A DNA stretch of 64,000 nt, taken from positions 1-64,000 of the forward strand of contig JAHJTC010000003.1 in NCBI GenBank assembly GCA_018830105.1, written 5' to 3'. Position 1 is the stretch's first letter. Each line of letters begins with the position of its first letter. The DNA is from Bacteroidota bacterium. Lineage in GTDB: Bacteria; Bacteroidota; Bacteroidia; Bacteroidales; F082. Shown one piece after another: positions 1 to 64,000 of the stretch. Both the position numbers and the translations under genes were made by a program. Below the pieces are notes generated by a model. It was not told the origin of the DNA, made no database searches, and saw nothing but the letters and a program-made list of their open reading frames with translations.

Positions 1-153
1 CTTCCTGTTATCTTAAACCGTCAGGAGCTTAAAAAACTTTTTGCAGCACCAACATTGCTTAAACAAAGGATTGTTTTAACCTTGATCTACTCAGCAGGCC
101 TTCGTGGCCAGGAAGTGATTAACCTGAAGATATCCGATGTGTGCACATTCCGG
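1..153 (+). pseudogene. Tyrosine recombinase/integrase fragment, truncated by IS21 insertion
   Basis: Reading frame 1 is open from the window edge and encodes a piece of a phage-integrase/Xer-type catalytic domain. It contains the hallmark SAGLRGQEVINLKISDV, where the Arg of GLR would be the first catalytic Arg of the R-H-R-Y set. The native reading frame is lost where the IS end begins near position 142, and the frame stops at 151-153. No remaining integrase sequence (box II, catalytic Tyr) is recognisable to the right of the IS, so the gene appears truncated rather than simply interrupted. The 5' end lies outside the window. Confidence 0.75.
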
Positions 154-187
154 TGATACTGACCCCCATTCCGGCATACTGACCCCC
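147..187. repeat. IS21 left-end subterminal repeats (2 copies)
   Basis: Two tandem copies of the motif ATTCCGG(n)ATACTGACCCCC lie at about 147-167 and 168-187, between the left terminus and the 3' end of istB. They are inverted relative to the copies at the other end of the element. Such repeats are the expected IstA binding sites. Confidence 0.8.
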
Positions 188-230
188 TACAATAGGTCAG
201 TGAGTCAAAGAGCGTAGAATGGGTACAATA

Positions 231-953
231 TTATCTTTTTTTTCTTAACGAATCACCCTTTAAATCGATTCGTATAGTATTATGAAGGATACGATCCAAA
301 ATGGCATCTGCAACAGTAGCATCCTCAAAGAGTTCGTACCATTTGGCAACAGGCAGCTGCGAGCTGATGAGTGTAGATTTTTTGCCATGCCTGTCCTCGA
401 TAATTTCAAGCAGTTCAAGACGTATATTGGCATCAACAGGATGGATACCAAAATCATCCAGTATGATCAGATCCTGTTTTTCGATGCGCAAGAGCTCTTT
501 GATATAGTTGCCTTCAGCTTTGGCTATCCGTAGTTTTTGAAAGAGTTTTTGCATGTTATAGTACATGACTTTATAACCCACTCGACAGGCCTGATGCCCA
601 ATAGCTGATGCGATAAAGCTTTTACCCACGCCCGTAGGGCCAGTAATGAGTATGTTTTCAGCTTTTTTAATAAAAGAACAGTCACTGATCGAGGCAACAG
701 TATTCTTATCCAGATTACGGCTTGCCGTGTAATCGAGTTCTTCCAGTGATGCCTGATAGCGAAAACGCGCAGCGGTTACCAGGCGATCCTGTTTACGCGC
801 CTGACGGTATTCCCACTCAGCCTGCAGGAGTGATTGCAACAGTTGATCGTTGGTTAGATGTGTGAGCTGGTGCGTTTCGCTGAGGCTTTGATACAGGCTT
901 GCCATCCCGTCCATTTTAAGGGATCGCATGGATTGTTTGATTTGATCTTGCAT
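231..953 (-). CDS. istB: IS21-like element helper ATPase IstB
   Basis: This 240-residue AAA+ ATPase resembles the DnaC-like IstB helper that regulates IstA target choice and assembly on DNA. The Walker A motif GPTGVGKS is at residues 105-112 and the Walker B motif LIILDDFG is at about 162-169. The length is typical of the family (about 240-260 aa). The gene lies 50 bp downstream of istA in the same direction, the standard IS21 order. Nothing looks broken, so the element may still be active. Confidence 0.95.
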   Translation of the reverse strand: MQDQIKQSMRSLKMDGMASLYQSLSETHQLTHLTNDQLLQSLLQAEWEYRQARKQDRLVTAARFRYQASLEELDYTASRNLDKNTVASISDCSFIKKAENILITGPTGVGKSFIASAIGHQACRVGYKVMYYNMQKLFQKLRIAKAEGNYIKELLRIEKQDLIILDDFGIHPVDANIRLELLEIIEDRHGKKSTLISSQLPVAKWYELFEDATVADAILDRILHNTIRIDLKGDSLRKKR

Positions 954-1003
954 AGAATTTAGTTTTAAGTGAATAATAAAAAGAACATGATAAATGCTTT
1001 TTG

Positions 1004-2518
1004 TCAGTGATAATGCTCTGGCCCCCGGATGTTTTCGTGCAGGGGCAAAACGGGCATAGGCGGCGAGGCAGGATGAGGTGGTCGTTCCATAATATTTTTA
1101 ATGAACATATAGTTATACACCTCCAGTTCGAGTCCTTTTCGCACAGCTTGTTTGAGCCTTTCGGCTCCAAGTTTTCGGTAAAGTGACTGTATACCCTGAC
1201 AACTTTTGAAGCTTTGTTCCGGATGACTTTTACTTTGAATCAGCAGCTCAATATATCGTGCCACATCAGCATCAATACGTTTTGCCCAGTTGATGAAGTA
1301 CTCGGGCGATAGCCCCAATAAATACTGATGCTGCGACGGCAGGTGATCAGCAACTGTGGTGTATTGGTGCATGCGGCGACTACGTGCATGATAGGCTATT
1401 TGCTGTTGCTCATAATATACGTGTACACTGCTGGAGGTGTAGATTACTAACACTTTTTTACCGATGTAACGCATCGGTACACTGTAATAATGCTTGTCCT
1501 GACTGAGAATAATGTGACAGTTTTTTTGAACAGTGGCTGTTTTATAATATTTGATTTCAAAGGCTTTTTCCGGTAGTGGATTCAGCAGTGTTTTTTCCTG
1601 CTTTTCATAGTGTTCAAGCCTGCTGTTTCCGCTTTTAGTCAGTGGTGTCTGGTTGTGTTTTAGCAGCTGCTCTTTGATGGCTGTGTTGATTTGTTCCAGA
1701 CTGTAAAAGCTTTGGTTACGCAAAGGCGCATAGATACGGCTGTAAAGGATACGTACCAGGCCTTCTACCAATGATTTGTCTTTGGGTTTTGCTACTCTGG
1801 TTGGCACAATAGCCATTTGGTAGTGATTGCAGAAGTCGCTGAAGCTGCGGTTTACATCAGGTTCATAGCGATCCGCTTTGGTTACACCGCTCTTAAGGTT
1901 GTCACACACAATAGCTTTAGGGCTGCCTTCAAAGTATTCCAGCATTTGTTTACATGCAAAAATAAAGTCGGCGCTGTTCTGTGTTTCTACGGCACAGGCA
2001 AAGCTGTATTGGCTATAGCCCAGTATGGCAACAAAAAACTCTACTGCTACCTCCTTGTCTGTTTGAAGGTCGTGGTATTTTAACTTCTTGCCTGCAAAGT
2101 CAATATATACCTTATCAGCCGGGGAGTGCGGTATTACCATGCTGACTTGTTGTGCTTTGTCCCATTGCTGATAGTGCCAGCAAAACTGAGAATAGCTGTA
2201 TCCCTGTGGGTATCGTTCTTTGTATTCACCCCACAAAACATAGCGGTTCACTCCGGTTAGTTTGAGTTGTTGTGCCATCCAGGGAAACATGGATTGAAGA
2301 TCGGTCAGATGGTCTTTGTTGACTGAAGCTTTTCCGTTGAGCAAACGTTCCAGCTCTATATCGTCCATTGCAATGAGCTGTTCCAGGGTATAAGCATTGC
2401 TTTGGATAAAGCTTTTATACCGCTTAATTGTGTTGCGTGACAGCATGAGATCTCGTGCTATCTGTTTGATGCTTTCGTCATGCTGCATCTTTATCAGCAT
2501 TTGTTTAATGGTGTTCAT
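1004..2518 (-). CDS. istA: IS21 family transposase IstA
   Basis: This is a DDE transposase. I place the start at the Met at position 2518 because the protein then begins MNTIKQMLIKM, directly at the helix-turn-helix, with GGAAAAA a few bases upstream on the minus strand; an upstream in-frame start at 2575 is possible. An N-terminal HTH (SIKQIARDLMLSRNTIKRY) is followed by an integrase core. The candidate catalytic residues, numbered from the 2575 start, are D159 (VYIDFAG), D225 (IVCDNLKSG) and E271 (SLVEGLVRIL). Length and order with istB match IS21 elements. The core is intact. Confidence 0.93.
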   Translation of the reverse strand: MNTIKQMLIKMQHDESIKQIARDLMLSRNTIKRYKSFIQSNAYTLEQLIAMDDIELERLLNGKASVNKDHLTDLQSMFPWMAQQLKLTGVNRYVLWGEYKERYPQGYSYSQFCWHYQQWDKAQQVSMVIPHSPADKVYIDFAGKKLKYHDLQTDKEVAVEFFVAILGYSQYSFACAVETQNSADFIFACKQMLEYFEGSPKAIVCDNLKSGVTKADRYEPDVNRSFSDFCNHYQMAIVPTRVAKPKDKSLVEGLVRILYSRIYAPLRNQSFYSLEQINTAIKEQLLKHNQTPLTKSGNSRLEHYEKQEKTLLNPLPEKAFEIKYYKTATVQKNCHIILSQDKHYYSVPMRYIGKKVLVIYTSSSVHVYYEQQQIAYHARSRRMHQYTTVADHLPSQHQYLLGLSPEYFINWAKRIDADVARYIELLIQSKSHPEQSFKSCQGIQSLYRKLGAERLKQAVRKGLELEVYNYMFIKNIMERPPHPASPPMPVLPLHENIRGPEHYH

Positions 2519-2601
2519 AGGTTTAGTTTTTCCTGCCATTGCTACGCTTTTTGGTTCACTGCAAATGTGAAGCAAAACATCAACCTATTGTAATGATCTT
2601 A

Positions 2602-2893
2602 GGGGTCAGTATGCCGGAATGGCATGATGTATTAAACAGTTCAAGGGGGTCAGTATGCCGGATTATCAGGTTCTGTATGCTGATATTTAGTGTAAAAAAT
2701 GCACAAAACATATAACCATTAACCTGAAAAGGTCTCCCCGGGGGGTCAGCATTCCGGAATAATAAATATCACAGCAAGGCACAACGCTGTTGCATGCCAG
2801 ATATCATTAACAAACCCAAATTTTAGGGGGGTCAGTATGCCGGAATGGGGGGTCAGCATGATCCGGAATGGGGGGTCAGTATCGTCCGGAATT
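2602..2893. repeat. IS21 right-end subterminal repeat array (6 copies)
   Basis: The motif GGGGTCAGTATGCCGGAAT or a close variant occurs at about 2602-2620, 2645-2663, 2740-2760, 2826-2845, 2847-2868 and 2869-2893. The copies sit upstream of istA, so they could serve both as transposase binding sites and as a regulatory region for istA. The three outermost copies are almost contiguous, while the inner ones are spaced by 25 to about 80 bp. Six copies on this side and two on the other is an asymmetric arrangement. Confidence 0.85.
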
Positions 2894-3021
2894 TGCAACT
2901 GGTTGGTTTGGGGCAACTCGGGCAACGGGTTGTGGTTTGGTGTAAAAATGGAATGATATTTAAATTAAGACTGACCATCATCTTAAATTGGGGATGGTTT
3001 TTAAACACGAAAATCTGTTAT

Positions 3022-3059
3022 TAACAGCTTGTGCTGTTATGCAACTGTTTTTTAGTTGC
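3022..3059 (-). terminator. Possible stem-loops downstream of hydE
   Basis: Two short hairpins lie just past the hydE stop codon: TAACAG/CTGTTA (3022-3027 with 3034-3039) and GCAACT/AGTTGC (3041-3046 with 3054-3059). Neither is followed by a strong U-tract on the minus strand, so termination is only a possibility. The rest of 2898-3069 holds no gene that I can recognise. Confidence 0.3.
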
Positions 3060-3069
3060 ATTACACTTT

Positions 3070-4146
3070 TCACCCCTGCCTTTTCAAAAAATGCCGTGAA
3101 GTACCCGGCTCAAAATAGCAGATTTTTTCGCCAATGGCTTCGATTACCTCATTCAGGCTGCTGGTGCTTAGTGCGGGGTCTTTGTCCAGATTGGGTTTGT
3201 TGTTGTACAGCTGATAGTTTATCCTGTTGATCACGGGGGTGAGGTTGGGCATTACCACATTGGCTCCGGCCAGCAAGCCGCTCTGCCGGCCAAGCGGGTC
3301 AAGTGTTTCGAGGGCGGTGGAAGAAGCCATATTGATGTCGGGCATCAGCAGGCGCAGGCCGGCAATCATCAGCAGGCTCATCCTAAAGCGTTCAGCAGCT
3401 GGCCACAACAGCATAAACTTCTCAAAAAGTGGGGTTTCGGCATGTTCGATATAGGGGCCCATGCCAACCATATCCACATCCAGCGATTTAAAGAAGATCA
3501 GGTCATCAGCCAAATCAGCGATGGTTTGTCCGGGCAATCCGATCATCACGCCGGTGCCAACCTGATAACCGGCTTTGCGTAAGTCTTCCAGCGCTTCGAT
3601 ACGTTTTGCGTAGGCATGCAGCGGGTTTTGCGGATGGATCTGATCGTAAAGTGCACGATTTGTCGTTTCGATACGCAGCAGGTAACGGTGTGCGCCGGCT
3701 TCGTGCCAGCGTTTGAACACCTCATAAGGCTGTTCGCCACACGACAATGTAACTGATAATTCGGCATTGGTACGCTGATGGATGCCCTTCAGCAAGCGTT
3801 CGATATGGCTCGCAAAGCCCGGACTGCTGAGCTCTCCGCTCTGAATTACCAAGGAGCCGAAGCCTTTTCTCCAAGCAAAGTCAGCAGCCTGAAACACTTC
3901 TTCGTCCGTAAGGGTGTAGCGGTGCACCCGGCTGTTCGCCTTCCGGATGCCGCAATAGTAGCAGTCTTTGGCGCACACATTCGACAGCTCGATCAGGCCG
4001 CGGAGATATACATTCCGGCCAACCGTGGCTGCTTTAACTTCAAGTGCCCGGTTGAGCACTTTTTGGGTGTCGTCGCCTTTTACCGATAGCAGACTGATCA
4101 TATTGTCGCGCGAAAAGCTTGGCTGTTTGAGGAGTTGATTCAGCAT
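3070..4146 (-). CDS. hydE: [FeFe] hydrogenase maturase HydE (radical SAM)
   Basis: This 358-residue radical SAM enzyme belongs to the HydE/BioB-like family and works in assembly of the H-cluster organometallic precursor together with HydG and HydF. The CX3CX2C cluster motif is C58-AKD-C62-YY-C65, followed by GIRKAN. It is preceded by the N-terminal helical region usual in HydE, and the length matches the family. It is the last gene of the hyd locus; its start is 3 bp from the hydF stop, implying translational coupling. The enzyme is cytoplasmic. No broken features are seen. Confidence 0.95.
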   Translation of the reverse strand: MLNQLLKQPSFSRDNMISLLSVKGDDTQKVLNRALEVKAATVGRNVYLRGLIELSNVCAKDCYYCGIRKANSRVHRYTLTDEEVFQAADFAWRKGFGSLVIQSGELSSPGFASHIERLLKGIHQRTNAELSVTLSCGEQPYEVFKRWHEAGAHRYLLRIETTNRALYDQIHPQNPLHAYAKRIEALEDLRKAGYQVGTGVMIGLPGQTIADLADDLIFFKSLDVDMVGMGPYIEHAETPLFEKFMLLWPAAERFRMSLLMIAGLRLLMPDINMASSTALETLDPLGRQSGLLAGANVVMPNLTPVINRINYQLYNNKPNLDKDPALSTSSLNEVIEAIGEKICYFEPGTSRHFLKRQG

Positions 4147-4148
4147 GC

Positions 4149-5363
4149 TTACAAACTTAATTTGTTCTTAAATGGTGCCATCACGCGTTCAAAAATACCA
4201 TTGATCCAGGCAATTGTCATCCCATAATTACTTACCGGAATATTGGCATGGATGGCCGGACGAAGCCTGTTGATGAGCTGTTTGCGGGTTACCACACAAC
4301 CACCGCACTGGATTACCATGCGGTAATTGTTAATTTCCGGGATATCCGATAAGCCGGCTACCACATCAAATTCAAGCTGTTTGCCACTGAAGTCGCTGAT
4401 CCACCTGGGAAGTTTATGACGTCCGATATCTTCGCAGCTCACTTGGTGTGAACAGGATTCAAGAATGAGTATTTTGTCGCCATCATTCAGTTGCGAAAGG
4501 GTGGGTGTGCCTTGCATATAGTGTTCAAAATCGCCGCGAAGTCGGGCAAATACAATACTGAAACTGGTGAGTGGCACATGAGGCGGCACGATGCTGTTCA
4601 CAAAGCCAAAAGCCTGGCTGTCGGTGATCACCAGCTGTGGTTCGGGCATATGCTGCTGGAAGTACTGCTGCAGATGGGTTTCTTTGAGCACCACGCAGAT
4701 GTTGTCGTTATCCAGCACATCGCGGATGGCCATTACCTGTGGCAGGATCATCCTTCCGTCAGGGGCTTCCGAGTCGATGGGCGTTACAAGCAGAATCACA
4801 CCGTTTGGTTCAACAATACCGCCCAGTAACGAAGGTTTTTGGAAAGAAGTTTCAGGGATGGTTTTTTTGAGTAGCTCGATCAGGCTATCCGCTTTTGTTG
4901 CGCCAAACACATTAAAATCCAATACTTCGGCTTTGCTGAAGCTTTTGATTTTCTCTTTCGTTAGTGCTTCGATAGGCTGGATATCAGCTTTGTTATGAAT
5001 GATAAAGTAAGGAATGCTGTAATCACGAAACTGTTTGATCAGCTCTTTTTCATAAAAACCAAATTCGTTTTTGGTGATCACCAGAATAGCGCAGTCGATG
5101 GTTTTGATGGCATCATAGGTTTTTTTTATTCTTTTTTCACCCAGTTCGCCGCTATCGTCAATACCGGCCGTATCAACAATGATAGCAGGGCCTATGCCAA
5201 AAATTTCGATGGATTTTTTTACTGGATCAGTAGTAGTCCCCGGCTCATCAGAAACGATTGCAACTTCTTGATTTGTCATCAGGTTGATGATGGAACTTTT
5301 GCCATTATTGCGGCGGCCAAAGATCCCGATATGTGGTTTGAGGTCTTTTCCTTTTGTCATCAT
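4149..5363 (-). CDS. hydF: [FeFe] hydrogenase maturation GTPase HydF
   Basis: This 404-residue protein is the scaffold that receives the 2Fe precursor from HydG and HydE and delivers it to apo-HydA. The N-terminal GTPase domain shows G1 GRRNNGKSS (residues 16-24), a switch region EPGTTTDPV and G3 DTAGI. The C-terminal part carries the conserved cysteine region including the QCGGC motif, which binds a [4Fe-4S] cluster in this family. It lies between hydG (16 bp away) and hydE, the order of a dedicated maturation block. Length is typical (about 400 aa). Confidence 0.95.
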   Translation of the reverse strand: MMTKGKDLKPHIGIFGRRNNGKSSIINLMTNQEVAIVSDEPGTTTDPVKKSIEIFGIGPAIIVDTAGIDDSGELGEKRIKKTYDAIKTIDCAILVITKNEFGFYEKELIKQFRDYSIPYFIIHNKADIQPIEALTKEKIKSFSKAEVLDFNVFGATKADSLIELLKKTIPETSFQKPSLLGGIVEPNGVILLVTPIDSEAPDGRMILPQVMAIRDVLDNDNICVVLKETHLQQYFQQHMPEPQLVITDSQAFGFVNSIVPPHVPLTSFSIVFARLRGDFEHYMQGTPTLSQLNDGDKILILESCSHQVSCEDIGRHKLPRWISDFSGKQLEFDVVAGLSDIPEINNYRMVIQCGGCVVTRKQLINRLRPAIHANIPVSNYGMTIAWINGIFERVMAPFKNKLSL

Positions 5364-5379
5364 GCGTAGCTTAGTAGAT

Positions 5380-6807
5380 TTAGAAATACAGGTCGCGTTC
5401 GCCCTGTTTGATGCGTTCGATGCGGGCTTTTACTTCGTTGATATAGCGCTCGTCCCCCAGGCTATCCATATTGCGATCGATCACCTTCCAGCCTTTGACT
5501 GCAGTTTCTTCGGTGGCATAATCCATAATGTATTCGGCCAGGGTGAGCATGGCATTGGGCGTACAAAACTTCTTGATAAAGCCAGGCACACTAAATTCCA
5601 TAAAATGTTCGCCGGTGCGGCCTTTGCGATAACAGGCAGTGCAAAACGAGGGCAGGTAATCGCTTTCGAGCAGCTCGTCGATCACCTGATTGAGGGTGCG
5701 GTCGTCGTTGATTTTAAACTGCTCTTTATGCAGATTTTGATCGATTTCGGGATTTTCGCCATAGGCGCCAATCTCAAGCTTTGTTCCGGCATCGATCTGT
5801 GAGCAGCCAAAAGCCAGTACTTCCTTGCGGATTTTTTGCGATTCGCGGGCGGTTAGTATCAATCCGGTATAAGGCACCGCCAGCCGTAAAATGGCTACAA
5901 GGCGCGTAAATTCTGCATCTGTCACATAATATTTATCATCCAGATCATATTCCGAAGCATCCTGAATGCGCGGGAACGAAATGGTGTGCGGCCCCACATT
6001 GTAGCAGGCTTCGAGGTGATTCACATGACGCAACAGTGCCAGCACTTCAAAGCGCCAGTCGTATAAGCCAAACAAAGCGCCGATTCCCACATCGTCAATG
6101 CCGGCTTCCATAGCACGGTCCAGGGCAGTGAGCCGCCAGTCGTAGTCCGCTTTTTTGCCCGAAGGATGCACCATGGCATAAGTAGGATGATGATAGGTTT
6201 CATGAAATACCTGGTAAGTGCCAATGCCGGATTCGTAAATGGTTTTAAAGCCTGCGATGTCGAAGGGAGCTGCATTGATGTTGACACGGCGGATTTCGCC
6301 ATGGTCTTTTTTTACGCTATACACTGTGCGAACGGTATCCGCAATAAATTCAGCTGAATAGGTTTTGTGCTCGCCATAAACCAGAATAAGGCGTTTTTGG
6401 CCATGTTCTTCGAGCGCTTTTACATTCTCGATCAGTTCGTCTTTGGTAAGGGTTTTGCGGATAGCGCTTTTGTTGGAAGCTTTGAAACCGCAATAACGAC
6501 AATTGTTTGAGCAATAGTTGCCCACATAAAGTGGTGCAAAAAGCACGATGCGTTTGCCGTAAACCTTTTCTTTGAGTTCGCGGGCGCCGTTTTTGATGAT
6601 CTCGATGGATGCGCTGTCGGTGGCCTTGAGCAATACTGCCGTCTCGGCCAGACTGAGGCGGTTTTTATTGAGTGATTTTTGAACGATTGCCTTCACCTTT
6701 TCAGGTGTGGTTTCGGTTTTGTCGATGTATTCCCATATCTCCTCATCATCAATGAAAGGCTGCATGGGAACATCGGGTATTTTATAGTTTTCGGGAGTAA
6801 ATTTCAC
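5380..6807 (-). CDS. hydG: [FeFe] hydrogenase maturase HydG (tyrosine lyase)
   Basis: This radical SAM enzyme of 475 residues cleaves tyrosine to p-cresol and dehydroglycine and turns the latter into CO and cyanide for an Fe(CO)2(CN) synthon. The SAM cluster motif is C99-SNN-C103-RY-C106, and the auxiliary-cluster cysteines C389, C392 and C415 are present near the C-terminus, as required for the synthon-producing cluster. It is related to ThiH but the full auxiliary motif and the neighbours hydE/hydF identify HydG. It is 22 bp downstream of the receiver-kinase gene, so it is probably cotranscribed with it. Confidence 0.96.
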   Translation of the reverse strand: MKFTPENYKIPDVPMQPFIDDEEIWEYIDKTETTPEKVKAIVQKSLNKNRLSLAETAVLLKATDSASIEIIKNGARELKEKVYGKRIVLFAPLYVGNYCSNNCRYCGFKASNKSAIRKTLTKDELIENVKALEEHGQKRLILVYGEHKTYSAEFIADTVRTVYSVKKDHGEIRRVNINAAPFDIAGFKTIYESGIGTYQVFHETYHHPTYAMVHPSGKKADYDWRLTALDRAMEAGIDDVGIGALFGLYDWRFEVLALLRHVNHLEACYNVGPHTISFPRIQDASEYDLDDKYYVTDAEFTRLVAILRLAVPYTGLILTARESQKIRKEVLAFGCSQIDAGTKLEIGAYGENPEIDQNLHKEQFKINDDRTLNQVIDELLESDYLPSFCTACYRKGRTGEHFMEFSVPGFIKKFCTPNAMLTLAEYIMDYATEETAVKGWKVIDRNMDSLGDERYINEVKARIERIKQGERDLYF

Positions 6808-6829
6808 GTCAGGTAGATTTTAGTGATGT

Positions 6830-7951
6830 TCAAAGTCTTGGCAAAGATAGGATGAAAGTGGTTCCTTGATCGGGCACACTCTCCACTTTGATGGTGCCAT
6901 TGTATTGCTCCACCATTTTTTTTGTGATGGAAAGCCCTAGTCCGCTGCCTGTAATTTCTTTGGTTTTACTGTTTTTTATCCGCACGAAATCCTGAAAAAT
7001 TTTCTCGCTATCTTCGGTGCTCATGCCGATGCCGGTATCTGTAACGCGAATTTCGAAGTTTTGCCCCTGATTGCAAAGGCACACTTCCACGCTTCCTCCG
7101 TCCTTATTGTATTTTACAGCGTTAGAAATCAAATTATTGAAGATGATTTCCATTTCATCGGGATCAGCGAGAAGCTGAGGATCACCATTTACTTCGAGAT
7201 GAATAGCAACAGAGCGTTGTATGGCGTATGGTTCCATGGTGTCCATGGCCATCTTTGCGACATCAGCCAGGTTCACATCCCGCATTTTACGTTCTTTCTT
7301 GCCCGATTCTATCTTGGTCAGATCGAGCAGATCCATGATGAGGTTGCGCATCCCTTTGAGGCGTGTGAGCGAGCGGTCGATCATGCGGTCGTAATCTTCC
7401 AGTTTATCACCAAATTGCTTTTCCTGCATCATCTTCAGATAGCCCTCAACTGCATTGATGGGCGATTTGAGTTCGTGCGAGAGCACCGAAAGGAACTGGA
7501 ATCGAATTTGTTTGCCTTCGGCCTGCATTTTCTTTGTCATGCGTTTCAGAAAAAGATGCTTGGCAACATTTTCGATGGTAGCGCGCAATTCCTGCGGTGT
7601 AAAAGGCTTTGGCATGAAGTTGTAGGCTCCGTTTCGTGTGGCTTTCACGGCCAAATCGAGCGAAGCATAAGAGGTAATCATCATCACGGCCACATCAAAT
7701 TTCTGCTGTTTGATATATTCGAGCACCTCGATGCCATCCATGCCGGGCAGTTTGTTGTCGAGCAAAACCACATCAACAGGCTGGCTGTTAAGTACATCTA
7801 TGGCGTCTTCGCCTGTTCCGGCCTCTATAAGATGAAAATCAAAATCTTCGTCCATAAAGGGATATCCAACCGTGTAGTTGCCCAGAATACGATTGATGCC
7901 CGAACGGATGCCGGGCTCATCATCAACTACCAGCACATTTAGCGTTGCCAT
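6830..7951 (-). CDS. Receiver-histidine kinase (REC-HisKA-HATPase)
   Basis: This 373-residue cytoplasmic protein has an N-terminal receiver domain (D10/D11 acidic pocket, phosphoacceptor D65 in VLLDNKLPG, K115) and a C-terminal histidine kinase. The kinase has H159 in SVLSHELKSP, then a HATPase with DTGIG and GSGLGLSI boxes. It has no membrane segment, no input sensor domain and no DNA-binding domain. It sits between the stand-alone receiver and hydG inside the hyd locus, so it likely forms an intermediate step of a phosphorelay fed by the hydrogenase-like kinase two genes upstream. Partners are inferred only from position. Confidence 0.88.
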   Translation of the reverse strand: MATLNVLVVDDEPGIRSGINRILGNYTVGYPFMDEDFDFHLIEAGTGEDAIDVLNSQPVDVVLLDNKLPGMDGIEVLEYIKQQKFDVAVMMITSYASLDLAVKATRNGAYNFMPKPFTPQELRATIENVAKHLFLKRMTKKMQAEGKQIRFQFLSVLSHELKSPINAVEGYLKMMQEKQFGDKLEDYDRMIDRSLTRLKGMRNLIMDLLDLTKIESGKKERKMRDVNLADVAKMAMDTMEPYAIQRSVAIHLEVNGDPQLLADPDEMEIIFNNLISNAVKYNKDGGSVEVCLCNQGQNFEIRVTDTGIGMSTEDSEKIFQDFVRIKNSKTKEITGSGLGLSITKKMVEQYNGTIKVESVPDQGTTFILSLPRL

Positions 7952-7985
7952 ATATTGTATGTTTCAAAACGACCTGTGGCCGTGT

Positions 7986-8381
7986 TTACAGTTTTAATAA
8001 TTTATTGATTTCGCGGTGAAGCTGATCGCTGCGAATGCCTTTTTCGAGGTATAGATCGGCTTTGATCCAGTTGCGGTCATTTTCGTTGTATAAATCGAAG
8101 GTAAAGCCTGTTTCTGCTGTTGCTGCTGATGCAATAATAATGGGCATATCAGGATGTTTGCGTTTGGCTTTGTAGGCCAAAATAAAGCCGCTGTCTTCCT
8201 GTTCCATCATCAAATCGAAAATAGCCAGGTCGGGCTTGATGGTATCGAGCATTTTTTCGGCTTCTGCCTGACTTTCGGCTGTTTTAACGCGATAGCCCAA
8301 ATTCTTTACCATGGCTTCCATCTGGAAGAGGTAATCGGCATCATCATCGGCGATAAGAATCAATTTTTTTTCGTTACTCAT
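7986..8381 (-). CDS. Stand-alone response regulator receiver protein
   Basis: This 131-residue protein is a single CheY-like receiver domain. The acidic pocket is at ADDDADY (residues 11-17) and the probable phosphoacceptor is D56 in LAIFDLMME. No output domain follows. It is 20 bp downstream of the hydrogenase-like sensor kinase, the most likely phosphodonor, and 34 bp upstream of the receiver-kinase gene. The C-terminal alpha5 region reads EKGIRSDQL, so the usual KP dipeptide is altered, which is an oddity for a receiver. Confidence 0.85.
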   Translation of the reverse strand: MSNEKKLILIADDDADYLFQMEAMVKNLGYRVKTAESQAEAEKMLDTIKPDLAIFDLMMEQEDSGFILAYKAKRKHPDMPIIIASAATAETGFTFDLYNENDRNWIKADLYLEKGIRSDQLHREINKLLKL

Positions 8382-8400
8382 TTTAATTTTTTTTTGTTCT

Positions 8401-10386
8401 TTACGATGGGTTTCTGGGCAGACGTATCGTAAACGTCGTGCCTGTGTGTCCTTTCTCAGGATCGGTATTTGAATTCACATCTATTTTCCCTTTGTGCATC
8501 TTCACAATGCCATAGCAGAGCGGAAGTCCGAGCCCTGTGCCTTTTCCTACCTCTTTGGTAGTAAAAAACGGCGTGAATACTTTTTCCATATTTTCTTTGG
8601 AAATGCCTGTTCCTGTATCACTGATGGCAATGATGACATCGTCGGGTTTTTCAGCAAGTGAAATACTTAGTTTCCCTCCTTCTGGCATGGCTTCTACGGC
8701 ATTCTTTTCAAGATTCGTAAGCACTTGCATCATCTGATCGGCATCCAGAAAAACAAATGGATCTTTCATTTCAACCGAAAGCTCGATGGCAATATTTTTG
8801 GGATGGATGATACTTTTAATGCTTTGTTGTACAAATTTTTCAAGGTCGGTTTCTTGTAATCTTACCTGATTTTTACGGGCAAAATTCAACAGTCCGCCAA
8901 CTATTTTACGGCAGCGGTCGGTTTGTTCCACTATCAGTTGCAAGTCGCTACGGGTCGTATCATCGGCAACATCATCGAGCAAAAGATTGCTATACATGGT
9001 AATCACCCCCAGCGGATTGTTTAGCTCGTGGGCAATACCAGCCGAAAGCTGACCCATATGTGCGAGTTTTTCCGACTGTTTTAATGCCTCGCGAGCCGTA
9101 GCCAATTCCTGATTGGAGTGGTTTACCTTCTCGATAGATTGGTGCAGTTTCTCGATGGTATAAGGCAGACACATCTCTGTTTCGGCCAGTCCTTGTACTA
9201 TAGCTATTGCATGCTCCACGCAGGTGTCGTAGCCGCAGGCACCACAGTCGAGATAATCGCCCGGGTCGTTTTTCCCCATGCTTTTGAGCACTTCGGCAAT
9301 AGCTGCAGAAGTGGGGATTTGTGTGCGGCGATCCATCTGCTCGAAACTGGTGCTGAGGTCAACGGTTTCGGCCAGTTTCATGTCCTTTTCCCATTGCTGC
9401 TGATCGAAATTTTCGAGCTTATTGGCCACATAATTGGAGATGCACGAACGGCGCAGGTATTTTTTACCTTCTTCCGACATGCCGGGCCCCATGATACAGC
9501 CTTCGCAGCACAGCAGCTCGAGATGGCGCGCATTGAGAGCGCCCTGCGAAAATTCGTTCAGGGCATCTTTCACATTTACACGGCCTTCGGCCACCACTAC
9601 ATCGCCTTTGGTAATATCGGCTTCAATGTCCATGTTTTGCAGCAAGCCATGACTTACCGGAAAAATAGCACCTTTTGCAGCAAATGGAGGATTGAAATCA
9701 CAGGCCAGCGATTCGTCGGCTTTGATTTGATGTTGTTGAAACAGCTGGCGCAATTCTGCAAAGGTGAGGGCATAGTCGATTTCGTCCGACTCTGCCTTTT
9801 TTGCTACACAGGGCCCGATAAACACAACCTGTAAATCATCACCATATTTCTTTTTCAGAAAGCGTGAGCTGGCAACCATGGGCGAAACCAGTGGCGCCAA
9901 ATGATCCACCAGCTCGGGCAGATAATGCTCCACATAATACACGATTGCCGGACAATCTGAGTTAATGATGCCTTTGGAATCCTGTTGGTGGTAAAGTTTT
10001 TTATAAGCAACAGATACCATATCGGCTCCGAAGGCAACTTCTGTAACCAGCTCAAAACCAAGTTTTTTAACCATCCCAACCAGGATACGGTAATCTTCTA
10101 TTTCGGTAAACTCTGCCGGAAAACTTGGTGCCAGACAGGCGACTGTCCGTTGGCCGCTTTTGAGCAACTCGTTAACCTCTGAGATTTGTTGCAGATAAAC
10201 TTTAGCTTCCTGACGACATACACGCACACAATTGCCACAACCAATGCAACGTTCGCTGAGCACTTCGGCCTGTCCGTTGATGATTTTGATGGCTTTTACA
10301 GGGCACTCGCGCACGCAGGTGAAGCATACTCTGCACCTGTCTTTTACGGTAAATACCAGCTGTTTATGATGTTTGTTGTGTGCCAT
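8401..10386 (-). CDS. Hydrogenase-like sensor histidine kinase (2[4Fe-4S]-HydA-like-FeS-HisKA-HATPase)
   Basis: This 661-residue fusion reads as a redox or H2 sensor. Two ferredoxin clusters (C18/21/24/28 and C47/50/53/57) are followed by an [FeFe]-hydrogenase large-subunit domain (about 80-320). Next come an Fe-S domain DCGACGYDTC with C381/C384/C389 and probably C406, a short coiled coil, HisKA with H453 (GIAHELNNPLG) and a HATPase with DTGTG and GKGTGLGL. Compared with catalytic HydA, the first H-cluster loop is NSDCPAI, keeping the cluster Cys (C145) but lacking the proton-transfer Cys; the second is GPCVAKK (C193); the third is LLCCEGCIMG (C294, C297). The four H-cluster ligands are thus present while the proton pathway looks altered, as in sensory (HydS-type) hydrogenases. 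It lies 18 bp downstream of hydA. A PAS domain, usual in HydS, is absent. Confidence 0.9.
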   Translation of the reverse strand: MAHNKHHKQLVFTVKDRCRVCFTCVRECPVKAIKIINGQAEVLSERCIGCGNCVRVCRQEAKVYLQQISEVNELLKSGQRTVACLAPSFPAEFTEIEDYRILVGMVKKLGFELVTEVAFGADMVSVAYKKLYHQQDSKGIINSDCPAIVYYVEHYLPELVDHLAPLVSPMVASSRFLKKKYGDDLQVVFIGPCVAKKAESDEIDYALTFAELRQLFQQHQIKADESLACDFNPPFAAKGAIFPVSHGLLQNMDIEADITKGDVVVAEGRVNVKDALNEFSQGALNARHLELLCCEGCIMGPGMSEEGKKYLRRSCISNYVANKLENFDQQQWEKDMKLAETVDLSTSFEQMDRRTQIPTSAAIAEVLKSMGKNDPGDYLDCGACGYDTCVEHAIAIVQGLAETEMCLPYTIEKLHQSIEKVNHSNQELATAREALKQSEKLAHMGQLSAGIAHELNNPLGVITMYSNLLLDDVADDTTRSDLQLIVEQTDRCRKIVGGLLNFARKNQVRLQETDLEKFVQQSIKSIIHPKNIAIELSVEMKDPFVFLDADQMMQVLTNLEKNAVEAMPEGGKLSISLAEKPDDVIIAISDTGTGISKENMEKVFTPFFTTKEVGKGTGLGLPLCYGIVKMHKGKIDVNSNTDPEKGHTGTTFTIRLPRNPS

Positions 10387-10404
10387 TCAGGAATTTTTGT
10401 TGAC

Positions 10405-12126
10405 TTAATTTATGTCACGTTTTTGGTAATGTGTATGAAGCAGCTCATGGCTCTTATGACCCAAGGGCTTACCCAGGAACTTGTCGTACAACTCTTTGAT
10501 ATAGGGGTTTTTGTGAGACATTTTTATCGCGTCTTTTTCGTCAATATCATAGAGGGAAAGCATGCGGGCTTTTATGGCTTCGTCATCGGTTCCGATAGGT
10601 TGACCACCGCCATTGATGCAGCCTCCGGGACAAGCCATCACCTCGATGAAGTGAATATCGTTGCGGCCGTTTCTGATTTCTTCCATCAGTATTTCAGCAT
10701 TTTTGAGTCCGCTAACTACTACCACACCCACTTCCATTTCGCCGATGTTGACTTTGGCTTCTTTTCTGCCTTCCAGTCCTCTCACGCCTTTTACCTGAAA
10801 CTTCACCATTTCTTTTCCGGTAATAAAATAGTGAGCTGAGCGTATAGCCGCTTCCATAACACCTCCCGATGTACCGAATATTTTTCCTGCCGAAGAGCGT
10901 GTCCCCAGCGGAGAGTCGGCCAGTTCGGGTTCCATCTTGGTAATATCAATGCCATAAAGCCTGATCATCCTTGCCAGCTCGCGGGTGGTGAGCACAGCAT
11001 CTACATCAGAAATACCATTCTGAATCATCTCTTCGCGCTGCTGTTCAAATTTTTTAGCTGTACAGGGCATGATAGAAACGGAATAGATGTTTTCGGGCGC
11101 AATATTTTCTGTTTCGGCAAAATAACTTTTGATGATGGCGCCCATCATTTGTTGTGGCGATTTACAGCTGGAGAGGTTTTCGATCATATCGTGCTGAAAC
11201 TCTTCGGCATATTTTACCCAACCCGGGCAGCAGCTGGTAATCATTGGCAGTTTGCCTCCGTTTTGAACGCGATGTACCAGTTCTGATGCTTCCTCCATAA
11301 TGGTGAGGTCGGCGCTGAATGAGGTGTCGAAAACATAGTTAAATCCCATCCTGCGCAAGGCAGCATTCATGAGACCAATCATATTTTGTCCCGATGGCAA
11401 GCCAAATTCCTCGGCCAGCGAAACAGAAATGGAAGGCGCATATTGCACTACCACGGTTTTCTCTGGTTCGGCAAGCATATCTTTTATTTCAGAAATATGG
11501 TCTTTTTCTTTGAGAGCACCTGTTGGACAAACCATGATACACTGGCCGCAATTTACGCAGGTAGAAAGGTTTAGGCCATGATTAAAAGAAGTATCAATAA
11601 ATGTTTTGCTTCCCCGACCCACAAATTCAATGGCCGAAACGCCTTCGATTTCTTCACAAACCCGCACACAGCGTCCACAGAGGATGCATTTGGCCGGGTC
11701 GCGCACGATACTGGCGCTCGAAACGTCAAGTTTGTATTTGTTCTTTTGCCCGCTGATGCGTCTTTCACGAATATGCAAGTCCTCCGAGAGGTCCTGTAAT
11801 TCGCAACTGCCGTTGCGTTCGCAATACAAACAATCGTCGGGATGGTTCGAAAGCAAAAGTTCTACAATGGTTTTGCGCGATTCGATTACGCGGGCAGAGT
11901 GGGTTTTTATTTTCATGCCGTCGAGCACAGGTTCAGAACAGGCTGTTACAAGGTTTCGGCGGCCTTCCACTTCTACCACACACATGCGGCAGGCTCCTGT
12001 TGGAAACAGCCCTTTCATATGGCAGAGTGTTGGAACGGTCATCCCGTTTTGGCTCAAGGCATCTAAAATAGTATCGCCCTGGTTGGCAGTGATGATATTG
12101 TTGTTGACTTCGATCGTTAAATTCAT
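10405..12126 (-). CDS. hydA: [FeFe] hydrogenase catalytic subunit HydA (NADH-dependent/bifurcating type)
   Basis: This 573-residue subunit makes or consumes H2 at an H-cluster. In order it has a plant-type [2Fe-2S] domain (C35/46/49/63), a His-ligated [4Fe-4S] domain (H95, C99, C102, C108), two ferredoxin-type clusters (C147/150/153/157 and C190/193/196/200) and the H domain. The H-cluster motifs are TSCCPGW with C299/C300, MPCTAKKFE with C355, and EVMACPGGCINGGGQP with C499/C503, all canonical. The next genes upstream are hydB and hydC, the trimeric electron-bifurcating or NADH-linked arrangement. It is shorter than Thermotoga HydA because the extra C-terminal [2Fe-2S] domain is absent. Cytoplasmic. 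Confidence 0.96.
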   Translation of the reverse strand: MNLTIEVNNNIITANQGDTILDALSQNGMTVPTLCHMKGLFPTGACRMCVVEVEGRRNLVTACSEPVLDGMKIKTHSARVIESRKTIVELLLSNHPDDCLYCERNGSCELQDLSEDLHIRERRISGQKNKYKLDVSSASIVRDPAKCILCGRCVRVCEEIEGVSAIEFVGRGSKTFIDTSFNHGLNLSTCVNCGQCIMVCPTGALKEKDHISEIKDMLAEPEKTVVVQYAPSISVSLAEEFGLPSGQNMIGLMNAALRRMGFNYVFDTSFSADLTIMEEASELVHRVQNGGKLPMITSCCPGWVKYAEEFQHDMIENLSSCKSPQQMMGAIIKSYFAETENIAPENIYSVSIMPCTAKKFEQQREEMIQNGISDVDAVLTTRELARMIRLYGIDITKMEPELADSPLGTRSSAGKIFGTSGGVMEAAIRSAHYFITGKEMVKFQVKGVRGLEGRKEAKVNIGEMEVGVVVVSGLKNAEILMEEIRNGRNDIHFIEVMACPGGCINGGGQPIGTDDEAIKARMLSLYDIDEKDAIKMSHKNPYIKELYDKFLGKPLGHKSHELLHTHYQKRDIN

Positions 12127-12157
12127 TGTTTCAAGTATTTTTCGTTAACACCCTTGA

Positions 12158-14098
12158 TTAGTTGACCATTACTGCATTGAAATTACAAGCTTCTTCACAT
12201 GCGCCGCAGCTGATGCATTTATCCTGGATAATAAAATGAGGCTGTTTGCGACCTCCGATGATGGCTCCTGTTGGACATTTTTTGGCACAAATAGTACATC
12301 CGGTGCATTTTTCTACATCAATGGTGTATTCACGTAAGTTTTGGCAAACATTGGCACGACATTTTTTATCGAACACATGCTCTTCGTATTCTTCCCTGAA
12401 CCAGGTGAGCGTGCTCAATACAGGATTAGGGGCTGTTTGGCCCAATCCGCACAGTGAAGTGTCCTTGATTACCTTGCCCAGCTTTTCGAGCTGCATCACG
12501 CCTTTCATACGTGCCAGCGGTTCATGCGTTTCGCGGTTTGTAGGTTTACTGGTAATGCTTTGCAGGATTTCGAGCATACGTCGGGTGCCTTCGCGACAGG
12601 GGATACATTTTCCGCAGCTTTCGCGCTGTATGAAATCCATAAAGAACATAGCAATATCTACCATGCAGGTGTCTTCGTCCATCACAACCATACCGCCGGA
12701 GCCCATCATAGCACCTACGCTGATAAGATTTTCGTAATCGACTTCAATATCAAGATTTACATCGGTAACGCAGCCTCCTGAAGGACCACCCATTTGCACC
12801 GCTTTAAACTTTTTTCCGTTGGCGATTCCGCCAGCCACTTTATAAATGATGTCGCGAATGCTTGTTCCCATTGGGATTTCAACGAGGCCTGTTGTGGCGA
12901 TTTTTCCGGAAAGTGCAAAAACCTTTGTTCCTTTGCTTGTGGCCGTTCCCATTGCAGCAAACCAATCGGCACCTTTGTTTACGATGGAAGTGAGATTTGA
13001 CAAAGTTTCAACATTATTGATAATGGTGGGTTTGCCAAACAAGCCGCTTACGGCCGGGAATGGCGGGCGTGGGCGTGGCATTCCACGCCGGCCTTCGATG
13101 CTGTGGATTAGCGCTGTTTCTTCGCCACAAACGAAAGCCCCTGCACCTTTCTTGATTACAATATCCAGGTCGATACCTGAATCAAAAATATCTTTTCCAA
13201 GGAGGCCGTATTCTTTGGCTTGCTTGATGGCGATTACCAGTCTATCGATGGCCAGTGGATATTCGGCGCGGATATATACATAAGCTTTGGTGGCGCCAAT
13301 GGCATAAGCTGCCAGTGCCATGCCTTCGAGCAGTCGGTGTGGGTCGCCTTCGATCACGGCACGATCCATAAAAGCTCCCGGATCGCCTTCATCGGCATTA
13401 CAAATCAGGTATTTTTGGTCGGACTCGGTTGCCAGGGCAAATTTCCATTTTTTCCCGGTAGGGAAACCTCCACCACCACGGCCACGTAATCCGCTCTTTT
13501 CGATGAAATCGCACAATTCTGCAGGACTGAAAACTTTAAGGGCATTCAGATAAGCCTTGTAGCCATCACGTGCAATATATTCTTCGATACTGACGGGATT
13601 AGAAATACCGCAGTTTTCGAGTACCAGACGAACCTGAGGCTTGAAGAAATAATGGTCTTTGAGAAAAGGGATTTCAGGCCAGTCTGTTTGATCTTTTTGT
13701 TCGTGAAACTGTCCTAAAACAGGATGTTGCGGAATTTCTTCAGCAAAAATCTTATCCAGAATTTCTGCTACTTTTGGGCCGCTGACTTTCTCGAACGAGA
13801 TGCGTTTTTTTCCGGGCAGTTTGATGTCCATCAAGGGCTCAGAAGAGCACAGGCCAATACAGCCTACCGGTATTACTGCTGCATCAATATTGTTGTCGCT
13901 GAGGTATTTTTTGGCCATTTTAATGGTTTCGGCTGCTCCGGCGCCTAATCCGCAAGTGCCGGCACCCACAAACACCACGGGTTTGCTGTTGTGTTCGTTT
14001 TTTAACAGCTGTAGCTGCCCTGCAACTTCTGCAGTAATGGCTGATTTTTCGCTTTGCTTCAGCACATTTTCAATTAAAAAATTCATTTCTGTTTGCAT
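12158..14098 (-). CDS. hydB: Hydrogenase NADH-binding flavoprotein subunit HydB (NuoF-like)
   Basis: This 646-residue NuoF-type subunit binds FMN and NAD(H) and splits or combines electrons between NADH, ferredoxin and HydA. An N-terminal thioredoxin-like [2Fe-2S] domain carries VGCIGLCSSEP. The NuoF core follows with the NADH-site glycine loop GRGGGGFPTGKKW and the FMN region. The cluster motif CGKCIPCREGTRRM and two C-terminal ferredoxin clusters (CTGCTICAKKCP, CISCGACEEAC) complete it. The C-terminal ferredoxin extension is what separates HydB from respiratory NuoF. The start is 3 bp from the hydC stop, implying coupling. Confidence 0.95.
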   Translation of the reverse strand: MQTEMNFLIENVLKQSEKSAITAEVAGQLQLLKNEHNSKPVVFVGAGTCGLGAGAAETIKMAKKYLSDNNIDAAVIPVGCIGLCSSEPLMDIKLPGKKRISFEKVSGPKVAEILDKIFAEEIPQHPVLGQFHEQKDQTDWPEIPFLKDHYFFKPQVRLVLENCGISNPVSIEEYIARDGYKAYLNALKVFSPAELCDFIEKSGLRGRGGGGFPTGKKWKFALATESDQKYLICNADEGDPGAFMDRAVIEGDPHRLLEGMALAAYAIGATKAYVYIRAEYPLAIDRLVIAIKQAKEYGLLGKDIFDSGIDLDIVIKKGAGAFVCGEETALIHSIEGRRGMPRPRPPFPAVSGLFGKPTIINNVETLSNLTSIVNKGADWFAAMGTATSKGTKVFALSGKIATTGLVEIPMGTSIRDIIYKVAGGIANGKKFKAVQMGGPSGGCVTDVNLDIEVDYENLISVGAMMGSGGMVVMDEDTCMVDIAMFFMDFIQRESCGKCIPCREGTRRMLEILQSITSKPTNRETHEPLARMKGVMQLEKLGKVIKDTSLCGLGQTAPNPVLSTLTWFREEYEEHVFDKKCRANVCQNLREYTIDVEKCTGCTICAKKCPTGAIIGGRKQPHFIIQDKCISCGACEEACNFNAVMVN

Positions 14099-14100
14099 GC

Positions 14101-14574
14101 CTATTCCTCCCTGTTTCTATAATCTTCAAAAATGCCTTTGATGGATTCTGTTCCAACTTTTGCATGAAATTCGCCATTAATGCTGATTACCGGAGCAAGT
14201 CCGCAAGCACCAATACAGGCAACAACTTCCAGGCTGAAGAGCTTATCCTTGGTAGTTTGTCCGGTTTTTATTTTAAGGTTTTTCTCTATTTCATCCAGCA
14301 CAGTAGCCGAACCCAACACATGGCATGCTGTGCCGCGACATACCTGAACATGGTATTTGCCGGGCTGATTAAAGCGGAACTGATTGTAAAAAGTGGCAAC
14401 GCCAAATATTTTACTGGCGGGCATTTTGAGGTGTTTGCTCACCTCAATAACTGACTCTTCAGATAAGAATCCCAGCTTTTCCTGCATATGCTGCAGAATG
14501 GGTATCAAGCTATCGCGGCCTGCATTCGGGTATTGGTCCAAAATTTCCTGTACGATGGTTTTCATATAACTCAT
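14101..14574 (-). CDS. hydC: Hydrogenase [2Fe-2S] subunit HydC (NuoE-like)
   Basis: This 157-residue NuoE-type thioredoxin-fold protein has [2Fe-2S] ligands at C79 and C84 (CRGTAC) and at C120 and C124 (CIGACGLAP). It is the small electron-transfer subunit of the HydABC complex. The length fits NuoE/HydC (about 150-170). Another in-frame Met, at residue 4, is possible as a start. The gene is followed almost without gap by hydB and preceded by the receiver gene 92 bp upstream. Confidence 0.95.
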   Translation of the reverse strand: MSYMKTIVQEILDQYPNAGRDSLIPILQHMQEKLGFLSEESVIEVSKHLKMPASKIFGVATFYNQFRFNQPGKYHVQVCRGTACHVLGSATVLDEIEKNLKIKTGQTTKDKLFSLEVVACIGACGLAPVISINGEFHAKVGTESIKGIFEDYRNREE

Positions 14575-14666
14575 TTCAATTTAAAATTCGACAGTAAGCT
14601 ACCTTTATTGATAGATCCCGGTAGCCGAAAATCTGCTGTGCTGGTTTAATTCGTAAGCCTAAAAGC

Positions 14667-15185
14667 TTAGCTTGTAGGGCTTGCGGCTTTCTTGGCCAAA
14701 ATACGCTCTACCTCAGGAAGCACCCTGCTTTTTTCGACCGGCTTGCGGATAAAACCATTTACCGGAACCCACACCGAGCGGCCGTCTTCAGCACGGTAGT
14801 CGATGCCGGAGTTTCCGGTTACGATATCACGAATTAAAATCACTTGCAACTCCTTGTAATTTGGGTCGCTACGAAACTCACGGGCCATTGCCTGCACGCT
14901 GGGTTTAGTGGTCATCAACACTTCAATAGATGTTTCCATGAGTGTTGGAATGCCTGCCAGTTTAGGATTATCAACAAATTCGCGTGCCATTTCGAAACCT
15001 TCGTAATGGGTAGTCATCATCACATCCAGTATGGCGAGATCGGGTTTTTCATTAAGGGCTTTTTCCAGGCCTTCTTCTTTGTTGAAAGCTGATACAACCT
15101 CATAGCCTTCACTGGTCAGAATTTGTTCAAGCATAGTGATAACGTCCATATCATCATCTACGACTAAAATTTTTGCTTTTGCCAT
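14667..15185 (-). CDS. Response regulator receiver protein, first gene of hyd locus
   Basis: Start chosen at 15185 (MAKAKILVVDDD) because it sits directly at the first beta strand; an upstream in-frame start at 15230 would add 15 residues and overlap the proposed promoter. The 172-residue protein is a single receiver: acidic pocket D10-D12, phosphoacceptor D54 (LAILDVMM) and a GFIRKPV lysine. A long insertion between the third and fourth beta strands (around residues 58-115) makes it longer than CheY-type domains. No DNA-binding domain is present. It leads the hydrogenase locus and is likely cotranscribed with hydC. Confidence 0.85.
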   Translation of the reverse strand: MAKAKILVVDDDMDVITMLEQILTSEGYEVVSAFNKEEGLEKALNEKPDLAILDVMMTTHYEGFEMAREFVDNPKLAGIPTLMETSIEVLMTTKPSVQAMAREFRSDPNYKELQVILIRDIVTGNSGIDYRAEDGRSVWVPVNGFIRKPVEKSRVLPEVERILAKKAASPTS

Positions 15186-15212
15186 TTTATTTTTTTTTAG
15201 GGTTTGACAGTA

Positions 15213-15238
15213 TTGTGATATTATTAACAATCACACAA
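15213..15238. promoter_or_regulatory. Imperfect inverted repeat in the hyd leader
   Basis: TTGTGA at 15213-15218 and TCACACAA at 15231-15238 form an imperfect inverted repeat with a spacer of 12, wider than the N6 of CRP/FNR operators. It falls between the proposed -7 element and the start codon of the first hyd gene, so it could be an operator or an mRNA hairpin. Low certainty. Confidence 0.3.
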
Positions 15239-15246
15239 CAAAAGTA
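15239..15246 (-). promoter_or_regulatory. Putative -7 promoter element of the hyd operon
   Basis: Minus-strand TACTTTTG matches the Bacteroidota -7 consensus TAnnTTTG, about 55 nt upstream of the first start codon at 15185. I see no convincing -33 TTG at the right distance, which would fit a promoter needing an activator. Confidence 0.5.
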
Positions 15247-15274
15247 AACTATATAAAGGTGCTGGAATAGGTTC

Positions 15275-15294
15275 ATTGTTACTAAATTAACAAT
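15275..15294. promoter_or_regulatory. Perfect palindrome ATTGTTA-N6-TAACAAT upstream of the hyd promoter
   Basis: A perfect 7-bp inverted repeat with a 6-bp spacer lies at 15275-15281 and 15288-15294. Its centre is about 50 bp upstream of the inferred transcription start. The geometry is that of CRP/FNR-family operators (TGTGA-N6-TCACA class), whose members include anaerobic regulators. The regulator is not encoded nearby. Confidence 0.45.
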
Positions 15295-15324
15295 AGAAAA
15301 CCTGCTATAAGACGCTGATTTTAC

Positions 15325-15362
15325 CCCGTAAATCTACGCAAAATGAACCCGTAAATCTACGC
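15325..15362. repeat. Two direct copies of CCCGTAAATCTACGC, each containing palindrome CGTA-N4-TACG
   Basis: Identical 15-bp copies lie at 15325-15339 and 15348-15362, a 23-bp period, about two helical turns. Each contains the inverted repeat CGTA-AATC-TACG, and the second runs into a further TACGCGTA palindrome. They are in the intergenic region between the hyd locus and ftsX and could be dimer-binding operators on one face of the helix. Confidence 0.5.
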
Positions 15363-15633
15363 GTAAGTAGTTAAGTTAGTTTAATATATAACAGTAAATG
15401 AGCGTATTAAGAATTAAGCAATGAGCTAAAAAGGGTTTTGCCGGATGAACTGTAATATTTTTGGAAGTTGTCAATAAATTCTGCTTTTCGCTGTTTTTGG
15501 CGTTGAAACATATTTTTTGTATTTAGTGGAATTTATAAGCAGAAAAGGGTTCTTTTTATGCAGCTTTTTAGCCAAATCATTAAAAAATCCTAAACAAATG
15601 CAGCAGCTTAGCGCATAATTGAATCATACTTGC

Positions 15634-15641
15634 TACTTTTG
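15634..15641 (+). promoter_or_regulatory. Putative -7 element of the ftsX operon
   Basis: TACTTTTG matches TAnnTTTG and lies 18 bp before the ATG at 15660, which predicts a very short leader. The rest of the 15363-15629 interval holds no gene that I can recognise. Confidence 0.5.
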
Positions 15642-15659
15642 TCCAAATTCCATCCCATT

Positions 15660-16544
15660 ATGGTGCAGGTTGAAGAAAAACATAATCGCAGGCAGCTAAC
15701 CAGTTCTTACCTAACTTCGGTGGTGAGTATTATGCTGGTTTTGTTTATGCTTGGTTTGTTGGGACTGCTTGTGCTGCATGCACAAAAGCTATCGAATCAT
15801 ATCCGCGAGAATATTGGTTTCGAAATCATCATGAAACCTGATGTCAAAGAGGCGGAAATTTTGCGCATTCAGAAAATGCTTGATGCAACACCTTATGTAA
15901 AATCTACTGCATATATTACGAAAGAAGAGGCAACAAAAAGATTGAGCAAGGATTTGGGCGAGGACTTTATACAATGGCTTGGCGACGAAGACAATCCTTT
16001 GTTGCCTTCGGTTGATGTCAGGTTTAAGGCAGCCTGGGCAAATAACGACAGTCTTGCAACAATAGAAAATGACTTGCTAAAGCAACAGGCAGTTAAGGAA
16101 GTTTTTTATCAAAAATCACTGGTACATTTAATTAATCAGAATGTAAAACGGATTAGTTTGGTGCTGTTGCTACTCAGCGTATTGTTGCTTCTTATTGCAA
16201 TTGCCTTGATTAACAACACTATACGTCTTTCTGTTTATGCCAAGCGCTTCTTAATCAGAAGCATGCAGCTCGTAGGAGCCACGGAGCATTTTATCAGAAA
16301 GCCTTTTGTGCTTACCGGAGTGGTACAAGGACTTATTGGCGGATTTTTGGCACTGCTATTGCTTAGTCTGGTTTTGTTTGCTGCCCTTAAAAATTTGCCT
16401 GAACTGGCTCAGCTTCAGGAAATGGAAATGGTGGTGCTGCTTTATGCCGGAGTAGTACTGCTGGGCGTTTTGCTTACAGCATTGTTTACCCATTTGGCCA
16501 TTAATAAATATCTGCGCAGTCATACCGATAAGTTATTTAATTGA
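15660..16544 (+). CDS. ftsX: Cell division protein FtsX
   Basis: Start at ATG 15660; an upstream in-frame TTG at 15630 overlaps the proposed promoter. The 294-residue protein has one N-terminal transmembrane helix, an extracytoplasmic loop of about 110 residues and three C-terminal transmembrane helices, the FtsX topology. With the ATPase FtsE it controls peptidoglycan hydrolases at the septum. The SYLTSVVSIMLVLFMLGLLG segment is the first helix. ftsE is not next to it here. It starts a run with DUF3098, uppP, truB and queA that recurs in Bacteroidota. Confidence 0.9.
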   Translation: MVQVEEKHNRRQLTSSYLTSVVSIMLVLFMLGLLGLLVLHAQKLSNHIRENIGFEIIMKPDVKEAEILRIQKMLDATPYVKSTAYITKEEATKRLSKDLGEDFIQWLGDEDNPLLPSVDVRFKAAWANNDSLATIENDLLKQQAVKEVFYQKSLVHLINQNVKRISLVLLLLSVLLLLIAIALINNTIRLSVYAKRFLIRSMQLVGATEHFIRKPFVLTGVVQGLIGGFLALLLLSLVLFAALKNLPELAQLQEMEMVVLLYAGVVLLGVLLTALFTHLAINKYLRSHTDKLFN

Positions 16545-16588
16545 TATATAGAAGGTTACTCGGTAGATTTAGATGCAGATTAATTATG

Positions 16589-16596
16589 TAATTTTG
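16589..16596 (+). promoter_or_regulatory. Putative internal -7 element before the DUF3098 gene
   Basis: TAATTTTG fits TAnnTTTG, 24 bp before the ATG at 16620. It may give the DUF3098-uppP-truB part its own promoter. No clear -33 box. Confidence 0.35.
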
Positions 16597-16619
16597 ACAA
16601 AATTTTAATGATAGCGATT

Positions 16620-16883
16620 ATGAAATCAACTTCAAAAGCGTCCACACCCGATTTATCTAAAAAACAAGCCTTTGCCTTCACCCGCGAAAATTATAAATGG
16701 GTACTGATAGGTTTGGCTTTTATTGCAGCAGGCTTTATTCTCATGATCGGTGGAGGTTCGGATAACCCGGATGTTTTCAGCGATAAAATTTTCAATTTTC
16801 AGCGCTGGACACTTGCCCCAATGCTGGTTTTGGCCGGTTATGCAATTGAGATATACGCTATTATGAAAAAGCCGAAGGAATAA
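16620..16883 (+). CDS. DUF3098 domain membrane protein
   Basis: Start at Met 16620 (MKSTSKAS) is preferred over ATG 16608. The 87-residue protein has two hydrophobic segments (WVLIGLAFIAAGFILMIGG and LAPMLVLAGYAIEIYAIM) separated by a short polar loop with SDNPDVFSDKIF and FNFQRWTLAP, the DUF3098 pattern. Function is unknown. Its fixed place between ftsX and uppP in Bacteroidota suggests an envelope or cell-wall role, which is inference. Confidence 0.85.
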   Translation: MKSTSKASTPDLSKKQAFAFTRENYKWVLIGLAFIAAGFILMIGGGSDNPDVFSDKIFNFQRWTLAPMLVLAGYAIEIYAIMKKPKE

Positions 16884-16905
16884 TATTTTCTAAAAATTTC
16901 ACACT

Positions 16906-17688
16906 ATGGATTGGATTGAAGCCTTGATTCTTGGACTTATACAAGGCCTTACCGAGTTTTTGCCTGTTAGTAGCAGCGGCCATCTTGAATTAGGCAAATA
17001 TTTATTAGGGGTGAATCCTGAGAATAGCCTTGCTTTTACGGTAGTAGTGCATGGTGCAACGGTTTTGAGTACTATAGTGGTTTTTCGCCGCGATATCTGG
17101 GATATTCTAAAAGGACTTATAGATTTTAGCTGGAACAGCTCCTGGAAATTTGTAGTATCAATCATTATTTCGATGATTCCGGTTTTGATTGTAGGTTTGT
17201 TTTTTGCGGATTATGTAGAGTCATTTTTTTCCGGTGATATGCGTTTTGTAGGGATGATGCTGCTGGTTACTGCAGCATTGCTGGCGTTAACTCACTTTAA
17301 AAAATCCCATGAACGTAAGATTAATTTTTTGGATGCTTTGGTTATTGGTTTAGCGCAAACAGTGGCTGTTTTGCCAGGCATTTCGCGATCCGGCGCAACA
17401 ATTAGTACAGGCATTTTGCTGGGCAACAAACGAGAGCTGGTTGCCCGCTTTTCGTTTTTGATGGTTTTGATTCCTATCATAGGAGCAAACTTTTTGGATT
17501 TGATGAAAAATGAAATCGATGGTAGTACAGGTGTGGGTCCGTTGGCACTGCTGGTAGGTTTTGTGGCGGCGTTTATTTCCGGATTACTGGCCTGTAAATG
17601 GATGATCAGCATTGTAAAAAAAGGAAAACTGATCTATTTTGCCCTCTATTGCTTAATTATCGGATTACTGGCAATTTTTCTGGCTTAG
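16906..17688 (+). CDS. uppP: Undecaprenyl-diphosphatase UppP (BacA)
   Basis: This 260-residue polytopic membrane protein removes a phosphate from undecaprenyl diphosphate, recycling the lipid carrier for peptidoglycan and O-antigen synthesis. The two catalytic regions are visible: EFLPVSSSGHLELG near the N-terminus and LPGISRSGATIS in the middle. Length is typical. It lies between DUF3098 and truB, with truB starting 35 bp after its stop. Confidence 0.95.
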   Translation: MDWIEALILGLIQGLTEFLPVSSSGHLELGKYLLGVNPENSLAFTVVVHGATVLSTIVVFRRDIWDILKGLIDFSWNSSWKFVVSIIISMIPVLIVGLFFADYVESFFSGDMRFVGMMLLVTAALLALTHFKKSHERKINFLDALVIGLAQTVAVLPGISRSGATISTGILLGNKRELVARFSFLMVLIPIIGANFLDLMKNEIDGSTGVGPLALLVGFVAAFISGLLACKWMISIVKKGKLIYFALYCLIIGLLAIFLA

Positions 17689-17723
17689 CTAACCATACTA
17701 AAATTCATACATTAAATCAGCAT

Positions 17724-18455
17724 ATGATTATGGCAGCAAAGGAATCCGGGTTTCATTTCGAAGAAGGAGAAGTTATTTTAATCGATAAGCCTGTTGGCTG
17801 GACCTCTTTTGATGTGGTCAATTTTATCCGTTCGTTGATTAAGCGCTTTCATCAAATTCATAAACTAAAAGTTGGACATGCGGGCACGCTGGATCCTTTG
17901 GCATCTGGCTTGCTGGTAATTTGCACCGGAAGAATGACCAAGCGCATCCAGGAATTTCAGGACCAGACAAAAGTATATACCGGAACGTTTCGACTTGGAG
18001 AAACTACACCTTCCTATGATTTGGAAACAGCAGCTGATGCCCATTTTCCAACCGATCATATCACGCCTGAGATGCTCGAAAATGCCAGATTGCAATTTTT
18101 GGGTATTCAACAACAGTATCCGCCAAGTTATTCTGCCGTTAAGGTAGCTGGGAAAAGAGCGTTTAAATATGCACGAGCGCAGGAGGAAGTGAAGCTTGCG
18201 AGTCGTGAGGTTGAGATCTTGGATTTTAAAATCGACGCGAAAGATTTTCCTGAAATTGCATTTTTTGTGCACTGCAGCAAAGGAACCTATATACGCAGTT
18301 TGGCACACGATTTTGGAAAAGTATTGCAAAGCGGCGCCTGTCTTAGTAGTCTGAGGCGGACGAAGATAGGCGATTATTCGGTCGAAAATGCTGTTTCAAC
18401 AGAAGCCTTTAAAGCTATCTTAATCAGCTCCAGCCCTTTAGAATTGGATATCTGA
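17724..18455 (+). CDS. truB: tRNA pseudouridine(55) synthase TruB
   Basis: Start at ATG 17724 (MIMAAKESG); the frame is open further upstream but overlaps uppP without need. The 243-residue enzyme makes pseudouridine 55 in the tRNA T-loop. The catalytic aspartate is in GHAGTLDPLASGLLV, and the N-terminal IDKPVGWTSFDVV and the KGTYIRSLAHDFG motifs are typical. It lacks the C-terminal PUA domain, as short Bacteroidota TruB proteins do. Confidence 0.93.
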   Translation: MIMAAKESGFHFEEGEVILIDKPVGWTSFDVVNFIRSLIKRFHQIHKLKVGHAGTLDPLASGLLVICTGRMTKRIQEFQDQTKVYTGTFRLGETTPSYDLETAADAHFPTDHITPEMLENARLQFLGIQQQYPPSYSAVKVAGKRAFKYARAQEEVKLASREVEILDFKIDAKDFPEIAFFVHCSKGTYIRSLAHDFGKVLQSGACLSSLRRTKIGDYSVENAVSTEAFKAILISSSPLELDI

Positions 18456-18491
18456 TATTTTATTTTCTCTATAATTAACATTCTCAAACAC

Positions 18492-18522
18492 TTGACTTAG
18501 GCATGATATTGGGTTACCTTTG
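18492..18522 (+). promoter_or_regulatory. Promoter of queA (TTG-N20-TACCTTTG)
   Basis: A -33 TTG at 18492-18494 and -7 TACCTTTG at 18515-18522 are separated by 20 bp, matching the Bacteroidota sigma-ABfr consensus well. It lies 74 bp before the queA start. Confidence 0.6.
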
Positions 18523-18595
18523 CAATCCCTTTTTCGGCTAAGCTTAGGAATGCCTGATGAAAAATATGAAGAAGTTGATTTAATTGAATAAGCTA

Positions 18596-19645
18596 ATGAA
18601 ATTATCACAGTTCAGGTTTAACCTGCCTACAAATCTTATCGCAAGCTACCCTCCAAAAAATCGTGACGAATCGCGTTTGATGGTACTTAACAGAAAAGAC
18701 AAATCTATAGAACACCGTGTATTTAAGGATATTCTTGAATATTTTAAGGATGGTGACATATTTGTATTGAATAACACCAAAGTTTTTCCGGCACGTCTGT
18801 ATGGCGAAAAAGAAAAAACAGGAGCAAAAATCGAGGTTTTCCTCTTGCGTGAGCTCAACCGCGAAAGCAGGCTTTGGGATGTATTGGTAGATCCGGCGCG
18901 TAAAATTCGTATCGGCAACAAGCTTTATTTTGGTGAAGATGAATCGCTGGTAGCAGAGGTTATTGACAACACCACTTCGCGAGGCCGCACACTGCGATTT
19001 TTGTTCGACGGACCCTACGAAGATTTTAAAAAGACTATTCAGGCATTGGGCAAAACGCCCTTACCAAAAATTCACGACAGACCCATCGAGCCCGAAGATG
19101 CTGAGCGTTATCAAACCATCTTTGCCAAGCACGAAGGCGCCATTGCTGCACCTACAGCGGGGATGCATTTTAGCCGTGAGCTGATGAAGCGTCTCGAACT
19201 TATTGGTGTTTCCTTTGCCGAGGTAACACTGCATGCCGGCATGGGCAACTTCCGCAATATAGAAGTAGAAGACCTTACAAAGCACAAAATGGACTCCGAA
19301 GAGATGTTCATTACCGAAGATAATGCCATCATCATCAACGATGCCAAGGACAGGCGCAGCAATGTAGTAGCTATTGGAACTACAACAATGAAAGCGCTCG
19401 AAACGGCAGTAAATATCAATGGTCGTGTGAAAGAAACTAAAGGATGGACCAATAAATTTATTTTCCCGCCTTATGAATTTAACCTGGCTGATGCCATGGT
19501 TACTAATTTTCACCTGCCCAAATCGCCCATGATGATGCAGGCAGCCGCTTTTGCCGATTACGACTTTCTGATGAAGGCTTATGCAGAAGCTGTTGCTCAA
19601 AAATATAAATTCTTCACCTATGGTGATGCTATGCTGATCTTATAG
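18596..19645 (+). CDS. queA: S-adenosylmethionine:tRNA ribosyltransferase-isomerase QueA
   Basis: Start at ATG 18596 ([11 protein letters not shown]) rather than the in-frame TTG at 18584. The 349-residue enzyme transfers and isomerises the ribosyl part of SAM onto preQ1 in tRNA, giving epoxyqueuosine. Family motifs include [28 protein letters not shown] and [13 protein letters not shown]. It has its own promoter and terminator, so it is probably a single-gene unit at the end of the ftsX run. Confidence 0.95.
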
Positions 19646-19674
19646 CAAGCGTAGCGAATTCAATGATTATTAAT

Positions 19675-19700
19675 AAAAGAGGTGTTTAGCCTCTTTTTTT
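19675..19700 (+). terminator. Terminator of queA
   Basis: Stem AAAAGAGG/CCTCTTTT (19675-19682 with 19690-19697) with a 7-base loop and a T-run, 30 bp after the queA stop. Confidence 0.8.
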
Positions 19701-19735
19701 ATTGACTGATGTATAACATAGTAGTTTCATTTTTC

Positions 19736-19743
19736 TAATTTTG
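19736..19743 (+). promoter_or_regulatory. Putative -7 element of glyS
   Basis: TAATTTTG lies only 4 bp before the glyS ATG at 19748. If used, transcription would start at or next to the start codon, giving a leaderless mRNA. No good -33 TTG is seen at 19-21 bp. Confidence 0.45.
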
Positions 19744-19747
19744 CGCC

Positions 19748-21280
19748 ATGATAAATCAGGAAGATTTTTTTAAGAAAATAATATCCCATGCCAAAGAGTA
19801 TGGTTTTGTGTTTCCGTCAAGTGAAATTTATGATGGACTGAGTGCCGTTTATGATTATGGCCAGAATGGTGTTGAGCTAAAGAATAATATCCGCCAGTAT
19901 TGGTGGAAATCGATGGTGCAATATCATGAAAACATTGTGGGGATTGACGCCGCAATTTTTATGCATCCTACCACCTGGAAAGCCTCAGGCCATGTTGATG
20001 CATTTAACGATCCGCTAATCGATAATAAGGACTCCAAAAAGCGCTATCGTGCCGATGTGTTGGTCGAAGACCATATGGCCAAAATTGAAGGAAAAATCAC
20101 CAAGGAAGTTGCCAAAGCCCAAAAACGTTTTGGCGACGCCTTTGACGAAACACAGTTTAAGACTACCAATCAGCGGGTGCTTGACTATCAGCAACAAATA
20201 GATACGATAAGCCAGAGGTTTTATGCTGCACTGGAGAAAAATGATTTACAAGACGTAAAGCAACTGATTGAAGATCTTGGTATTGTTTGTCCTGTTTCCG
20301 GGTCGCGCAACTGGACCGAGGTGCGTCAGTTCAACCTGATGTTCTCTACCAAGATGGGATCGACAGCAGATGGTGCTAATGAGATATTTTTGCGTCCCGA
20401 GACGGCTCAGGGTATTTTTGTGAACTATCTCAATGTGCAAAAAACAGGCCGTATGAAACTGCCTTTTGGTATTGCGCAAACCGGGAAAGCCTTTCGCAAT
20501 GAGATAGTTGCTCGACAGTTTATTTTCCGCATGCGTGAATTTGAGCAGATGGAGATGCAATTTTTTGTCCGGCCCGGTGATGAAAAAATGTGGTACGAAT
20601 ACTGGAAAAAAGAGCGCATGAATTGGCATTTATCATTAGGAATACCCGCCGATAAATACCGTTTTCACGATCACGAAAAGCTGGCCCATTATGCCAATGC
20701 CGCTGCCGACATCGAGTTTGAATTTCCTTTTGGTTTCAAAGAGCTCGAAGGCGTGCATTCGCGCACCGATTTTGATTTAAGTGCACACCAGAAGCACTCA
20801 GCCAAAAAGCTTCAGTATTTTGATCCGGAGACCAATCAATCGTATGTGCCTTATGTGGTGGAGACTTCAATTGGTTTGGATCGTATGTTTTTAGCCATAC
20901 TCAGCAACGCCTTTTCAGAAGAGAAACTGGAAGATGGAAGCGAGCGCGTAGTATTAAAACTTCCGGCCCTGCTGGCGCCCTATAAGGCTGCAATTTTGCC
21001 CTTGATGAAAAAAGACGGCTTACCCGAAAAAGCCCGTGAAATCCTGGCTGAGCTTCAGGAAGATTTTATGTGTCATTACGAAGAAAAGGATGCTATCGGC
21101 AAGCGTTACAGAAGGCACGATGCCATCGGAACGCCTTATTGTATTACCATTGATCATCAAAGCCTTGAGGATAACACAGTAACGATTCGCGAACGCGATA
21201 GCATGGCGCAGGACAGGATTCCGGTTGAGGAGTTGGCGGCCATTATTCGTAAAAGAATAAGGCCTGTGAAACAAGCCTGA
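19748..21280 (+). CDS. glyS: Glycyl-tRNA synthetase (dimeric type)
   Basis: This 510-residue class II synthetase is of the alpha2, eukaryote-like type. It charges tRNA-Gly. Motifs include the N-terminal SHAKEYGFVFPSSEIYDGL, the TTWKASGHVDAFNDP segment, the class II RPETAQGIFVNYLN motif and a C-terminal anticodon-binding domain (residues about 410-505). The start is fixed by the adjoining promoter. A single-gene unit. Confidence 0.96.
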   Translation: MINQEDFFKKIISHAKEYGFVFPSSEIYDGLSAVYDYGQNGVELKNNIRQYWWKSMVQYHENIVGIDAAIFMHPTTWKASGHVDAFNDPLIDNKDSKKRYRADVLVEDHMAKIEGKITKEVAKAQKRFGDAFDETQFKTTNQRVLDYQQQIDTISQRFYAALEKNDLQDVKQLIEDLGIVCPVSGSRNWTEVRQFNLMFSTKMGSTADGANEIFLRPETAQGIFVNYLNVQKTGRMKLPFGIAQTGKAFRNEIVARQFIFRMREFEQMEMQFFVRPGDEKMWYEYWKKERMNWHLSLGIPADKYRFHDHEKLAHYANAAADIEFEFPFGFKELEGVHSRTDFDLSAHQKHSAKKLQYFDPETNQSYVPYVVETSIGLDRMFLAILSNAFSEEKLEDGSERVVLKLPALLAPYKAAILPLMKKDGLPEKAREILAELQEDFMCHYEEKDAIGKRYRRHDAIGTPYCITIDHQSLEDNTVTIRERDSMAQDRIPVEELAAIIRKRIRPVKQA

Positions 21281-21288
21281 CGTTTATA

Positions 21289-21330
21289 AAAAAAAGCCCC
21301 GATGTTAAGCAAACATCGGGGCTTTTTTAT
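21289..21330. terminator. Bidirectional terminator between glyS and pth
   Basis: Perfect 11-bp stem GCCCCGATGTT/AACATCGGGGC (21296-21306 with 21312-21322), A-rich on the left and T-rich on the right. It serves the convergent glyS and pth genes. Confidence 0.9.
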
Positions 21331-21896
21331 TATTTGTTGTTAAACATCGTCATCGTACGTTCGATACCGATGGTTGTAAAGCTTTGAATCATTTCAACCG
21401 CCTGGCTCAGCTTAGGCTTTACCAGATCGAGTTCCGAAGGTTTCCAATTTCCCAGTACAAAGTCCACTTGCCGTCCCGTGGGAAAATCATCCCCAATGCC
21501 GAAGCGTAGCCTGGCAAATTCTGAAGTGCCAAGTGTTTGGATAATATGGTTGAGGCCGTTGTGGCCGGCATCACCGCCTTTTTTCTTCATGCGCAGCAAA
21601 GCCGTTGGAAGCGCAATATCGTCAACCACAACCAATAGCCGCTCGATAGGAATTTGTTCATGCTGCATCCAATACTGAATGGCTTTGCCACTCAAATTCA
21701 TAAAAGTAGTGGGTTTGATCACTACCAAACTGCGGCCTTTGTATTTCAACAAGGTCGTTTGTGCCAATCTGCCTGTTGTAAAGCTACCACCTAAATCGTC
21801 GCAAAGCTGATCTGCCACCCAAAAACCAATATTATGGCGGGTGGTTTCGTACTCTTTTCCAATATTTCCCAGGCAGGCAATCAGGTATTTCATCAC
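21330..21896 (-). CDS. pth: Peptidyl-tRNA hydrolase
   Basis: This 188-residue Pth1 enzyme releases tRNA from peptidyl-tRNAs dropped by ribosomes. Visible family signatures are CLGNIGKEYETTRHNIGFWV with the catalytic His in RHN, KPTTFMNLSG, VVDDIALP with the catalytic Asp, and GGDAGHNGLNHI. It lies downstream of rplY, a pairing common in bacteria; a terminator lies between them, so pth may depend on read-through or its own promoter. Confidence 0.95.
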   Translation of the reverse strand: MMKYLIACLGNIGKEYETTRHNIGFWVADQLCDDLGGSFTTGRLAQTTLLKYKGRSLVVIKPTTFMNLSGKAIQYWMQHEQIPIERLLVVVDDIALPTALLRMKKKGGDAGHNGLNHIIQTLGTSEFARLRFGIGDDFPTGRQVDFVLGNWKPSELDLVKPKLSQAVEMIQSFTTIGIERTMTMFNNK

Positions 21897-21931
21897 TATT
21901 CGGGTTTAAACAAACAAGCTTGTGTCATTAA

Positions 21932-21970
21932 AAAAAGGCATAAGGCTTTCAAGAAACCCTATGCCTTTTA
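21932..21970 (-). terminator. Terminator downstream of rplY
   Basis: AAAAGGCATAAGG pairs with CCCTATGCCTTTT (stem near 21933-21945 and 21957-21969), with a U-tract on the minus-strand transcript. It lies between rplY and pth. Confidence 0.8.
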
Positions 21971-21989
21971 TGTTTGTATGCAAAATTGC

Positions 21990-22619
21990 TTATTCTTTTG
22001 ATTCTTCAGCTTCACCGGCGCCTTCTTCGCCACCTTCACCTTCTGCTTCTTCTTCTCCATCTTCACCTAATGCTGCACCGCGAGCTGTTTTCACATCGGC
22101 AATAACAGCACTGGCTGGACTGAGCATGGTAATATTTTTGATGTTAAGGTCTCTAACCTTAACAGATTGTCCAATTTCCAGTTTCGAAACATTAATTTCT
22201 ATGAATTCCGGAATGTCTTTGAGGAGGCCTTTTAACTTAAGTTTGGCTAATTTAATTTTTAGCCTTCCACCACGTAATACGCCTGGAGCCGCACCTTTGA
22301 GAACTACCGGTAATGCTACTGTAACAGGTTTGTCATCCTGAATCAGTAAGAAATCGGCATGCAAAAGGTTGTCGGATACCGGATGATATTGTACATCCTG
22401 GAGAATAGCCTGATACTTTGTTCCCTGAATGTTAATCTTGATCAGGTAGGTATTTGGAGTAAATAAAATCGGTTTAAAGTTAGCTATTTCAGTGGTAAAA
22501 TGGATTTGTTCCTTGCCGCCATATAGCACACAAGGCACTTTTCCTGCATTACGCAGCGCTTTAGCATCTTTTTTCCCTACGTTCTCGCGAAGAGAACCGC
22601 TCAATGATACTGTTTTCAT
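21990..22619 (-). CDS. rplY: 50S ribosomal protein L25/general stress protein Ctc
   Basis: This 209-residue long (Ctc/TL5-type) L25 binds 5S rRNA. The N-terminal L25 domain begins MKTVSLSGSLRENVGKKDAK and is followed by the beta-rich C-terminal TL5 domain. The last 25 residues are a strongly acidic Glu/Gly tail (EDGEEEAEGEGGEEG), normal for this form. It follows prs by 26 bp and is probably cotranscribed with it. Confidence 0.93.
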   Translation of the reverse strand: MKTVSLSGSLRENVGKKDAKALRNAGKVPCVLYGGKEQIHFTTEIANFKPILFTPNTYLIKINIQGTKYQAILQDVQYHPVSDNLLHADFLLIQDDKPVTVALPVVLKGAAPGVLRGGRLKIKLAKLKLKGLLKDIPEFIEINVSKLEIGQSVKVRDLNIKNITMLSPASAVIADVKTARGAALGEDGEEEAEGEGGEEGAGEAEESKE

Positions 22620-22645
22620 AAGGTAATAGAATTAATAATTAATAT

Positions 22646-23590
22646 TTATTTAGTAGAAAACTTAAAAAGCGAACTGATTGACTCGTAGTTTTCGACCCTG
22701 CGGATCACTTCGGCAAACAGTCCGGCTGTTGTCAAGACTTTTATTTTATCATGTTGAATCTTTAGCGGAATGGTATCAGTTACAACGACCTCCGTAAAGG
22801 GCGAATCATCGATACGTTTCAACGCATCTCCCGAAAAAACCGGGTGAGTACAAAATGCCCGCACGCTGTTGGCGCCATTGTCCATAATCAAATGTCCGGC
22901 TTTTGTAATTGAGCCTGCTGTGTCGATGATATCGTCGATCAAAACTACATCGCGGCCTTGCACATCACCAATTAGCGACATCTCTTCAACCACATTGGGT
23001 TTTGCTCTTTGCTTGTAGCAGATAACAAATCCGGTATTAAGCATTTTGGCATATGATGCTGCCCTGCGGGTTCCACCGGTATCTGGTGAAGCCATGGTGA
23101 GGTTGGGCAAATTTAGGCTTTCAATATAGGGCACAAAAATATTCGATGCATAAAGATGGTCAACCGGCACATCAAAAAATCCCTGAATCTGATCAGCATG
23201 TAAGTCGATGGTTATCAGTCGGCTTACTCCGGCAGTGTTAAGAATATTGGCGACCAGTTTCGCAGCAATACTAACACGTGGCTTGTCCTTGCGGTCTTGT
23301 CGGGCAAAGCCAAAATAGGGGATTACTGCAATAATTTTTCGGGCAGAAGCGCGTCGCGCAGCATCAACCATCAGCAACAACTCGAATAAATTATCAGAAG
23401 GAGCAAAAGTGGATTGTACTAAAAACACATCGCGGCCTCGTATATTTTCTTCAAAAGAAGGCTGGAATTCGCCATCAGAAAATTCTGTAACAATGGTCTT
23501 CCCTAAGGTAGTGCCATACATTTCTGCAATTTTATGAGCCAGGTACTCGGAGGCTCTTCCCGAAAAAATACTTACAATAGGCTCTGGCAT
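22646..23590 (-). CDS. prs: Ribose-phosphate pyrophosphokinase
   Basis: This 314-residue class I PRPP synthase makes PRPP from ribose-5-phosphate and ATP for purine, pyrimidine, His and Trp synthesis. Motifs include FSDGEFQPSFEENIRGRDVF, PYFGFARQDRKDKPR and the PRPP-binding loop VVLIDDIIDTAGS. Length and arrangement are standard. It is the first gene of prs-rplY and has a strong consensus promoter. Confidence 0.96.
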   Translation of the reverse strand: MPEPIVSIFSGRASEYLAHKIAEMYGTTLGKTIVTEFSDGEFQPSFEENIRGRDVFLVQSTFAPSDNLFELLLMVDAARRASARKIIAVIPYFGFARQDRKDKPRVSIAAKLVANILNTAGVSRLITIDLHADQIQGFFDVPVDHLYASNIFVPYIESLNLPNLTMASPDTGGTRRAASYAKMLNTGFVICYKQRAKPNVVEEMSLIGDVQGRDVVLIDDIIDTAGSITKAGHLIMDNGANSVRAFCTHPVFSGDALKRIDDSPFTEVVVTDTIPLKIQHDKIKVLTTAGLFAEVIRRVENYESISSLFKFSTK

Positions 23591-23620
23591 AGCAACTTAG
23601 GTTTTAGAGGAATGTGACTG

Positions 23621-23651
23621 CAAAAGTATGAAAATATGCTTGTAACACAAA
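23621..23651 (-). promoter_or_regulatory. Promoter of prs (TTG-N19-TACTTTTG)
   Basis: On the minus strand a T-rich -33 box ending TTG (from 23648) is followed after 19 bp by TACTTTTG (23621-23628), a near-ideal Bacteroidota promoter about 31 bp from the prs start codon. Confidence 0.65.
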
Positions 23652-23801
23652 AAATTGTTTTGGTTTTAATGAAATATTGTAAGCAGGACGAGATACAACT
23701 GAATCATTTTCATTATTGTCCGGTTAGAGCCTGAGTTTGTTCAGCCTGAATTTAAGCGGTTTGCGGCATGAAAGGTTAAGGATTTCGGAGCTACTTCACC
23801 A

Positions 23802-23942
23802 TCAAGGTATAATGAAGCTTGGGGAATGCGAGAACGAAATCTTGAATAACCGCTTGTCTTCCAATGTAATATGGCCACATGTTACCGTCTGGTATTTTTT
23901 GTTTTTAGCCATGCCATTTTCAATTAACTCCTCAACTTGCAT
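23802..23942 (-). CDS. Small ORF beside a decayed gene, unrecognised
   Basis: A 46-residue frame (MQVEELIENGMAKNKKYQTV...) begins 1 bp after the stop codon of the AlbA_2-type remnant and ends SPSFIIP. I do not recognise it. It may be a leftover of a gene that once adjoined the remnant, or chance. The neighbouring 23629-23801 holds nothing clear. Confidence 0.2.
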   Translation of the reverse strand: MQVEELIENGMAKNKKYQTVTCGHITLEDKRLFKISFSHSPSFIIP

Positions 23943-23943
23943 G

Positions 23944-24185
23944 TTAACTTGCAGGGATAACTTTTCTGAAGCAGGGAGAAATCATCCGTAAAAAGTTCTC
24001 TGAAAACTTGAAACAATCTTTGTTATATGCTTGTAAAATGCGTGGCACGCCTGAACCTAATTGCTCAGCCATTCCCAATTCTTTATAAACACGCATAAGT
24101 TCTTTGTTGTGTGGCAATGACAAACCATCGAAAAAGTCTTTGCAACTGTGTTAGAAATATCGGATGCATTTTTTATTAAAAATGA
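23944..24185 (-). pseudogene. Decayed C-terminus of an AlbA_2/Schlafen-type ATP-binding protein
   Basis: The minus strand encodes DFFDGLSLPHNKELMRVYKE followed by GMAEQLGSGVPRILQAY and FSENFLRM, ending at 23944. This matches my knowledge of the C-terminal (HATPase_c_4) part of AlbA_2-domain proteins often annotated as RecG-like transcriptional regulators. Just upstream the frame meets a stop codon, and the continuation (SDISNTVAK) lies in another frame, so there is a frameshift. The N-terminal two thirds are missing. No flanking repeats were found that explain the loss. Confidence 0.6.
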
Positions 24186-24237
24186 GGTGTAACAAACCCC
24201 GGGCTTTTAAATAATCTGAATTTTCGTCATATTTCAT

Positions 24238-24276
24238 AAAAAAAGGCTGATAATACTTTGATTATCAACCTTTTTA
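24238..24276 (-). terminator. Terminator next to the partial tRNA-Leu 3' copy
   Basis: AAAAAGGCTGATAAT pairs with ATTATCAACCTTTTT around a short loop, with one G-U type mismatch. It would terminate minus-strand transcripts coming from the GIY-YIG gene. Confidence 0.75.
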
Positions 24277-24287
24277 GTTTACATATC

Positions 24288-24308
24288 GTACCCGGAGCCG
24301 GGATCGAA
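24288..24308 (-). repeat. Duplicated 3' end of tRNA-Leu
   Basis: GTACCCGGAGCCGGGATCGA at 24288-24307 repeats the sequence at 24672-24691, that is, the T-arm and acceptor 3' strand of tRNA-Leu(CAA). The rest of a tRNA is absent here. The copies bracket the GIY-YIG gene in direct orientation, like att sites or a duplicated segment. Confidence 0.75.
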
Positions 24309-24340
24309 TCTACCTGGCTAACGCCAGTTAGACAGGCCGG
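24309..24340. repeat. Dispersed repeat, minus-strand CCTGTCT ... GCCAGGTAGA
   Basis: The minus strand reads GCCTGTCT, an 11-base insert containing TGGC/GTTA, then GCCAGGTAGA. Related units occur at 57796-57846, so this is a dispersed short repeat family. Confidence 0.45.
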
Positions 24341-24368
24341 CACGCGTGTTTTAACATATGCACGCTTT

Positions 24369-24629
24369 CTATTTTTTCTCTTCTCGTTTGTTGGAATAAT
24401 ATTTCCTGATAAATCGCTTACCCATCGTGCTCTTAAGCTCCTTCTCCCTTGATCGCGCCTGCTCTCGTGTGTCATATTCCTCTGTCAGTACCAGTTCAAA
24501 GGGCCGATAGGGTTTAGTCGAACGGTTATAGCCACGATTATGATGTTCCAAACGTCTTTCAAAATTACTGCTCTGGCCCACATAAAACCAATCTTTCTCT
24601 GTACTCTTAATTACATATACCGTGTACAT
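24369..24629 (-). CDS. GIY-YIG nuclease superfamily protein
   Basis: This 86-residue single-domain protein has the GIY-YIG motif as YTVYVIKS...FYVGQSSN, the catalytic Arg region ERRLEHHNRG and the conserved Glu in DTREQARSREKELKS, the UvrC-N/YhbQ-like fold. Targets of such stand-alone proteins are unknown. It lies between the tRNA-Leu terminator and the partial tRNA-Leu copy, in the same orientation as the tRNA. This class is often numerous in Bacteroidota genomes. Confidence 0.85.
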   Translation of the reverse strand: MYTVYVIKSTEKDWFYVGQSSNFERRLEHHNRGYNRSTKPYRPFELVLTEEYDTREQARSREKELKSTMGKRFIRKYYSNKREEKK

Positions 24630-24643
24630 AATGATTTGAATTG

Positions 24644-24671
24644 AAAAAGGAAGCCGTTAAGCTTCCTTTTT
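24644..24671 (-). terminator. Terminator of tRNA-Leu
   Basis: Perfect 11-bp stem AAAAAGGAAGC/GCTTCCTTTTT (24644-24654 with 24661-24671) immediately after the tRNA 3' end. Confidence 0.85.
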
Positions 24672-24672
24672 G

Positions 24673-24756
24673 TACCCGGAGCCGGGATCGAACCGGCACG
24701 AGTGTTACCTCACTGGTTTTTGAGACCAACGCGTCTACCAATTCCGCCATCCGGGC
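24673..24756 (-). tRNA. tRNA-Leu (anticodon CAA)
   Basis: The minus strand starts GCCCGGATGGCGGAATTGG and folds as a class II tRNA. Acceptor GCCCGGA pairs with TCCGGGT (one G-U), the D-arm contains GGTAGACGC, the anticodon stem is TTGGT/ACCAG with loop CTCAAAA (anticodon CAA), a variable arm GAG/CTC follows, and the T-arm is GCCGG TTCGATC CCGGC. CCA is not encoded. A consensus promoter and terminator flank it. Confidence 0.95.
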
Positions 24757-24779
24757 GACGCTATTTTTAGAACGGATTG

Positions 24780-24808
24780 CAAAGTTACACGTTTTTTTTA
24801 ATGTGCAA
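24780..24808 (-). promoter_or_regulatory. Promoter of tRNA-Leu (TTG-N18-TAACTTTG)
   Basis: Minus-strand TTG (24806-24808) and TAACTTTG (24780-24787) with an 18-bp spacer, about 24 bp upstream of the mature tRNA 5' end. Confidence 0.6.
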
Positions 24809-24831
24809 TTTTTGTCCTGACAAATTATTGA

Positions 24832-24970
24832 TCAAACACATGCTAATTCTTTAAGCACTTCATAGTCCATTTTGAGCTTTTTCAGGATACATGGAGGGAT
24901 GTAATTAATTGTATTAACGTTGATAAGTAGGATTTTATAAGAAATTAATCGTTTTGTGAGTGAAAAACAG
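24832..24970 (-). other. Intergenic, possible ORF remnant
   Basis: Of the 24809-25034 gene-free interval, the minus strand from about 24970 to the stop at 24832 can be read as an open C-terminal stretch ending KKLKMDYEVLKELACV. I do not recognise a family. It could be a remnant of a lost gene or chance. Nothing else is seen here. Confidence 0.2.
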
Positions 24971-25034
24971 TATTTTGTAAAAGACTGAATATCAATAATA
25001 AAAACGGTAACAAACGATTACAAACGACTATATA

Positions 25035-25057
25035 CGTATGTACTTGTTAATCATACG
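25035..25057. promoter_or_regulatory. Palindrome CGTATG-N11-CATACG upstream of the ssb array
   Basis: A perfect 6-bp inverted repeat (25035-25040 and 25052-25057) lies about 25-45 bp upstream of the proposed ssb promoter element and follows two direct ACAAACGA words at about 25009-25026. It may be an operator; the regulator is unknown. Confidence 0.35.
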
Positions 25058-25078
25058 ACTATGGAAATGTGACCACCG

Positions 25079-25086
25079 TACATTTG
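25079..25086 (+). promoter_or_regulatory. Putative -7 element of the ssb array
   Basis: TACATTTG matches TAnnTTTG, 55 bp before the first ssb start. No TTG at the normal -33 distance is visible, which would suit activated expression. Confidence 0.4.
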
Positions 25087-25141
25087 CATCATCGTTCTTT
25101 CACAACAATAATTCATTTTCAAAAACTAAAATTTTATTATC

Positions 25142-25480
25142 ATGACAACTTTAAGAAACAACGTACAATTGATCGGACGTGCAGGCCGCACTCCTGAAAT
25201 CAAAACTTTTGACAAAGACCGCAAGCTTGCCCGCTTCAGCATGGCCACCAACGAAGTTTATTACAACCAAAAAGGTGAGCGCGTTGAAGATACGCAATGG
25301 CACAACCTGGTAGCCTGGGGCAAAACCGCCGACATCATCGAAAAGCTTATCACCAAGGGCAAGGAGATTGCCGTTTCGGGCAAGCTGATCAACCGCAACT
25401 GGGACGACAAAGATGGCAACAAGCGCTACGCAACAGAGGTAGAAATAAACCAAATCATAGCATTTGGGAAATCAGAATAA
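25142..25480 (+). CDS. Short single-stranded DNA-binding protein, copy 1
   Basis: A 112-residue OB-fold SSB (MTTLRNNVQLIGRAGRTPEI, GERVEDTQWHNLVAWGKTAD). It lacks the flexible linker and acidic DDIPF tail by which housekeeping SSB recruits partners, and ends at the fold with IIAFGKSE. First of four tandem paralogues. The first 243 bp are almost identical to copy 4 (one mismatch seen by eye) and the last about 75 bp match copy 3. It binds ssDNA by family; a specific role is unknown. Confidence 0.88.
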   Translation: MTTLRNNVQLIGRAGRTPEIKTFDKDRKLARFSMATNEVYYNQKGERVEDTQWHNLVAWGKTADIIEKLITKGKEIAVSGKLINRNWDDKDGNKRYATEVEINQIIAFGKSE

Positions 25481-25547
25481 AACCTTGCAAACCCGTAATT
25501 GAATTAAACAATAATCCATTCATTAAACACTTGAAAATCATGACAAC
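25479..25547 (+). repeat. Repeated inter-ssb leader block, unit 1
   Basis: The spacer before copy 2, including the words GTAATTGAATTAAACAATAA and CCATTCATTAAACACTTGAA, recurs at 26277-26345 before copy 4 with one mismatch seen. A related, more diverged version precedes copy 3 (25899-25947). The blocks show that the units duplicated with their leaders. Confidence 0.8.
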
Positions 25548-25869
25548 ATTAAACGACAGCGTAAAATTGACTGGACGTGCCGGCAATAATCCAACGATCA
25601 AAAATCTTGAAAACACACGAAAAATGGCACGTTTTGCTTTTGTAACCAACAACGCTTCAACCAATGAAAAAGGAGAGCGCATCTCACAAACCCAATGGCA
25701 TCATGTGGTGGCCTGGGGCAAGCTGGCCGATGTGGTTCAAATGCAGGTAAAGAAAGGCAAAAAAGTTACCATTAGCGGCAAACTGAGTAGCTGGAACTGG
25801 GAAGACCGAAAGGGTCAAAAACGCACCAAAGTTGAGATCGTGCTGAATGAAATCCGCAGTATCAATTAA
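25540..25869 (+). CDS. Short single-stranded DNA-binding protein, copy 2 (divergent)
   Basis: Start at ATG 25540 inside the repeated leader; the frame is open upstream but that part overlaps copy 1. The 109-residue OB-fold protein (MTTLNDSVKLTGRAGNNPTI, ISQTQWHHVVAWGKLADVVQ) ends KVEIVLNEIRSIN, without acidic tail. It is the most diverged of the four, replacing the DRKLARFS strand with NTRKMARFAF, and has not been homogenised with the rest. Confidence 0.85.
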   Translation: MTTLNDSVKLTGRAGNNPTIKNLENTRKMARFAFVTNNASTNEKGERISQTQWHHVVAWGKLADVVQMQVKKGKKVTISGKLSSWNWEDRKGQKRTKVEIVLNEIRSIN

Positions 25870-25939
25870 TTTCAACAAGTTTTATTTAAAACTCATTATT
25901 GAATTCAAACCTTATCCATTCATTAAATACTTGAAAATC

Positions 25940-26278
25940 ATGACAACATTAAACAATACCGTGCAACTGATCGGCCGTGCAGGCCTCGATCCTGAAATCA
26001 AAAGCTTCGACAAGGACCGCAAAATGGCGCGTTTTTCTATCGCTACCAACAGTTATTATTATAATCAGAAAGGCGAGCGTGTTGAAGACACCCAATGGCA
26101 TCAGGTGATCGCCTGGGGTAAGACAGCCGAAGTAGTTGAAAAAATTGTAAAGAAAGGCAGAGAAATTGCCGTTTCGGGCAAACTGGTCAACAGCAGCTGG
26201 GACGACAAAGATGGCAACAAGCGCTACGCAACAGAGGTAGAAATAAACCAAATCATAGCATTTGGGAAATCAGAATAA
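25940..26278 (+). CDS. Short single-stranded DNA-binding protein, copy 3
   Basis: Start at ATG 25940. The 112-residue OB-fold protein (MTTLNNTVQLIGRAGLDPEI) has a middle part unlike copies 1 and 4 (SYYYNQKGERVEDTQWHQVI) but a C-terminus identical to copy 1 (EINQIIAFGKSE) at protein level, and its KLVNSSWDDKDGNKRYATEV segment is shared with copy 4. No acidic tail. Confidence 0.86.
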   Translation: MTTLNNTVQLIGRAGLDPEIKSFDKDRKMARFSIATNSYYYNQKGERVEDTQWHQVIAWGKTAEVVEKIVKKGREIAVSGKLVNSSWDDKDGNKRYATEVEINQIIAFGKSE

Positions 26279-26337
26279 AACCTTGCAATCCCGTAATTGA
26301 ATTAAACAATAATCCATTCATTAAACACTTGAAAATC

Positions 26338-26664
26338 ATGACAACTTTAAGAAACAACGTACAATTGATCGGACGTGCAGGCCGCACTCCTGAAATCAAA
26401 ACTTTTGACAAAGACCGCAAGCTTGCCCGCTTCAGCATGGCCACCAACGAAGTTTATTACAACCAAAAAGGCGAGCGCGTTGAAGATACGCAATGGCACA
26501 ACCTGGTAGCCTGGGGCAAAACCGCCGACATCATCGAAAAGCTTATCACCAAGGGCAAGGAGATTGCCGTTTCGGGCAAACTGGTCAACAGCAGCTGGGA
26601 CGACAAAGATGGCAACAAGCGCTACGCAACAGAGGTAAGTGTGAAGGAAATAAAAGCGTTCTAA
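26338..26664 (+). CDS. Short single-stranded DNA-binding protein, copy 4 (mosaic)
   Basis: Start at ATG 26338. The 108-residue protein is a mosaic: its first about 80 residues equal copy 1, its KLVNSSWDDKDGNKRYATEV part equals copy 3, and it ends with a tail of its own, SVKEIKAF. No acidic SSB tail. It is followed by a strong terminator, so the array is probably one transcription unit with possible internal starts. Confidence 0.86.
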   Translation: MTTLRNNVQLIGRAGRTPEIKTFDKDRKLARFSMATNEVYYNQKGERVEDTQWHNLVAWGKTADIIEKLITKGKEIAVSGKLVNSSWDDKDGNKRYATEVSVKEIKAF

Positions 26665-26676
26665 ACAAATTGATTC

Positions 26677-26712
26677 AAAAAAAAAACCCGCTCTTTGGCG
26701 GGTTTTTTTTAT
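26677..26712. terminator. Terminator of the ssb array (bidirectional)
   Basis: A-run, stem CCCGC/GCGGG (26687-26691 with 26698-26702) and T-run. It also lies just past the 3' end of the convergent lipoprotein gene. Confidence 0.88.
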
Positions 26713-26722
26713 GTTATTTTTT

Positions 26723-27268
26723 TTAGTTCAGCGGGTTAGCTGTCACAGAAGTTTTAATCTCAATCAGTAATGTAAATTGTACATCATCCTGATCTGAAGT
26801 ACCACCCATTGAAACAGTAAAAGCATTTTGACCATCCAAAATAGTTTGTACATTATCCCATTGGCCATTGCTGTTGTCCATAACTAATTGTTTGCCAACA
26901 GTAAGTGTTTCGTTGGTATAAGACCAGACAGCAGGATTCAAGTCAGCTGACTTCACCGTAATTTCAGCCGTTTCAAGCACAACTTCCTTGTTGATGGATA
27001 GTATTGTTGCTTTAACTTCTTTAATCTCAATTTCTTTGATTTTAGATCCATATTCAGCAAACTCAGTATTTGATTGCGGATCAATGGTTGATTCCTGGTA
27101 AAAACTGGCATCCGTATTACGCATTGTTTCAGCGGGGATATCTACATTCAAATTGGTTTCGAAATCGGCATCAAATTTTACATCAAGCAAGTCTTTGGCT
27201 TTGTTACAGCCTGCGCTTGTTATTGCAATAAACGCCAATAGCATAAAAATTTTAGTCAGGTTTTTCAT
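26723..27268 (-). CDS. Secreted lipoprotein, unknown function
   Basis: Start at ATG 27268 (MKNLTKIFMLLAFIAITSAGC), as an upstream in-frame start would put the signal peptide inside the protein. The 181-residue product has a lipoprotein signal with lipobox TSAGC and then a beta-rich domain with no family that I recognise. It has a consensus promoter and is convergent with the ssb array, so it is probably monocistronic. Confidence 0.75.
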   Translation of the reverse strand: MKNLTKIFMLLAFIAITSAGCNKAKDLLDVKFDADFETNLNVDIPAETMRNTDASFYQESTIDPQSNTEFAEYGSKIKEIEIKEVKATILSINKEVVLETAEITVKSADLNPAVWSYTNETLTVGKQLVMDNSNGQWDNVQTILDGQNAFTVSMGGTSDQDDVQFTLLIEIKTSVTANPLN

Positions 27269-27310
27269 AGTTGCACGTATTGAATAAGTATAATTAAGAG
27301 TATTAAAAGG

Positions 27311-27341
27311 CAAAAATAATTTAATTTGGTCTTGAAACAAA
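27311..27341 (-). promoter_or_regulatory. Promoter of the lipoprotein gene (TTTG-N19-TATTTTTG)
   Basis: Minus-strand -33 TTTG (27338-27341) and -7 TATTTTTG (27311-27318) with a 19-bp spacer, about 43 bp before the chosen start; it therefore also supports ATG 27268. Confidence 0.6.
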
Positions 27342-27413
27342 ATTATTTAGAATAATTCTATATAAAATGATCAGTGCCATTCGGTTTTTTCCCAGGCGAA
27401 TAGTTTAATAAGT

Positions 27414-28877
27414 TTATCTTTTCCAGAATTGTGGAGAAAACAAAATAAGAACTGTAAATATTTCCAGACGACCTAACAACATCATAAAGGTAAGCAACCA
27501 CTTAGCCATCAAAGGCATAAATGCATAATTATCCACAGGTCCCACATTTCCGATTCCTGGGCCAATATTTCCAAGACTTGCGATAGAAGCCCCCACAGCA
27601 GTTTGAAAATCAAGGCCTAAAGCCGAAAGCGCAAGCATTCCCATCGAAAAGATAAGTATATACATCAAAAAGAAAGCCATTACTTTGTAAATGGTATCCT
27701 GTGGCACTGATTTTTGGTTAAATCTTACCGGCAATACAGCGTTGGGGTGGATGGCTCGTTTTAATTCCATCCGTGAGTTTTTGAGCAATAAAAGCTGGCG
27801 TACGATTTTCATGCCGCCACCTGTTGAACCTGCTGATCCACCGATAAACATCAACACAAAAACGAGCATCCATAATATTGTAGGCCACATCATATAATTT
27901 ACCGTAGCAAAACCAGTAGTGGTTAGTATGGAAACCACTGTAAATAAGCTGTCTCTGAACACAACTTCAAGGCCACCGCTTTTGGCAATGAGTAATCCAA
28001 TGGTAATTAGTAAAACGAAAACACCCACAATAGTTATATATCCACGATATTCCTCATCTTTGAAAACCCGGCTTAGTTTTCCATGCAGCGCAAAATAGTG
28101 CAAGGTAAAATTTGTGCCAGCAAGAATCATAAAAATAATGATAATATACTGACTATAAGCCGAAAATGCGGCAATGCTATCATTACGTGTTGAGAAACCG
28201 CCAGTGGCCATTGTAGCATAGGCGTGATTTATAGCATCGAAAAAATCCATTTCTCCGGCCCAAAGCAAGAGTGTCTGTAATGCGGTCAACAACACATAAA
28301 TGCCCCAAAGTCTTTTGGCGGTAGCCGTAATACGCGGATGAAGCTTATCGTAGGTCACGCCGGGCATTTCGGCCATAAAAAGCTGCATGCCGCCAATTCC
28401 TAATATTGGTAGTATGGCCACCGTAAAAACGATAATCCCCATGCCACCAAGCCAGTGCGTGAGGCTGCGCCAATAGAGTAAATCGCGTGGCATCGATTCA
28501 ATATCGGTCAATATTGTGGCTCCGGTTGTCGTAAAGCCTGAAATGGTTTCGAAAAAAGCATCCGTAAAATTTGGTATCGTTCCGCTGATATAATAGGGTA
28601 GCGAGCCAAATAATGAAATCAGAATCCAGGTGAAACTAACAATGATATAGCCTTCACGCTTACCCAAATTAGGAACGGCTTTTCTGTTTATCAGAAACAT
28701 CATGCCGCCAAAAAAAATTGTAATAAAGGCAGAAACCGGAATAGCATTGCATTCCAAATCACAATATAAATAGGTAAATGGCAATGCGGTAAGCATGAAA
28801 AGACCTTCAATGATCAGAAGAAAGCCAATGATCCTTAAAATAATCGCAAAATTTATTTTCCGAAGAAAACTTTTCAT
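27414..28877 (-). CDS. trkH: TrkH family potassium uptake protein
   Basis: This 487-residue integral membrane protein is the K+ pore of the Trk/Ktr system. It has repeated membrane-pore-membrane units; ETISGFTTTGATI and ATMATGGFSTRND are the first two filter loops, TGFATVNY the third and SIASLGNIGPGIGNVG the fourth. It is 24 bp downstream of trkA, its regulatory partner. Length is typical (about 480-500). Confidence 0.95.
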   Translation of the reverse strand: MKSFLRKINFAIILRIIGFLLIIEGLFMLTALPFTYLYCDLECNAIPVSAFITIFFGGMMFLINRKAVPNLGKREGYIIVSFTWILISLFGSLPYYISGTIPNFTDAFFETISGFTTTGATILTDIESMPRDLLYWRSLTHWLGGMGIIVFTVAILPILGIGGMQLFMAEMPGVTYDKLHPRITATAKRLWGIYVLLTALQTLLLWAGEMDFFDAINHAYATMATGGFSTRNDSIAAFSAYSQYIIIIFMILAGTNFTLHYFALHGKLSRVFKDEEYRGYITIVGVFVLLITIGLLIAKSGGLEVVFRDSLFTVVSILTTTGFATVNYMMWPTILWMLVFVLMFIGGSAGSTGGGMKIVRQLLLLKNSRMELKRAIHPNAVLPVRFNQKSVPQDTIYKVMAFFLMYILIFSMGMLALSALGLDFQTAVGASIASLGNIGPGIGNVGPVDNYAFMPLMAKWLLTFMMLLGRLEIFTVLILFSPQFWKR

Positions 28878-28901
28878 GACAGTCTGGTTTTTGAAAAATA
28901 G

Positions 28902-30242
28902 CTAATGAAACAATTTTTCAATCTTATGAATAGCCCGTGGAAGAGCAAAAACAACTACTTTATCATTTTCTTCAATTTGAAAATCACCCATGGCGATAAA
29001 GCTCTCTTCGCCTCTTACAATGCCACCAATTATGGCGCCATCAGGGATGCTAAGTTTTTTGATGGGTTTTCGCGTAACTGCTGACCCTGGTCTTGCAATC
29101 AGTTCCATGGCATCGGCATCAATTCCGCTCAGGCATTTTAGTGAGGTCACTTCGGCGCCCATAGTGTAGCGCACCATATAGCTGGCGGCAATTAGCTTTT
29201 TGTTAATGATGGTATCAATACCAATATTTTGTGAAATATCGATATAGTCGATATTTTCAACCAGTGCAATGGTTCTCTTTACTCCATAAGTTCTTGCCTG
29301 TAAGCAAGTTAGAATGTTTGTCTCTGTGTTATCTGTCACTGCAATAAAGGCATCGATATTTCTTATGTCTTCATCTTCGAGCAGTTGAATATTTCGGGCA
29401 TCGCCATTGATAACCAGTGTGTCTTCAAGGTAATCAGTTAGAAATATACATCGATCTTTGTTCTTTTCAATCAACTTGATGGTCATATCATGCTCAAGTC
29501 TTTTGGCAGTGATGCGTCCAACCCTGCCTCCTCCAATAATCATCACATTGTGTATATTGTGCTGTACCTTACCACCCAAACGCAGTAAATTTTCAATGGC
29601 TTCGGGTTTGGTAATCACATAGGCCAGGTCGTTTGTCTCAAATTTGTCGTCACCGTACGGAATAAAAGTTTCATGATTGCGGTGAACTGCGATAGCTCTG
29701 AAATCAAGGTGCTTATATTCTTTTGCAATATCGGTGAGGCTTTTGTTTAAAACCGGGGCTCCTTCTTCAAGTTTAATCATGAATAACTGCAACTTCCCTC
29801 CCGAAAAATCAAACACCTCCGTAGCAGCAGTTTGTTTAAGCAGCGAAATAATTTCATGGGCAGCGATATCTTCGGGCGATACCAGCCCGTCAATACCAAG
29901 TTCCTGATAGATTTTCCAGCTTTCTGCACTCAGGTTTTCCATGGTATTAACACGGGCAATCACCTTTTTGGCTCCCAGCTTTTTGGCCAGAATGGCGGTC
30001 ATCAGGTTGATATGTTCATCGTGTACCACAGAGATCACCAGATCGGCTTTGCGAACATTGGCACGCTGCAACACACCGATGGTAGTTGAGTCACCCATAA
30101 TCGTCATAAGATCGGTTTGTGACTCAATCATTTTCAACAAATCTTCATGTGGATCAACAATGGTGATATTGTGATTGCTATTGACAAGTGCTTCAGCTAA
30201 ATAAAGTCCAACTTCACCATCTCCTGCAATAATAATATTCAT
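28902..30242 (-). CDS. trkA: Trk system potassium transporter regulatory subunit TrkA
   Basis: This 446-residue cytoplasmic protein gates TrkH and binds nucleotides. It has two RCK units, each with a Rossmann nucleotide site (IIAGDGEVGLYLAEAL at the N-terminus and IIGGGRVGRITAKRL near residue 235) and each followed by a TrkA_C domain. Length and duplication match TrkA. trkA-trkH forms an operon. I see no clear -7 element in the upstream 120 bp (30243-30363). Confidence 0.95.
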   Translation of the reverse strand: MNIIIAGDGEVGLYLAEALVNSNHNITIVDPHEDLLKMIESQTDLMTIMGDSTTIGVLQRANVRKADLVISVVHDEHINLMTAILAKKLGAKKVIARVNTMENLSAESWKIYQELGIDGLVSPEDIAAHEIISLLKQTAATEVFDFSGGKLQLFMIKLEEGAPVLNKSLTDIAKEYKHLDFRAIAVHRNHETFIPYGDDKFETNDLAYVITKPEAIENLLRLGGKVQHNIHNVMIIGGGRVGRITAKRLEHDMTIKLIEKNKDRCIFLTDYLEDTLVINGDARNIQLLEDEDIRNIDAFIAVTDNTETNILTCLQARTYGVKRTIALVENIDYIDISQNIGIDTIINKKLIAASYMVRYTMGAEVTSLKCLSGIDADAMELIARPGSAVTRKPIKKLSIPDGAIIGGIVRGEESFIAMGDFQIEENDKVVVFALPRAIHKIEKLFH

Positions 30243-30363
30243 TTTAATAAACTTTGGGCGGTAAAATTATCATTTTAAATGGTCTGGGCTAAATCTAAAA
30301 TTGGCTGTTTTTTCAAAACCCTTGCGCTTCCTTAACCGAAGGTGGGATAAGAATACGCTTGGT

Positions 30364-31155
30364 TTACCTTATTTCAAAGGAATCCCAGTCGAGACCCACG
30401 TTAAATTTGTCTCTGAATCGTTTCAGTTGATTGGCTGATAAAGTGGTTTCTATTATCATTTCTTTTTGTGCAACCGCTTGCGAAATTGGTTCACCTTTGA
30501 AATTGAGCAAAACCGAATCGCCCTGATAAGCAATTCCTTGTGGATCGGTTCCAATACGGTTTACGCCCAACACATAAGCCAGATTCTCAACAGCACGCGC
30601 CACAAGCAGCTGTTTCCAGGGTTCGGCACGCACTGCGGGCCAGTTGGCAACATAAAGCATCAAATCGTAATCGAATTGTCCGTTATGGTAATTGTTTTTA
30701 CTCCAGACCGGGAATCGCAAATCGTAGCATATCAAGGGTTTTATCTTCCACCCATTAAGTTGTACAAAAAGTTGCTCAGCACCAGGCGTAATGCGTTCGT
30801 GTTCGCCGCCCAGCCTGAAAACATGTCTTTTGGCATAGGTTTCATAAGTGCCATCGGGGCGCATCCAAATCAGGGTGTTTTGAAAATTATTGCCCTGTTT
30901 GAGTAAAATACTACCCGTAATCACTGCCTGATGCTTTTCGGCTTGTTTTTGCATCCACTTAAAACTTTCGCCATCCTGCTTTTCAGCAAACTTTCTTGGA
31001 TCAACCGGAAAGCCTGTGGTAAAAGTTTCGGGAAGCACAATAAGATCCGGCTTGGTATGATTTGCTGCCATGAGCGCTTCAAAATGGCTTCGGTTTGCTT
31101 GTGGATTCTCCCACTTTAAATCAGCCTGAACATAGGCTATCTTTAAATCTTGCAT
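30364..31155 (-). CDS. Carbon-nitrogen hydrolase, probable omega-amidase (YafV/Nit2-like)
   Basis: This 263-residue nitrilase-fold enzyme has the catalytic triad E43 (LPETFTTG), K109 (YAKRHVF) and C143 (LICYDLRFP), as in omega-amidases that hydrolyse alpha-ketoglutaramate or alpha-ketosuccinamate. It overlaps the upstream aminotransferase gene by 13 bp. The pairing fits removal of the keto-amide formed when glutamine is the amino donor. The exact substrate is inferred from family and context. Confidence 0.88.
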   Translation of the reverse strand: MQDLKIAYVQADLKWENPQANRSHFEALMAANHTKPDLIVLPETFTTGFPVDPRKFAEKQDGESFKWMQKQAEKHQAVITGSILLKQGNNFQNTLIWMRPDGTYETYAKRHVFRLGGEHERITPGAEQLFVQLNGWKIKPLICYDLRFPVWSKNNYHNGQFDYDLMLYVANWPAVRAEPWKQLLVARAVENLAYVLGVNRIGTDPQGIAYQGDSVLLNFKGEPISQAVAQKEMIIETTLSANQLKRFRDKFNVGLDWDSFEIR

Positions 31156-32300
31156 AGTATTTCGGCGGCTTTAGTAAGGGTTTCATCTGTTTTGGCAAAA
31201 CAAAAACGTAGCAGATGCTGCTCGTTGTGACGATTGTAAAAAGGTGATATCGGCACAGCGGCAATACCATATTCTTTGATGAGTTTTTCAGCAAATTCCA
31301 TTTCCGGCAAATCACTAATTGCAGCGTAGTCAAGTAGCTGGAAATACGTGCCGTAACTTGGTATTATTTTGAACTTTGAAGACTTTATTTTTTCCAGAAA
31401 AGCATCTCTTTTTTGCTGATAAAAATCCCCCAGCTGCAGGAAGTTTTCTGCGTCCTTCAAGAAATCGGCAATAGCATATTGAATGGGTGTGTTTACGGCG
31501 AATACAACAAATTGATGCAGTTTTCTAAACTCCTGCATCAGATTGGCAGGAGCCAGAATATACCCCAGCTTCCAGCCTGTTGCATGAAAAGTTTTTCCAA
31601 ATGAAGCCACTACCAGACTTCTGCGTGCCAGTTCGGGATATCGGCAAACACTTTCGTGCTGCTTGCCGTCAAAAACAAGGTGTTCGTAAACCTCATCGCT
31701 CAATACCAGGATATCTGTCTGGCGCGTAAGCTTTTCAAGCTGTTGCAAATCTTCTGCCGTGAGCAGGCTTCCCGTTGGATTATGCGGGCTGTTAATAATA
31801 ATCATTCGTGTACGATTGGTAATCATCTGTCTCACTTCCTGCCAATTGTACTTAAAATCGGGACTTGTAAGACTGGCATATTTTACCATACCGCCGCACG
31901 ATTTTACTGCTGGTGCATAACTATCGTAGGCGGGTTCAAAAATGATAACCTCATCGCCTTCGCGGATAAATGCCGTAATGGCAGTGTACAATGCTTGTGT
32001 TGCTCCTGCGGTGACAGTTATCTCATTTTCAGCATCGTAGCGTAGTTGATAGCTGTTATAAACCTTCTCAGAAATCGCGTCTCTTAAGGGTTTAATTCCG
32101 GGCATAGGTGCATACTGGTTGAAACCTTTCTTCATATAGTGGTTTACGCGCTGGATGAGCTGCTCGGCAATAGGAAAATCAGGGAAGCCTTGCGAAAGAT
32201 TTACAGCCTGGTGTTCGACGGCCATTTTTGACATCACTGCAAAAATGGACAAGCCGACCTGTGGTAATTTGGAGGGTATTTCGCCATCAAATTGTAACAT
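31143..32300 (-). CDS. Methionine aminotransferase-like PLP enzyme (YbdL type)
   Basis: This about 385-residue class I/II aminotransferase has the PLP lysine at K237 (SFGKTFHATGWKLGY), the INSPHNPTG motif and the N-terminal VNLSQGFPDFP typical of YbdL/kynurenine aminotransferases, which use glutamine or methionine. Two adjacent ATGs (32303, 32300) are possible starts. It is followed by, and overlaps, the omega-amidase gene, so it probably works in methionine salvage or keto-acid transamination. Transcription may begin at a -7-like TATATTTG at 32323-32330. Confidence 0.9.
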   Translation of the reverse strand: MLQFDGEIPSKLPQVGLSIFAVMSKMAVEHQAVNLSQGFPDFPIAEQLIQRVNHYMKKGFNQYAPMPGIKPLRDAISEKVYNSYQLRYDAENEITVTAGATQALYTAITAFIREGDEVIIFEPAYDSYAPAVKSCGGMVKYASLTSPDFKYNWQEVRQMITNRTRMIIINSPHNPTGSLLTAEDLQQLEKLTRQTDILVLSDEVYEHLVFDGKQHESVCRYPELARRSLVVASFGKTFHATGWKLGYILAPANLMQEFRKLHQFVVFAVNTPIQYAIADFLKDAENFLQLGDFYQQKRDAFLEKIKSSKFKIIPSYGTYFQLLDYAAISDLPEMEFAEKLIKEYGIAAVPISPFYNRHNEQHLLRFCFAKTDETLTKAAEILCKI

Positions 32301-32424
32301 CATGTTGTCAGTTTATTTTAAGCAAATATAGGTATTTTAAGCAAGGGAGGTTAATCAAACGAGCATATTACAGCAGTGAAAAACCTGATCTTTGTTTTGT
32401 AAGCTAGTGTAAATCAAACAATTA

Positions 32425-33861
32425 TCATGGATTAATCCAAAGTACGGAATTGTCCGATCCAAACTCATTTTTTTCATAATAGGGATTATCGGGATCGGTA
32501 ATCCATTGGCGATCCACAATAAATTTGTAGGAATAACGCCCGGGTTTTAGAAAAATCGGGAAAACCCAGTTGTTCTTTTTGCGAAGCATATGGTAGCCAT
32601 TTTCGTTCCAGTCGTTGAAACTTCCGCTAATCAGCACTTCTTTGGCCGAGACAAACCCATTCAACGCGAAAACATGGTTTGGCTGAAAAGCGATAAAAGA
32701 GTTTTCGAAATCTCCACTGCCTGTTGAGTAGGGGTTGTGCGGATCCAGGATCCAGCGGCCATCGACAATGTATTTGTATTCGTAATTACCGGGGGCTAAG
32801 GTGTATGCCAGTTCCCAGCCTGAATCTGTGCGGTTCATTGTTAATTCGTGTTCATTCCAGGCATTGAAATCTCCTGTGAGAATAACATTTTCTGCAGACT
32901 TAAAGCCGTTTAGCACAAAAAGTAGTTCATCGCCAATGCCAATAAAGGAGTTGAGGTTGCCACGACCGTCAGGACGTTGATCTGGATTTTCGGGGTCGTT
33001 AATCCACTGCCCATCAACAATATATTTATAGGCATGGGTGCCTTCGCGCAAATAAAGTGGAAGTTTCCATCCATCATCAGTACGGCTGAGTTTGAGTTCA
33101 TCAGGGCGCCAATTGTTGAAAGTGCCCGCAAGAAACACCGATGAGGCTGCTTTATGTGCCTTTAAATCAAACTGATGGTTATAAACGAAAACCACAGAAT
33201 TTGTTGTGCCTTGTTCATTAGCTTCAGCTGTTAAATTTCCGGGATCAGCCATCCAGCGGCCATCAACAATATATTTATAGGAATATTTGCCGGCTTCCAG
33301 CGAAAGGCAGCTGACCCAGCCACTGTCGGTTTTTTGCATGGAATGCTCCATGGTGTTCCAGTTGTTAAAAGAACCGGACAGTATAACCTTGTTAGCATTT
33401 TCGAATGCTGTAAGCATAAAGCATGCTTTGTTTTCGATCATTCTGAATGACCTGTGATTACTCAAATTGTTTACACCATAAGCTACATCCTGAATTACAG
33501 GAAAATAATCGGCACTAGTGTAGAGTTCTGACAGTATAATTTCTGAAAGAGGAGGTGGCGGTTCAGGAGATTTTGCGGAGAGTTTTTTTGCCAGCAGAAC
33601 TAAGCCTGGTTTTATGGCTTCAAGCTTCCATTCAGTGCTGTCGTTGATAAATCGAAAATCTTCATCAAAAAGGCGCTTAATAATTAAGGTGTCAAGGTTA
33701 TATTGCTGGCCAAATTCGAGTTGCTCAGTTTTTGATATATTCAAATTTACCTGCAGCTCAAACCAGCCATTGTGTATTCGCGCCTGTGAGTAGAGCTTCA
33801 GATTGCCTGCGAACAAGCTAAATAACAGCAGGAGGGGGATGATTAGTTGAATTTTTTTCAT
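32425..33861 (-). CDS. Secreted protein with four CBM48/AMPK-glycogen-binding-like repeats
   Basis: This 478-residue protein has a signal peptide (MKKIQLIIPLLLLFSLFAG) and an N-terminal region of about 140 residues without recognised domain. Four tandem repeats of about 85 residues follow, each with the pattern V.L.G.FN.W......M..T..GW......G.Y.YKYIVDG.W..DP.N. This is the isoamylase N-terminal/AMPK beta carbohydrate-binding fold. No catalytic domain is seen, so it may be a periplasmic or surface glucan-binding protein. Its start overlaps the stop of the upstream aspartyl protease-like gene by 4 bp, indicating coupling. Confidence 0.85.
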   Translation of the reverse strand: MKKIQLIIPLLLLFSLFAGNLKLYSQARIHNGWFELQVNLNISKTEQLEFGQQYNLDTLIIKRLFDEDFRFINDSTEWKLEAIKPGLVLLAKKLSAKSPEPPPPLSEIILSELYTSADYFPVIQDVAYGVNNLSNHRSFRMIENKACFMLTAFENANKVILSGSFNNWNTMEHSMQKTDSGWVSCLSLEAGKYSYKYIVDGRWMADPGNLTAEANEQGTTNSVVFVYNHQFDLKAHKAASSVFLAGTFNNWRPDELKLSRTDDGWKLPLYLREGTHAYKYIVDGQWINDPENPDQRPDGRGNLNSFIGIGDELLFVLNGFKSAENVILTGDFNAWNEHELTMNRTDSGWELAYTLAPGNYEYKYIVDGRWILDPHNPYSTGSGDFENSFIAFQPNHVFALNGFVSAKEVLISGSFNDWNENGYHMLRKKNNWVFPIFLKPGRYSYKFIVDRQWITDPDNPYYEKNEFGSDNSVLWINP

Positions 33862-34862
33862 GATTTTTCTGTTTTGTGAAAAATGATCCCCAAGACATTA
33901 TTTCTCATGTTGAGATAAAAAACTCCTTGCTCAAAAAATGCACAACCCAGCATGCCATCCGTCTCAATGCCATAGCTTTCACTCATTTTGGCAAGGCTTG
34001 TAATAATTGTTTGCATGCTAGCAAACGATTGATTACCAAGACTAAAGTCATTCATAAGTCCATAAAAAACTTCCGTGTGTTGTTCGCCAACTCCGCGTAA
34101 GGTTGATCGCTTTACAATGGTTACGGTATTGAGTATTTTGTCGGATAGGTAATGATCCAGCACATTGCTTTCGGCTCCGGTATCCAGGCAAAAACTTAAT
34201 CGCTTATTGGCAATCCGCCCTTCAATAAAAAACACATTGTTATAATTAAAAACAGGAAGCTGTAAATCAGGTGCCGGAATGGGATGGTTACTAAGCCGAA
34301 CGCCTTGGTCGTCTAGGCGATGCAGTTCAATCACATTATTTTTGAGATCCAGCACTACTTCAAAATCTTTCAGCATACATAAACCAAAGAATCCCAGAAT
34401 TTTTGTCTTTCTGGCTTGTTCCAAATGTCCGAGATCTGTAAGGTCAGCCTTTATATTTTCATAAAAAACGTCATCAAATTGCAGTTTGCCTATTTGTAAC
34501 TGGTTAATCTCCTCTATTTTTCCTGTTATACCAGCTGATTGCGAACCGGATTTTTGTCTGCCATTTCTGAAATAGATGCTATTAAGCACTAAACCTGCCG
34601 AGCCGGTGTCGAGAATTAGCGCACCGGAAACGCTATCTGCAATGGCATCCAGTAAGATAAGTTTCCCGGCGCGTTTTACAGGAATCACGATTGATTTGAA
34701 ATCGCTCAAAACATCATAACGCTCCCAATAGTCTGATAAAGTGTTCAATTTCAAATTATTGACTAAAATAATAGGGTGTTCTTCGGATTGAGCGGATTTA
34801 TACGGCAGCAAGTTTGCCACCATCATAATCAATATTAAAACGTGCTGTATTTTGCCCTGCAT
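33858..34862 (-). CDS. Secreted two-lobed aspartyl protease-like protein
   Basis: This 334-residue protein has a hydrophobic N-terminus (signal-like, MQGKIQHVLILIMMVANLLP). Two retropepsin-type lobes carry the catalytic motif, ALILDTGSAGLV and SFCLDTGAESNVL, each followed by a psi-loop-like segment (GFFGLCML, GMLGCAFF). One Asp from each lobe could form an active site, as in pepsin-like enzymes. It overlaps the CBM48-repeat gene, so the two products probably act together. Activity is not proven by the sequence. Confidence 0.75.
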   Translation of the reverse strand: MQGKIQHVLILIMMVANLLPYKSAQSEEHPIILVNNLKLNTLSDYWERYDVLSDFKSIVIPVKRAGKLILLDAIADSVSGALILDTGSAGLVLNSIYFRNGRQKSGSQSAGITGKIEEINQLQIGKLQFDDVFYENIKADLTDLGHLEQARKTKILGFFGLCMLKDFEVVLDLKNNVIELHRLDDQGVRLSNHPIPAPDLQLPVFNYNNVFFIEGRIANKRLSFCLDTGAESNVLDHYLSDKILNTVTIVKRSTLRGVGEQHTEVFYGLMNDFSLGNQSFASMQTIITSLAKMSESYGIETDGMLGCAFFEQGVFYLNMRNNVLGIIFHKTEKS

Positions 34863-34975
34863 TGCACTGTGTTAAGCGACAAAATTAAGGATATTATATG
34901 CGCGACTGCATTTCTTTTTCACTGAAAGTTAAACTCAGAATGTGTTGTCTGCGAAAAGAAATGCTGCAACTGTCC

Positions 34976-35004
34976 TTGTCCAAACATGGAAAAAACTATA
35001 TTTG
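34976..35004 (+). promoter_or_regulatory. Promoter of icmF (TTG-N18-TATATTTG)
   Basis: TTG at 34976-34978 and TATATTTG at 34997-35004 with 18 bp between them, 22 bp upstream of the icmF ATG. Confidence 0.6.
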
Positions 35005-35026
35005 TACCTATTAAAAAAACTATTTT

Positions 35027-38000
35027 ATGCAATCAGGTTCAGTTCAAGCTTATAAACCACAAAATCATATTCGTATTGTTACAGCAGCTTCACTTTTCGA
35101 TGGGCATGATGCTGCCATCAACATTATGCGTCGCATTATTCAGTCAAGTGGGGCAGAGGTAATTCATCTGGGGCACAATCGCTCAGTTGGCGAAATTGTG
35201 CGCACAGCCATTCAGGAAGATGCCCAGGCTATTGCCATTACTTCTTATCAGGGCGGCCATATGGAATATTTTAAATATATGCATGATTTGCTCAAAGAGG
35301 CGGGATCGGGACATATCAAGCTTTTTGGTGGAGGCGGTGGTGTTATTTTGCCGGAGGAGGCTGAGGCTTTGCATAAATATGGCATCTCACGCATATTTTC
35401 GCCTGACGACGGGCGCTCGATGGGCTTACAGGGTATGATCAACTCACTGCTCGAAGAGGCTGACTTCCCAACCGGAAAAGATATAAAACCCAATTTGAAG
35501 GCGATCCAAAAGCAAGACAATAAAGCCATCGCGAATCTGATTTCTGCTGCTGAAAACTTTCCCGATTCTGTTCGCGATTTTATCGATACGCTGCCTGATC
35601 ATACGTCCCAAAAAGCGCCTGTTTTGGGTATTACAGGCACTGGCGGCGCCGGAAAATCGAGTCTGGTGGACGAATTGGTGCGGCGTTTTCTGGTTGACCA
35701 ACCGGAGAAAACAATCGGAATTGTTTCTGTAGATCCGTCAAAACGACGAACCGGCGGAGCCTTACTGGGCGACCGCATTCGCATGAATTCGATTGATAGC
35801 TCCCGGGTGTTTATGCGTTCGTTGGCAACACGGCAATCTAACCTGGCCATGTCGAAGTATGTGAAGGATGCAGAGATTATTTTGCAGGCGGCAGGCTTTG
35901 ACCTCGTAATTCTGGAAACTTCCGGTATTGGACAAAGCGATACTGAAATTATTGACCACAGCGACCTTTCGCTTTATGTGATGACCCCTGAATACGGCGC
36001 CGCCACCCAGCTTGAAAAGATTGATATGTTGGATTTTGCAGATTTGATTGCCCTGAACAAGTTTGATAAACGAGGGGCCCTTGATGCTTTGCGCGATGTG
36101 AAAAAGCAGTATCAACGCAATCATTTGCTCTTCGACAAACATCCCGATACCATGCCTGTTTTTGGCACTGTGGCTTCACAGTTCAACGATCCCGGGCTGA
36201 ATCACCTGTATATTCAAATGCTAAAAATAATTCAGGATCGTACCGGCGTGCTTTTTGAAACGAAGCTGGAAATTTCTGATGATTTACCGGAAAGCGTGTA
36301 TATCATACCGCCTAAACGGGTTCGGTATTTGAGCGAAATTGCAGATACGGTGCGCAGCTACAATCAATGGGCTTTGAAGCAAAGCAAACTGGCACATCGC
36401 TGGCAAAGTTTAAGCGAGAGCAGCCAGATTAGTGAGGATGTTGCAGATATGGAAACTGCCGAAAAACTAAAAAAACTGGCCGATTTTGAACGTCAGAAAT
36501 TGGATGTTCAAACCATTGGACTAATTGAAAACTGGGACAAAAAAAAGAAGCTTTACAAGGACAAGGTTTATCGGTATCAGGTGCGCGACAAAGTTCTCGA
36601 AATTGGAACGCATACCACTTCTTTGTCGCAGCTTGAGATTCCAAAAATTAGCTTACCTGTTTATCGGTCGTGGGGCGAAATAGTGCGTTGGAATTTGCTG
36701 GAAAATGTGCCTGGTGAATTTCCCTATGCCGCGGGTGTATTCCCGTTCAAGCGTGAGGAAGAAGATCCAACACGCATGTTTGCAGGCGAAGGTGGCCCCG
36801 AACGTACCAACCGCCGTTTTCATTATGTATCGTTTGAAATGCCTGCCCGAAGGCTTTCCACGGCTTTTGATTCGGTAACACTCTATGGTGAAGATCCTGC
36901 CATACGCCCTGATATTTATGGAAAAATTGGTAATGCCGGTGTTTCGGTAGCTTGCCTCGATGATGCCAAAAAACTGTATTCAGGGTTTAACCTGGCTGAT
37001 CCTAAAACCAGTGTGAGTATGACGATTAACGGTCCGGCGCCAACATTGGTGGGTTTCTTTATGAATGCAGCTATCGATCAGCAGTGCGAATTGTACATCA
37101 GGGAAAACGGCCTGGAGAAGGACGTAATCGCCATTATAGAAGAGATTTATCGCCAAAAAGGCACCGAACGGCCAACTTATCAGGGAGAACTGCCTGTAGG
37201 AAACGATGGTCTTGGCCTGATGCTGCTTGGAGTTACCGGAGATATGGTTTTACCAAAACAAGTTTACGAACGCATCAAAACCGAAACGATCAGCAGAGTG
37301 CGGGGAACAGTACAGGCAGATATCTTAAAAGAAGATCAGGCGCAGAATACCTGTATTTTCTCCACGGATTTTAGCTTAAAGCTAATGGGCGATGTGCAGG
37401 AATATTTTATCACCCATAAAGTGCAGAACTTTTATTCAGTCTCCATTTCCGGCTATCATATTGCCGAAGCAGGTGCAAATCCAATTAGCCAGCTGGCTTT
37501 CACACTGGCCAATGGCTTCACTTATGTGGAGTATTATCTTTCTCGTGGCATGAATATTGACGATTTTGCGCCCAACCTTTCCTTCTTCTTTTCCAATGGA
37601 ACAGATCCTGAATTTTCGGTGATTGGTCGCGTTGCCCGCTTGATTTGGGCAAAGGCCATGAAAGGGAAATATGGGGCGAATGATCGCGCGCAAAAACTCA
37701 AATACCATATCCAGACCTCCGGCCGGTCGTTGCATGCGCAGGAAATCGACTTTAATGACATTCGTACGACATTACAGGCGCTTTATGCTATTTATGACAA
37801 CTGCAACTCGCTGCATACCAATGCTTATGATGAAGCGATCACTACGCCAACAGAAGAATCGGTACGCCGGGCGATGGCTATTCAGCTTATCATCAACAAA
37901 GAATTGGGACTGGCCAAAAATCAGAATCCGCTGCAAGGCGCTTTCATTATTGAAGAATTAACCGAATTGGTAGAGGAAGCAGTATTGTCTGAGTTTGACC

Positions 38001-38401
38001 GGATTACCGAACGCGGCGGAGTGCTGGGAGCCATGGAAACCATGTATCAACGTGGAAAAATTCAGGAAGAATCCTTGTTTTATGAAACCATGAAACACAA
38101 TGGTGACTTACCGATTATTGGTGTCAATACTTTTCTTTCGAGCAAAGGGTCGCCCACGGTAATTCCCGGCGAGGTAATCCGCGCAACACAAAAGGAAAAA
38201 GAATATCAGATAGGGATGCTCGAACGGCTTCATAAAAGCTGGAAGGAAGAAATTCCGAAACAACTCGACAAGCTGAAACAGGCCGCTGTAAAAAATGATA
38301 ATGTGTTCGAAGCCTTGATGGAAGCTTCTAAATTTGCCTCTTTAGGACAGATTACGCAGGCTTTGTTTGAAGTTGGCGGACAATACAGAAGAAATATGTA
38401 G
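35027..38401 (+). CDS. icmF: Fused isobutyryl-CoA mutase IcmF
   Basis: This 1124-residue B12-dependent enzyme interconverts isobutyryl-CoA and n-butyryl-CoA. Three parts are visible. The N-terminal cobalamin-binding domain has DGHDAA (residues 25-30, the lower-ligand His region) and [11 protein letters not shown] middle MeaI/MeaB-type G-protein has Walker [11 protein letters not shown] near residue 205, with [15 protein letters not shown]. The C-terminal mutase barrel has [17 protein letters not shown]-like TINGPAP and GYHIAEAGA. The fusion order separates it from methylmalonyl-CoA mutase MutAB. It has its own promoter. Confidence 0.95.
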
Positions 38402-38426
38402 CCATTTTGGCGCGTAATTTTATGCC

Positions 38427-38900
38427 ATGAAGATTTTGTTTTTAGTTATCGGAAAAACCGATGAGCGCTATTTGGAAGATGGCCTAAAAAAGTATGTTGA
38501 GCGTCTGAAACATTATGTCGGCCTGGAAATGAAAGTGATTCCCGACATCAAGAACCGCAAAGCGCTTTCGGAGGAGGCACAGCAGGAAGCAGAAGCCCAA
38601 TTGATACTTGCTGCCCTTCAGGCTGGAGACAGTTTGGTTTTATTAGACGAAAATGGCAAGCAGTTTCATTCGAGAGCTTTTGCAGCCTATTTGGAAAAAC
38701 AGATGATCCAATCAGTAAAACGATTGGTGTTTGTAGTAGGTGGTCCTTACGGCTTTTCGGAAGCGGTTTATCGGCGTTCGGTTTTGAAGATTTCACTTTC
38801 GCCTATGACTTTTTCGCATCAGCTGGTGCGGCTCATCTTTGCCGAGCAGCTTTACAGGGCTTTTACCATTATACGCGGAGAACCTTATCACCATGATTGA
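38427..38900 (+). CDS. rlmH: 23S rRNA (pseudouridine(1915)-N(3))-methyltransferase RlmH
   Basis: This 157-residue SPOUT methyltransferase modifies pseudouridine 1915 in helix 69 of 23S rRNA. The knot region shows FVVGGPYGFS and the C-terminal SLSPMTFSHQLVRLIFAEQL, RAFTIIRGEPYHH is the family ending. Length is typical (about 157). It follows icmF by 25 bp in the same direction. Confidence 0.95.
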   Translation: MKILFLVIGKTDERYLEDGLKKYVERLKHYVGLEMKVIPDIKNRKALSEEAQQEAEAQLILAALQAGDSLVLLDENGKQFHSRAFAAYLEKQMIQSVKRLVFVVGGPYGFSEAVYRRSVLKISLSPMTFSHQLVRLIFAEQLYRAFTIIRGEPYHHD

Positions 38901-38911
38901 CAGCCTGACGG

Positions 38912-40024
38912 CTAGTCGAACTTACGAAAACGCAGCTTTTGCAGGCCGTCAGCAGTTAAGATTAAACGGTAATTTTTTAGCTGAAAAGTAAATGTTTTAT
39001 CGTTGATGGCTTCGCGATACAGATCACTTTTGGTGTTGTTCTGACAGGCCATTTTGGTCGAAACAGCATCTTTAAAGCTGATGGTATTTCCTTTGGTTAT
39101 GATATTTCCGACAAGCATATTGCAGCCATCATGGCCGCCAAAGCGTTGTTCTTCAACAAAAATCTCAAGCTGTGGTAATCCGCGTGTGAATGATGAAGCT
39201 TCAATTGCTTCTCCTTCAAGAGCTTCCAACACCCAGATGTCGTGAAGTTTAAGGTCGTAGGTAAAGGTGCCACAACCATGAAAAGTTGAATAGGCGTCTG
39301 TGGAACTTTCCTTTGCTTTTACAGCGACCGAGAAATCAAATAGTTGACCCGACATGGCATCCTGACAAGCTTCATCCGAAATTTCAATTTCAAGCGCGCC
39401 AGCGTCTGTAGTGGTTTGATAGCGCATTTTTTTAGACTGCAGCAAGCTTTCCTGATCCACAGCTGGTGTGTTTAAATTGATGCCTGAAATTGAACTAAAA
39501 CGAAATTGTTCTTCAAAATTCAAAGTCAGGCTCCAAGAGGGTTCCTGACCCATTGCAAAGAAATCGTTACCCTGTTGTGCATGCTTAATTTTTAGTTGGT
39601 GAATTGTGCCTTCAACATTTTCCTGCTTGGGTTTCAACACATACATCGGTGCCAGTGCTCCGCTTATTTCTTTTCGCTCCATATCCAACAGCAGCAAATT
39701 ATTCTGCTGTTTTTTGAAGTATTTCATCCCTGCTGAAACATCTTGCAGTGCGATGATGCCATCCTGAATCTTGTAGGTTCCTGCGGACACGAAAGCATCC
39801 GCCGATTTGCCCATGTATTGCATGCTGGATTTATAGGTAAAATCGTAGCTGAGATTCAGCGTAAACTGAATGCCATCGCAATCTGCACATGGAATAACTC
39901 CGGAATAAGTTTCGGTAAGCGGAACAGACTGTTCGTCAGCTGTGCTCATTGATGCTTGTTTGCTTGTTCCACAGCTGAAGGCTGCAAGCAATACTGAAAC
40001 AAAAACCAGCGTTCGGAATTTCAT
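38912..40024 (-). CDS. Lipoprotein with NlpE-like and META domains
   Basis: This 370-residue lipoprotein has a signal peptide with lipobox AAFSC, an NlpE N-terminal domain containing GVIPCADCDGIQFTL, a middle COG3650-like segment (GQEPSWSLTL) and a C-terminal META/HslJ domain (FGGHDGCNMLVGN...STKMAC). E. coli NlpE senses envelope stress and copper; whether this one does is unknown. The combination of all three on one chain is plausible for Bacteroidota. It is convergent with rlmH and likely monocistronic. Confidence 0.85.
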   Translation of the reverse strand: MKFRTLVFVSVLLAAFSCGTSKQASMSTADEQSVPLTETYSGVIPCADCDGIQFTLNLSYDFTYKSSMQYMGKSADAFVSAGTYKIQDGIIALQDVSAGMKYFKKQQNNLLLLDMERKEISGALAPMYVLKPKQENVEGTIHQLKIKHAQQGNDFFAMGQEPSWSLTLNFEEQFRFSSISGINLNTPAVDQESLLQSKKMRYQTTTDAGALEIEISDEACQDAMSGQLFDFSVAVKAKESSTDAYSTFHGCGTFTYDLKLHDIWVLEALEGEAIEASSFTRGLPQLEIFVEEQRFGGHDGCNMLVGNIITKGNTISFKDAVSTKMACQNNTKSDLYREAINDKTFTFQLKNYRLILTADGLQKLRFRKFD

Positions 40025-40051
40025 AGAAATTAACTAAAACAGCAGCTCAAC

Positions 40052-40711
40052 TTAAAAAGGAGCTAATGTGATACCAACTGACAAAGGATAAAATTCCGGA
40101 CCTAAATCGCGTTGAAAAACACGTGCTGGCTGATAGTAGGCATATAAACTAATCCATTTGTAACCAAGGCGCAGGGTAGGGCCAAAAGTGTATTGCTCGA
40201 GCGAATTAAGTCTTTTGCTTTTTTCATAAACCCGAGGGCCTACTGCTGTGGCATCACCAACGTATTTCGACTTGCTGTCGATTACAACTCCCAGCTTAAA
40301 GCCAATTCCAACTTTCCACTTGTTATCAAGTCTAAAGCGTAACTCTGCCGGAAAATCAAGATAAACCAAATTAATTTTGCTGCGCTTGTAGTTATTGGTG
40401 ATGGGCACGAATTTTACCGTATCGGCAGTCATATCACCAATTAAGGTGTTAGAGTAGAAGTTTTGTGAGCGAATCCCGACACCCAGAGAGAAGGTGTGGG
40501 CGCTTTTTCCAAGGGCAAAATTATAGGTTCCAAACACGTTAAATCCTTGATTGATAGTACGAGAATCGTAATCATCAGGTGTTTGTGTTAGAAAATCGTT
40601 ATAAATATCAAAACCAACGGTGAAGGCTTTACTGGTTTTATCCGTGATAATTTGTGCAGACAAACTGCTGGCCAATAAGGCTAAAACAAAAAGGAAACTG
40701 GCTTTTTTCAT
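40052..40711 (-). CDS. Outer membrane beta-barrel protein
   Basis: This 219-residue protein has a signal peptide (MKKASFLFVLALLASSLSAQ), alternating amphipathic strands and a C-terminus ending in a strand with final Phe (PLSVGITLAPF), like porin-family (OMP_b-brl) proteins. No specific function is visible. A -7-like TACCTTTG on the minus strand at 40757-40764 may drive it. Confidence 0.8.
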   Translation of the reverse strand: MKKASFLFVLALLASSLSAQIITDKTSKAFTVGFDIYNDFLTQTPDDYDSRTINQGFNVFGTYNFALGKSAHTFSLGVGIRSQNFYSNTLIGDMTADTVKFVPITNNYKRSKINLVYLDFPAELRFRLDNKWKVGIGFKLGVVIDSKSKYVGDATAVGPRVYEKSKRLNSLEQYTFGPTLRLGYKWISLYAYYQPARVFQRDLGPEFYPLSVGITLAPF

Positions 40712-40806
40712 GAGTATAATTGAATTTGTTACTGCTTATTATCTGTTACAACGTTACAAAGGTATGAAATATCGTATGAGAAATGATTTTTCGTGTGGAA
40801 TGTACA

Positions 40807-41415
40807 TCATTGAATGAGCATTTCATCTATTAATTGATGCATTTTTTGGCTATTCCATTTTGCTGCTCCGGTTTTTCGGATTACTATTTTCCCATTAGGA
40901 TTGATGATAAAAGTAGTAGGAATGCTTTGCGAAGCAAATAACCCGGGGACAGCTTGCCGGTGATAAAATACCGGCATCTCAAATCCCTTCCTTTCCATGA
41001 AAGCTGTTACTGTTTCCGGTTTTTCATCCGTAACGAGTAAAAAAGCTACCCGATCACCATATTTATTATAAATCTCTTGAATGTCAGGCATTTCAGCTAT
41101 GCAAGGCGGGCACCATGTTGCCCAAAAATTTAGAAAAATAACTTTGCCTTCAAAAGCACTCAGGGCAACCGGATTGCCATTACTTGAAGTTAGCGTCCAG
41201 TTAAATTCGCCGGAGCCAAGCGTTGCTTGTTCTTCTGCGGGCAGGTTTTTCGGACTCATGGCCGTAAGACCCGAAACGAAAGCACTGATTTCTTTGCGAC
41301 TTGAAGGTATCAGCATAGCAACCACCAGTATCACAAAGATTAGATCGCTGAGTTTAGAGAACCATCCTTTTTTGTCCCAATAGTCTTTCCAACGCTTTTT
41401 TAAGTATGAACTCAT
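40807..41415 (-). CDS. TlpA-like membrane-anchored thioredoxin
   Basis: This 202-residue protein has one N-terminal transmembrane helix (LSDLIFVILVVAMLIPS) and an extracytoplasmic thioredoxin fold with active-site WATWCPPCIAEMP and the cis-Pro region SIPTTFIINPNG. It is probably a thiol-disulfide reductase for envelope protein or cytochrome maturation. It overlaps the upstream gene by 4 bp. Confidence 0.9.
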   Translation of the reverse strand: MSSYLKKRWKDYWDKKGWFSKLSDLIFVILVVAMLIPSSRKEISAFVSGLTAMSPKNLPAEEQATLGSGEFNWTLTSSNGNPVALSAFEGKVIFLNFWATWCPPCIAEMPDIQEIYNKYGDRVAFLLVTDEKPETVTAFMERKGFEMPVFYHRQAVPGLFASQSIPTTFIINPNGKIVIRKTGAAKWNSQKMHQLIDEMLIQ

Positions 41416-41852
41416 TTTTCTGTTTTGGGCGGTTGTAAGTTTTGCGAATTATTTTGATTCAGCTTTGCCCTTTCATCGAGCAAACGGTCTATTTCATCGG
41501 CTTTTAAGCCCGGACGGCGCAGCATTTCATCAATCAGCTCAACGGTAACTGCAGCATTATCTTCACGAATAATTGGTACGTCATCGGCCTGAATAAAATC
41601 TTCTTCTCCAAGTTGCTCGCGCAATTGCTTGATAAACATCCTAAGCATTTGACGCATCGGCTCATTTACCGCGCCCATCATTTCCAATGAAATCTGATCT
41701 TTCATAGATTCGTAATTGCGCAAAAAAAGCTTGAGTTGCTGCAACTGCATTTTGTCCATGCCAGGGAGGTCTTCTTCAGGATATTGTTCCATCATTTTAT
41801 GAAACAGCCGAAATAATTCTTCTATATCTTTTTTGAAATCATCTTGTTCCAT
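41412..41852 (-). CDS. Conserved hypothetical protein, helical and acidic
   Basis: This 146-residue protein has no family that I recognise. It is rich in Met, Glu and Gln, predicted helical, and has no signal peptide or membrane segment. Its stop overlaps the start of the TlpA-like gene, so it is cotranslated. It may be a cytoplasmic partner, but no role can be given. Confidence 0.7.
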   Translation of the reverse strand: MEQDDFKKDIEELFRLFHKMMEQYPEEDLPGMDKMQLQQLKLFLRNYESMKDQISLEMMGAVNEPMRQMLRMFIKQLREQLGEEDFIQADDVPIIREDNAAVTVELIDEMLRRPGLKADEIDRLLDERAKLNQNNSQNLQPPKTEK

Positions 41853-41940
41853 AATACAAAGTTATTCAATTTACAAAGTCTTGTAAGCTTTTATCTTAAC
41901 AAATGGCTTGCCAAAAAGTTTGTAATCGTTACAATTACTG

Positions 41941-42549
41941 TTAAAGTTTGTCGAAAGTAAATCCCAGGCTGCTGTAATGTTCCAGCACTTTCGGAAGCGC
42001 AGAGAGCATATTTGTCGCTGCCTTTTCAGAATCATGAAATACGATGATAGCACCGTCTTCAACATTATTTATTACGTAATCGAGGCATTGCTCAGGTGTT
42101 GTTTCTGCGTCGAAATCGTAGCTAAGCACTGTCCACATTACAAGGGTGTATTCTTTTTTGAGGGCTTGAATTTGCGAAGGTGTTATGCGGCCGTATGGTG
42201 GCCTGAAAAGCATAGAATCCACAATTTCACGACAATCGTTTACATTCTTGTAATACTGATTAAGGCTTGTTTTCCAGCCGTTTAGGTGGTTCATGCTATG
42301 GTTTCCGATTGCATGACCTTGTCCCTTTATTTCTGCGTAAGTGTCAGGGTATTTAAGCACATTATCTCCTACACAAAAAAAACTGGCTTTGGCGGTGTAT
42401 TGCTGTAAAATGGCCAGCACTTGCGGTGTAATTACAGGATGCGGCCCGTCATCAAAAGTGAGGTAAAGTTTTTTAGCCCCTTGCGGCATTTGCCAAAGCA
42501 ATGAAGGGTAAAAAATTTTTAAAAATGCAGGCACTGTTACAGCTTTCAT
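41941..42549 (-). CDS. Polysaccharide deacetylase family protein (NodB domain)
   Basis: This 202-residue CE4 enzyme shows the metal-binding and catalytic motifs TFDDGPHP (motif 1, DD), HSMNHLNG (motif 2, HxxxH) and RPPYGR (motif 3). It deacetylates chitooligosaccharides, peptidoglycan or other polysaccharides by family. A short N-terminal hydrophobic segment could be an anchor. A -7-like TAAATTTG on the minus strand at 42554-42561 would start the transcript almost at the ATG. Confidence 0.9.
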   Translation of the reverse strand: MKAVTVPAFLKIFYPSLLWQMPQGAKKLYLTFDDGPHPVITPQVLAILQQYTAKASFFCVGDNVLKYPDTYAEIKGQGHAIGNHSMNHLNGWKTSLNQYYKNVNDCREIVDSMLFRPPYGRITPSQIQALKKEYTLVMWTVLSYDFDAETTPEQCLDYVINNVEDGAIIVFHDSEKAATNMLSALPKVLEHYSSLGFTFDKL

Positions 42550-42769
42550 GGGGCAAATTTACATATTGTTAAACGACAGCTAGCATTAAAATGTTAATTT
42601 TGCATAGGAAGGATGCAAATTAATTGAAAGCAATCAGTTCGGGCAAAAAATAAATTGCATTGACTTTAAATTTTGCCCTAAAAGTATGACATAATTGCAT
42701 GGATTAGGTTAAGCTTGTGTCAGGGATTCAAAAAAATATCACTTGAAATATCAAATAAAAACTCAGAAA

Positions 42770-43516
42770 ATGAAAAAACTTGTTTTAATCCGCCACGGAC
42801 AAAGTACATGGAACAAAGAAAACCGGTTTACCGGCTGGACAGATGTGCCACTTTCGGAGCAAGGTGTTGCTGAAGCAAAAAAAGCAGGAAAACTGCTCAA
42901 AGAAAAGGGTTTCCGTTTTAAAATGGCATACACCTCCTATCTTTCGCGTGCCATAAAAACACTTTGGCTGGTGCTCGAAGAAATGGATCAAATGTATATT
43001 CCGGTTTTAAAAGACTGGCGCCTGAACGAAAAGCACTATGGCGAACTTCAAGGATTGAACAAAGCTGAAACAGCCGAAAAATATGGAGATGAGCAGGTGT
43101 TGTTGTGGCGTCGCAGCTTTGATGTGCCCCCCAAACCACTTGAAGATAATGATCCGCGTAATCCAGCGGCCGATCCACGTTTCGCTGACGTAAACCCAAA
43201 AGATCTGCCAGCGACAGAATCGCTAAAAGAGGTGATCGAACGCATGATTCCATACTGGGACAATGACATCAAAGCGTCGCTCAGCCAGCATAACGAAATT
43301 CTTGTTGCTGCCCACGGAAACAGCCTACGCGCCCTGGTAATGCACCTGAAAGAGATGAGTGAAGAGGCAATTATAGCCTTTAATATCCCAACAGGTATCC
43401 CTTATGTATTCGAGTTTGACAATGAGATGAACCTTGTAAAGGACTACTTTATTGGCGATCCCGAAGAGATTAAAAAACTGATGGATCAGGTTGCAAATCA
43501 AGCCAAAGGTAAATAA
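42770..43516 (+). CDS. gpmA: 2,3-bisphosphoglycerate-dependent phosphoglycerate mutase
   Basis: Start at ATG 42770 (MKKLVLIRHGQSTW), not the in-frame TTG at 42743. The 248-residue enzyme interconverts 3- and 2-phosphoglycerate in glycolysis. The phosphorylated His is H9 (LIRHGQ); the second catalytic His is in AAHGNSLRAL, and the LNEKHYGELQGLNK motif is present. Single-gene unit with about 190 bp of gene-free sequence upstream. Confidence 0.95.
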   Translation: MKKLVLIRHGQSTWNKENRFTGWTDVPLSEQGVAEAKKAGKLLKEKGFRFKMAYTSYLSRAIKTLWLVLEEMDQMYIPVLKDWRLNEKHYGELQGLNKAETAEKYGDEQVLLWRRSFDVPPKPLEDNDPRNPAADPRFADVNPKDLPATESLKEVIERMIPYWDNDIKASLSQHNEILVAAHGNSLRALVMHLKEMSEEAIIAFNIPTGIPYVFEFDNEMNLVKDYFIGDPEEIKKLMDQVANQAKGK

Positions 43517-43663
43517 GCTCAGCTAAAATTTGTTTTGATTCAGGAGAGTCGGTTGTTGCTCTAATTGAACAGATTGCCGGCTTTTCTGAATCAGATTACA
43601 GACTGATATCCTGAGGGTGCAAATAAATTAACCAACATTGGGAACTTAAAACAACACCAAAAC

Positions 43664-44383
43664 ATGATGAACAAAAGATGGGTAATTCCTGATATACACG
43701 GGTGTGCGAAAACCCTCAGGGCACTTGTTGAAAACATGATAAAGCCGGGTAAATTCGATACACTCTATTTTTTGGGCGACTACATCGACCGCGGCCCCGA
43801 TAGCAAGGCTGTGCTCGATTACCTGATGGAACTTGAAGAACAAGAATTTCAGGTTAAATTTTTACTGGGTAATCATGAAGATTATTGCATAAAAGCCTGG
43901 GATGAAGATCGTTCAAAGAAATCATTTTTTGGCATCAAACGCAAAATGAAAATCCAGTCTATCTGGGAAATACATGGTGGCAAGGAAACCCTTGAAAGCT
44001 TTGGGGCTACCTATGCCGGCGAAATTCCTGAAAAGTATATCAATTGGATGCGTAAACTGAAATATTACATTGAGTTAGACGACTTCGTTCTTGTACATGC
44101 CGGACTTAATTTTAAAATCGATGATCCTTTTACCGATAAGGAGGCCATGATTTGGACCAGGGAATTTAGTGTGGTGCCCGAAAAAATTAGAAACAGGAAA
44201 GTGGTGCATGGACATGTGCCAGTGGATTTGGAGTTTATGCACCATGTTATTCAGTCCAAAGCCTATAAATTTATCGATTTGGATAATGGCGTTTACATTG
44301 AAAACCGCGTTGGGTATGGCAATCTTATTGGGTATGAGCTGAACGAAGGCACACAACTTATACAGACGAATATTGACCTTTAA
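43664..44383 (+). CDS. Metallophosphoesterase (PPP-type phosphatase)
   Basis: This 239-residue protein has the calcineurin-like metal sites IPDIHGCAK, GDYIDRGPDS and LGNHEDY and further His residues (VHAG, VHGHVPV). It resembles small serine/threonine-protein phosphatases of the PrpA or ApaH type. The substrate is unknown. It is followed by a small hypothetical gene 12 bp later. Confidence 0.9.
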   Translation: MMNKRWVIPDIHGCAKTLRALVENMIKPGKFDTLYFLGDYIDRGPDSKAVLDYLMELEEQEFQVKFLLGNHEDYCIKAWDEDRSKKSFFGIKRKMKIQSIWEIHGGKETLESFGATYAGEIPEKYINWMRKLKYYIELDDFVLVHAGLNFKIDDPFTDKEAMIWTREFSVVPEKIRNRKVVHGHVPVDLEFMHHVIQSKAYKFIDLDNGVYIENRVGYGNLIGYELNEGTQLIQTNIDL

Positions 44384-44395
44384 AAAAGTAAAAAT

Positions 44396-44713
44396 ATGAC
44401 AGCAGCACAGGAGCCGATCAATCCGGCAAATTTGTCAAAAGTCAACAACTTAAGCTATAAGGAATTACATGCACGAATCAAGCTGTTTATACGCCATTTA
44501 CTGCAACACGATTTTGAACAGCTTTGCGCACTGATGTACCGCCACGACATTCCTGAAAATCGCTTTAATCAAGCACTTCAGCTTGCTGATGACGATAAGC
44601 GTGCAGATGAAATTACAACCCTTGTGATTGAACGCGAGAAGCAAAAAATGGCAACGCGCATGGCTTATGCTCATCAGAAAAACAAATCTATTGATGATTC
44701 ATCAATCCAATAA
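44396..44713 (+). CDS. Conserved hypothetical protein
   Basis: This 105-residue protein has no recognised family. It is mostly helical with a conserved-looking NNLSYKELHARIKLFIRHLL segment and charged C-terminus, and lacks signal and membrane segments. It directly follows the metallophosphoesterase gene and is probably cotranscribed with it. Confidence 0.65.
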   Translation: MTAAQEPINPANLSKVNNLSYKELHARIKLFIRHLLQHDFEQLCALMYRHDIPENRFNQALQLADDDKRADEITTLVIEREKQKMATRMAYAHQKNKSIDDSSIQ

Positions 44714-44735
44714 GCCTTTTTTTAACGTATTGTAT

Positions 44736-44743
44736 TATTTTTG
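44736..44743 (+). promoter_or_regulatory. Putative -7 element of the ZIP transporter gene
   Basis: TATTTTTG fits TAnnTTTG, 34 bp before the zupT-like ATG. No obvious -33 box. Confidence 0.4.
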
Positions 44744-44777
44744 CCTGTTGTATTAAAACTGACATTCAAAACCCGCT

Positions 44778-45587
44778 ATGGTTTCAACGGAAAGTATCAT
44801 AATTGCTTTTGCCCTCACCTTGTTTGCGGGTTTATCTACAGGAATTGGAAGTGCAATTGCATTGTTGGCAAAGCGCACCAATACCAGGTTTCTATCTGTC
44901 GCACTGGGATTTTCTGCAGGGGTGATGATCTACGTTTCATTCGTTGAAATCTTATCGAAAGCAAGAATATCACTTATCGAAGCTTATGGTATCAAGCAGG
45001 GCAGCTGGATTACTGTAGCAGCTTTTTTTGGCGGAATTTTATTGATAGCACTGATTGATAAATTCATCCCAAGCGTTGAAAACCCGCACGAAGTAAAGCG
45101 TGTTGAAGAGATGGATCATATTGATGCAAAGAAGAAAAAGCTGGCCCGGATGGGACTGATCACCGCTTTGGCTATCGGTATCCATAACTTCCCGGAAGGT
45201 CTTGCAACTTTTATTGCTGCCTTGTCCGATCCAAATCTTGGTATTGCAATTGCTGTTGCTATCGCCATTCATAATATCCCCGAAGGCATTGCTGTTTCAG
45301 TACCGGTTTATTATGCTACAGGCAGCCGCAAAAAGGCTTTTTGGATTTCTTTTAGCAGTGGTTTGGCTGAGCCGGTTGGAGCGCTTGTGGGCTACTTGGT
45401 TTTAATGCCATTTATGAGTCCGGTGATGTTTGGGTTGCTCTTTGCGGTGGTAGCGGGCATTATGGTTTTCATCTCGCTTGATGAGCTGCTTCCGGCTGCA
45501 GAAGAGTATGGCGAACATCATTATTCTATCTACGGCTTGATTGCCGGAATGGCTGTGATGGCTTTAAGTTTGCTGTTTTTCCTTTAA
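44778..45587 (+). CDS. zupT: ZIP-family zinc transporter ZupT
   Basis: This 269-residue polytopic membrane protein takes up zinc and other divalent metals. The metal-site motifs HNFPEGLAT and [12 protein letters not shown] lie in transmembrane helices 4 and 5 and match ZupT, and about eight helices are visible. Length is typical. It has its own probable promoter. Confidence 0.93.
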
Positions 45588-45682
45588 TTGAGCAGGCGTT
45601 AAATTCGCCAAATAACGGAGATATTTAAATTTGTTGCATAATGACGTGTTATACAAATGGAAATTGTGCTTTCTTTCAGTGT

Positions 45683-45690
45683 ACTTTTGT
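45683..45690 (+). promoter_or_regulatory. Putative -7 element of the RND efflux operon
   Basis: TACTTTTG matches TAnnTTTG, about 75-80 bp before the adaptor start. Confidence 0.4.
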
Positions 45691-45762
45691 CGGCATACCA
45701 GCATTTTTTGTTTACAAATTGAACATCTCTGGTTTATCAGTGGTTGTTTCAAACACATGGTT

Positions 45763-46842
45763 ATGAAAAATAGAAATAATGTAGTAAAGCTGATTAGTAT
45801 TACGCTCATTGTGATTGTGCTGCTTGGCTTGATGTTTTACGGTGGTTTGTTCGATCGAAAAAAGGCGGATAATCCTCTGCGCGAGCAACAAAGAACAACA
45901 GCCGAATTGCCCGTGAAGGCTATGATAATGCGTCTGGCACCACTCACGGATAAACTTATTGCCGGAGGCTCTGTTATGGCTGATGAGCAAGTGATGATCG
46001 CTGCCGAAATTGCCGGACGGATAGAAAAAATCCATTTTGAAGAAGGCAAAGCAGTAAAAGAAGGCGATTTGTTGATCACGATCAACAATGCTGATCTTTA
46101 CGCTCAAATAGAAAAAAACCGACATCAGCTTGATTTGGCAATACAGCTTGAACAAAGGCAGCAAAGCTTGCTGGATAAGCAAGGAATCAGTCAGCAGACC
46201 TATGATCAGGTGCTTACAGATTTAAGCACATTGCAGGCAGAGGCAGCGCTCTTACAGGCTCAGCTCGACAAAACACTTCTCAAAGCCCCTTTCGATGGGC
46301 AGTTAGGGCTCAGACAAGTGAGCGAAGGCAGTTATGTGGCTCCCGGAATGCCATTGGTATCGCTGGCAAAACTAAAACCTGTTAAGCTTGAATTCAGCAT
46401 ACCCGAGCGTTATACCCCGTTTATCAGCAGAGGAAGCCGGGTTATGTTTTCTGTTGAAAACCAAAGCGGACAATTTGAGGCTGTAATTTATGCCTTAGAG
46501 CCACTCATCGATCAGCAAACCCGATCACTGCCGGTGAGGGCGCGCTATGCCAACGAAAAAGGCCGTGTTATGCCTGGCAGCTATGCCCGTGTTATTATTC
46601 CATTGCAAAGCAGAGAGGAAACTATGCAGCTGGCCGCTGAAGCGCTGATTCCTGAAATGGGATCCAGCAAAGTTTTTGTTTATAAAAATGGCCAGGCCAT
46701 GCCCCGGCTTGTAACAACAGGACTTAGAACCGAAGCGGCTGTAGAAATTACAAAAGGTTTAAATCCGGGAGATACGGTGCTTACTTCAGGTCTGCTGCAA
46801 TTGAGACCCGGCATGAAAGTGCAAATAACAGAAATGCAATAA
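45763..46842 (+). CDS. RND efflux periplasmic adaptor (membrane fusion protein)
   Basis: Start at ATG 45763 (MKNRNNVVKLISITLIVIVL) or ATG 45757; the frame is open further upstream but that part crosses the promoter. The about 359-residue protein has an N-terminal membrane anchor, a split biotinyl-lipoyl domain (DEQVMIAAEIAGRIEKI and LLKAPFDGQLG), an alpha-hairpin and beta-barrel. It links the inner-membrane RND pump to the TolC-like channel. First gene of a three-gene efflux operon. Confidence 0.92.
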   Translation: MKNRNNVVKLISITLIVIVLLGLMFYGGLFDRKKADNPLREQQRTTAELPVKAMIMRLAPLTDKLIAGGSVMADEQVMIAAEIAGRIEKIHFEEGKAVKEGDLLITINNADLYAQIEKNRHQLDLAIQLEQRQQSLLDKQGISQQTYDQVLTDLSTLQAEAALLQAQLDKTLLKAPFDGQLGLRQVSEGSYVAPGMPLVSLAKLKPVKLEFSIPERYTPFISRGSRVMFSVENQSGQFEAVIYALEPLIDQQTRSLPVRARYANEKGRVMPGSYARVIIPLQSREETMQLAAEALIPEMGSSKVFVYKNGQAMPRLVTTGLRTEAAVEITKGLNPGDTVLTSGLLQLRPGMKVQITEMQ

Positions 46843-46845
46843 GGT

Positions 46846-49800
46846 ATGAGTCTTTCATCAATAAGTATCCGAAGACCTGTGCTGGCAACCGTTATGTCGA
46901 TCCTGATCATACTTTTCGGGTTGATAGGGATGGTTTCTCTTGGTGTGCGCGAATATCCCAGTGTTGATCCACCTATTATCACTGTGAGTTCCAATTATGT
47001 AGGAGCCAGTGCTGATGTGATTGAATCTCAGATTACCGAACCACTCGAAGAGTCAATCAATGGCATTGATGGTATCAGAACACTTACCTCGGTGAGTCGC
47101 GATGGGAGAAGTACCATTACAGTGGAGTTCGACCTTTCGGTTGATCTTGAAGCCGCGGCGAATGATGTGCGCGACAGGGTTTCACGTGCTATCAGTAATC
47201 TGCCTCCTGACGCTGATCCGCCGATTGTTTCGAAGGCTGATGCCGATGCGTCCCCTATTATTTTTCTGAACATTAAAAGCGAACAGCGCTCCTTGCTGGA
47301 GCTGACAGAAATTGCTGAACGAACGTTTAAAGAAAGCCTGCAAACCATTCCGGGTGTCAGTTCTATCGCTGTATGGGGCTCAAAAGAATATTCTATGCGT
47401 TTGTGGATGGATCCTATCCGTTTGGCGGCTTTTAATTTGAGTCCGTTGGATATTCGCAACGCCTTGCTGCGCGAAAATCTGGAGCTGCCTTCCGGCCGAA
47501 TCGAAGGAAATACAGTTGAGCTTACTGTTCGTACACTCTCACGTCTGGAAACTCCCTACGATTTCAACAACTTAATTATCAAAGAAGGCGAATACGGTTT
47601 GGTAAGGTTCAAGGATATCGGATATGCCGAGCTTGCACCCTTGAATGAGCGCACCATTTTGCGCCGTGATGGCGTGCCGATGGTGGGCAATGTAATTATA
47701 CCGCAACCGGGATCCAATCATATTGAGATAGTCGATGAATTTTACCGCCGTCTGGAAAAAATTCAAAAAGACCTTCCTCCTGATATAGAACTGGGAATAG
47801 GTTTCGACAATACCGATTTTATCCGCGATTCGATCAGTGAGGTGGAGCAAACCATTTATATGGCTTTTGTGCTTGTTGTTTTGGTAATCTTTTTCTTTTT
47901 GCGCGACTGGCGTACCACGATTATTCCGGTGCTGGTGATCCCCATTTCGCTGGTCGGGGCATTTTTTATCATGTATATTGCTGATTTTTCAATCAATGTG
48001 CTAACTATGTTAGGACTGGTGCTGGCAATAGGCCTGGTGGTGGATGATGCGATAGTAGTGATTGAAAACATTTATAGTAAGATAGAAAAGGGAGTTTCTC
48101 CTTTGCAGGCGGGTTTGGAAGGATCGTCCGAAATATTCTTTGCTATTATTGCAACAACTGTAGCACTGGCAACAGTATTTCTGCCGGTAATTTTTTTACA
48201 AGGTATCACGGGCAGGCTATTTCGTGAATTTGGTGTAGTGCTTGCCGGTTCGGTTATAATCAGCTCGTTTGTTGCGCTTACGCTTACTCCCATGCTTTCG
48301 ACACGAATTTTGAAAAAGCGTGAAAAAAATAATTGGCTTTACGAAGTTACAGAGCCTTTCTTTAAGGGTTTAACGGATGGATACGCAGGGCTTCTGGCTG
48401 CCTTTTTACGCGTAAAATGGTTGGCTTTTGTGATTATTGGTGTCTCAGGCCTGCTTATTTATAGTATAGGCAGCAGCCTGCCCTCTGAATTGGCACCGCT
48501 CGAAGATCGCTCGGGAATGCGCTTAATGGTTACAGCGCCCGAAGGAAGTACTTTCGAATTTATGGAAGATTACGTAAAAGACATGATCGACGTAATACAA
48601 GAAGAAGTCCCTGAGACTTATGCTTTGGTAACGGTAACCTCTCCTGGCTTCGGTGCCAGTAGCTCGGTCAATTCAGCTTTTGCCCGACTTCGTCTTGTCG
48701 AGCCTGATGAGCGTCAGCGTTCACAACAGGAAATTGCGAATGCTATTGGCAAAGAAATGGGTAAGCTGACAGCAGCACGTAGCTTTGTAATTCAGGACCA
48801 GTCTATTGGCACGCAGCGAGGTGGCTTGCCTGTTCAGTATGTGATTCAGGCTGCCAACATTAAAAAATTACGCGAAGTACTGCCCGATTTTATGAAAAAA
48901 GTAAATGAGAGTGCTGTTTTTCAGTTTGCTGACCTGGATCTGAAATTCAATAAACCCGAATTACAGATTTCTATCAATCGCGAAAAAGCGCGTATGCTGG
49001 GCGTTTCGGCACAGGATATCGCTCAAACAATGCAGCTGTCGCTTAGTGGCAATCGTTTTGGTTATTTCATTATGAATGGAAAGCAGTACGAAGTTATTGG
49101 CCAGCTTGAGCGCAGCTATCGTAACCAGCCGCTGGATTTGGAAACACTCTATGTGAAAAATAACGCCGGAGTTATGGTTCAGCTGTCAAATTTGGTCGAA
49201 GTAACCGAAGAGATCAATCCGCCTCAACTCTTTCGCTACAACCGCTATGTTTCAGCAACTGTTTCTGCCAATCCGGTGGATGGAAAAACCATTGGAGATG
49301 GAATCCAGGAAATGGATCGTATAGCCAGTGAAACACTTGACGAAACATTCAGCACCTCCCTGGCAGGAGCTTCCAAAGATTATGAAGAGAGCAGCTCGAG
49401 TTTGGTGTTCGCGTTTTTGCTGGCGCTTATACTGATTTATCTGGTGCTTTCTGCACAGTTTGAAAGTTTTAGGGATCCGCTGATTATCATGTTTACTGTG
49501 CCTTTGGCATTGGCAGGCGCGGTGCTTACGCTCTGGTTTTTTGATAAAACATTGAATATTTTCAGTCAGATCGGCATTATTATGCTTATCGGTCTGGTGT
49601 CAAAAAACGGTATCCTCATCGTTGAGTTTGCCAATCAGCGAAAAGCCTTGGGCTTGTCGAGGGTGGAAGCGATACACTCAGCTGCTGTAGCACGTTTCAG
49701 GCCAATTTTGATGACAAGTTTGTCAACAATATTGGGAGCAGTTCCTATTGCGCTGGCACTGGGAGCTGGTTCTGAAAGCCGCGTGGCTATGGGAACAGCT

Positions 49801-49950
49801 ATCATTGGGGGCCTCACATTTGCAACCTTGCTTACACTTTTTGTAATTCCGGCTATGTACGCATTTATCTCGGAGAAAGAAAAGGCGGTTTCTAATGTTG
49901 ACGACAGTTTTGGAAATAAGGAAAACGCAAATCAAAGGGAAACCACATAG
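46846..49950 (+). CDS. RND efflux transporter permease (HAE1 family)
   Basis: This 1034-residue pump has the AcrB/MexB-type architecture: 12 transmembrane helices with two large periplasmic loops. The proton-relay aspartates are in the TM4 segment LVLAIGLVVDDAIVVIENI. It starts 3 bp after the adaptor gene and is followed 39 bp later by a TolC-like gene, so the operon encodes a complete tripartite pump. Substrates cannot be told from sequence; drugs, bile-like or lipid compounds are usual for HAE1. Confidence 0.94.
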   Translation: MSLSSISIRRPVLATVMSILIILFGLIGMVSLGVREYPSVDPPIITVSSNYVGASADVIESQITEPLEESINGIDGIRTLTSVSRDGRSTITVEFDLSVDLEAAANDVRDRVSRAISNLPPDADPPIVSKADADASPIIFLNIKSEQRSLLELTEIAERTFKESLQTIPGVSSIAVWGSKEYSMRLWMDPIRLAAFNLSPLDIRNALLRENLELPSGRIEGNTVELTVRTLSRLETPYDFNNLIIKEGEYGLVRFKDIGYAELAPLNERTILRRDGVPMVGNVIIPQPGSNHIEIVDEFYRRLEKIQKDLPPDIELGIGFDNTDFIRDSISEVEQTIYMAFVLVVLVIFFFLRDWRTTIIPVLVIPISLVGAFFIMYIADFSINVLTMLGLVLAIGLVVDDAIVVIENIYSKIEKGVSPLQAGLEGSSEIFFAIIATTVALATVFLPVIFLQGITGRLFREFGVVLAGSVIISSFVALTLTPMLSTRILKKREKNNWLYEVTEPFFKGLTDGYAGLLAAFLRVKWLAFVIIGVSGLLIYSIGSSLPSELAPLEDRSGMRLMVTAPEGSTFEFMEDYVKDMIDVIQEEVPETYALVTVTSPGFGASSSVNSAFARLRLVEPDERQRSQQEIANAIGKEMGKLTAARSFVIQDQSIGTQRGGLPVQYVIQAANIKKLREVLPDFMKKVNESAVFQFADLDLKFNKPELQISINREKARMLGVSAQDIAQTMQLSLSGNRFGYFIMNGKQYEVIGQLERSYRNQPLDLETLYVKNNAGVMVQLSNLVEVTEEINPPQLFRYNRYVSATVSANPVDGKTIGDGIQEMDRIASETLDETFSTSLAGASKDYEESSSSLVFAFLLALILIYLVLSAQFESFRDPLIIMFTVPLALAGAVLTLWFFDKTLNIFSQIGIIMLIGLVSKNGILIVEFANQRKALGLSRVEAIHSAAVARFRPILMTSLSTILGAVPIALALGAGSESRVAMGTAIIGGLTFATLLTLFVIPAMYAFISEKEKAVSNVDDSFGNKENANQRETT

Positions 49951-49989
49951 GTTGATTAAGGTGATTTGCTTTTAAAAAACAGACTATCA

Positions 49990-51297
49990 ATGAAAACAAA
50001 GCAGTTTTATTTGCTTATTTGGCTCAGTTGGCCCTTATTGGCTTTGTCGCAGCCTTTGCTTACGGAGGCAGATGCTGTGCGTATTGGCTTAGAGAATAAT
50101 TACAATATCAGGTTGGTAAAGAAAGAGGTAGCCATTGCCGAAAATAACAACAGCCTGGGTAGTGCCGGATTTTTGCCGGAAATAGCACTTACTGCCGGAC
50201 AAAACTACAGCATAAACGATTCAAAGCAGGAGTTTCTCACAGGCCAGGTCAACGACCGCAAAGGAGCGCGTTCTGATGCTTTTTCTGCGGCAGCGCAATT
50301 AAACTGGACGCTTTTTGATGGCCTCCAGATGTTCAGACGCTATGATATACTTAATACCATGCAGCAGCAGTCTGAGTTGGAGCTGTTGTTAGCCGTCGAA
50401 AATAATGTGTACAATATATTGGCCAACTACTACAGCCTGGTGCAAATCAACCTGCAGCTTGATGTAGTAAAAACAACCATTGAAGTGGACCACGAACGGG
50501 TAGCCTTAGCCGGACAGATGCTTGAAATAGGAGCAGGTTCGCGACTTGAATTGCTGCAAGCTGAGGTTGACAGAAATGCCGACAGTGCCTTATTTCTTGA
50601 TCTCAACGATCGTATTGCGCAACTCAAAACTGTGGTAAATGATTTGTTGGGACGCGATCCGGGCGTGGAATTTAAAGTGGCTGACAGCTTTGCTATTCAA
50701 GAAAACCTTATCAGAGAGATTTTGCTCCAGAAAATGCTTGAAAACAACACCTCGCTTATGCTGAGTGCGCAAGATGAAAAACTGGCGCAGCTAAGCCTGA
50801 AAGAAATTAGAGGACGTCAGGCTCCCGAGCTTGACTTCAATTTGGGCTACACTTTCAACGATCAAAACTCTGAGGCCGGGTTTCTTAAAACAAGTCAGAC
50901 GAATGGAATAACCTATGGACTTAGCGCCAGGATGAATCTTTTTAATGGATTTAGTGTGCGACGCGACAAGCAGAATGCACACATTATGCTTGAGAGCAGC
51001 CAGCTTAGGATAGCTTCGCTTGAAAACAGCTTAAAGGCCGAACTTTACCAACAATTCGAAGCCTATACCAATAGCATGCATTTGCTGCGGATGGAGTCGC
51101 AAAATGTGCTGGCAGCGCGCGAGAATCTTGAAATTGCCTCGGAGCGATACCAGCTTGGCGATCTTTCAGGGATTGAATTTAGGGAGGCACAACGCAATTT
51201 TATGGCTGCCGAAAGTCGTTTATTAAGCGCCCGATTACAGGTAAAAATTAGTGAAATCAGCCTGCGACAGTTAGCCGGAGAGCTGGCCCTTGAGTGA
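49990..51297 (+). CDS. TolC family outer membrane efflux protein
   Basis: Start at ATG 49990 (MKTKQFYLLIWLSWPLLALS, signal peptide). The 435-residue protein has two repeated OEP regions with long helices (LTEADAVRIGLENNYNIRLV and DLSGIEFREAQRNFMAAESR). It forms the outer-membrane channel of the preceding pump. Last gene of the operon. Confidence 0.92.
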   Translation: MKTKQFYLLIWLSWPLLALSQPLLTEADAVRIGLENNYNIRLVKKEVAIAENNNSLGSAGFLPEIALTAGQNYSINDSKQEFLTGQVNDRKGARSDAFSAAAQLNWTLFDGLQMFRRYDILNTMQQQSELELLLAVENNVYNILANYYSLVQINLQLDVVKTTIEVDHERVALAGQMLEIGAGSRLELLQAEVDRNADSALFLDLNDRIAQLKTVVNDLLGRDPGVEFKVADSFAIQENLIREILLQKMLENNTSLMLSAQDEKLAQLSLKEIRGRQAPELDFNLGYTFNDQNSEAGFLKTSQTNGITYGLSARMNLFNGFSVRRDKQNAHIMLESSQLRIASLENSLKAELYQQFEAYTNSMHLLRMESQNVLAARENLEIASERYQLGDLSGIEFREAQRNFMAAESRLLSARLQVKISEISLRQLAGELALE

Positions 51298-51656
51298 GCA
51301 AGCAGGTTTTTTGTTTACTCAAATCTTATCAATTTGTTGACCCGACTGGTGTTTCATAGAGGCACTGAACCAGCGCAACAGAAAAGCCAGCTTGCAGCCG
51401 GGCTTTCCATGAACAGGATTTTCAAGTCAAATAAATCTAACTTTTTGACGTTTTTTATTTACTAAAACTTCTTAGGAAGATTTGCTATTTGATTTGAAAT
51501 CAGTATTTTTACATCGTTAACAAAATGTCAGCAATTTTTATTAGTAGAAACAACTATAAAATCAACCATTTTGTTCCTTGGTTTTTTTTCTGCGTTTTCA
51601 TCATAAGGTATAGGAAACTAAGAATATACTTGCTTCCACTGATAATAAAAAGCGGA
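51298..51656. other. Gene-free interval after the efflux operon
   Basis: About 360 bp without a recognisable gene or RNA. It is AT-rich. No clear terminator hairpin was found by eye after the TolC stop. Confidence 0.5.
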
Positions 51657-51664
51657 TAATTTTG
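51657..51664 (+). promoter_or_regulatory. Putative -7 element before the sensor kinase cluster
   Basis: TAATTTTG fits TAnnTTTG, 23 bp before the ATG at 51687. A TTG at 51630-51632 is 24 bp away, longer than the usual 19-21. Confidence 0.4.
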
Positions 51665-51686
51665 ATTTAAACAAAACAAGTCAACA

Positions 51687-54600
51687 ATGAAAAGGAATCC
51701 GACCTATTGGAAAAAGTTTTTCGATCATCTCCAGCACATCGTTTTTGTTGTGAATCAAGAAGACGATGTGATCTATTGCAATTTGTCCAAAAAAGAGTTG
51801 TCGCTTATCAACCCTTTAAACGATGAGCCTTTTTCGATTGCAACACGGTTGCATAAGGCCGATGACAGCCTTAGTCGTTATTTTTCGCACCTGATACCCG
51901 CTAATTGTCAATTGCTGCAATATAAACTCGCTGAGGATGATACTGTTAAAGACAATCATATCCTGCTTTTAAAAACGGATATCAGTTTTGATGATGCGGA
52001 AAACTTGTATCTACTCGAAGAATGGAGACCCCGACACCTGAACATTAGTGATAGCGTTTCTTTGATCGAGAAAGAAGCCATCCTGAAGGCGATCCCGGAC
52101 TTGTTATTTGTGCTTGACAGCCGATACCATGTACTTGACTATTATTCCGCTTCAACAGAAGACCTCCTAAAATCTCCAAAGGATTTTCTCGGCAAACACA
52201 TGCGCGAATTCCTGACTAAAGATGTGATGAAAGTAATAGTTAGTGCCCTTGAAGAGGCCAAAGAGAAAGGACTTTCATCCGGCAAAGTTTATGCAATGGA
52301 GCATAAAAATGAGCAACAATGGTATGAACTTTCAGTGAGTTATGAATCTAATATTCCGCTGCCAATTTTTGTTGTATTGGTGCGTAATATTACTTCTGCG
52401 CAGCGAACCGAGCAACATTTGCGCGAAAGTGAAGCGCGTTTTCGTGCTGTTGTTGAGCAGAGCGACGAAGGAATTATCTTGTTCGATGAGGAAGGTAGGA
52501 TCACTTTGTGGAACAAAGGAGAAGAAAACATGACAGGCTATAAGGCAGAAGAAGTGATGGGGAAATACATTTGGGATGTGATGCACATGATTGGTCCTGA
52601 TTCAATAAAGAAAGCATCACCTTCAGGAGCACAAACTATCCGCAAACGTATCCTCAACCTGCTTGCCCGAAAAGAACAGCGCTGGGTTCATGAGCGCAAT
52701 GAAAGAGAAATACAAACAAAAAATGGCGAAATCCGCACACTGCAAACCTTGTTGTTTCCCGTGGAGCTGGCCGGAAATTATATGTTTGGTTCTATCAACC
52801 GCGATATTACCCAGCAAAAGGAATCTGAACGCGAGCTCAAAGAAACTACAGCCAGGTTGAAAGCTGTAATAAGGGCAATGCCGGATTATATGCTTGTGAT
52901 CGATAATAAAGGCCAGCTAGTTGATATTTTTGAACAGCAACCCCTGCGTTTTTTGAACGAACTGCCTGAAAAAGGCTGGACGCTCGAACAGCTTTTTACC
53001 GAATCCAACAAATCCATACTTGCTAAAGCTATTCAGCGGACAATAGGTACCAAGCAGATACAACTCATTGATTTACAGATTCCATTCAAGGAAGAGCAAC
53101 TCGCTTATGAAGCCCGAATTTCGCCCATGAATTCCAATTCGGTGCTGATGATGTTGCGGGAAACCACCAATATCAGACAACTGGAAAATAATCTTTTGCA
53201 GAATAACAATCTTCTGCAAACCCTAACGCATCTGGCTACACGTTTTATCAACCTGCCACTCGCCAGAATTGATGAAACTATTGATGATGCACTCGCCAAA
53301 ATCGGAAGCTTTGCAGGAGTTGACAGGGTGTATATCTTTGACTATAACTGGGATGAGCAGTATATGACGAATACCTACGAATGGTGTTCGGAAGGAACCA
53401 GCCCTGAAATAGAAAACCTTAAAAGGGTTCCCAACAAGTCGATCCCCGAATGGGTCGCATCGCATCAGCAGGGTGAAATAACAATTGTGGAGGATATCAA
53501 TCAGCTTGACACCAACGATCCCTTGTATCAAATACTCGAACCGCAGGGCATTAAATCCCTGATCACGATTCCTTTAATGGAGCAGGACAGGTGCCTGGGT
53601 TATGTTGGTTTTGATGCTGTAAAAAAGCATAAGAGCTTTGTGGACAGCGAACTTTCGCTCTTACAGATTTTTGCCGAATTGCTCACCAATTTAAAACTAA
53701 AAAAGCAAACAGACTATTTGCTCAAACAAAACCAGCACAAGCTGGAATATCAAAATCAAGAACTGAGTAAACTCAACGATAAGTTAAAAATCCAGAATGA
53801 GGAAATTCTGAAGAAAAATGCGGAACTCGATCGCGAAAGAGACAAAGCGGAAGCCAGCGATAAACTTAAAACAGCATTTTTGAATAATATCTCTCACGAA
53901 ATCAGAACACCGCTCAATGGTATTGTGGGCTTTTCTCAATTGCTTTTCGATACGGATATTTCTATGGAGGATCGCAATGATTATATCGATGCACTGGGCA
54001 CCAGTGTTGACCGATTAACGGATACGTTTAATGATATTATGGATGTCTCCCTGCTGATGTCGGGAAATATGCCGTTCAATATTGAAACCATTCATTTACA
54101 GAGTTTGTTAGAAGAAGTTTATAAAAAGCATCAGCTGCTGGCCAGCGCCAAAGAACTTGATTTAAAACTTGAAATCCCGAAACAGCATCGTCAGCTTCAT
54201 TTTGACAGCGATCGCGGATACCTGTTTAAGATAGCCAACGAACTGTTGTCTAACGCCATAAAATATACAAACAAGGGTTTTGTTGAAATTGGATTCCAGA
54301 TAGAAGAGAATGAATTGATTCTTTATGTTCACGATAGTGGTAAAGGGATTGGGGAAGCCGCTTTGCCAGATATCTATAAGCCTTTTATTCAGGAAGACTT
54401 TTCCAGCACACGTGATCAGGAGGGCGCCGGATTGGGTTTAACAATCGTGAAAGGCATCGTTCATCTGCTCAAAGGAAAAATCAGCATCAACTCAAAAATT
54501 AATGAAGGAACAGCATTTTATGTGCATCTTCCTTTAAAATCAGCAATGGAAATAGAAGCGGAAAAACCTAAACAAATGCAAAATCAAATAGAATATAATG

Positions 54601-54977
54601 CTGAATGGCCAACAATTTTAGTTGCCGAAGATGAAGACTTGAACGTGCTTTATACCAAACGCATCTTTAAAGCCAAACCCTTTAATGTTTTGTATGCGCG
54701 TAATGGAAGTGAAGCACTCAATCTGGTAAAAGAAAATCCTTCCATTAATCTTGTGTTGATGGATATTAAAATGCCGGTGATGGATGGACTGGAAGCTACC
54801 CGACAGATCAAGTTGTTGTATCCTGATCTCAAAGTGATTGCAGTAACTGCTTATGCAGCAAACGATGACAGGCATATGTGCCTGAGCGCAGGCTGTGATG
54901 ATTATATTACCAAACCCTTTAAACCTGCCGAAATCTTTGCACTCATTAATCGCTGGCTACCTGCAAGTATTTCATAA
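51687..54977 (+). CDS. Hybrid sensor histidine kinase (PAS-PAS-GAF-HisKA-HATPase-REC)
   Basis: This 1096-residue protein has no clear transmembrane segments. PAS-type regions lie at about 130-230, 245-380 and probably 390-500, followed by a GAF domain (about 520-670: GVDRVYIFDYNWDE, LITIPLMEQ, YVGFDAVKK). A coiled coil, HisKA with H737 (NISHEIRTPLNG), HATPase (DSGKGIG, GAGLGLTI) and a C-terminal receiver with D1026 (VLMDIKMPV) follow. It is the first of four kinases in a row. The ligand is unknown. Confidence 0.92.
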   Translation: MKRNPTYWKKFFDHLQHIVFVVNQEDDVIYCNLSKKELSLINPLNDEPFSIATRLHKADDSLSRYFSHLIPANCQLLQYKLAEDDTVKDNHILLLKTDISFDDAENLYLLEEWRPRHLNISDSVSLIEKEAILKAIPDLLFVLDSRYHVLDYYSASTEDLLKSPKDFLGKHMREFLTKDVMKVIVSALEEAKEKGLSSGKVYAMEHKNEQQWYELSVSYESNIPLPIFVVLVRNITSAQRTEQHLRESEARFRAVVEQSDEGIILFDEEGRITLWNKGEENMTGYKAEEVMGKYIWDVMHMIGPDSIKKASPSGAQTIRKRILNLLARKEQRWVHERNEREIQTKNGEIRTLQTLLFPVELAGNYMFGSINRDITQQKESERELKETTARLKAVIRAMPDYMLVIDNKGQLVDIFEQQPLRFLNELPEKGWTLEQLFTESNKSILAKAIQRTIGTKQIQLIDLQIPFKEEQLAYEARISPMNSNSVLMMLRETTNIRQLENNLLQNNNLLQTLTHLATRFINLPLARIDETIDDALAKIGSFAGVDRVYIFDYNWDEQYMTNTYEWCSEGTSPEIENLKRVPNKSIPEWVASHQQGEITIVEDINQLDTNDPLYQILEPQGIKSLITIPLMEQDRCLGYVGFDAVKKHKSFVDSELSLLQIFAELLTNLKLKKQTDYLLKQNQHKLEYQNQELSKLNDKLKIQNEEILKKNAELDRERDKAEASDKLKTAFLNNISHEIRTPLNGIVGFSQLLFDTDISMEDRNDYIDALGTSVDRLTDTFNDIMDVSLLMSGNMPFNIETIHLQSLLEEVYKKHQLLASAKELDLKLEIPKQHRQLHFDSDRGYLFKIANELLSNAIKYTNKGFVEIGFQIEENELILYVHDSGKGIGEAALPDIYKPFIQEDFSSTRDQEGAGLGLTIVKGIVHLLKGKISINSKINEGTAFYVHLPLKSAMEIEAEKPKQMQNQIEYNAEWPTILVAEDEDLNVLYTKRIFKAKPFNVLYARNGSEALNLVKENPSINLVLMDIKMPVMDGLEATRQIKLLYPDLKVIAVTAYAANDDRHMCLSAGCDDYITKPFKPAEIFALINRWLPASIS

Positions 54978-54986
54978 GTTTTTGCT

Positions 54987-57713
54987 ATGAAAGAGAACGA
55001 AATATATTGGAAACAGTTGTTAAAGGCATTGCCCGAACCACTTATCATTTGCAAGCGTAATGGACTTATACAATTTACCAATGATGCAGCAGTTCAGGGT
55101 TTTGGCCAGGTGGAAGGAGCGTATGTTTCATCAATTATTCCGGAGCTGGAAAATCAGGAGATCCTCACCAACTGGATAAATCAGGAGAATGAGCGCACTT
55201 TTTTTAGCTTGTTGATCAATGCCAAACGCCAAATTAAATGGAGCTGCCGTTTGGCAGAAGGCCATAGTCAGCCGGATAGTTTGCTTATGCTCTTCCCAAA
55301 AATAAACAAGAGCTGCAATTGCGAAGAAGACACGAATGGTTTTACGCTGTTTAAATCCCAGTTTGATTTATCTCCTGAAGATCCGAATAAACTTTTTCGC
55401 ACGCTTTTTGCTGATTCACCGATCGGGATAGCCGTGATTGATTCTGCTACGAAACATTTTTCTGACTGCAATTCAGCACTCAGCCAAATTTTGGGCTATA
55501 GCAAAACCGAATTGCAACAGCTGACGTATTTTGATATCACACCAAAACGTTTTCATCAGCTCGATCGGATTCAAACAGAGGCCTTATACATTTCCGGCCA
55601 TTTTGGGCCTTATGAAAAAGCGTATTATCATAAAAACGGTCATACTGTGGCTGTTGTCATGCATGGCTTAAATTTTTTTAGGTCGGATGGCGAGCGGATG
55701 GTGTTAATTTTTGTGCAGGATATTAGCCGCAAAGCTGCTCTTGAGGCTACATTGCGCGACTATGAAAACCGTCTTAATATACTTTTTGAAGACAGCCCGG
55801 ATGCCTATTTTATAGCGGATATGAAAGGTGTTTTGGTCGATGCGAACAGAGCAGCAGAGCAGCTTCTTGGCGATTCGAAAGCTAAATTGTTAGGCAAGAG
55901 CTTGCTGCAACTGAATCAGCTGCCCTTGAGCGAAGTTCCAAAAGTGGCCAGCATTCTTGCACATAATGCCATTGGAAAACAAAGTGTTTCGCATGAAATC
56001 GTGATTGAAAAAACCAGGGGTAATCATTTAATTATTGAGTTGAGTGCCTATCCTGTAATCATAGGAAATAAAAGTCTGATACTTGGTACTGCACGTGATA
56101 TCACTGATCTTAAAACTTATGAGGATCATTTGGTCAACGCACGCAACAAAGCCCAGAAGTACCTGGATATTGCAGGTTCATTAATCATAGGCTTTAACAG
56201 AGATTCTACCGTACGCTTGATTAATCAGGCTGGCTGCCAGATAGCCGGCAAAGAAAAAGAAGAGATTATTGGCAAAAAATGGAGTTCGCTGCTCAAACCC
56301 GGACGTGAAAGAGAAAAGATACAGGAGTTTTTAAATGATGCCTTCGAAAACAATTTTGTTACCTCCGAAGCAATTGAATCCAGGCTTATAACGGTAAGCG
56401 GTTTTGAATATCATTTTTTGTGGAAGAACACCCTGCTTTATGATGAAAAAGGTCAGGTCAATGGCTTGCTGTGCTCAGGAATAGATATTACGGAGCTTAA
56501 ACGTGTACAAAAGCTGCTTACGGATAAAGAAGCCAGAACGGCAAACCTGAACCGGCTTTCGCAGTTGGCATTGCAAGCTGAGGATAAGAAACCGGATTGG
56601 ATAAAACTCTCTGAAAGCCTCCAGCAATTGATGCAATGCGATGTGTGTTACATCACCACCTGGGATGCAGAAAGCAAGCAGGCTATTCCTCTTGCAGCTC
56701 CGGAAGCTTTGTACGACTATTATAAAAACTACCGGGCCAAACCAAATCAAAAAAGCCTTACACAGAGTGTTTTAGAAAAAGGTAAGGCACTTGTAATTCA
56801 GCATGCCGGCGAAAGTAAATATGTAAGCCATGATATTTCAAAGGATTTTGAAACCGTATCAGGCCTCGGCCTACCGATGATTGTTGGTGAGGAGAAAATT
56901 GGAGCGATCCTGGTAGGTTTTTACAAGGAGCATAAATTTACTGCCGATGAGGTTGAATGGGGCGAATTAGCTGCTAATCACCTGGCATTGGCCTTGCATA
57001 AAAGTAGATTAATCAACGAACTAAAAAAAAGTAATGCGGATAAAGATCGTTTCTTCTCTATTTTATCACATGATCTCAGAAGTCCATTCGCAGGTGTAGA
57101 GAAGCTCTCAGCATTGCTGTTGGAAAATGAAGCTAAGCTGCCAGCCAATGAGCGTAAAGAATTATTAAGTACTTTGCACAAAACGGTAAAGGATCTCAAT
57201 GTGTTAATCGATAACCTATTAAGTTGGAGTAGGTTGAATAGAGGGGTCATCAAGCCAAGCACTGAGCAGATTGCCTTAAACGAGCTCATAGTAGAAGTGT
57301 GTTCAATACTCGAACCGCAAGCTTTTGAGAAAAATATTAAATTCACTAAAAATATTGATTCGGACATTGAGTTTGAGGCCGACAGAGAAATGCTTAAAGC
57401 TGTTTTGAGGAATTTATGCAGCAATGCAATCAAATTTTCTAAACCCAAATCGGAGATCAGAATTGTTGGAAGAAAAAAGTCTGATGCCATTGAGTTGATT
57501 GTGGAAGATGATGGCATTGGTATTGATGCTGCGAAATTAAAAGTGCTAAAATCGACAGGCAGCATTGCTTCCGAACCAGGAACAGCCAATGAAAAGGGTA
57601 CCGGGCTTGGGCTTTTAATAGTGCAGGATTTTGTGAGGATGCATCAGGGAACGCTTGAGATTGCGAGTAAGCTCAAGAAGGGAAGTAAATTTACCGTGCG
57701 TTTGCCGAATTAG
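54987..57713 (+). CDS. Sensor histidine kinase (multi-PAS-GAF-HisKA-HATPase)
   Basis: This 908-residue protein starts 9 bp after the previous kinase. It has several PAS domains (about 10-120, 140-260, 265-380, 385-510), a GAF domain (about 525-680), HisKA with H695 (ILSHDLRSPFAG) and a HATPase (DDGIGID, GTGLGLLIV). No receiver domain and no transmembrane segment are seen. It probably reads a cytoplasmic signal and passes phosphate to a receiver of a neighbour such as the third or fourth kinase. Confidence 0.9.
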   Translation: MKENEIYWKQLLKALPEPLIICKRNGLIQFTNDAAVQGFGQVEGAYVSSIIPELENQEILTNWINQENERTFFSLLINAKRQIKWSCRLAEGHSQPDSLLMLFPKINKSCNCEEDTNGFTLFKSQFDLSPEDPNKLFRTLFADSPIGIAVIDSATKHFSDCNSALSQILGYSKTELQQLTYFDITPKRFHQLDRIQTEALYISGHFGPYEKAYYHKNGHTVAVVMHGLNFFRSDGERMVLIFVQDISRKAALEATLRDYENRLNILFEDSPDAYFIADMKGVLVDANRAAEQLLGDSKAKLLGKSLLQLNQLPLSEVPKVASILAHNAIGKQSVSHEIVIEKTRGNHLIIELSAYPVIIGNKSLILGTARDITDLKTYEDHLVNARNKAQKYLDIAGSLIIGFNRDSTVRLINQAGCQIAGKEKEEIIGKKWSSLLKPGREREKIQEFLNDAFENNFVTSEAIESRLITVSGFEYHFLWKNTLLYDEKGQVNGLLCSGIDITELKRVQKLLTDKEARTANLNRLSQLALQAEDKKPDWIKLSESLQQLMQCDVCYITTWDAESKQAIPLAAPEALYDYYKNYRAKPNQKSLTQSVLEKGKALVIQHAGESKYVSHDISKDFETVSGLGLPMIVGEEKIGAILVGFYKEHKFTADEVEWGELAANHLALALHKSRLINELKKSNADKDRFFSILSHDLRSPFAGVEKLSALLLENEAKLPANERKELLSTLHKTVKDLNVLIDNLLSWSRLNRGVIKPSTEQIALNELIVEVCSILEPQAFEKNIKFTKNIDSDIEFEADREMLKAVLRNLCSNAIKFSKPKSEIRIVGRKKSDAIELIVEDDGIGIDAAKLKVLKSTGSIASEPGTANEKGTGLGLLIVQDFVRMHQGTLEIASKLKKGSKFTVRLPN

Positions 57714-57795
57714 AAGTGCTTGGTTTTAAGTACAGTGGCTGATTTATAATGTTCGTGTTCGAGCCTGCCAGCCTTCAGCAGATAAACCTGGCCGT

Positions 57796-57846
57796 CAGAT
57801 TTACCTGGCAATAGACAGGTCTACCTGGCAGCAGACAGGCAGGGCT
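57796..57846. repeat. Dispersed repeat units, minus-strand CCTGTCT ... GCCAGGTA
   Basis: The minus strand has GCCTGTCT-GCT-GCCAGGTAGA and CCTGTCT-ATT-GCCAGGTAAA in tandem, plus a partial GGCCAGGTTT. They are related to the unit at 24309-24340. The 57714-57934 interval otherwise holds no gene. Confidence 0.5.
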
Positions 57847-57934
57847 TGCGAAGTATTTAAAATAAAGGAGTCCCGAAACTTCGGGTCGACTGTTTTCTAT
57901 ATATTGACATTGCATATTCTAAAAAAAATAACTG

Positions 57935-59992
57935 ATGCAGAATTTTAATAGTGAGAGCGGACAAAAGCTGCAATCTTTGAATGAATTGCATACTTTGATT
58001 CTTAATTTTTCGTCACTTTTGATCCAATCACCCATGGATCTAATTCCTGAGGCAATTCAGACTACACTAGAACGTCTGGGGCAATATGCTGCTGTTGATC
58101 GTGTTTATATTTTTGAGTATAATATCGATGATGATACCGTTGATAACACTTATGAATGGTGCAGCAGCGATACAACTCCTGAAATTAAAAACTTACAGGG
58201 CATTCCGTTTGAAGCTGTGCCACGATGGCAGGATAAGTTCAGGAACAAGGAATTTGTTTATATTCCAAAAGTGAGCGAAATTGACCCGCAATATCACGTT
58301 GAGAAGGAAATTCTTGATCCGCAGGGGATTATATCATTGTTGGCTATTCCCATGTTTTATGGAGAAACTTTTATCGGTTTTATTGGCTTTGATGCTGTAA
58401 AAGAGGAACGCTTGTGGTCGGAGGAACATATTAATTTGTTGCGGCTGGCGGGCGAAATTATTGCTGGAACAATTTATCGGAATCGATACGAAACGGAAAT
58501 TTTAGAGGCAAGAAAAATTGCCGAAGATGCAAATAGAGCAAAGTCGGAATTTTTGGCCAATATGAGCCATGAAATCAGAACCCCCATGAATGCTATTTTG
58601 GGCTTTAGTGAAATATTGCTCAACACGGTGCACGATGATACGAACAAATCCTATTTACAAGCAGTTCTCAAAAGCGGTCGCACGTTACTCTCGCTGATAA
58701 ACGACATTCTTGATTTGTCAAAAATTGAGGCTGGCCAAATGGTTATAAAACCTGAAGCCGTGCGTATTCAAACTGTTTTTGATGAAATAGAACAGCTTTT
58801 TAGGGTAAAAGCCGATGAGAAAGGATTAGCATACAGGTATAACTGCAACATGGATATGCCTGAAGTGTTGATTTTAGATGATGTTCGCCTGCGACAAATA
58901 TTGTTTAATCTGGTAGGTAATGCGATAAAATTCACAAATAATGGTTTGATCGAAGTTACTGCTGAAAGTAATAGAAAGTCGGAAAACGATAAGCTTTACG
59001 ACTTGAAAATCCGGGTTTGTGATACAGGAATCGGTATTCCTGAAGATCAAAAAGAGTTGATATTTAAGGCTTTCTACCAGGTAGAAGCCGATAGTGCCCG
59101 AAAATATGGAGGTATTGGTCTTGGGCTTTCAATAACCAAGAAACTGGTTAATTTTATGGGTGGTGAACTATTCCATGAAAGCAACAATGACAAGGGCACT
59201 TGTTTTACTATTGTTTTGCCGAATATTGAATCGAGCGACCAAATACCTGATTCAGAAAGTGCTTTTATTTGGGATGATGAGCTGATGCATTTTGATGAGG
59301 CATTGGTGATGGTAGTAGATGATATCAGGTATAATCGCGAATTAATTAAGAGTTTTTTAGCTAGCTCCTCATTGCAGGTAATCGAGGCAAGTGACGGCAT
59401 TGAATGTCTTGAATTGGTAAAGGTTCACAAGCCTGATCTGATTTTGATGGATTTGAGAATGCCGGGGATTAGTGGCTATGAAACCACCAGACGACTTCAT
59501 AAAATATTTAAAAAGAAGGAGTTGCCTGTTGTTGCTTTTACTGCTTCGAGTATGAAACATGATGAAGGGCTGATTCATGAGCTATTTCATGATTACTTGC
59601 GAAAACCTGTCGGCCGAAATGAGCTTATGCGCTGCCTGGCTAAATTCTTGTCTCATCGTGTTTCCAAGCAAATGGCAGAGCCTGAAGTTGATAGCCAAAG
59701 AATTAAAGCGCTCTCTAAAGAGCAATGCAGTGGATTTATTTACTATTTTGATAAATCACTAAAAAATGATTTTGAAGCCATGAAGTCCGCTTTTGATGCT
59801 GAATTACTACAAAACTTTCTAAATCAGTTTGTAGAGCTGGTAAAACAGTTTTCCATGACACAATTTGATACTAATGTTGCAGGATTTAAAAAGGCTTTGG
59901 AGACGTTTGATTTTGAGCTGTTCGAAATAAATGTGAGACAAATGGAAAAGCATATTTCTGAAATCCGAAAAAACCTTGAAAGCTATGGATGA
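57935..59992 (+). CDS. Hybrid histidine kinase (GAF-HisKA-HATPase-REC)
   Basis: This 685-residue cytoplasmic protein has an N-terminal GAF domain (about 20-185) with [15 protein letters not shown] and [11 protein letters not shown], clearly related to the GAF of the first kinase. HisKA with H212 ([12 protein letters not shown]), HATPase ([15 protein letters not shown]), a receiver with D506 ([10 protein letters not shown]) and about 130 residues of helical C-terminus follow; this end might be a degenerate phosphotransfer domain, but no conserved Hpt His motif is seen. Its stop overlaps the next gene. Confidence 0.9.
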
Positions 59993-61193
59993 GCAAACCT
60001 ATAGGGCTCCTTTCCCTGCCGTAATCCTTGTGGTGGATGATAATCCTTTAAATTTGCAATTGATTTCCAGTTTGTTGCGTACTAATGCCTATAAGCCGGT
60101 AGTTGCTAATTCCGGATCAAATGCATTGAAATACCTGGATCAAAAAATTCCTGACCTCATACTTCTGGATATCATGATGCCCGAAATGGATGGCTTTCAG
60201 GTTTGTGAACAGCTAAAAGCAAATCCAAAATTCAAGGATATTCCTGTCGTTTTTCTTACTGCAAAAACCGAAGTTACGGATGTAGTAAAGGGCTTTAGGC
60301 TTGGAGCTGTTGATTTTATTACCAAGCCTTTTCGCAGCGAGGAAGTGCTTGTTCGTATCAAAACACATCTCTCTCTCAAACAGGCCAGAAAGGAACTTGA
60401 AACAAAAAATGAAACGCTTCAGCAGCTAAACATACAAATTGAAAACTCACATCAAAAATTAGAGCAGCAAGCCATACAGCTTCAAGAGCTGGATGCGCAA
60501 AAGAATAGATTTTTCTCAATTTTAGCACACGACTTAAGAAATCCATTTTCGGGCTTTGTTGGCATGACCAGGCTTCTTCGCGATAATAGGCATACAATGG
60601 ACGAAAGCGAACAGGATGAGTTTGTTCAAATATTAGATCAAACAGCAATAAAGGTGAATAAGCTTCTTGAGAATTTACTTAAATGGTCCCAGGTTCAGAT
60701 GGGCAGTTTGATTTATGAGAAAAGCGATTTTTATATCCACGAAATTGTTGAAGAATGTATTGATTTGAAAATGGAGGCGGCAGCACAAAAGTCTATTCAA
60801 CTTATCAATAATACCGGATCGCGTCATATGGTAAGTGCTGATTCGCAGATGACAACAACTGTTTTGCGCAACCTGATTTCAAATGCTTTGAAATTTACAA
60901 AGCAAGGAGGTATTGTAAAAATTGATACGGTCAGGCTATCCAATGGCCTGGTTCAAACTGCAGTACGCGATAATGGCATTGGGATGCCGGAAGAAATGAT
61001 GAAGAAACTCTTTCAACTGAGCGAAAAGGTTTCCCGACCAGGCACTGATGGCGAGGAAAGTACCGGGCTTGGATTGCTTTTATGTAAAGCGCTGGTCGAA
61101 AAGCAGGGTGGTGCACTCTGGGCTGCAAGCGAAGAAGGAGAAGGTTCTGTTTTTAACTTTACACTGCCCGATGCTTATGCTAAAGAGAAATAG
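59985..61193 (+). CDS. Receiver-histidine kinase (REC-HisKA-HATPase)
   Basis: Start at ATG 59985, which overlaps the previous stop (TGA 59990-59992) by 8 bp; the in-frame TTG at 59976 is less likely. The 402-residue protein has a receiver with D62 ([10 protein letters not shown]), a coiled coil (about 130-170), HisKA with H182 ([12 protein letters not shown]) and a HATPase (DNGIGMP, GLGLLLC). No DNA-binding domain. The same REC-HisKA plan is found in the hyd locus at 6830-7951, though the proteins are not closely similar by eye. Confidence 0.9.
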
Positions 61194-61221
61194 GGCTTGA
61201 AATATTGTTTAATCCTGCTGT

Positions 61222-62310
61222 TTACTCAAAAAGCACACCTTCTTTTTCAAGCTGTTTTTTGAGGCTGTTTACTGCCTTTTGTAAAGTGTTTAAGGAGTTT
61301 TTCAGTTCAGTTGAAGCTTCTCCAATATTTCGGATTAAGAAATCGCTTTGGGCAATTTCGTTGGCAGCTTGAATAAGCAAGGATTTCTTCGTTTCGCGGT
61401 TTGACTGATTCCTTTGCTGCTGTAACTTCACATAGTTATTATAGCTCGTTGCCGCATTATTATAGTGTGTTGTAGCAGCGTTCATCTGGCCAATAGCTGA
61501 GTTATGCCGGGCAATCTCAAGATTGCTTGACAAAAAATCCAGACGTGTTTTCACTGCCTGATGGGGATAGTAATTCTTTAGGATTCTGTTATATTCGGCC
61601 AATAGCTTTTGCGACAAATCCAGCTTCACAAATAGATTGATAGAATCTATATAATCAAAATGAGTTGTTTTATTTTGCAAATCGAATTCATTCAAAATAA
61701 ATTCCTGATGCGTGATCGGTTCATCGCTAAATTGCCAAATGGGGTCGTAGGGCATATGTGTTTTTCGCATCTGTTCGGGATCGATGTTAAAAAAATCCGT
61801 ATTAAATTTTGCTTCAAAGCGTTTTCCATTCAAAAAGCCTGAAGCCCAGGTAGGATCGAAAAAGCGCCATTTTTCGTTAAGTTTGGCCGCTACCCAGGCA
61901 TGCGGAACAGCACTTATTTCATTGCCCTGGCGGGTATATCCGCTAATAAAAAATGATGGAATTTCGAGCAGCTTAAAAAGGCTGTCCATGATACCTGCAT
62001 AGCCTTCGCAAACACCTTTTCGCTTTTGAAAAGTTTCTGTGGTGATTTTGTCCTGCGATTGACTGCGGAAAGTTCTTCGACTTCTCAAACTTTGCAGGTC
62101 GTAACGGATTTGGTTACCCAGCCACCAATACACTGCCGCTGCCTGCTGTTCGTTGCCTTCAAAATGTTGTTGGATAAATACGGCCAGGGTATTGATCTCC
62201 GAAAAAGACTTTTCAGCATGTTGAAAAGTCTTTGCAATCTTATTCCAATCTGTGCTTTGTGCTTGCAGAACGGAAGTGAACATCAGGAGTAAAATCAAAA
62301 TAAGCCGCAT
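61222..62310 (-). CDS. Secreted transglutaminase-like protein
   Basis: This 362-residue protein has a signal peptide (MRLILILLLMFTSVLQAQ) and a transglutaminase-fold domain with the triad Cys in KGVCEGYAG, His in AVPHAWVA and Asp in RFFDPTWASG. A coiled-coil C-terminus (residues about 270-360, rich in Asn/Gln) follows. It is probably a periplasmic or surface cysteine protease or cross-linking enzyme; the substrate is unknown. Convergent with the kinase cluster. Confidence 0.85.
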   Translation of the reverse strand: MRLILILLLMFTSVLQAQSTDWNKIAKTFQHAEKSFSEINTLAVFIQQHFEGNEQQAAAVYWWLGNQIRYDLQSLRSRRTFRSQSQDKITTETFQKRKGVCEGYAGIMDSLFKLLEIPSFFISGYTRQGNEISAVPHAWVAAKLNEKWRFFDPTWASGFLNGKRFEAKFNTDFFNIDPEQMRKTHMPYDPIWQFSDEPITHQEFILNEFDLQNKTTHFDYIDSINLFVKLDLSQKLLAEYNRILKNYYPHQAVKTRLDFLSSNLEIARHNSAIGQMNAATTHYNNAATSYNNYVKLQQQRNQSNRETKKSLLIQAANEIAQSDFLIRNIGEASTELKNSLNTLQKAVNSLKKQLEKEGVLFE

Positions 62311-62410
62311 ATTTCCTTTTTATCACTCACTAACGAGGATTGCAACTGCAATATTTTGGAGTCTGTTGAAAAAGGCTAATCAATCCTGCGAATATACTGT
62401 TTGGTTGATA

Positions 62411-62453
62411 TCAAAAATCCCCAAACAGCAAACCATTTGCTGTTCGGGGATTT
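62411..62453 (-). terminator. Terminator of the S46 peptidase gene
   Basis: Long stem AAATCCCC-ACAGCAAA/TTTGCTGT-GGGGATTT with small internal loops and a T-run on the minus strand. It lies 27 bp past the S46 stop codon. Confidence 0.85.
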
Positions 62454-62479
62454 GTGAAATATTGATGCAAAAAAAACTG

Positions 62480-64000
62480 TTATTCAACCAGCACAGCTTC
62501 TTGGGTAGCTTGCTCTGTTTTAACAGTTTTCATCTTAGGGCGGTCGGTTACAATGTCCATTTCATCGATCAGATTTTGCGCATTGGCAAATTTGTCGATA
62601 ATAAGCAATACATAGCGAATATCTACATTGATGGTGCGTTGTAGCTCCGGTTCAAAGGCAATATCACCGCTCATAGCTTCCCAGTTACCATCGAAGGCCA
62701 AACCTATCAATCTGCCTTTTGCATCAATTACAGGGCTTCCGGAGTTTCCGCCGGTAATATCATGGGTCGTTAGCATGTTTACTGTCATGCTGCCGTCTTT
62801 ATTGGCATAACGGCCATAATCTTTGGTAGCAATTATTTCTTTAAGGCGCTCAGGAACAACAAACTCCCATGTTGTTGTGTCTTCCTTTTCCATGATTCCT
62901 TTGGTGGTAGTGATATAATCGTAGTGAATCGCGTCGGCCGGGAAATAATCTTCAACAGTGCCATAAGTCAGTCGAAGACTGAAATTGGCATTGGGATAGA
63001 ATTTTTTGTTGGGTTGCATCTCGCGCAGGCCAGCCATAAATAAGCGGTTGCCTTTATCCAAATCTGCGTAAGCTGATTCTGTTTTTTTCATCATCTCGTT
63101 ATAGGACGAAATAAAGGCTCTAACAAGCTTGTAAGCCGGATCTTTAGCGATAGTTTTTGCTTTTGGATTGTTGAGCAAAGCACGTACTTTCGACTCATCA
63201 CCAAAATTAGATTTACTAAATAAGTCTGCTGCAAAAGCTGCAAAATCACCCTTATAATCTTTCGCAACCTCTTTCAGTTCCTCAGGTTGTTGCGTTGCCG
63301 GCACTTGGGTATAGTACATTTCCATCATGCTGGCAAGCATATTTTGATCGATGGCTGCATTGTAATTTTTAAAGTGGGCGTCAACACTTTCTGAAAGTTT
63401 TTTTGTCAGTTCTTTTACGGCAGCCTCATCCGTTTCTTTTTCAGAAAGCAGTTCTTCCAATTTATTGAAACGGTTAGCAAATCCAAGGATTTCGGAGCCA
63501 CGCAATACAGATTCGACCATATACCAGCGGGCTAGATTGTATTCGCTGAGTGTTTCGTAAGCATTTTCTATCAAGGGTAAAGCTTGGCCGTAAGTTGATT
63601 TCATTTCAGGATTTTCATCCAGCCATTGATTGAAGTCAGCTTCGATGCGTCGTTTTTTATCTGCTACTTTTAATTTTTTCAAACCTTTGGTTTGCCCGAT
63701 AAAATACTTCCAGTAGTTTGCTGTTCCGGCATATTTTGATGCATACTGTAACCTGGTTTTATCACTGGCATCCATTCCTTCGCGCATAATGCGCAATTTC
63801 TCTTCTCTGATCTTTACGATGGTAGGATTGCTTTCTTCTACGGCCATATCAACACCCCAGGAGGTAAGATAGCGGTCGGTGCTGCCAGGATTTCCCATGA
63901 TCATGGCGAAATCACCTTTCTCGATACCGGCAATAGAAACAGGAAGAGAGTGTCGGGGCTCGAAAGGTTTGTTGTCTGCACTATAATCAGCAGGTTTGTT
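62480..64000 (-). CDS. S46 family dipeptidyl-peptidase (DPP7/DPP11 type), 5' end outside window
   Basis: The frame is open to the right window edge; the Met at 63904 is internal, because the residues before it (EPRHSLPVSIAGIEKGDFA) belong to the same domain. About 506 residues are visible of a usual 700-720. The catalytic Ser is in TGGNSGSPVIDAKG; the His and Asp would lie upstream, outside the window. These periplasmic enzymes release dipeptides and serve peptide feeding in asaccharolytic Bacteroidota. DPP7 and DPP11 cannot be told apart safely here. Confidence 0.92.
   Translation of the reverse strand, partial: NKPADYSADNKPFEPRHSLPVSIAGIEKGDFAMIMGNPGSTDRYLTSWGVDMAVEESNPTIVKIREEKLRIMREGMDASDKTRLQYASKYAGTANYWKYFIGQTKGLKKLKVADKKRRIEADFNQWLDENPEMKSTYGQALPLIENAYETLSEYNLARWYMVESVLRGSEILGFANRFNKLEELLSEKETDEAAVKELTKKLSESVDAHFKNYNAAIDQNMLASMMEMYYTQVPATQQPEELKEVAKDYKGDFAAFAADLFSKSNFGDESKVRALLNNPKAKTIAKDPAYKLVRAFISSYNEMMKKTESAYADLDKGNRLFMAGLREMQPNKKFYPNANFSLRLTYGTVEDYFPADAIHYDYITTTKGIMEKEDTTTWEFVVPERLKEIIATKDYGRYANKDGSMTVNMLTTHDITGGNSGSPVIDAKGRLIGLAFDGNWEAMSGDIAFEPELQRTINVDIRYVLLIIDKFANAQNLIDEMDIVTDRPKMKTVKTEQATQEAVLVE

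Follow-up and report, generated by a model that had tools for sequence, protein, structure and literature searches.

Sensory [FeFe]-hydrogenases tied to a histidine kinase already have a place in the literature. Class C1 of HydDB is given as 'histidine kinase-linked (putative)' in the part of PMC5037454 drawn on here, and the main-text parts of PMC11406978 report a kinase-bearing BfuT, encoded beside bfuABC, for sub-type V bfu clusters of Hydrogenedentota and Caldithrix, filed by the authors under group C3 rather than C1, as well as two bfuT genes in three Bacteroidota. Two further sensory enzymes, TmHydS and TamHydS, are treated in a series of papers, of which excerpts were used (PMC10055695, PMC8163306, PMC10407848, PMC11803613, PMC6984386). 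Both carry Ala at the site of C299 of CpI (PMC10407848), and in TamHydS H2 induces a change of secondary structure while the C-terminal cluster stays unreduced (PMC13104023, in the portion available).

A gene for a hydrogenase-like sensor histidine kinase (HydS-HK) was found in an operon for an NADH-dependent [FeFe]-hydrogenase in the window, which is the whole stretch of 64,000 nucleotides of contig JAHJTC010000003.1 analyzed here. The operon comprises, in its direction of reading:

14667..15182, minus strand: RECup, a receiver-only protein upstream of hydC, with its start assumed at an inner ATG
14101..14574, minus strand: HydC, NuoE-like, named by its operon
12158..14098, minus strand: HydB, NuoF-like, named by its operon
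10405..12126, minus strand: HydA, over the cut-off of the model for NADH-dependent [FeFe]-hydrogenases of group A6
8401..10386, minus strand: HydS-HK, an open reading frame of 661 amino acids with an ATG start
7986..8381, minus strand: REC1, a single receiver domain with Asp56 (Pfam)
6830..7951, minus strand: REC-HK, a receiver (Asp65) followed by HisKA (His159) and HATPase_c (Pfam)
5380..6807, minus strand: HydG maturase, over its model cut-off
4149..5363, minus strand: HydF maturase (Pfam), over its model cut-off
3070..4146, minus strand: HydE maturase, over its model cut-off

The gene of HydS-HK follows hydA after 18 bases and is itself followed by that of REC1 after 19 bases, which precedes that of REC-HK by 34 bases. 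A place beside a group A hydrogenase (here hydA by the A6 model) is typical of the putative sensory HydS proteins of groups C and D. The first-pass annotation had put the gene between hydA and the maturases; both indeed flank it, but REC1 and REC-HK, which were overlooked, lie before the maturases. No DNA-binding domain was found in HydS-HK, REC1, or REC-HK. Just past hydE, an IS21-type element (231-2575) codes for an IstB ATPase and a transposase with rve and Mu C-terminal domains.

Along the chain of HydS-HK, the following parts were distinguished:

10204..10347, minus strand: two ferredoxin-type [4Fe-4S] motifs (residues 14-61; Pfam Fer4_10 at 14-57)
9484..10149, minus strand: [FeFe]-hydrogenase H-domain (residues 80-301; Pfam Fe_hyd_lg_C, E 8.9e-44)
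9955..9957, minus strand: codon of Asp144, at the place of C299 of CpI
9163..9252, minus strand: FeS domain PF04060 with the pattern Cx2Cx4Cx16C (Pfam 379-408; C381, C384, C389, and C406)
9073..9168, minus strand: predicted helix 407-438, running from C406 towards the kinase (AlphaFold2; low confidence from residue 428)
8869..9057, minus strand: HisKA domain with the phospho-acceptor His453 (Pfam 444-506)
8410..8745, minus strand: HATPase_c domain (Pfam 548-659)

This is the domain order that had been proposed from the letters alone, and Pfam bore it out. Conservation was assessed in 80 named loci, the best 80 of 548 confirmed, all of them from metagenome-assembled genomes (MAGs) and all but one (L096, Spirochaetia) with a Bacteroidota name. 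Each cysteine of the ferredoxin motifs (C18, C21, C24, C28, C47, C50, C53, and C57) was present in 79 of these best 80 relatives, with a gap in one, and the four cysteines of the FeS domain were kept in 80/80; two N-terminal [4Fe-4S] motifs together with a C-terminal Cx2Cx4Cx16C pattern are also found in HydS of groups C and D. His453 was found in 78 of the best 80, the other two being gapped, and H453, N558, N562, D590, G592, and G594 were invariant in an alignment of 96 sequences, so that HydS-HK has both the phospho-acceptor His and the ATP-binding boxes of a two-component sensor kinase. In having HisKA and HATPase_c on the same chain as the H-domain, it resembles the kinase-linked sensory hydrogenases (HydDB C1, kinase-bearing BfuT). 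Pfam retrieved neither a PAS family at E<=0.001, which sets the protein apart from group C / M2f, nor the small-subunit domain Fe_hyd_SSU. Homologues were numerous: of 7999 scored candidates, 6893 reached E<=1e-3, which is far above chance, and one relative of 35% was seen among viral contigs.

The H-domain has retained the residues that surround an H-cluster. The ligands C145, C193, C294, and C297 and the first loop NSDCPAI were as read in the first-pass annotation, and the four cysteines, as expected of HydS of groups C and D, were kept in the window protein and in 80/80 of the named relatives (best 80 of 548). In CpI, K358 holds the [2Fe] part of the H-cluster. Its equivalent K196, as well as E199 (E361 of CpI), was likewise kept in all of the best 80. 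The label 'degenerate' was hence too strong and was rejected for the kinase-fused HydS-HK. It is the second sphere that differs, as M353 of CpI is replaced by Gly (G191) in 79, M497 by Leu (L292) in 80, E279 by Tyr (Y128) in 74, and S319 by Ala (A164) in 72 of the best 80 relatives. The hallmarks of catalytic group A (TSCCPxW, MPC, M497, and a small-subunit domain) are thus replaced by NSDCPAI, GPC, L292, and the lack of Fe_hyd_SSU. Cys293 (76 of the best 80) and His392 (79 of the best 80) were both rare in the other sensory rows compared.

An AlphaFold2 model of HydS-HK, computed from 96 sequences (pLDDT 83.2, pTM 0.62), matched the solved [FeFe]-hydrogenases 8ryh, 8a6t, CpI, and the C299D variant of CpI (6glz), as well as the kinase ZraS. 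The predicted helix 407-438 begins directly after C406, the last cysteine of the FeS domain, stands where PAS would be in group C / M2f, and leads to helix 443-472, which bears His453. Residues 428-454, including His453, have a pLDDT <50, so the join of this helix to the kinase is a predicted one.

A search for the same domain order and neighborhood showed that the three genes generally occur together. REC1 followed the sensor in 72 and REC-HK in 70 of the 80 named loci (best 80 of 548), with both in 69; in 68 of these 69 complete loci hydA lay at most 1.5 kb upstream, and 10 of the 11 incomplete loci among the best 80 end within 746 bases of the sensor, at contig ends. The phospho-acceptor Asp of REC1 was kept in 72/72 and that of REC-HK in 69/70 of these loci from the best 80, and the His of REC-HK in 70/70. 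In a sample of 296 genomes from the phylum that contained the window's own, 18 others had a kinase-fused homologue, at 41-45% identity, and at these distant loci HydS-HK, REC1, and REC-HK stood in order in 18/18, with hydA upstream in 14 and with all phospho-acceptors (both Asp residues and the His) kept in 18/18. The distant REC-HK is about 500 amino acids long, with PAS in both of those examined. Judged by sequence match and frame length, 21 of 60 near relatives have a homologue (E<=2.4e-146; 662-689 amino acids), and so do 5 of 6 within the same genus.

The trio is not universal, as L096, L182, L183, and L185 showed. In L096, REC-HK was present, but the 13.3 kb searched contained neither REC1 nor any hyd gene; its assignment to Spirochaetia is possibly a binning error, although the genome has two further H-domain genes. 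In its phylum, 10 of 80 genomes (its own included) matched at E<=1e-60, and five matches in frames of 666-696 amino acids had Asp (L096), Ser (two), or Pro (two) at position 144. For the Spirochaetota loci, L185 has REC1 followed by a receiver protein in which no kinase domain was found (5614-6834; a receiver plus about 280 amino acids without a Pfam match at E<=0.001), L184 has REC1 without a match to REC-HK in the remaining 1.4 kb or so, and the kinase-fused sensors of L182 and L183, with Ser at 144, had neither REC1 nor REC-HK nor hyd genes in the stretch searched.

The surroundings of the trio fall into two settings. RECup stood upstream of hydCBA, as in the window, in 32 of the 80 named loci (best 80 of 548), and a divergent PAS-type paralogue of the sensor stood on the other flank in 34; both together occurred in none of the best 80, and neither in 14, for which contig ends may account. 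The designation PAS-type is based on likeness to the PAS protein of the window's own genome and on the lack of a kinase. Such a paralogue upstream of hydC faces the hydABC operon (minus strand), for example in L049, L058, and L109. At these 34 loci from the best 80, a SpoIIE-like gene was found in 29 and a Rex-like gene in 26, the latter called by BLAST to the Rex of the window's own genome, which is itself over NCBI's cut-off for Rex. In the 34 paralogues from the best 80, K358 was lost throughout (the next Lys being mostly kept), the C499 ligand was lost in 15, three were cut short, and 24 had Asn at position 144. Judged by these residues, the H-domain of the divergent PAS paralogues is degenerate.

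The HydA beside the sensor has Cys at C299 in 32/32 of the RECup loci among the best 80 and in 25/45 at the other loci, where Asp (8), Ser (5), Glu (3), Ala (3), and His (1) also occur; this count leaves out L064, L079, and L096, where no HydA lay in range, and L064 has one more Asp HydA further off. HydA proteins with a natural Asp (SGDCPAW, SSDCPAF, and similar loops) and K358 kept were seen in L049, L051, L056, L064, L065, L109, L110, L114, and L117, and those with Glu, Ala, or His at C299 at like loci have lost K358. A TSCSPGW loop, with Ser at the C300 ligand of CpI, was found in 15 HydA rows, including L037 (contig 31 of the window's own genome), L127, and L130, and also in PDB chain 7q4v_A. 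In L121, L123, L124, and others, a receiver (REC2) precedes a second hydCBA of the distant type; the receiver-only proteins RECup and REC2 might target the enzyme itself. In the vicinity of HydG- and HydE-like genes, L138 codes for a hydrogenase-like hybrid kinase of 1349 amino acids (6425-10471; PAS, HisKA, HATPase, two receivers, and Hpt). In the window's own genome, there were five H-domain matches, namely the pair of HydS-HK and HydA in the window, HydA with a Rex-like gene below NCBI's cut-off on contig 31, and, on contig 12, HydA together with a PAS-type HydS, next to Rex and a SpoIIE-type phosphatase; this strain thus carries three sets of hydrogenase genes, each with different neighbors.

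Phylogenetic trees of the H-domain, in which reference sequences of TmHydS and TamHydS were not included, placed it with the other sensory-type domains and apart from HydA (100/100), in keeping with the original assignment. The distant kinase set formed one clade (100/99). The window clade and the PAS paralogues found at 34 loci fell into one group (100/99), outside of which the PAS protein of contig 12 stood with L137 (100/98). A quick tree agreed with the more careful one on these groupings. They indicate that the kinase fusion is likely older than the split between these groups. For the PAS paralogues at the 34 loci, an origin inside the window clade or next to it is likely; kinase loss, two gains, and domain exchange are each compatible with the trees. 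The Asp-bearing sensors formed one group in the quick tree (support 77), and in the careful tree they stayed whole with respect to the PAS paralogues in 33% of 200 bootstrap trees.

At the place of the proton-transfer Cys, Asp144 was found in 80/80 of the named relatives in the alignment (best 80 of 548) and in 121/121 database sequences, i.e. the 120 best hits and the window, a set in which three hits are the window's own protein and which may share genomes with the former. The Cys is thus absent, as it is in HydS of groups C and D and as had been noted before, but a mere loss is an incomplete account, given that Asp replaces it invariantly in the clade. Asp does not mark every kinase-fused sensor with a CC motif at the third ligand, as L182 and L183 carry Ser. 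Among the distant 18, position 144 was Ala in six, Pro in eight, and Ser in three, and one, split into two frames, gave no letter. In CaHydA, Asp was the only one of all 19 substitutions of C298 to retain efficient turnover (PMC3485046), and in three enzymes Asp for Cys moved the preference toward H2 evolution, with CaI C298D retaining a high share of Hox under H2 (PMC9563086), as far as the parts of these papers used here go. Given the invariance of Asp144 in the clade, a modified proton relay may persist at this site. The remaining proton path of CpI is gone in HydS-HK (E279 to Y128, E282 to L131, and S319 to A164), so a relay through Asp144 would need a different route; moreover, a Cys introduced at this site lowered the activity of TmHydS (PMC10407848, in part), indicating that sensors do not necessarily use this site as a relay. 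It is rather unlikely that Asp144 is just a neutral clade marker, without functional choice. Kinase-fused relatives presumably work with Ala, Pro, or Ser, and TmHydS and TamHydS have Ala (same source, in part), which would agree with neutrality, but Asp144 underwent no change over a tree length of 25.3 substitutions per site (81 sequences), as against 9 changes over 20.0 in 82 HydA (counting second copies) from these loci and 8 over 10.8 among the 34 PAS paralogues, in trees built without this column. As many as 34 of the 222 H-domain columns are equally unchanging, so that Asp144 resembles a ligand position and not a unique one.

A hydrogenase-based sensor kinase remains the best reading. It is reasonably probable that HydS-HK is an [FeFe]-hydrogenase sensor kinase with a predicted working H-cluster and Asp144 as its likely relay, which signals to REC1 and REC-HK to control hydABC. 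The domain order, the intact ligands and K358 equivalent, the invariant Asp144, the kept phospho-acceptors, and the conserved trio are observed. The H-module would be coupled directly to the histidine kinase, with no PAS detected, and H2, or a matching redox state, would alter the H-cluster and switch the kinase, with Asp144 probably relaying protons. The signal may be transmitted as a change in conformation that runs through the FeS domain and helix 407-438, and not as a reduction of the FeS cluster, a coupling favored because of the behavior of TamHydS under H2 (PMC13104023, in part). The phosphate would then likely pass to the adjacent REC1 and REC-HK. A sensor of redox state instead, in which electrons from reduced ferredoxin enter via the N-terminal clusters, the kinase tracks the cellular redox state, and turnover of H2 is a vent, could make use of the conserved N-terminal motifs and FeS domain and would suit the NADH-linked hydABC next door and the Rex-like gene at 26 of the 34 PAS-paralogue loci (among the best 80 of 548). 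It is nevertheless unlikely, as a pure ferredoxin sensor would not need the strictly constrained ligands, K358 equivalent, and D144. Still less probable is an H-domain that binds an H-cluster, or just its [4Fe-4S] part, for structural reasons, with the kinase answering to another signal, such as maturation factors or contact with HydA. The gene does stand with hydA and hydGFE, and M353, M497, E279, and S319 of the catalytic enzymes are all replaced in the second sphere; yet the K358 equivalent and D144 were kept in 80/80 (best 80 of 548), and a possible case of this kind is instead offered by the PAS paralogues, which lost K358 in 34/34.

As an extension of the sensor-kinase reading, the system may be pictured as a natural Cys-to-Asp H-cluster sensor: a clade would have fixed the one replacement that sustained turnover in a catalytic hydrogenase, with the H-cluster retuned into a hydrogen gauge, and this sensor would drive a two-kinase relay (HydS-HK, REC1, and REC-HK) that lacks any DNA-binding part and has the bifurcating hydrogenase itself as its target, with a burnt-out second sensory hydrogenase (no K358) as partner or antagonist on the other flank at 34/80 loci (best 80 of 548); this picture is speculative and, as a whole, doubtful. 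With sensor and kinase in one chain, autophosphorylation could serve as the readout of a response to H2. In its invariant Asp, the protein has a natural parallel to the engineered C298D/C299D enzymes, which allows a test of the tuning of sensors at the proton-exchange site; if the effect in CaI and the three enzymes also applies to HydS-HK, a sensor with Asp would need more H2 or a lower potential to respond than one with Cys.

Compared with known systems, the direct fusion to a kinase, which the first-pass annotation had considered unusual, is no new architecture, in view of PMC5037454 and PMC11406978, as far as their available text goes, and of an Ignavibacterium annotation. HydDB C1, like HydS-HK, ties a sensory [FeFe]-hydrogenase to a histidine kinase (PMC5037454, in part), and BfuT is likewise a sensory hydrogenase with a kinase domain that adjoins genes of a bifurcating hydrogenase (PMC11406978, main-text parts). 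The second bfuT that, according to those parts, some Bacteroidota have upstream of bfuC is reminiscent of the 34 loci with a divergent PAS paralogue. The main text of PMC11406978 gave no match for 'response regulator' or 'receiver', and its main-text parts, supplements apart, do not mention Asp at C299 or loss of K358 in the second copy. Kinase-fused sensory hydrogenases are thus already known; the Asp144 clade, the trio of genes, and the lost K358 of 34/34 PAS paralogues are apparently new, as no published account of them was found in the full-text literature searched, chiefly open-access main texts. In the excerpts used, TmHydS (group C / M2f) shares with HydS-HK two N-terminal clusters, the H-domain, a C-terminal FeS motif, the loss of C299, and Gly at M353, but has PAS instead of a kinase, Ala at C299, and Ser instead of Leu at M497 (PMC10055695). 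TamHydS (group D / M2e) is similar to HydS-HK in the lack of PAS, the Cx2Cx4Cx16C pattern, Leu at M497, and a position near a group A operon, but differs in having no fused kinase, Ala at C299, and Ser instead of Gly at M353, again going by portions of the sources (PMC8163306, PMC10407848, PMC11803613, PMC13104023). The group D relay Glu252 of TamHydS may also be absent: at V423 of CpI, the presumed place of E252, HydS-HK has L248. The domain order of HydS-HK recurs in a protein of Ignavibacterium album annotated as 'NtrC family signal transduction histidine kinase', of which related genomes have the same trio, with PAS in REC-HK at the two loci examined. This type is distinct from HydS-HK in its Ala, Phe, and Tyr at positions 144, 293, and 392, respectively, as found in 120/120 of the best hits to one distant homologue, many of them named Ignavibacterium where named.
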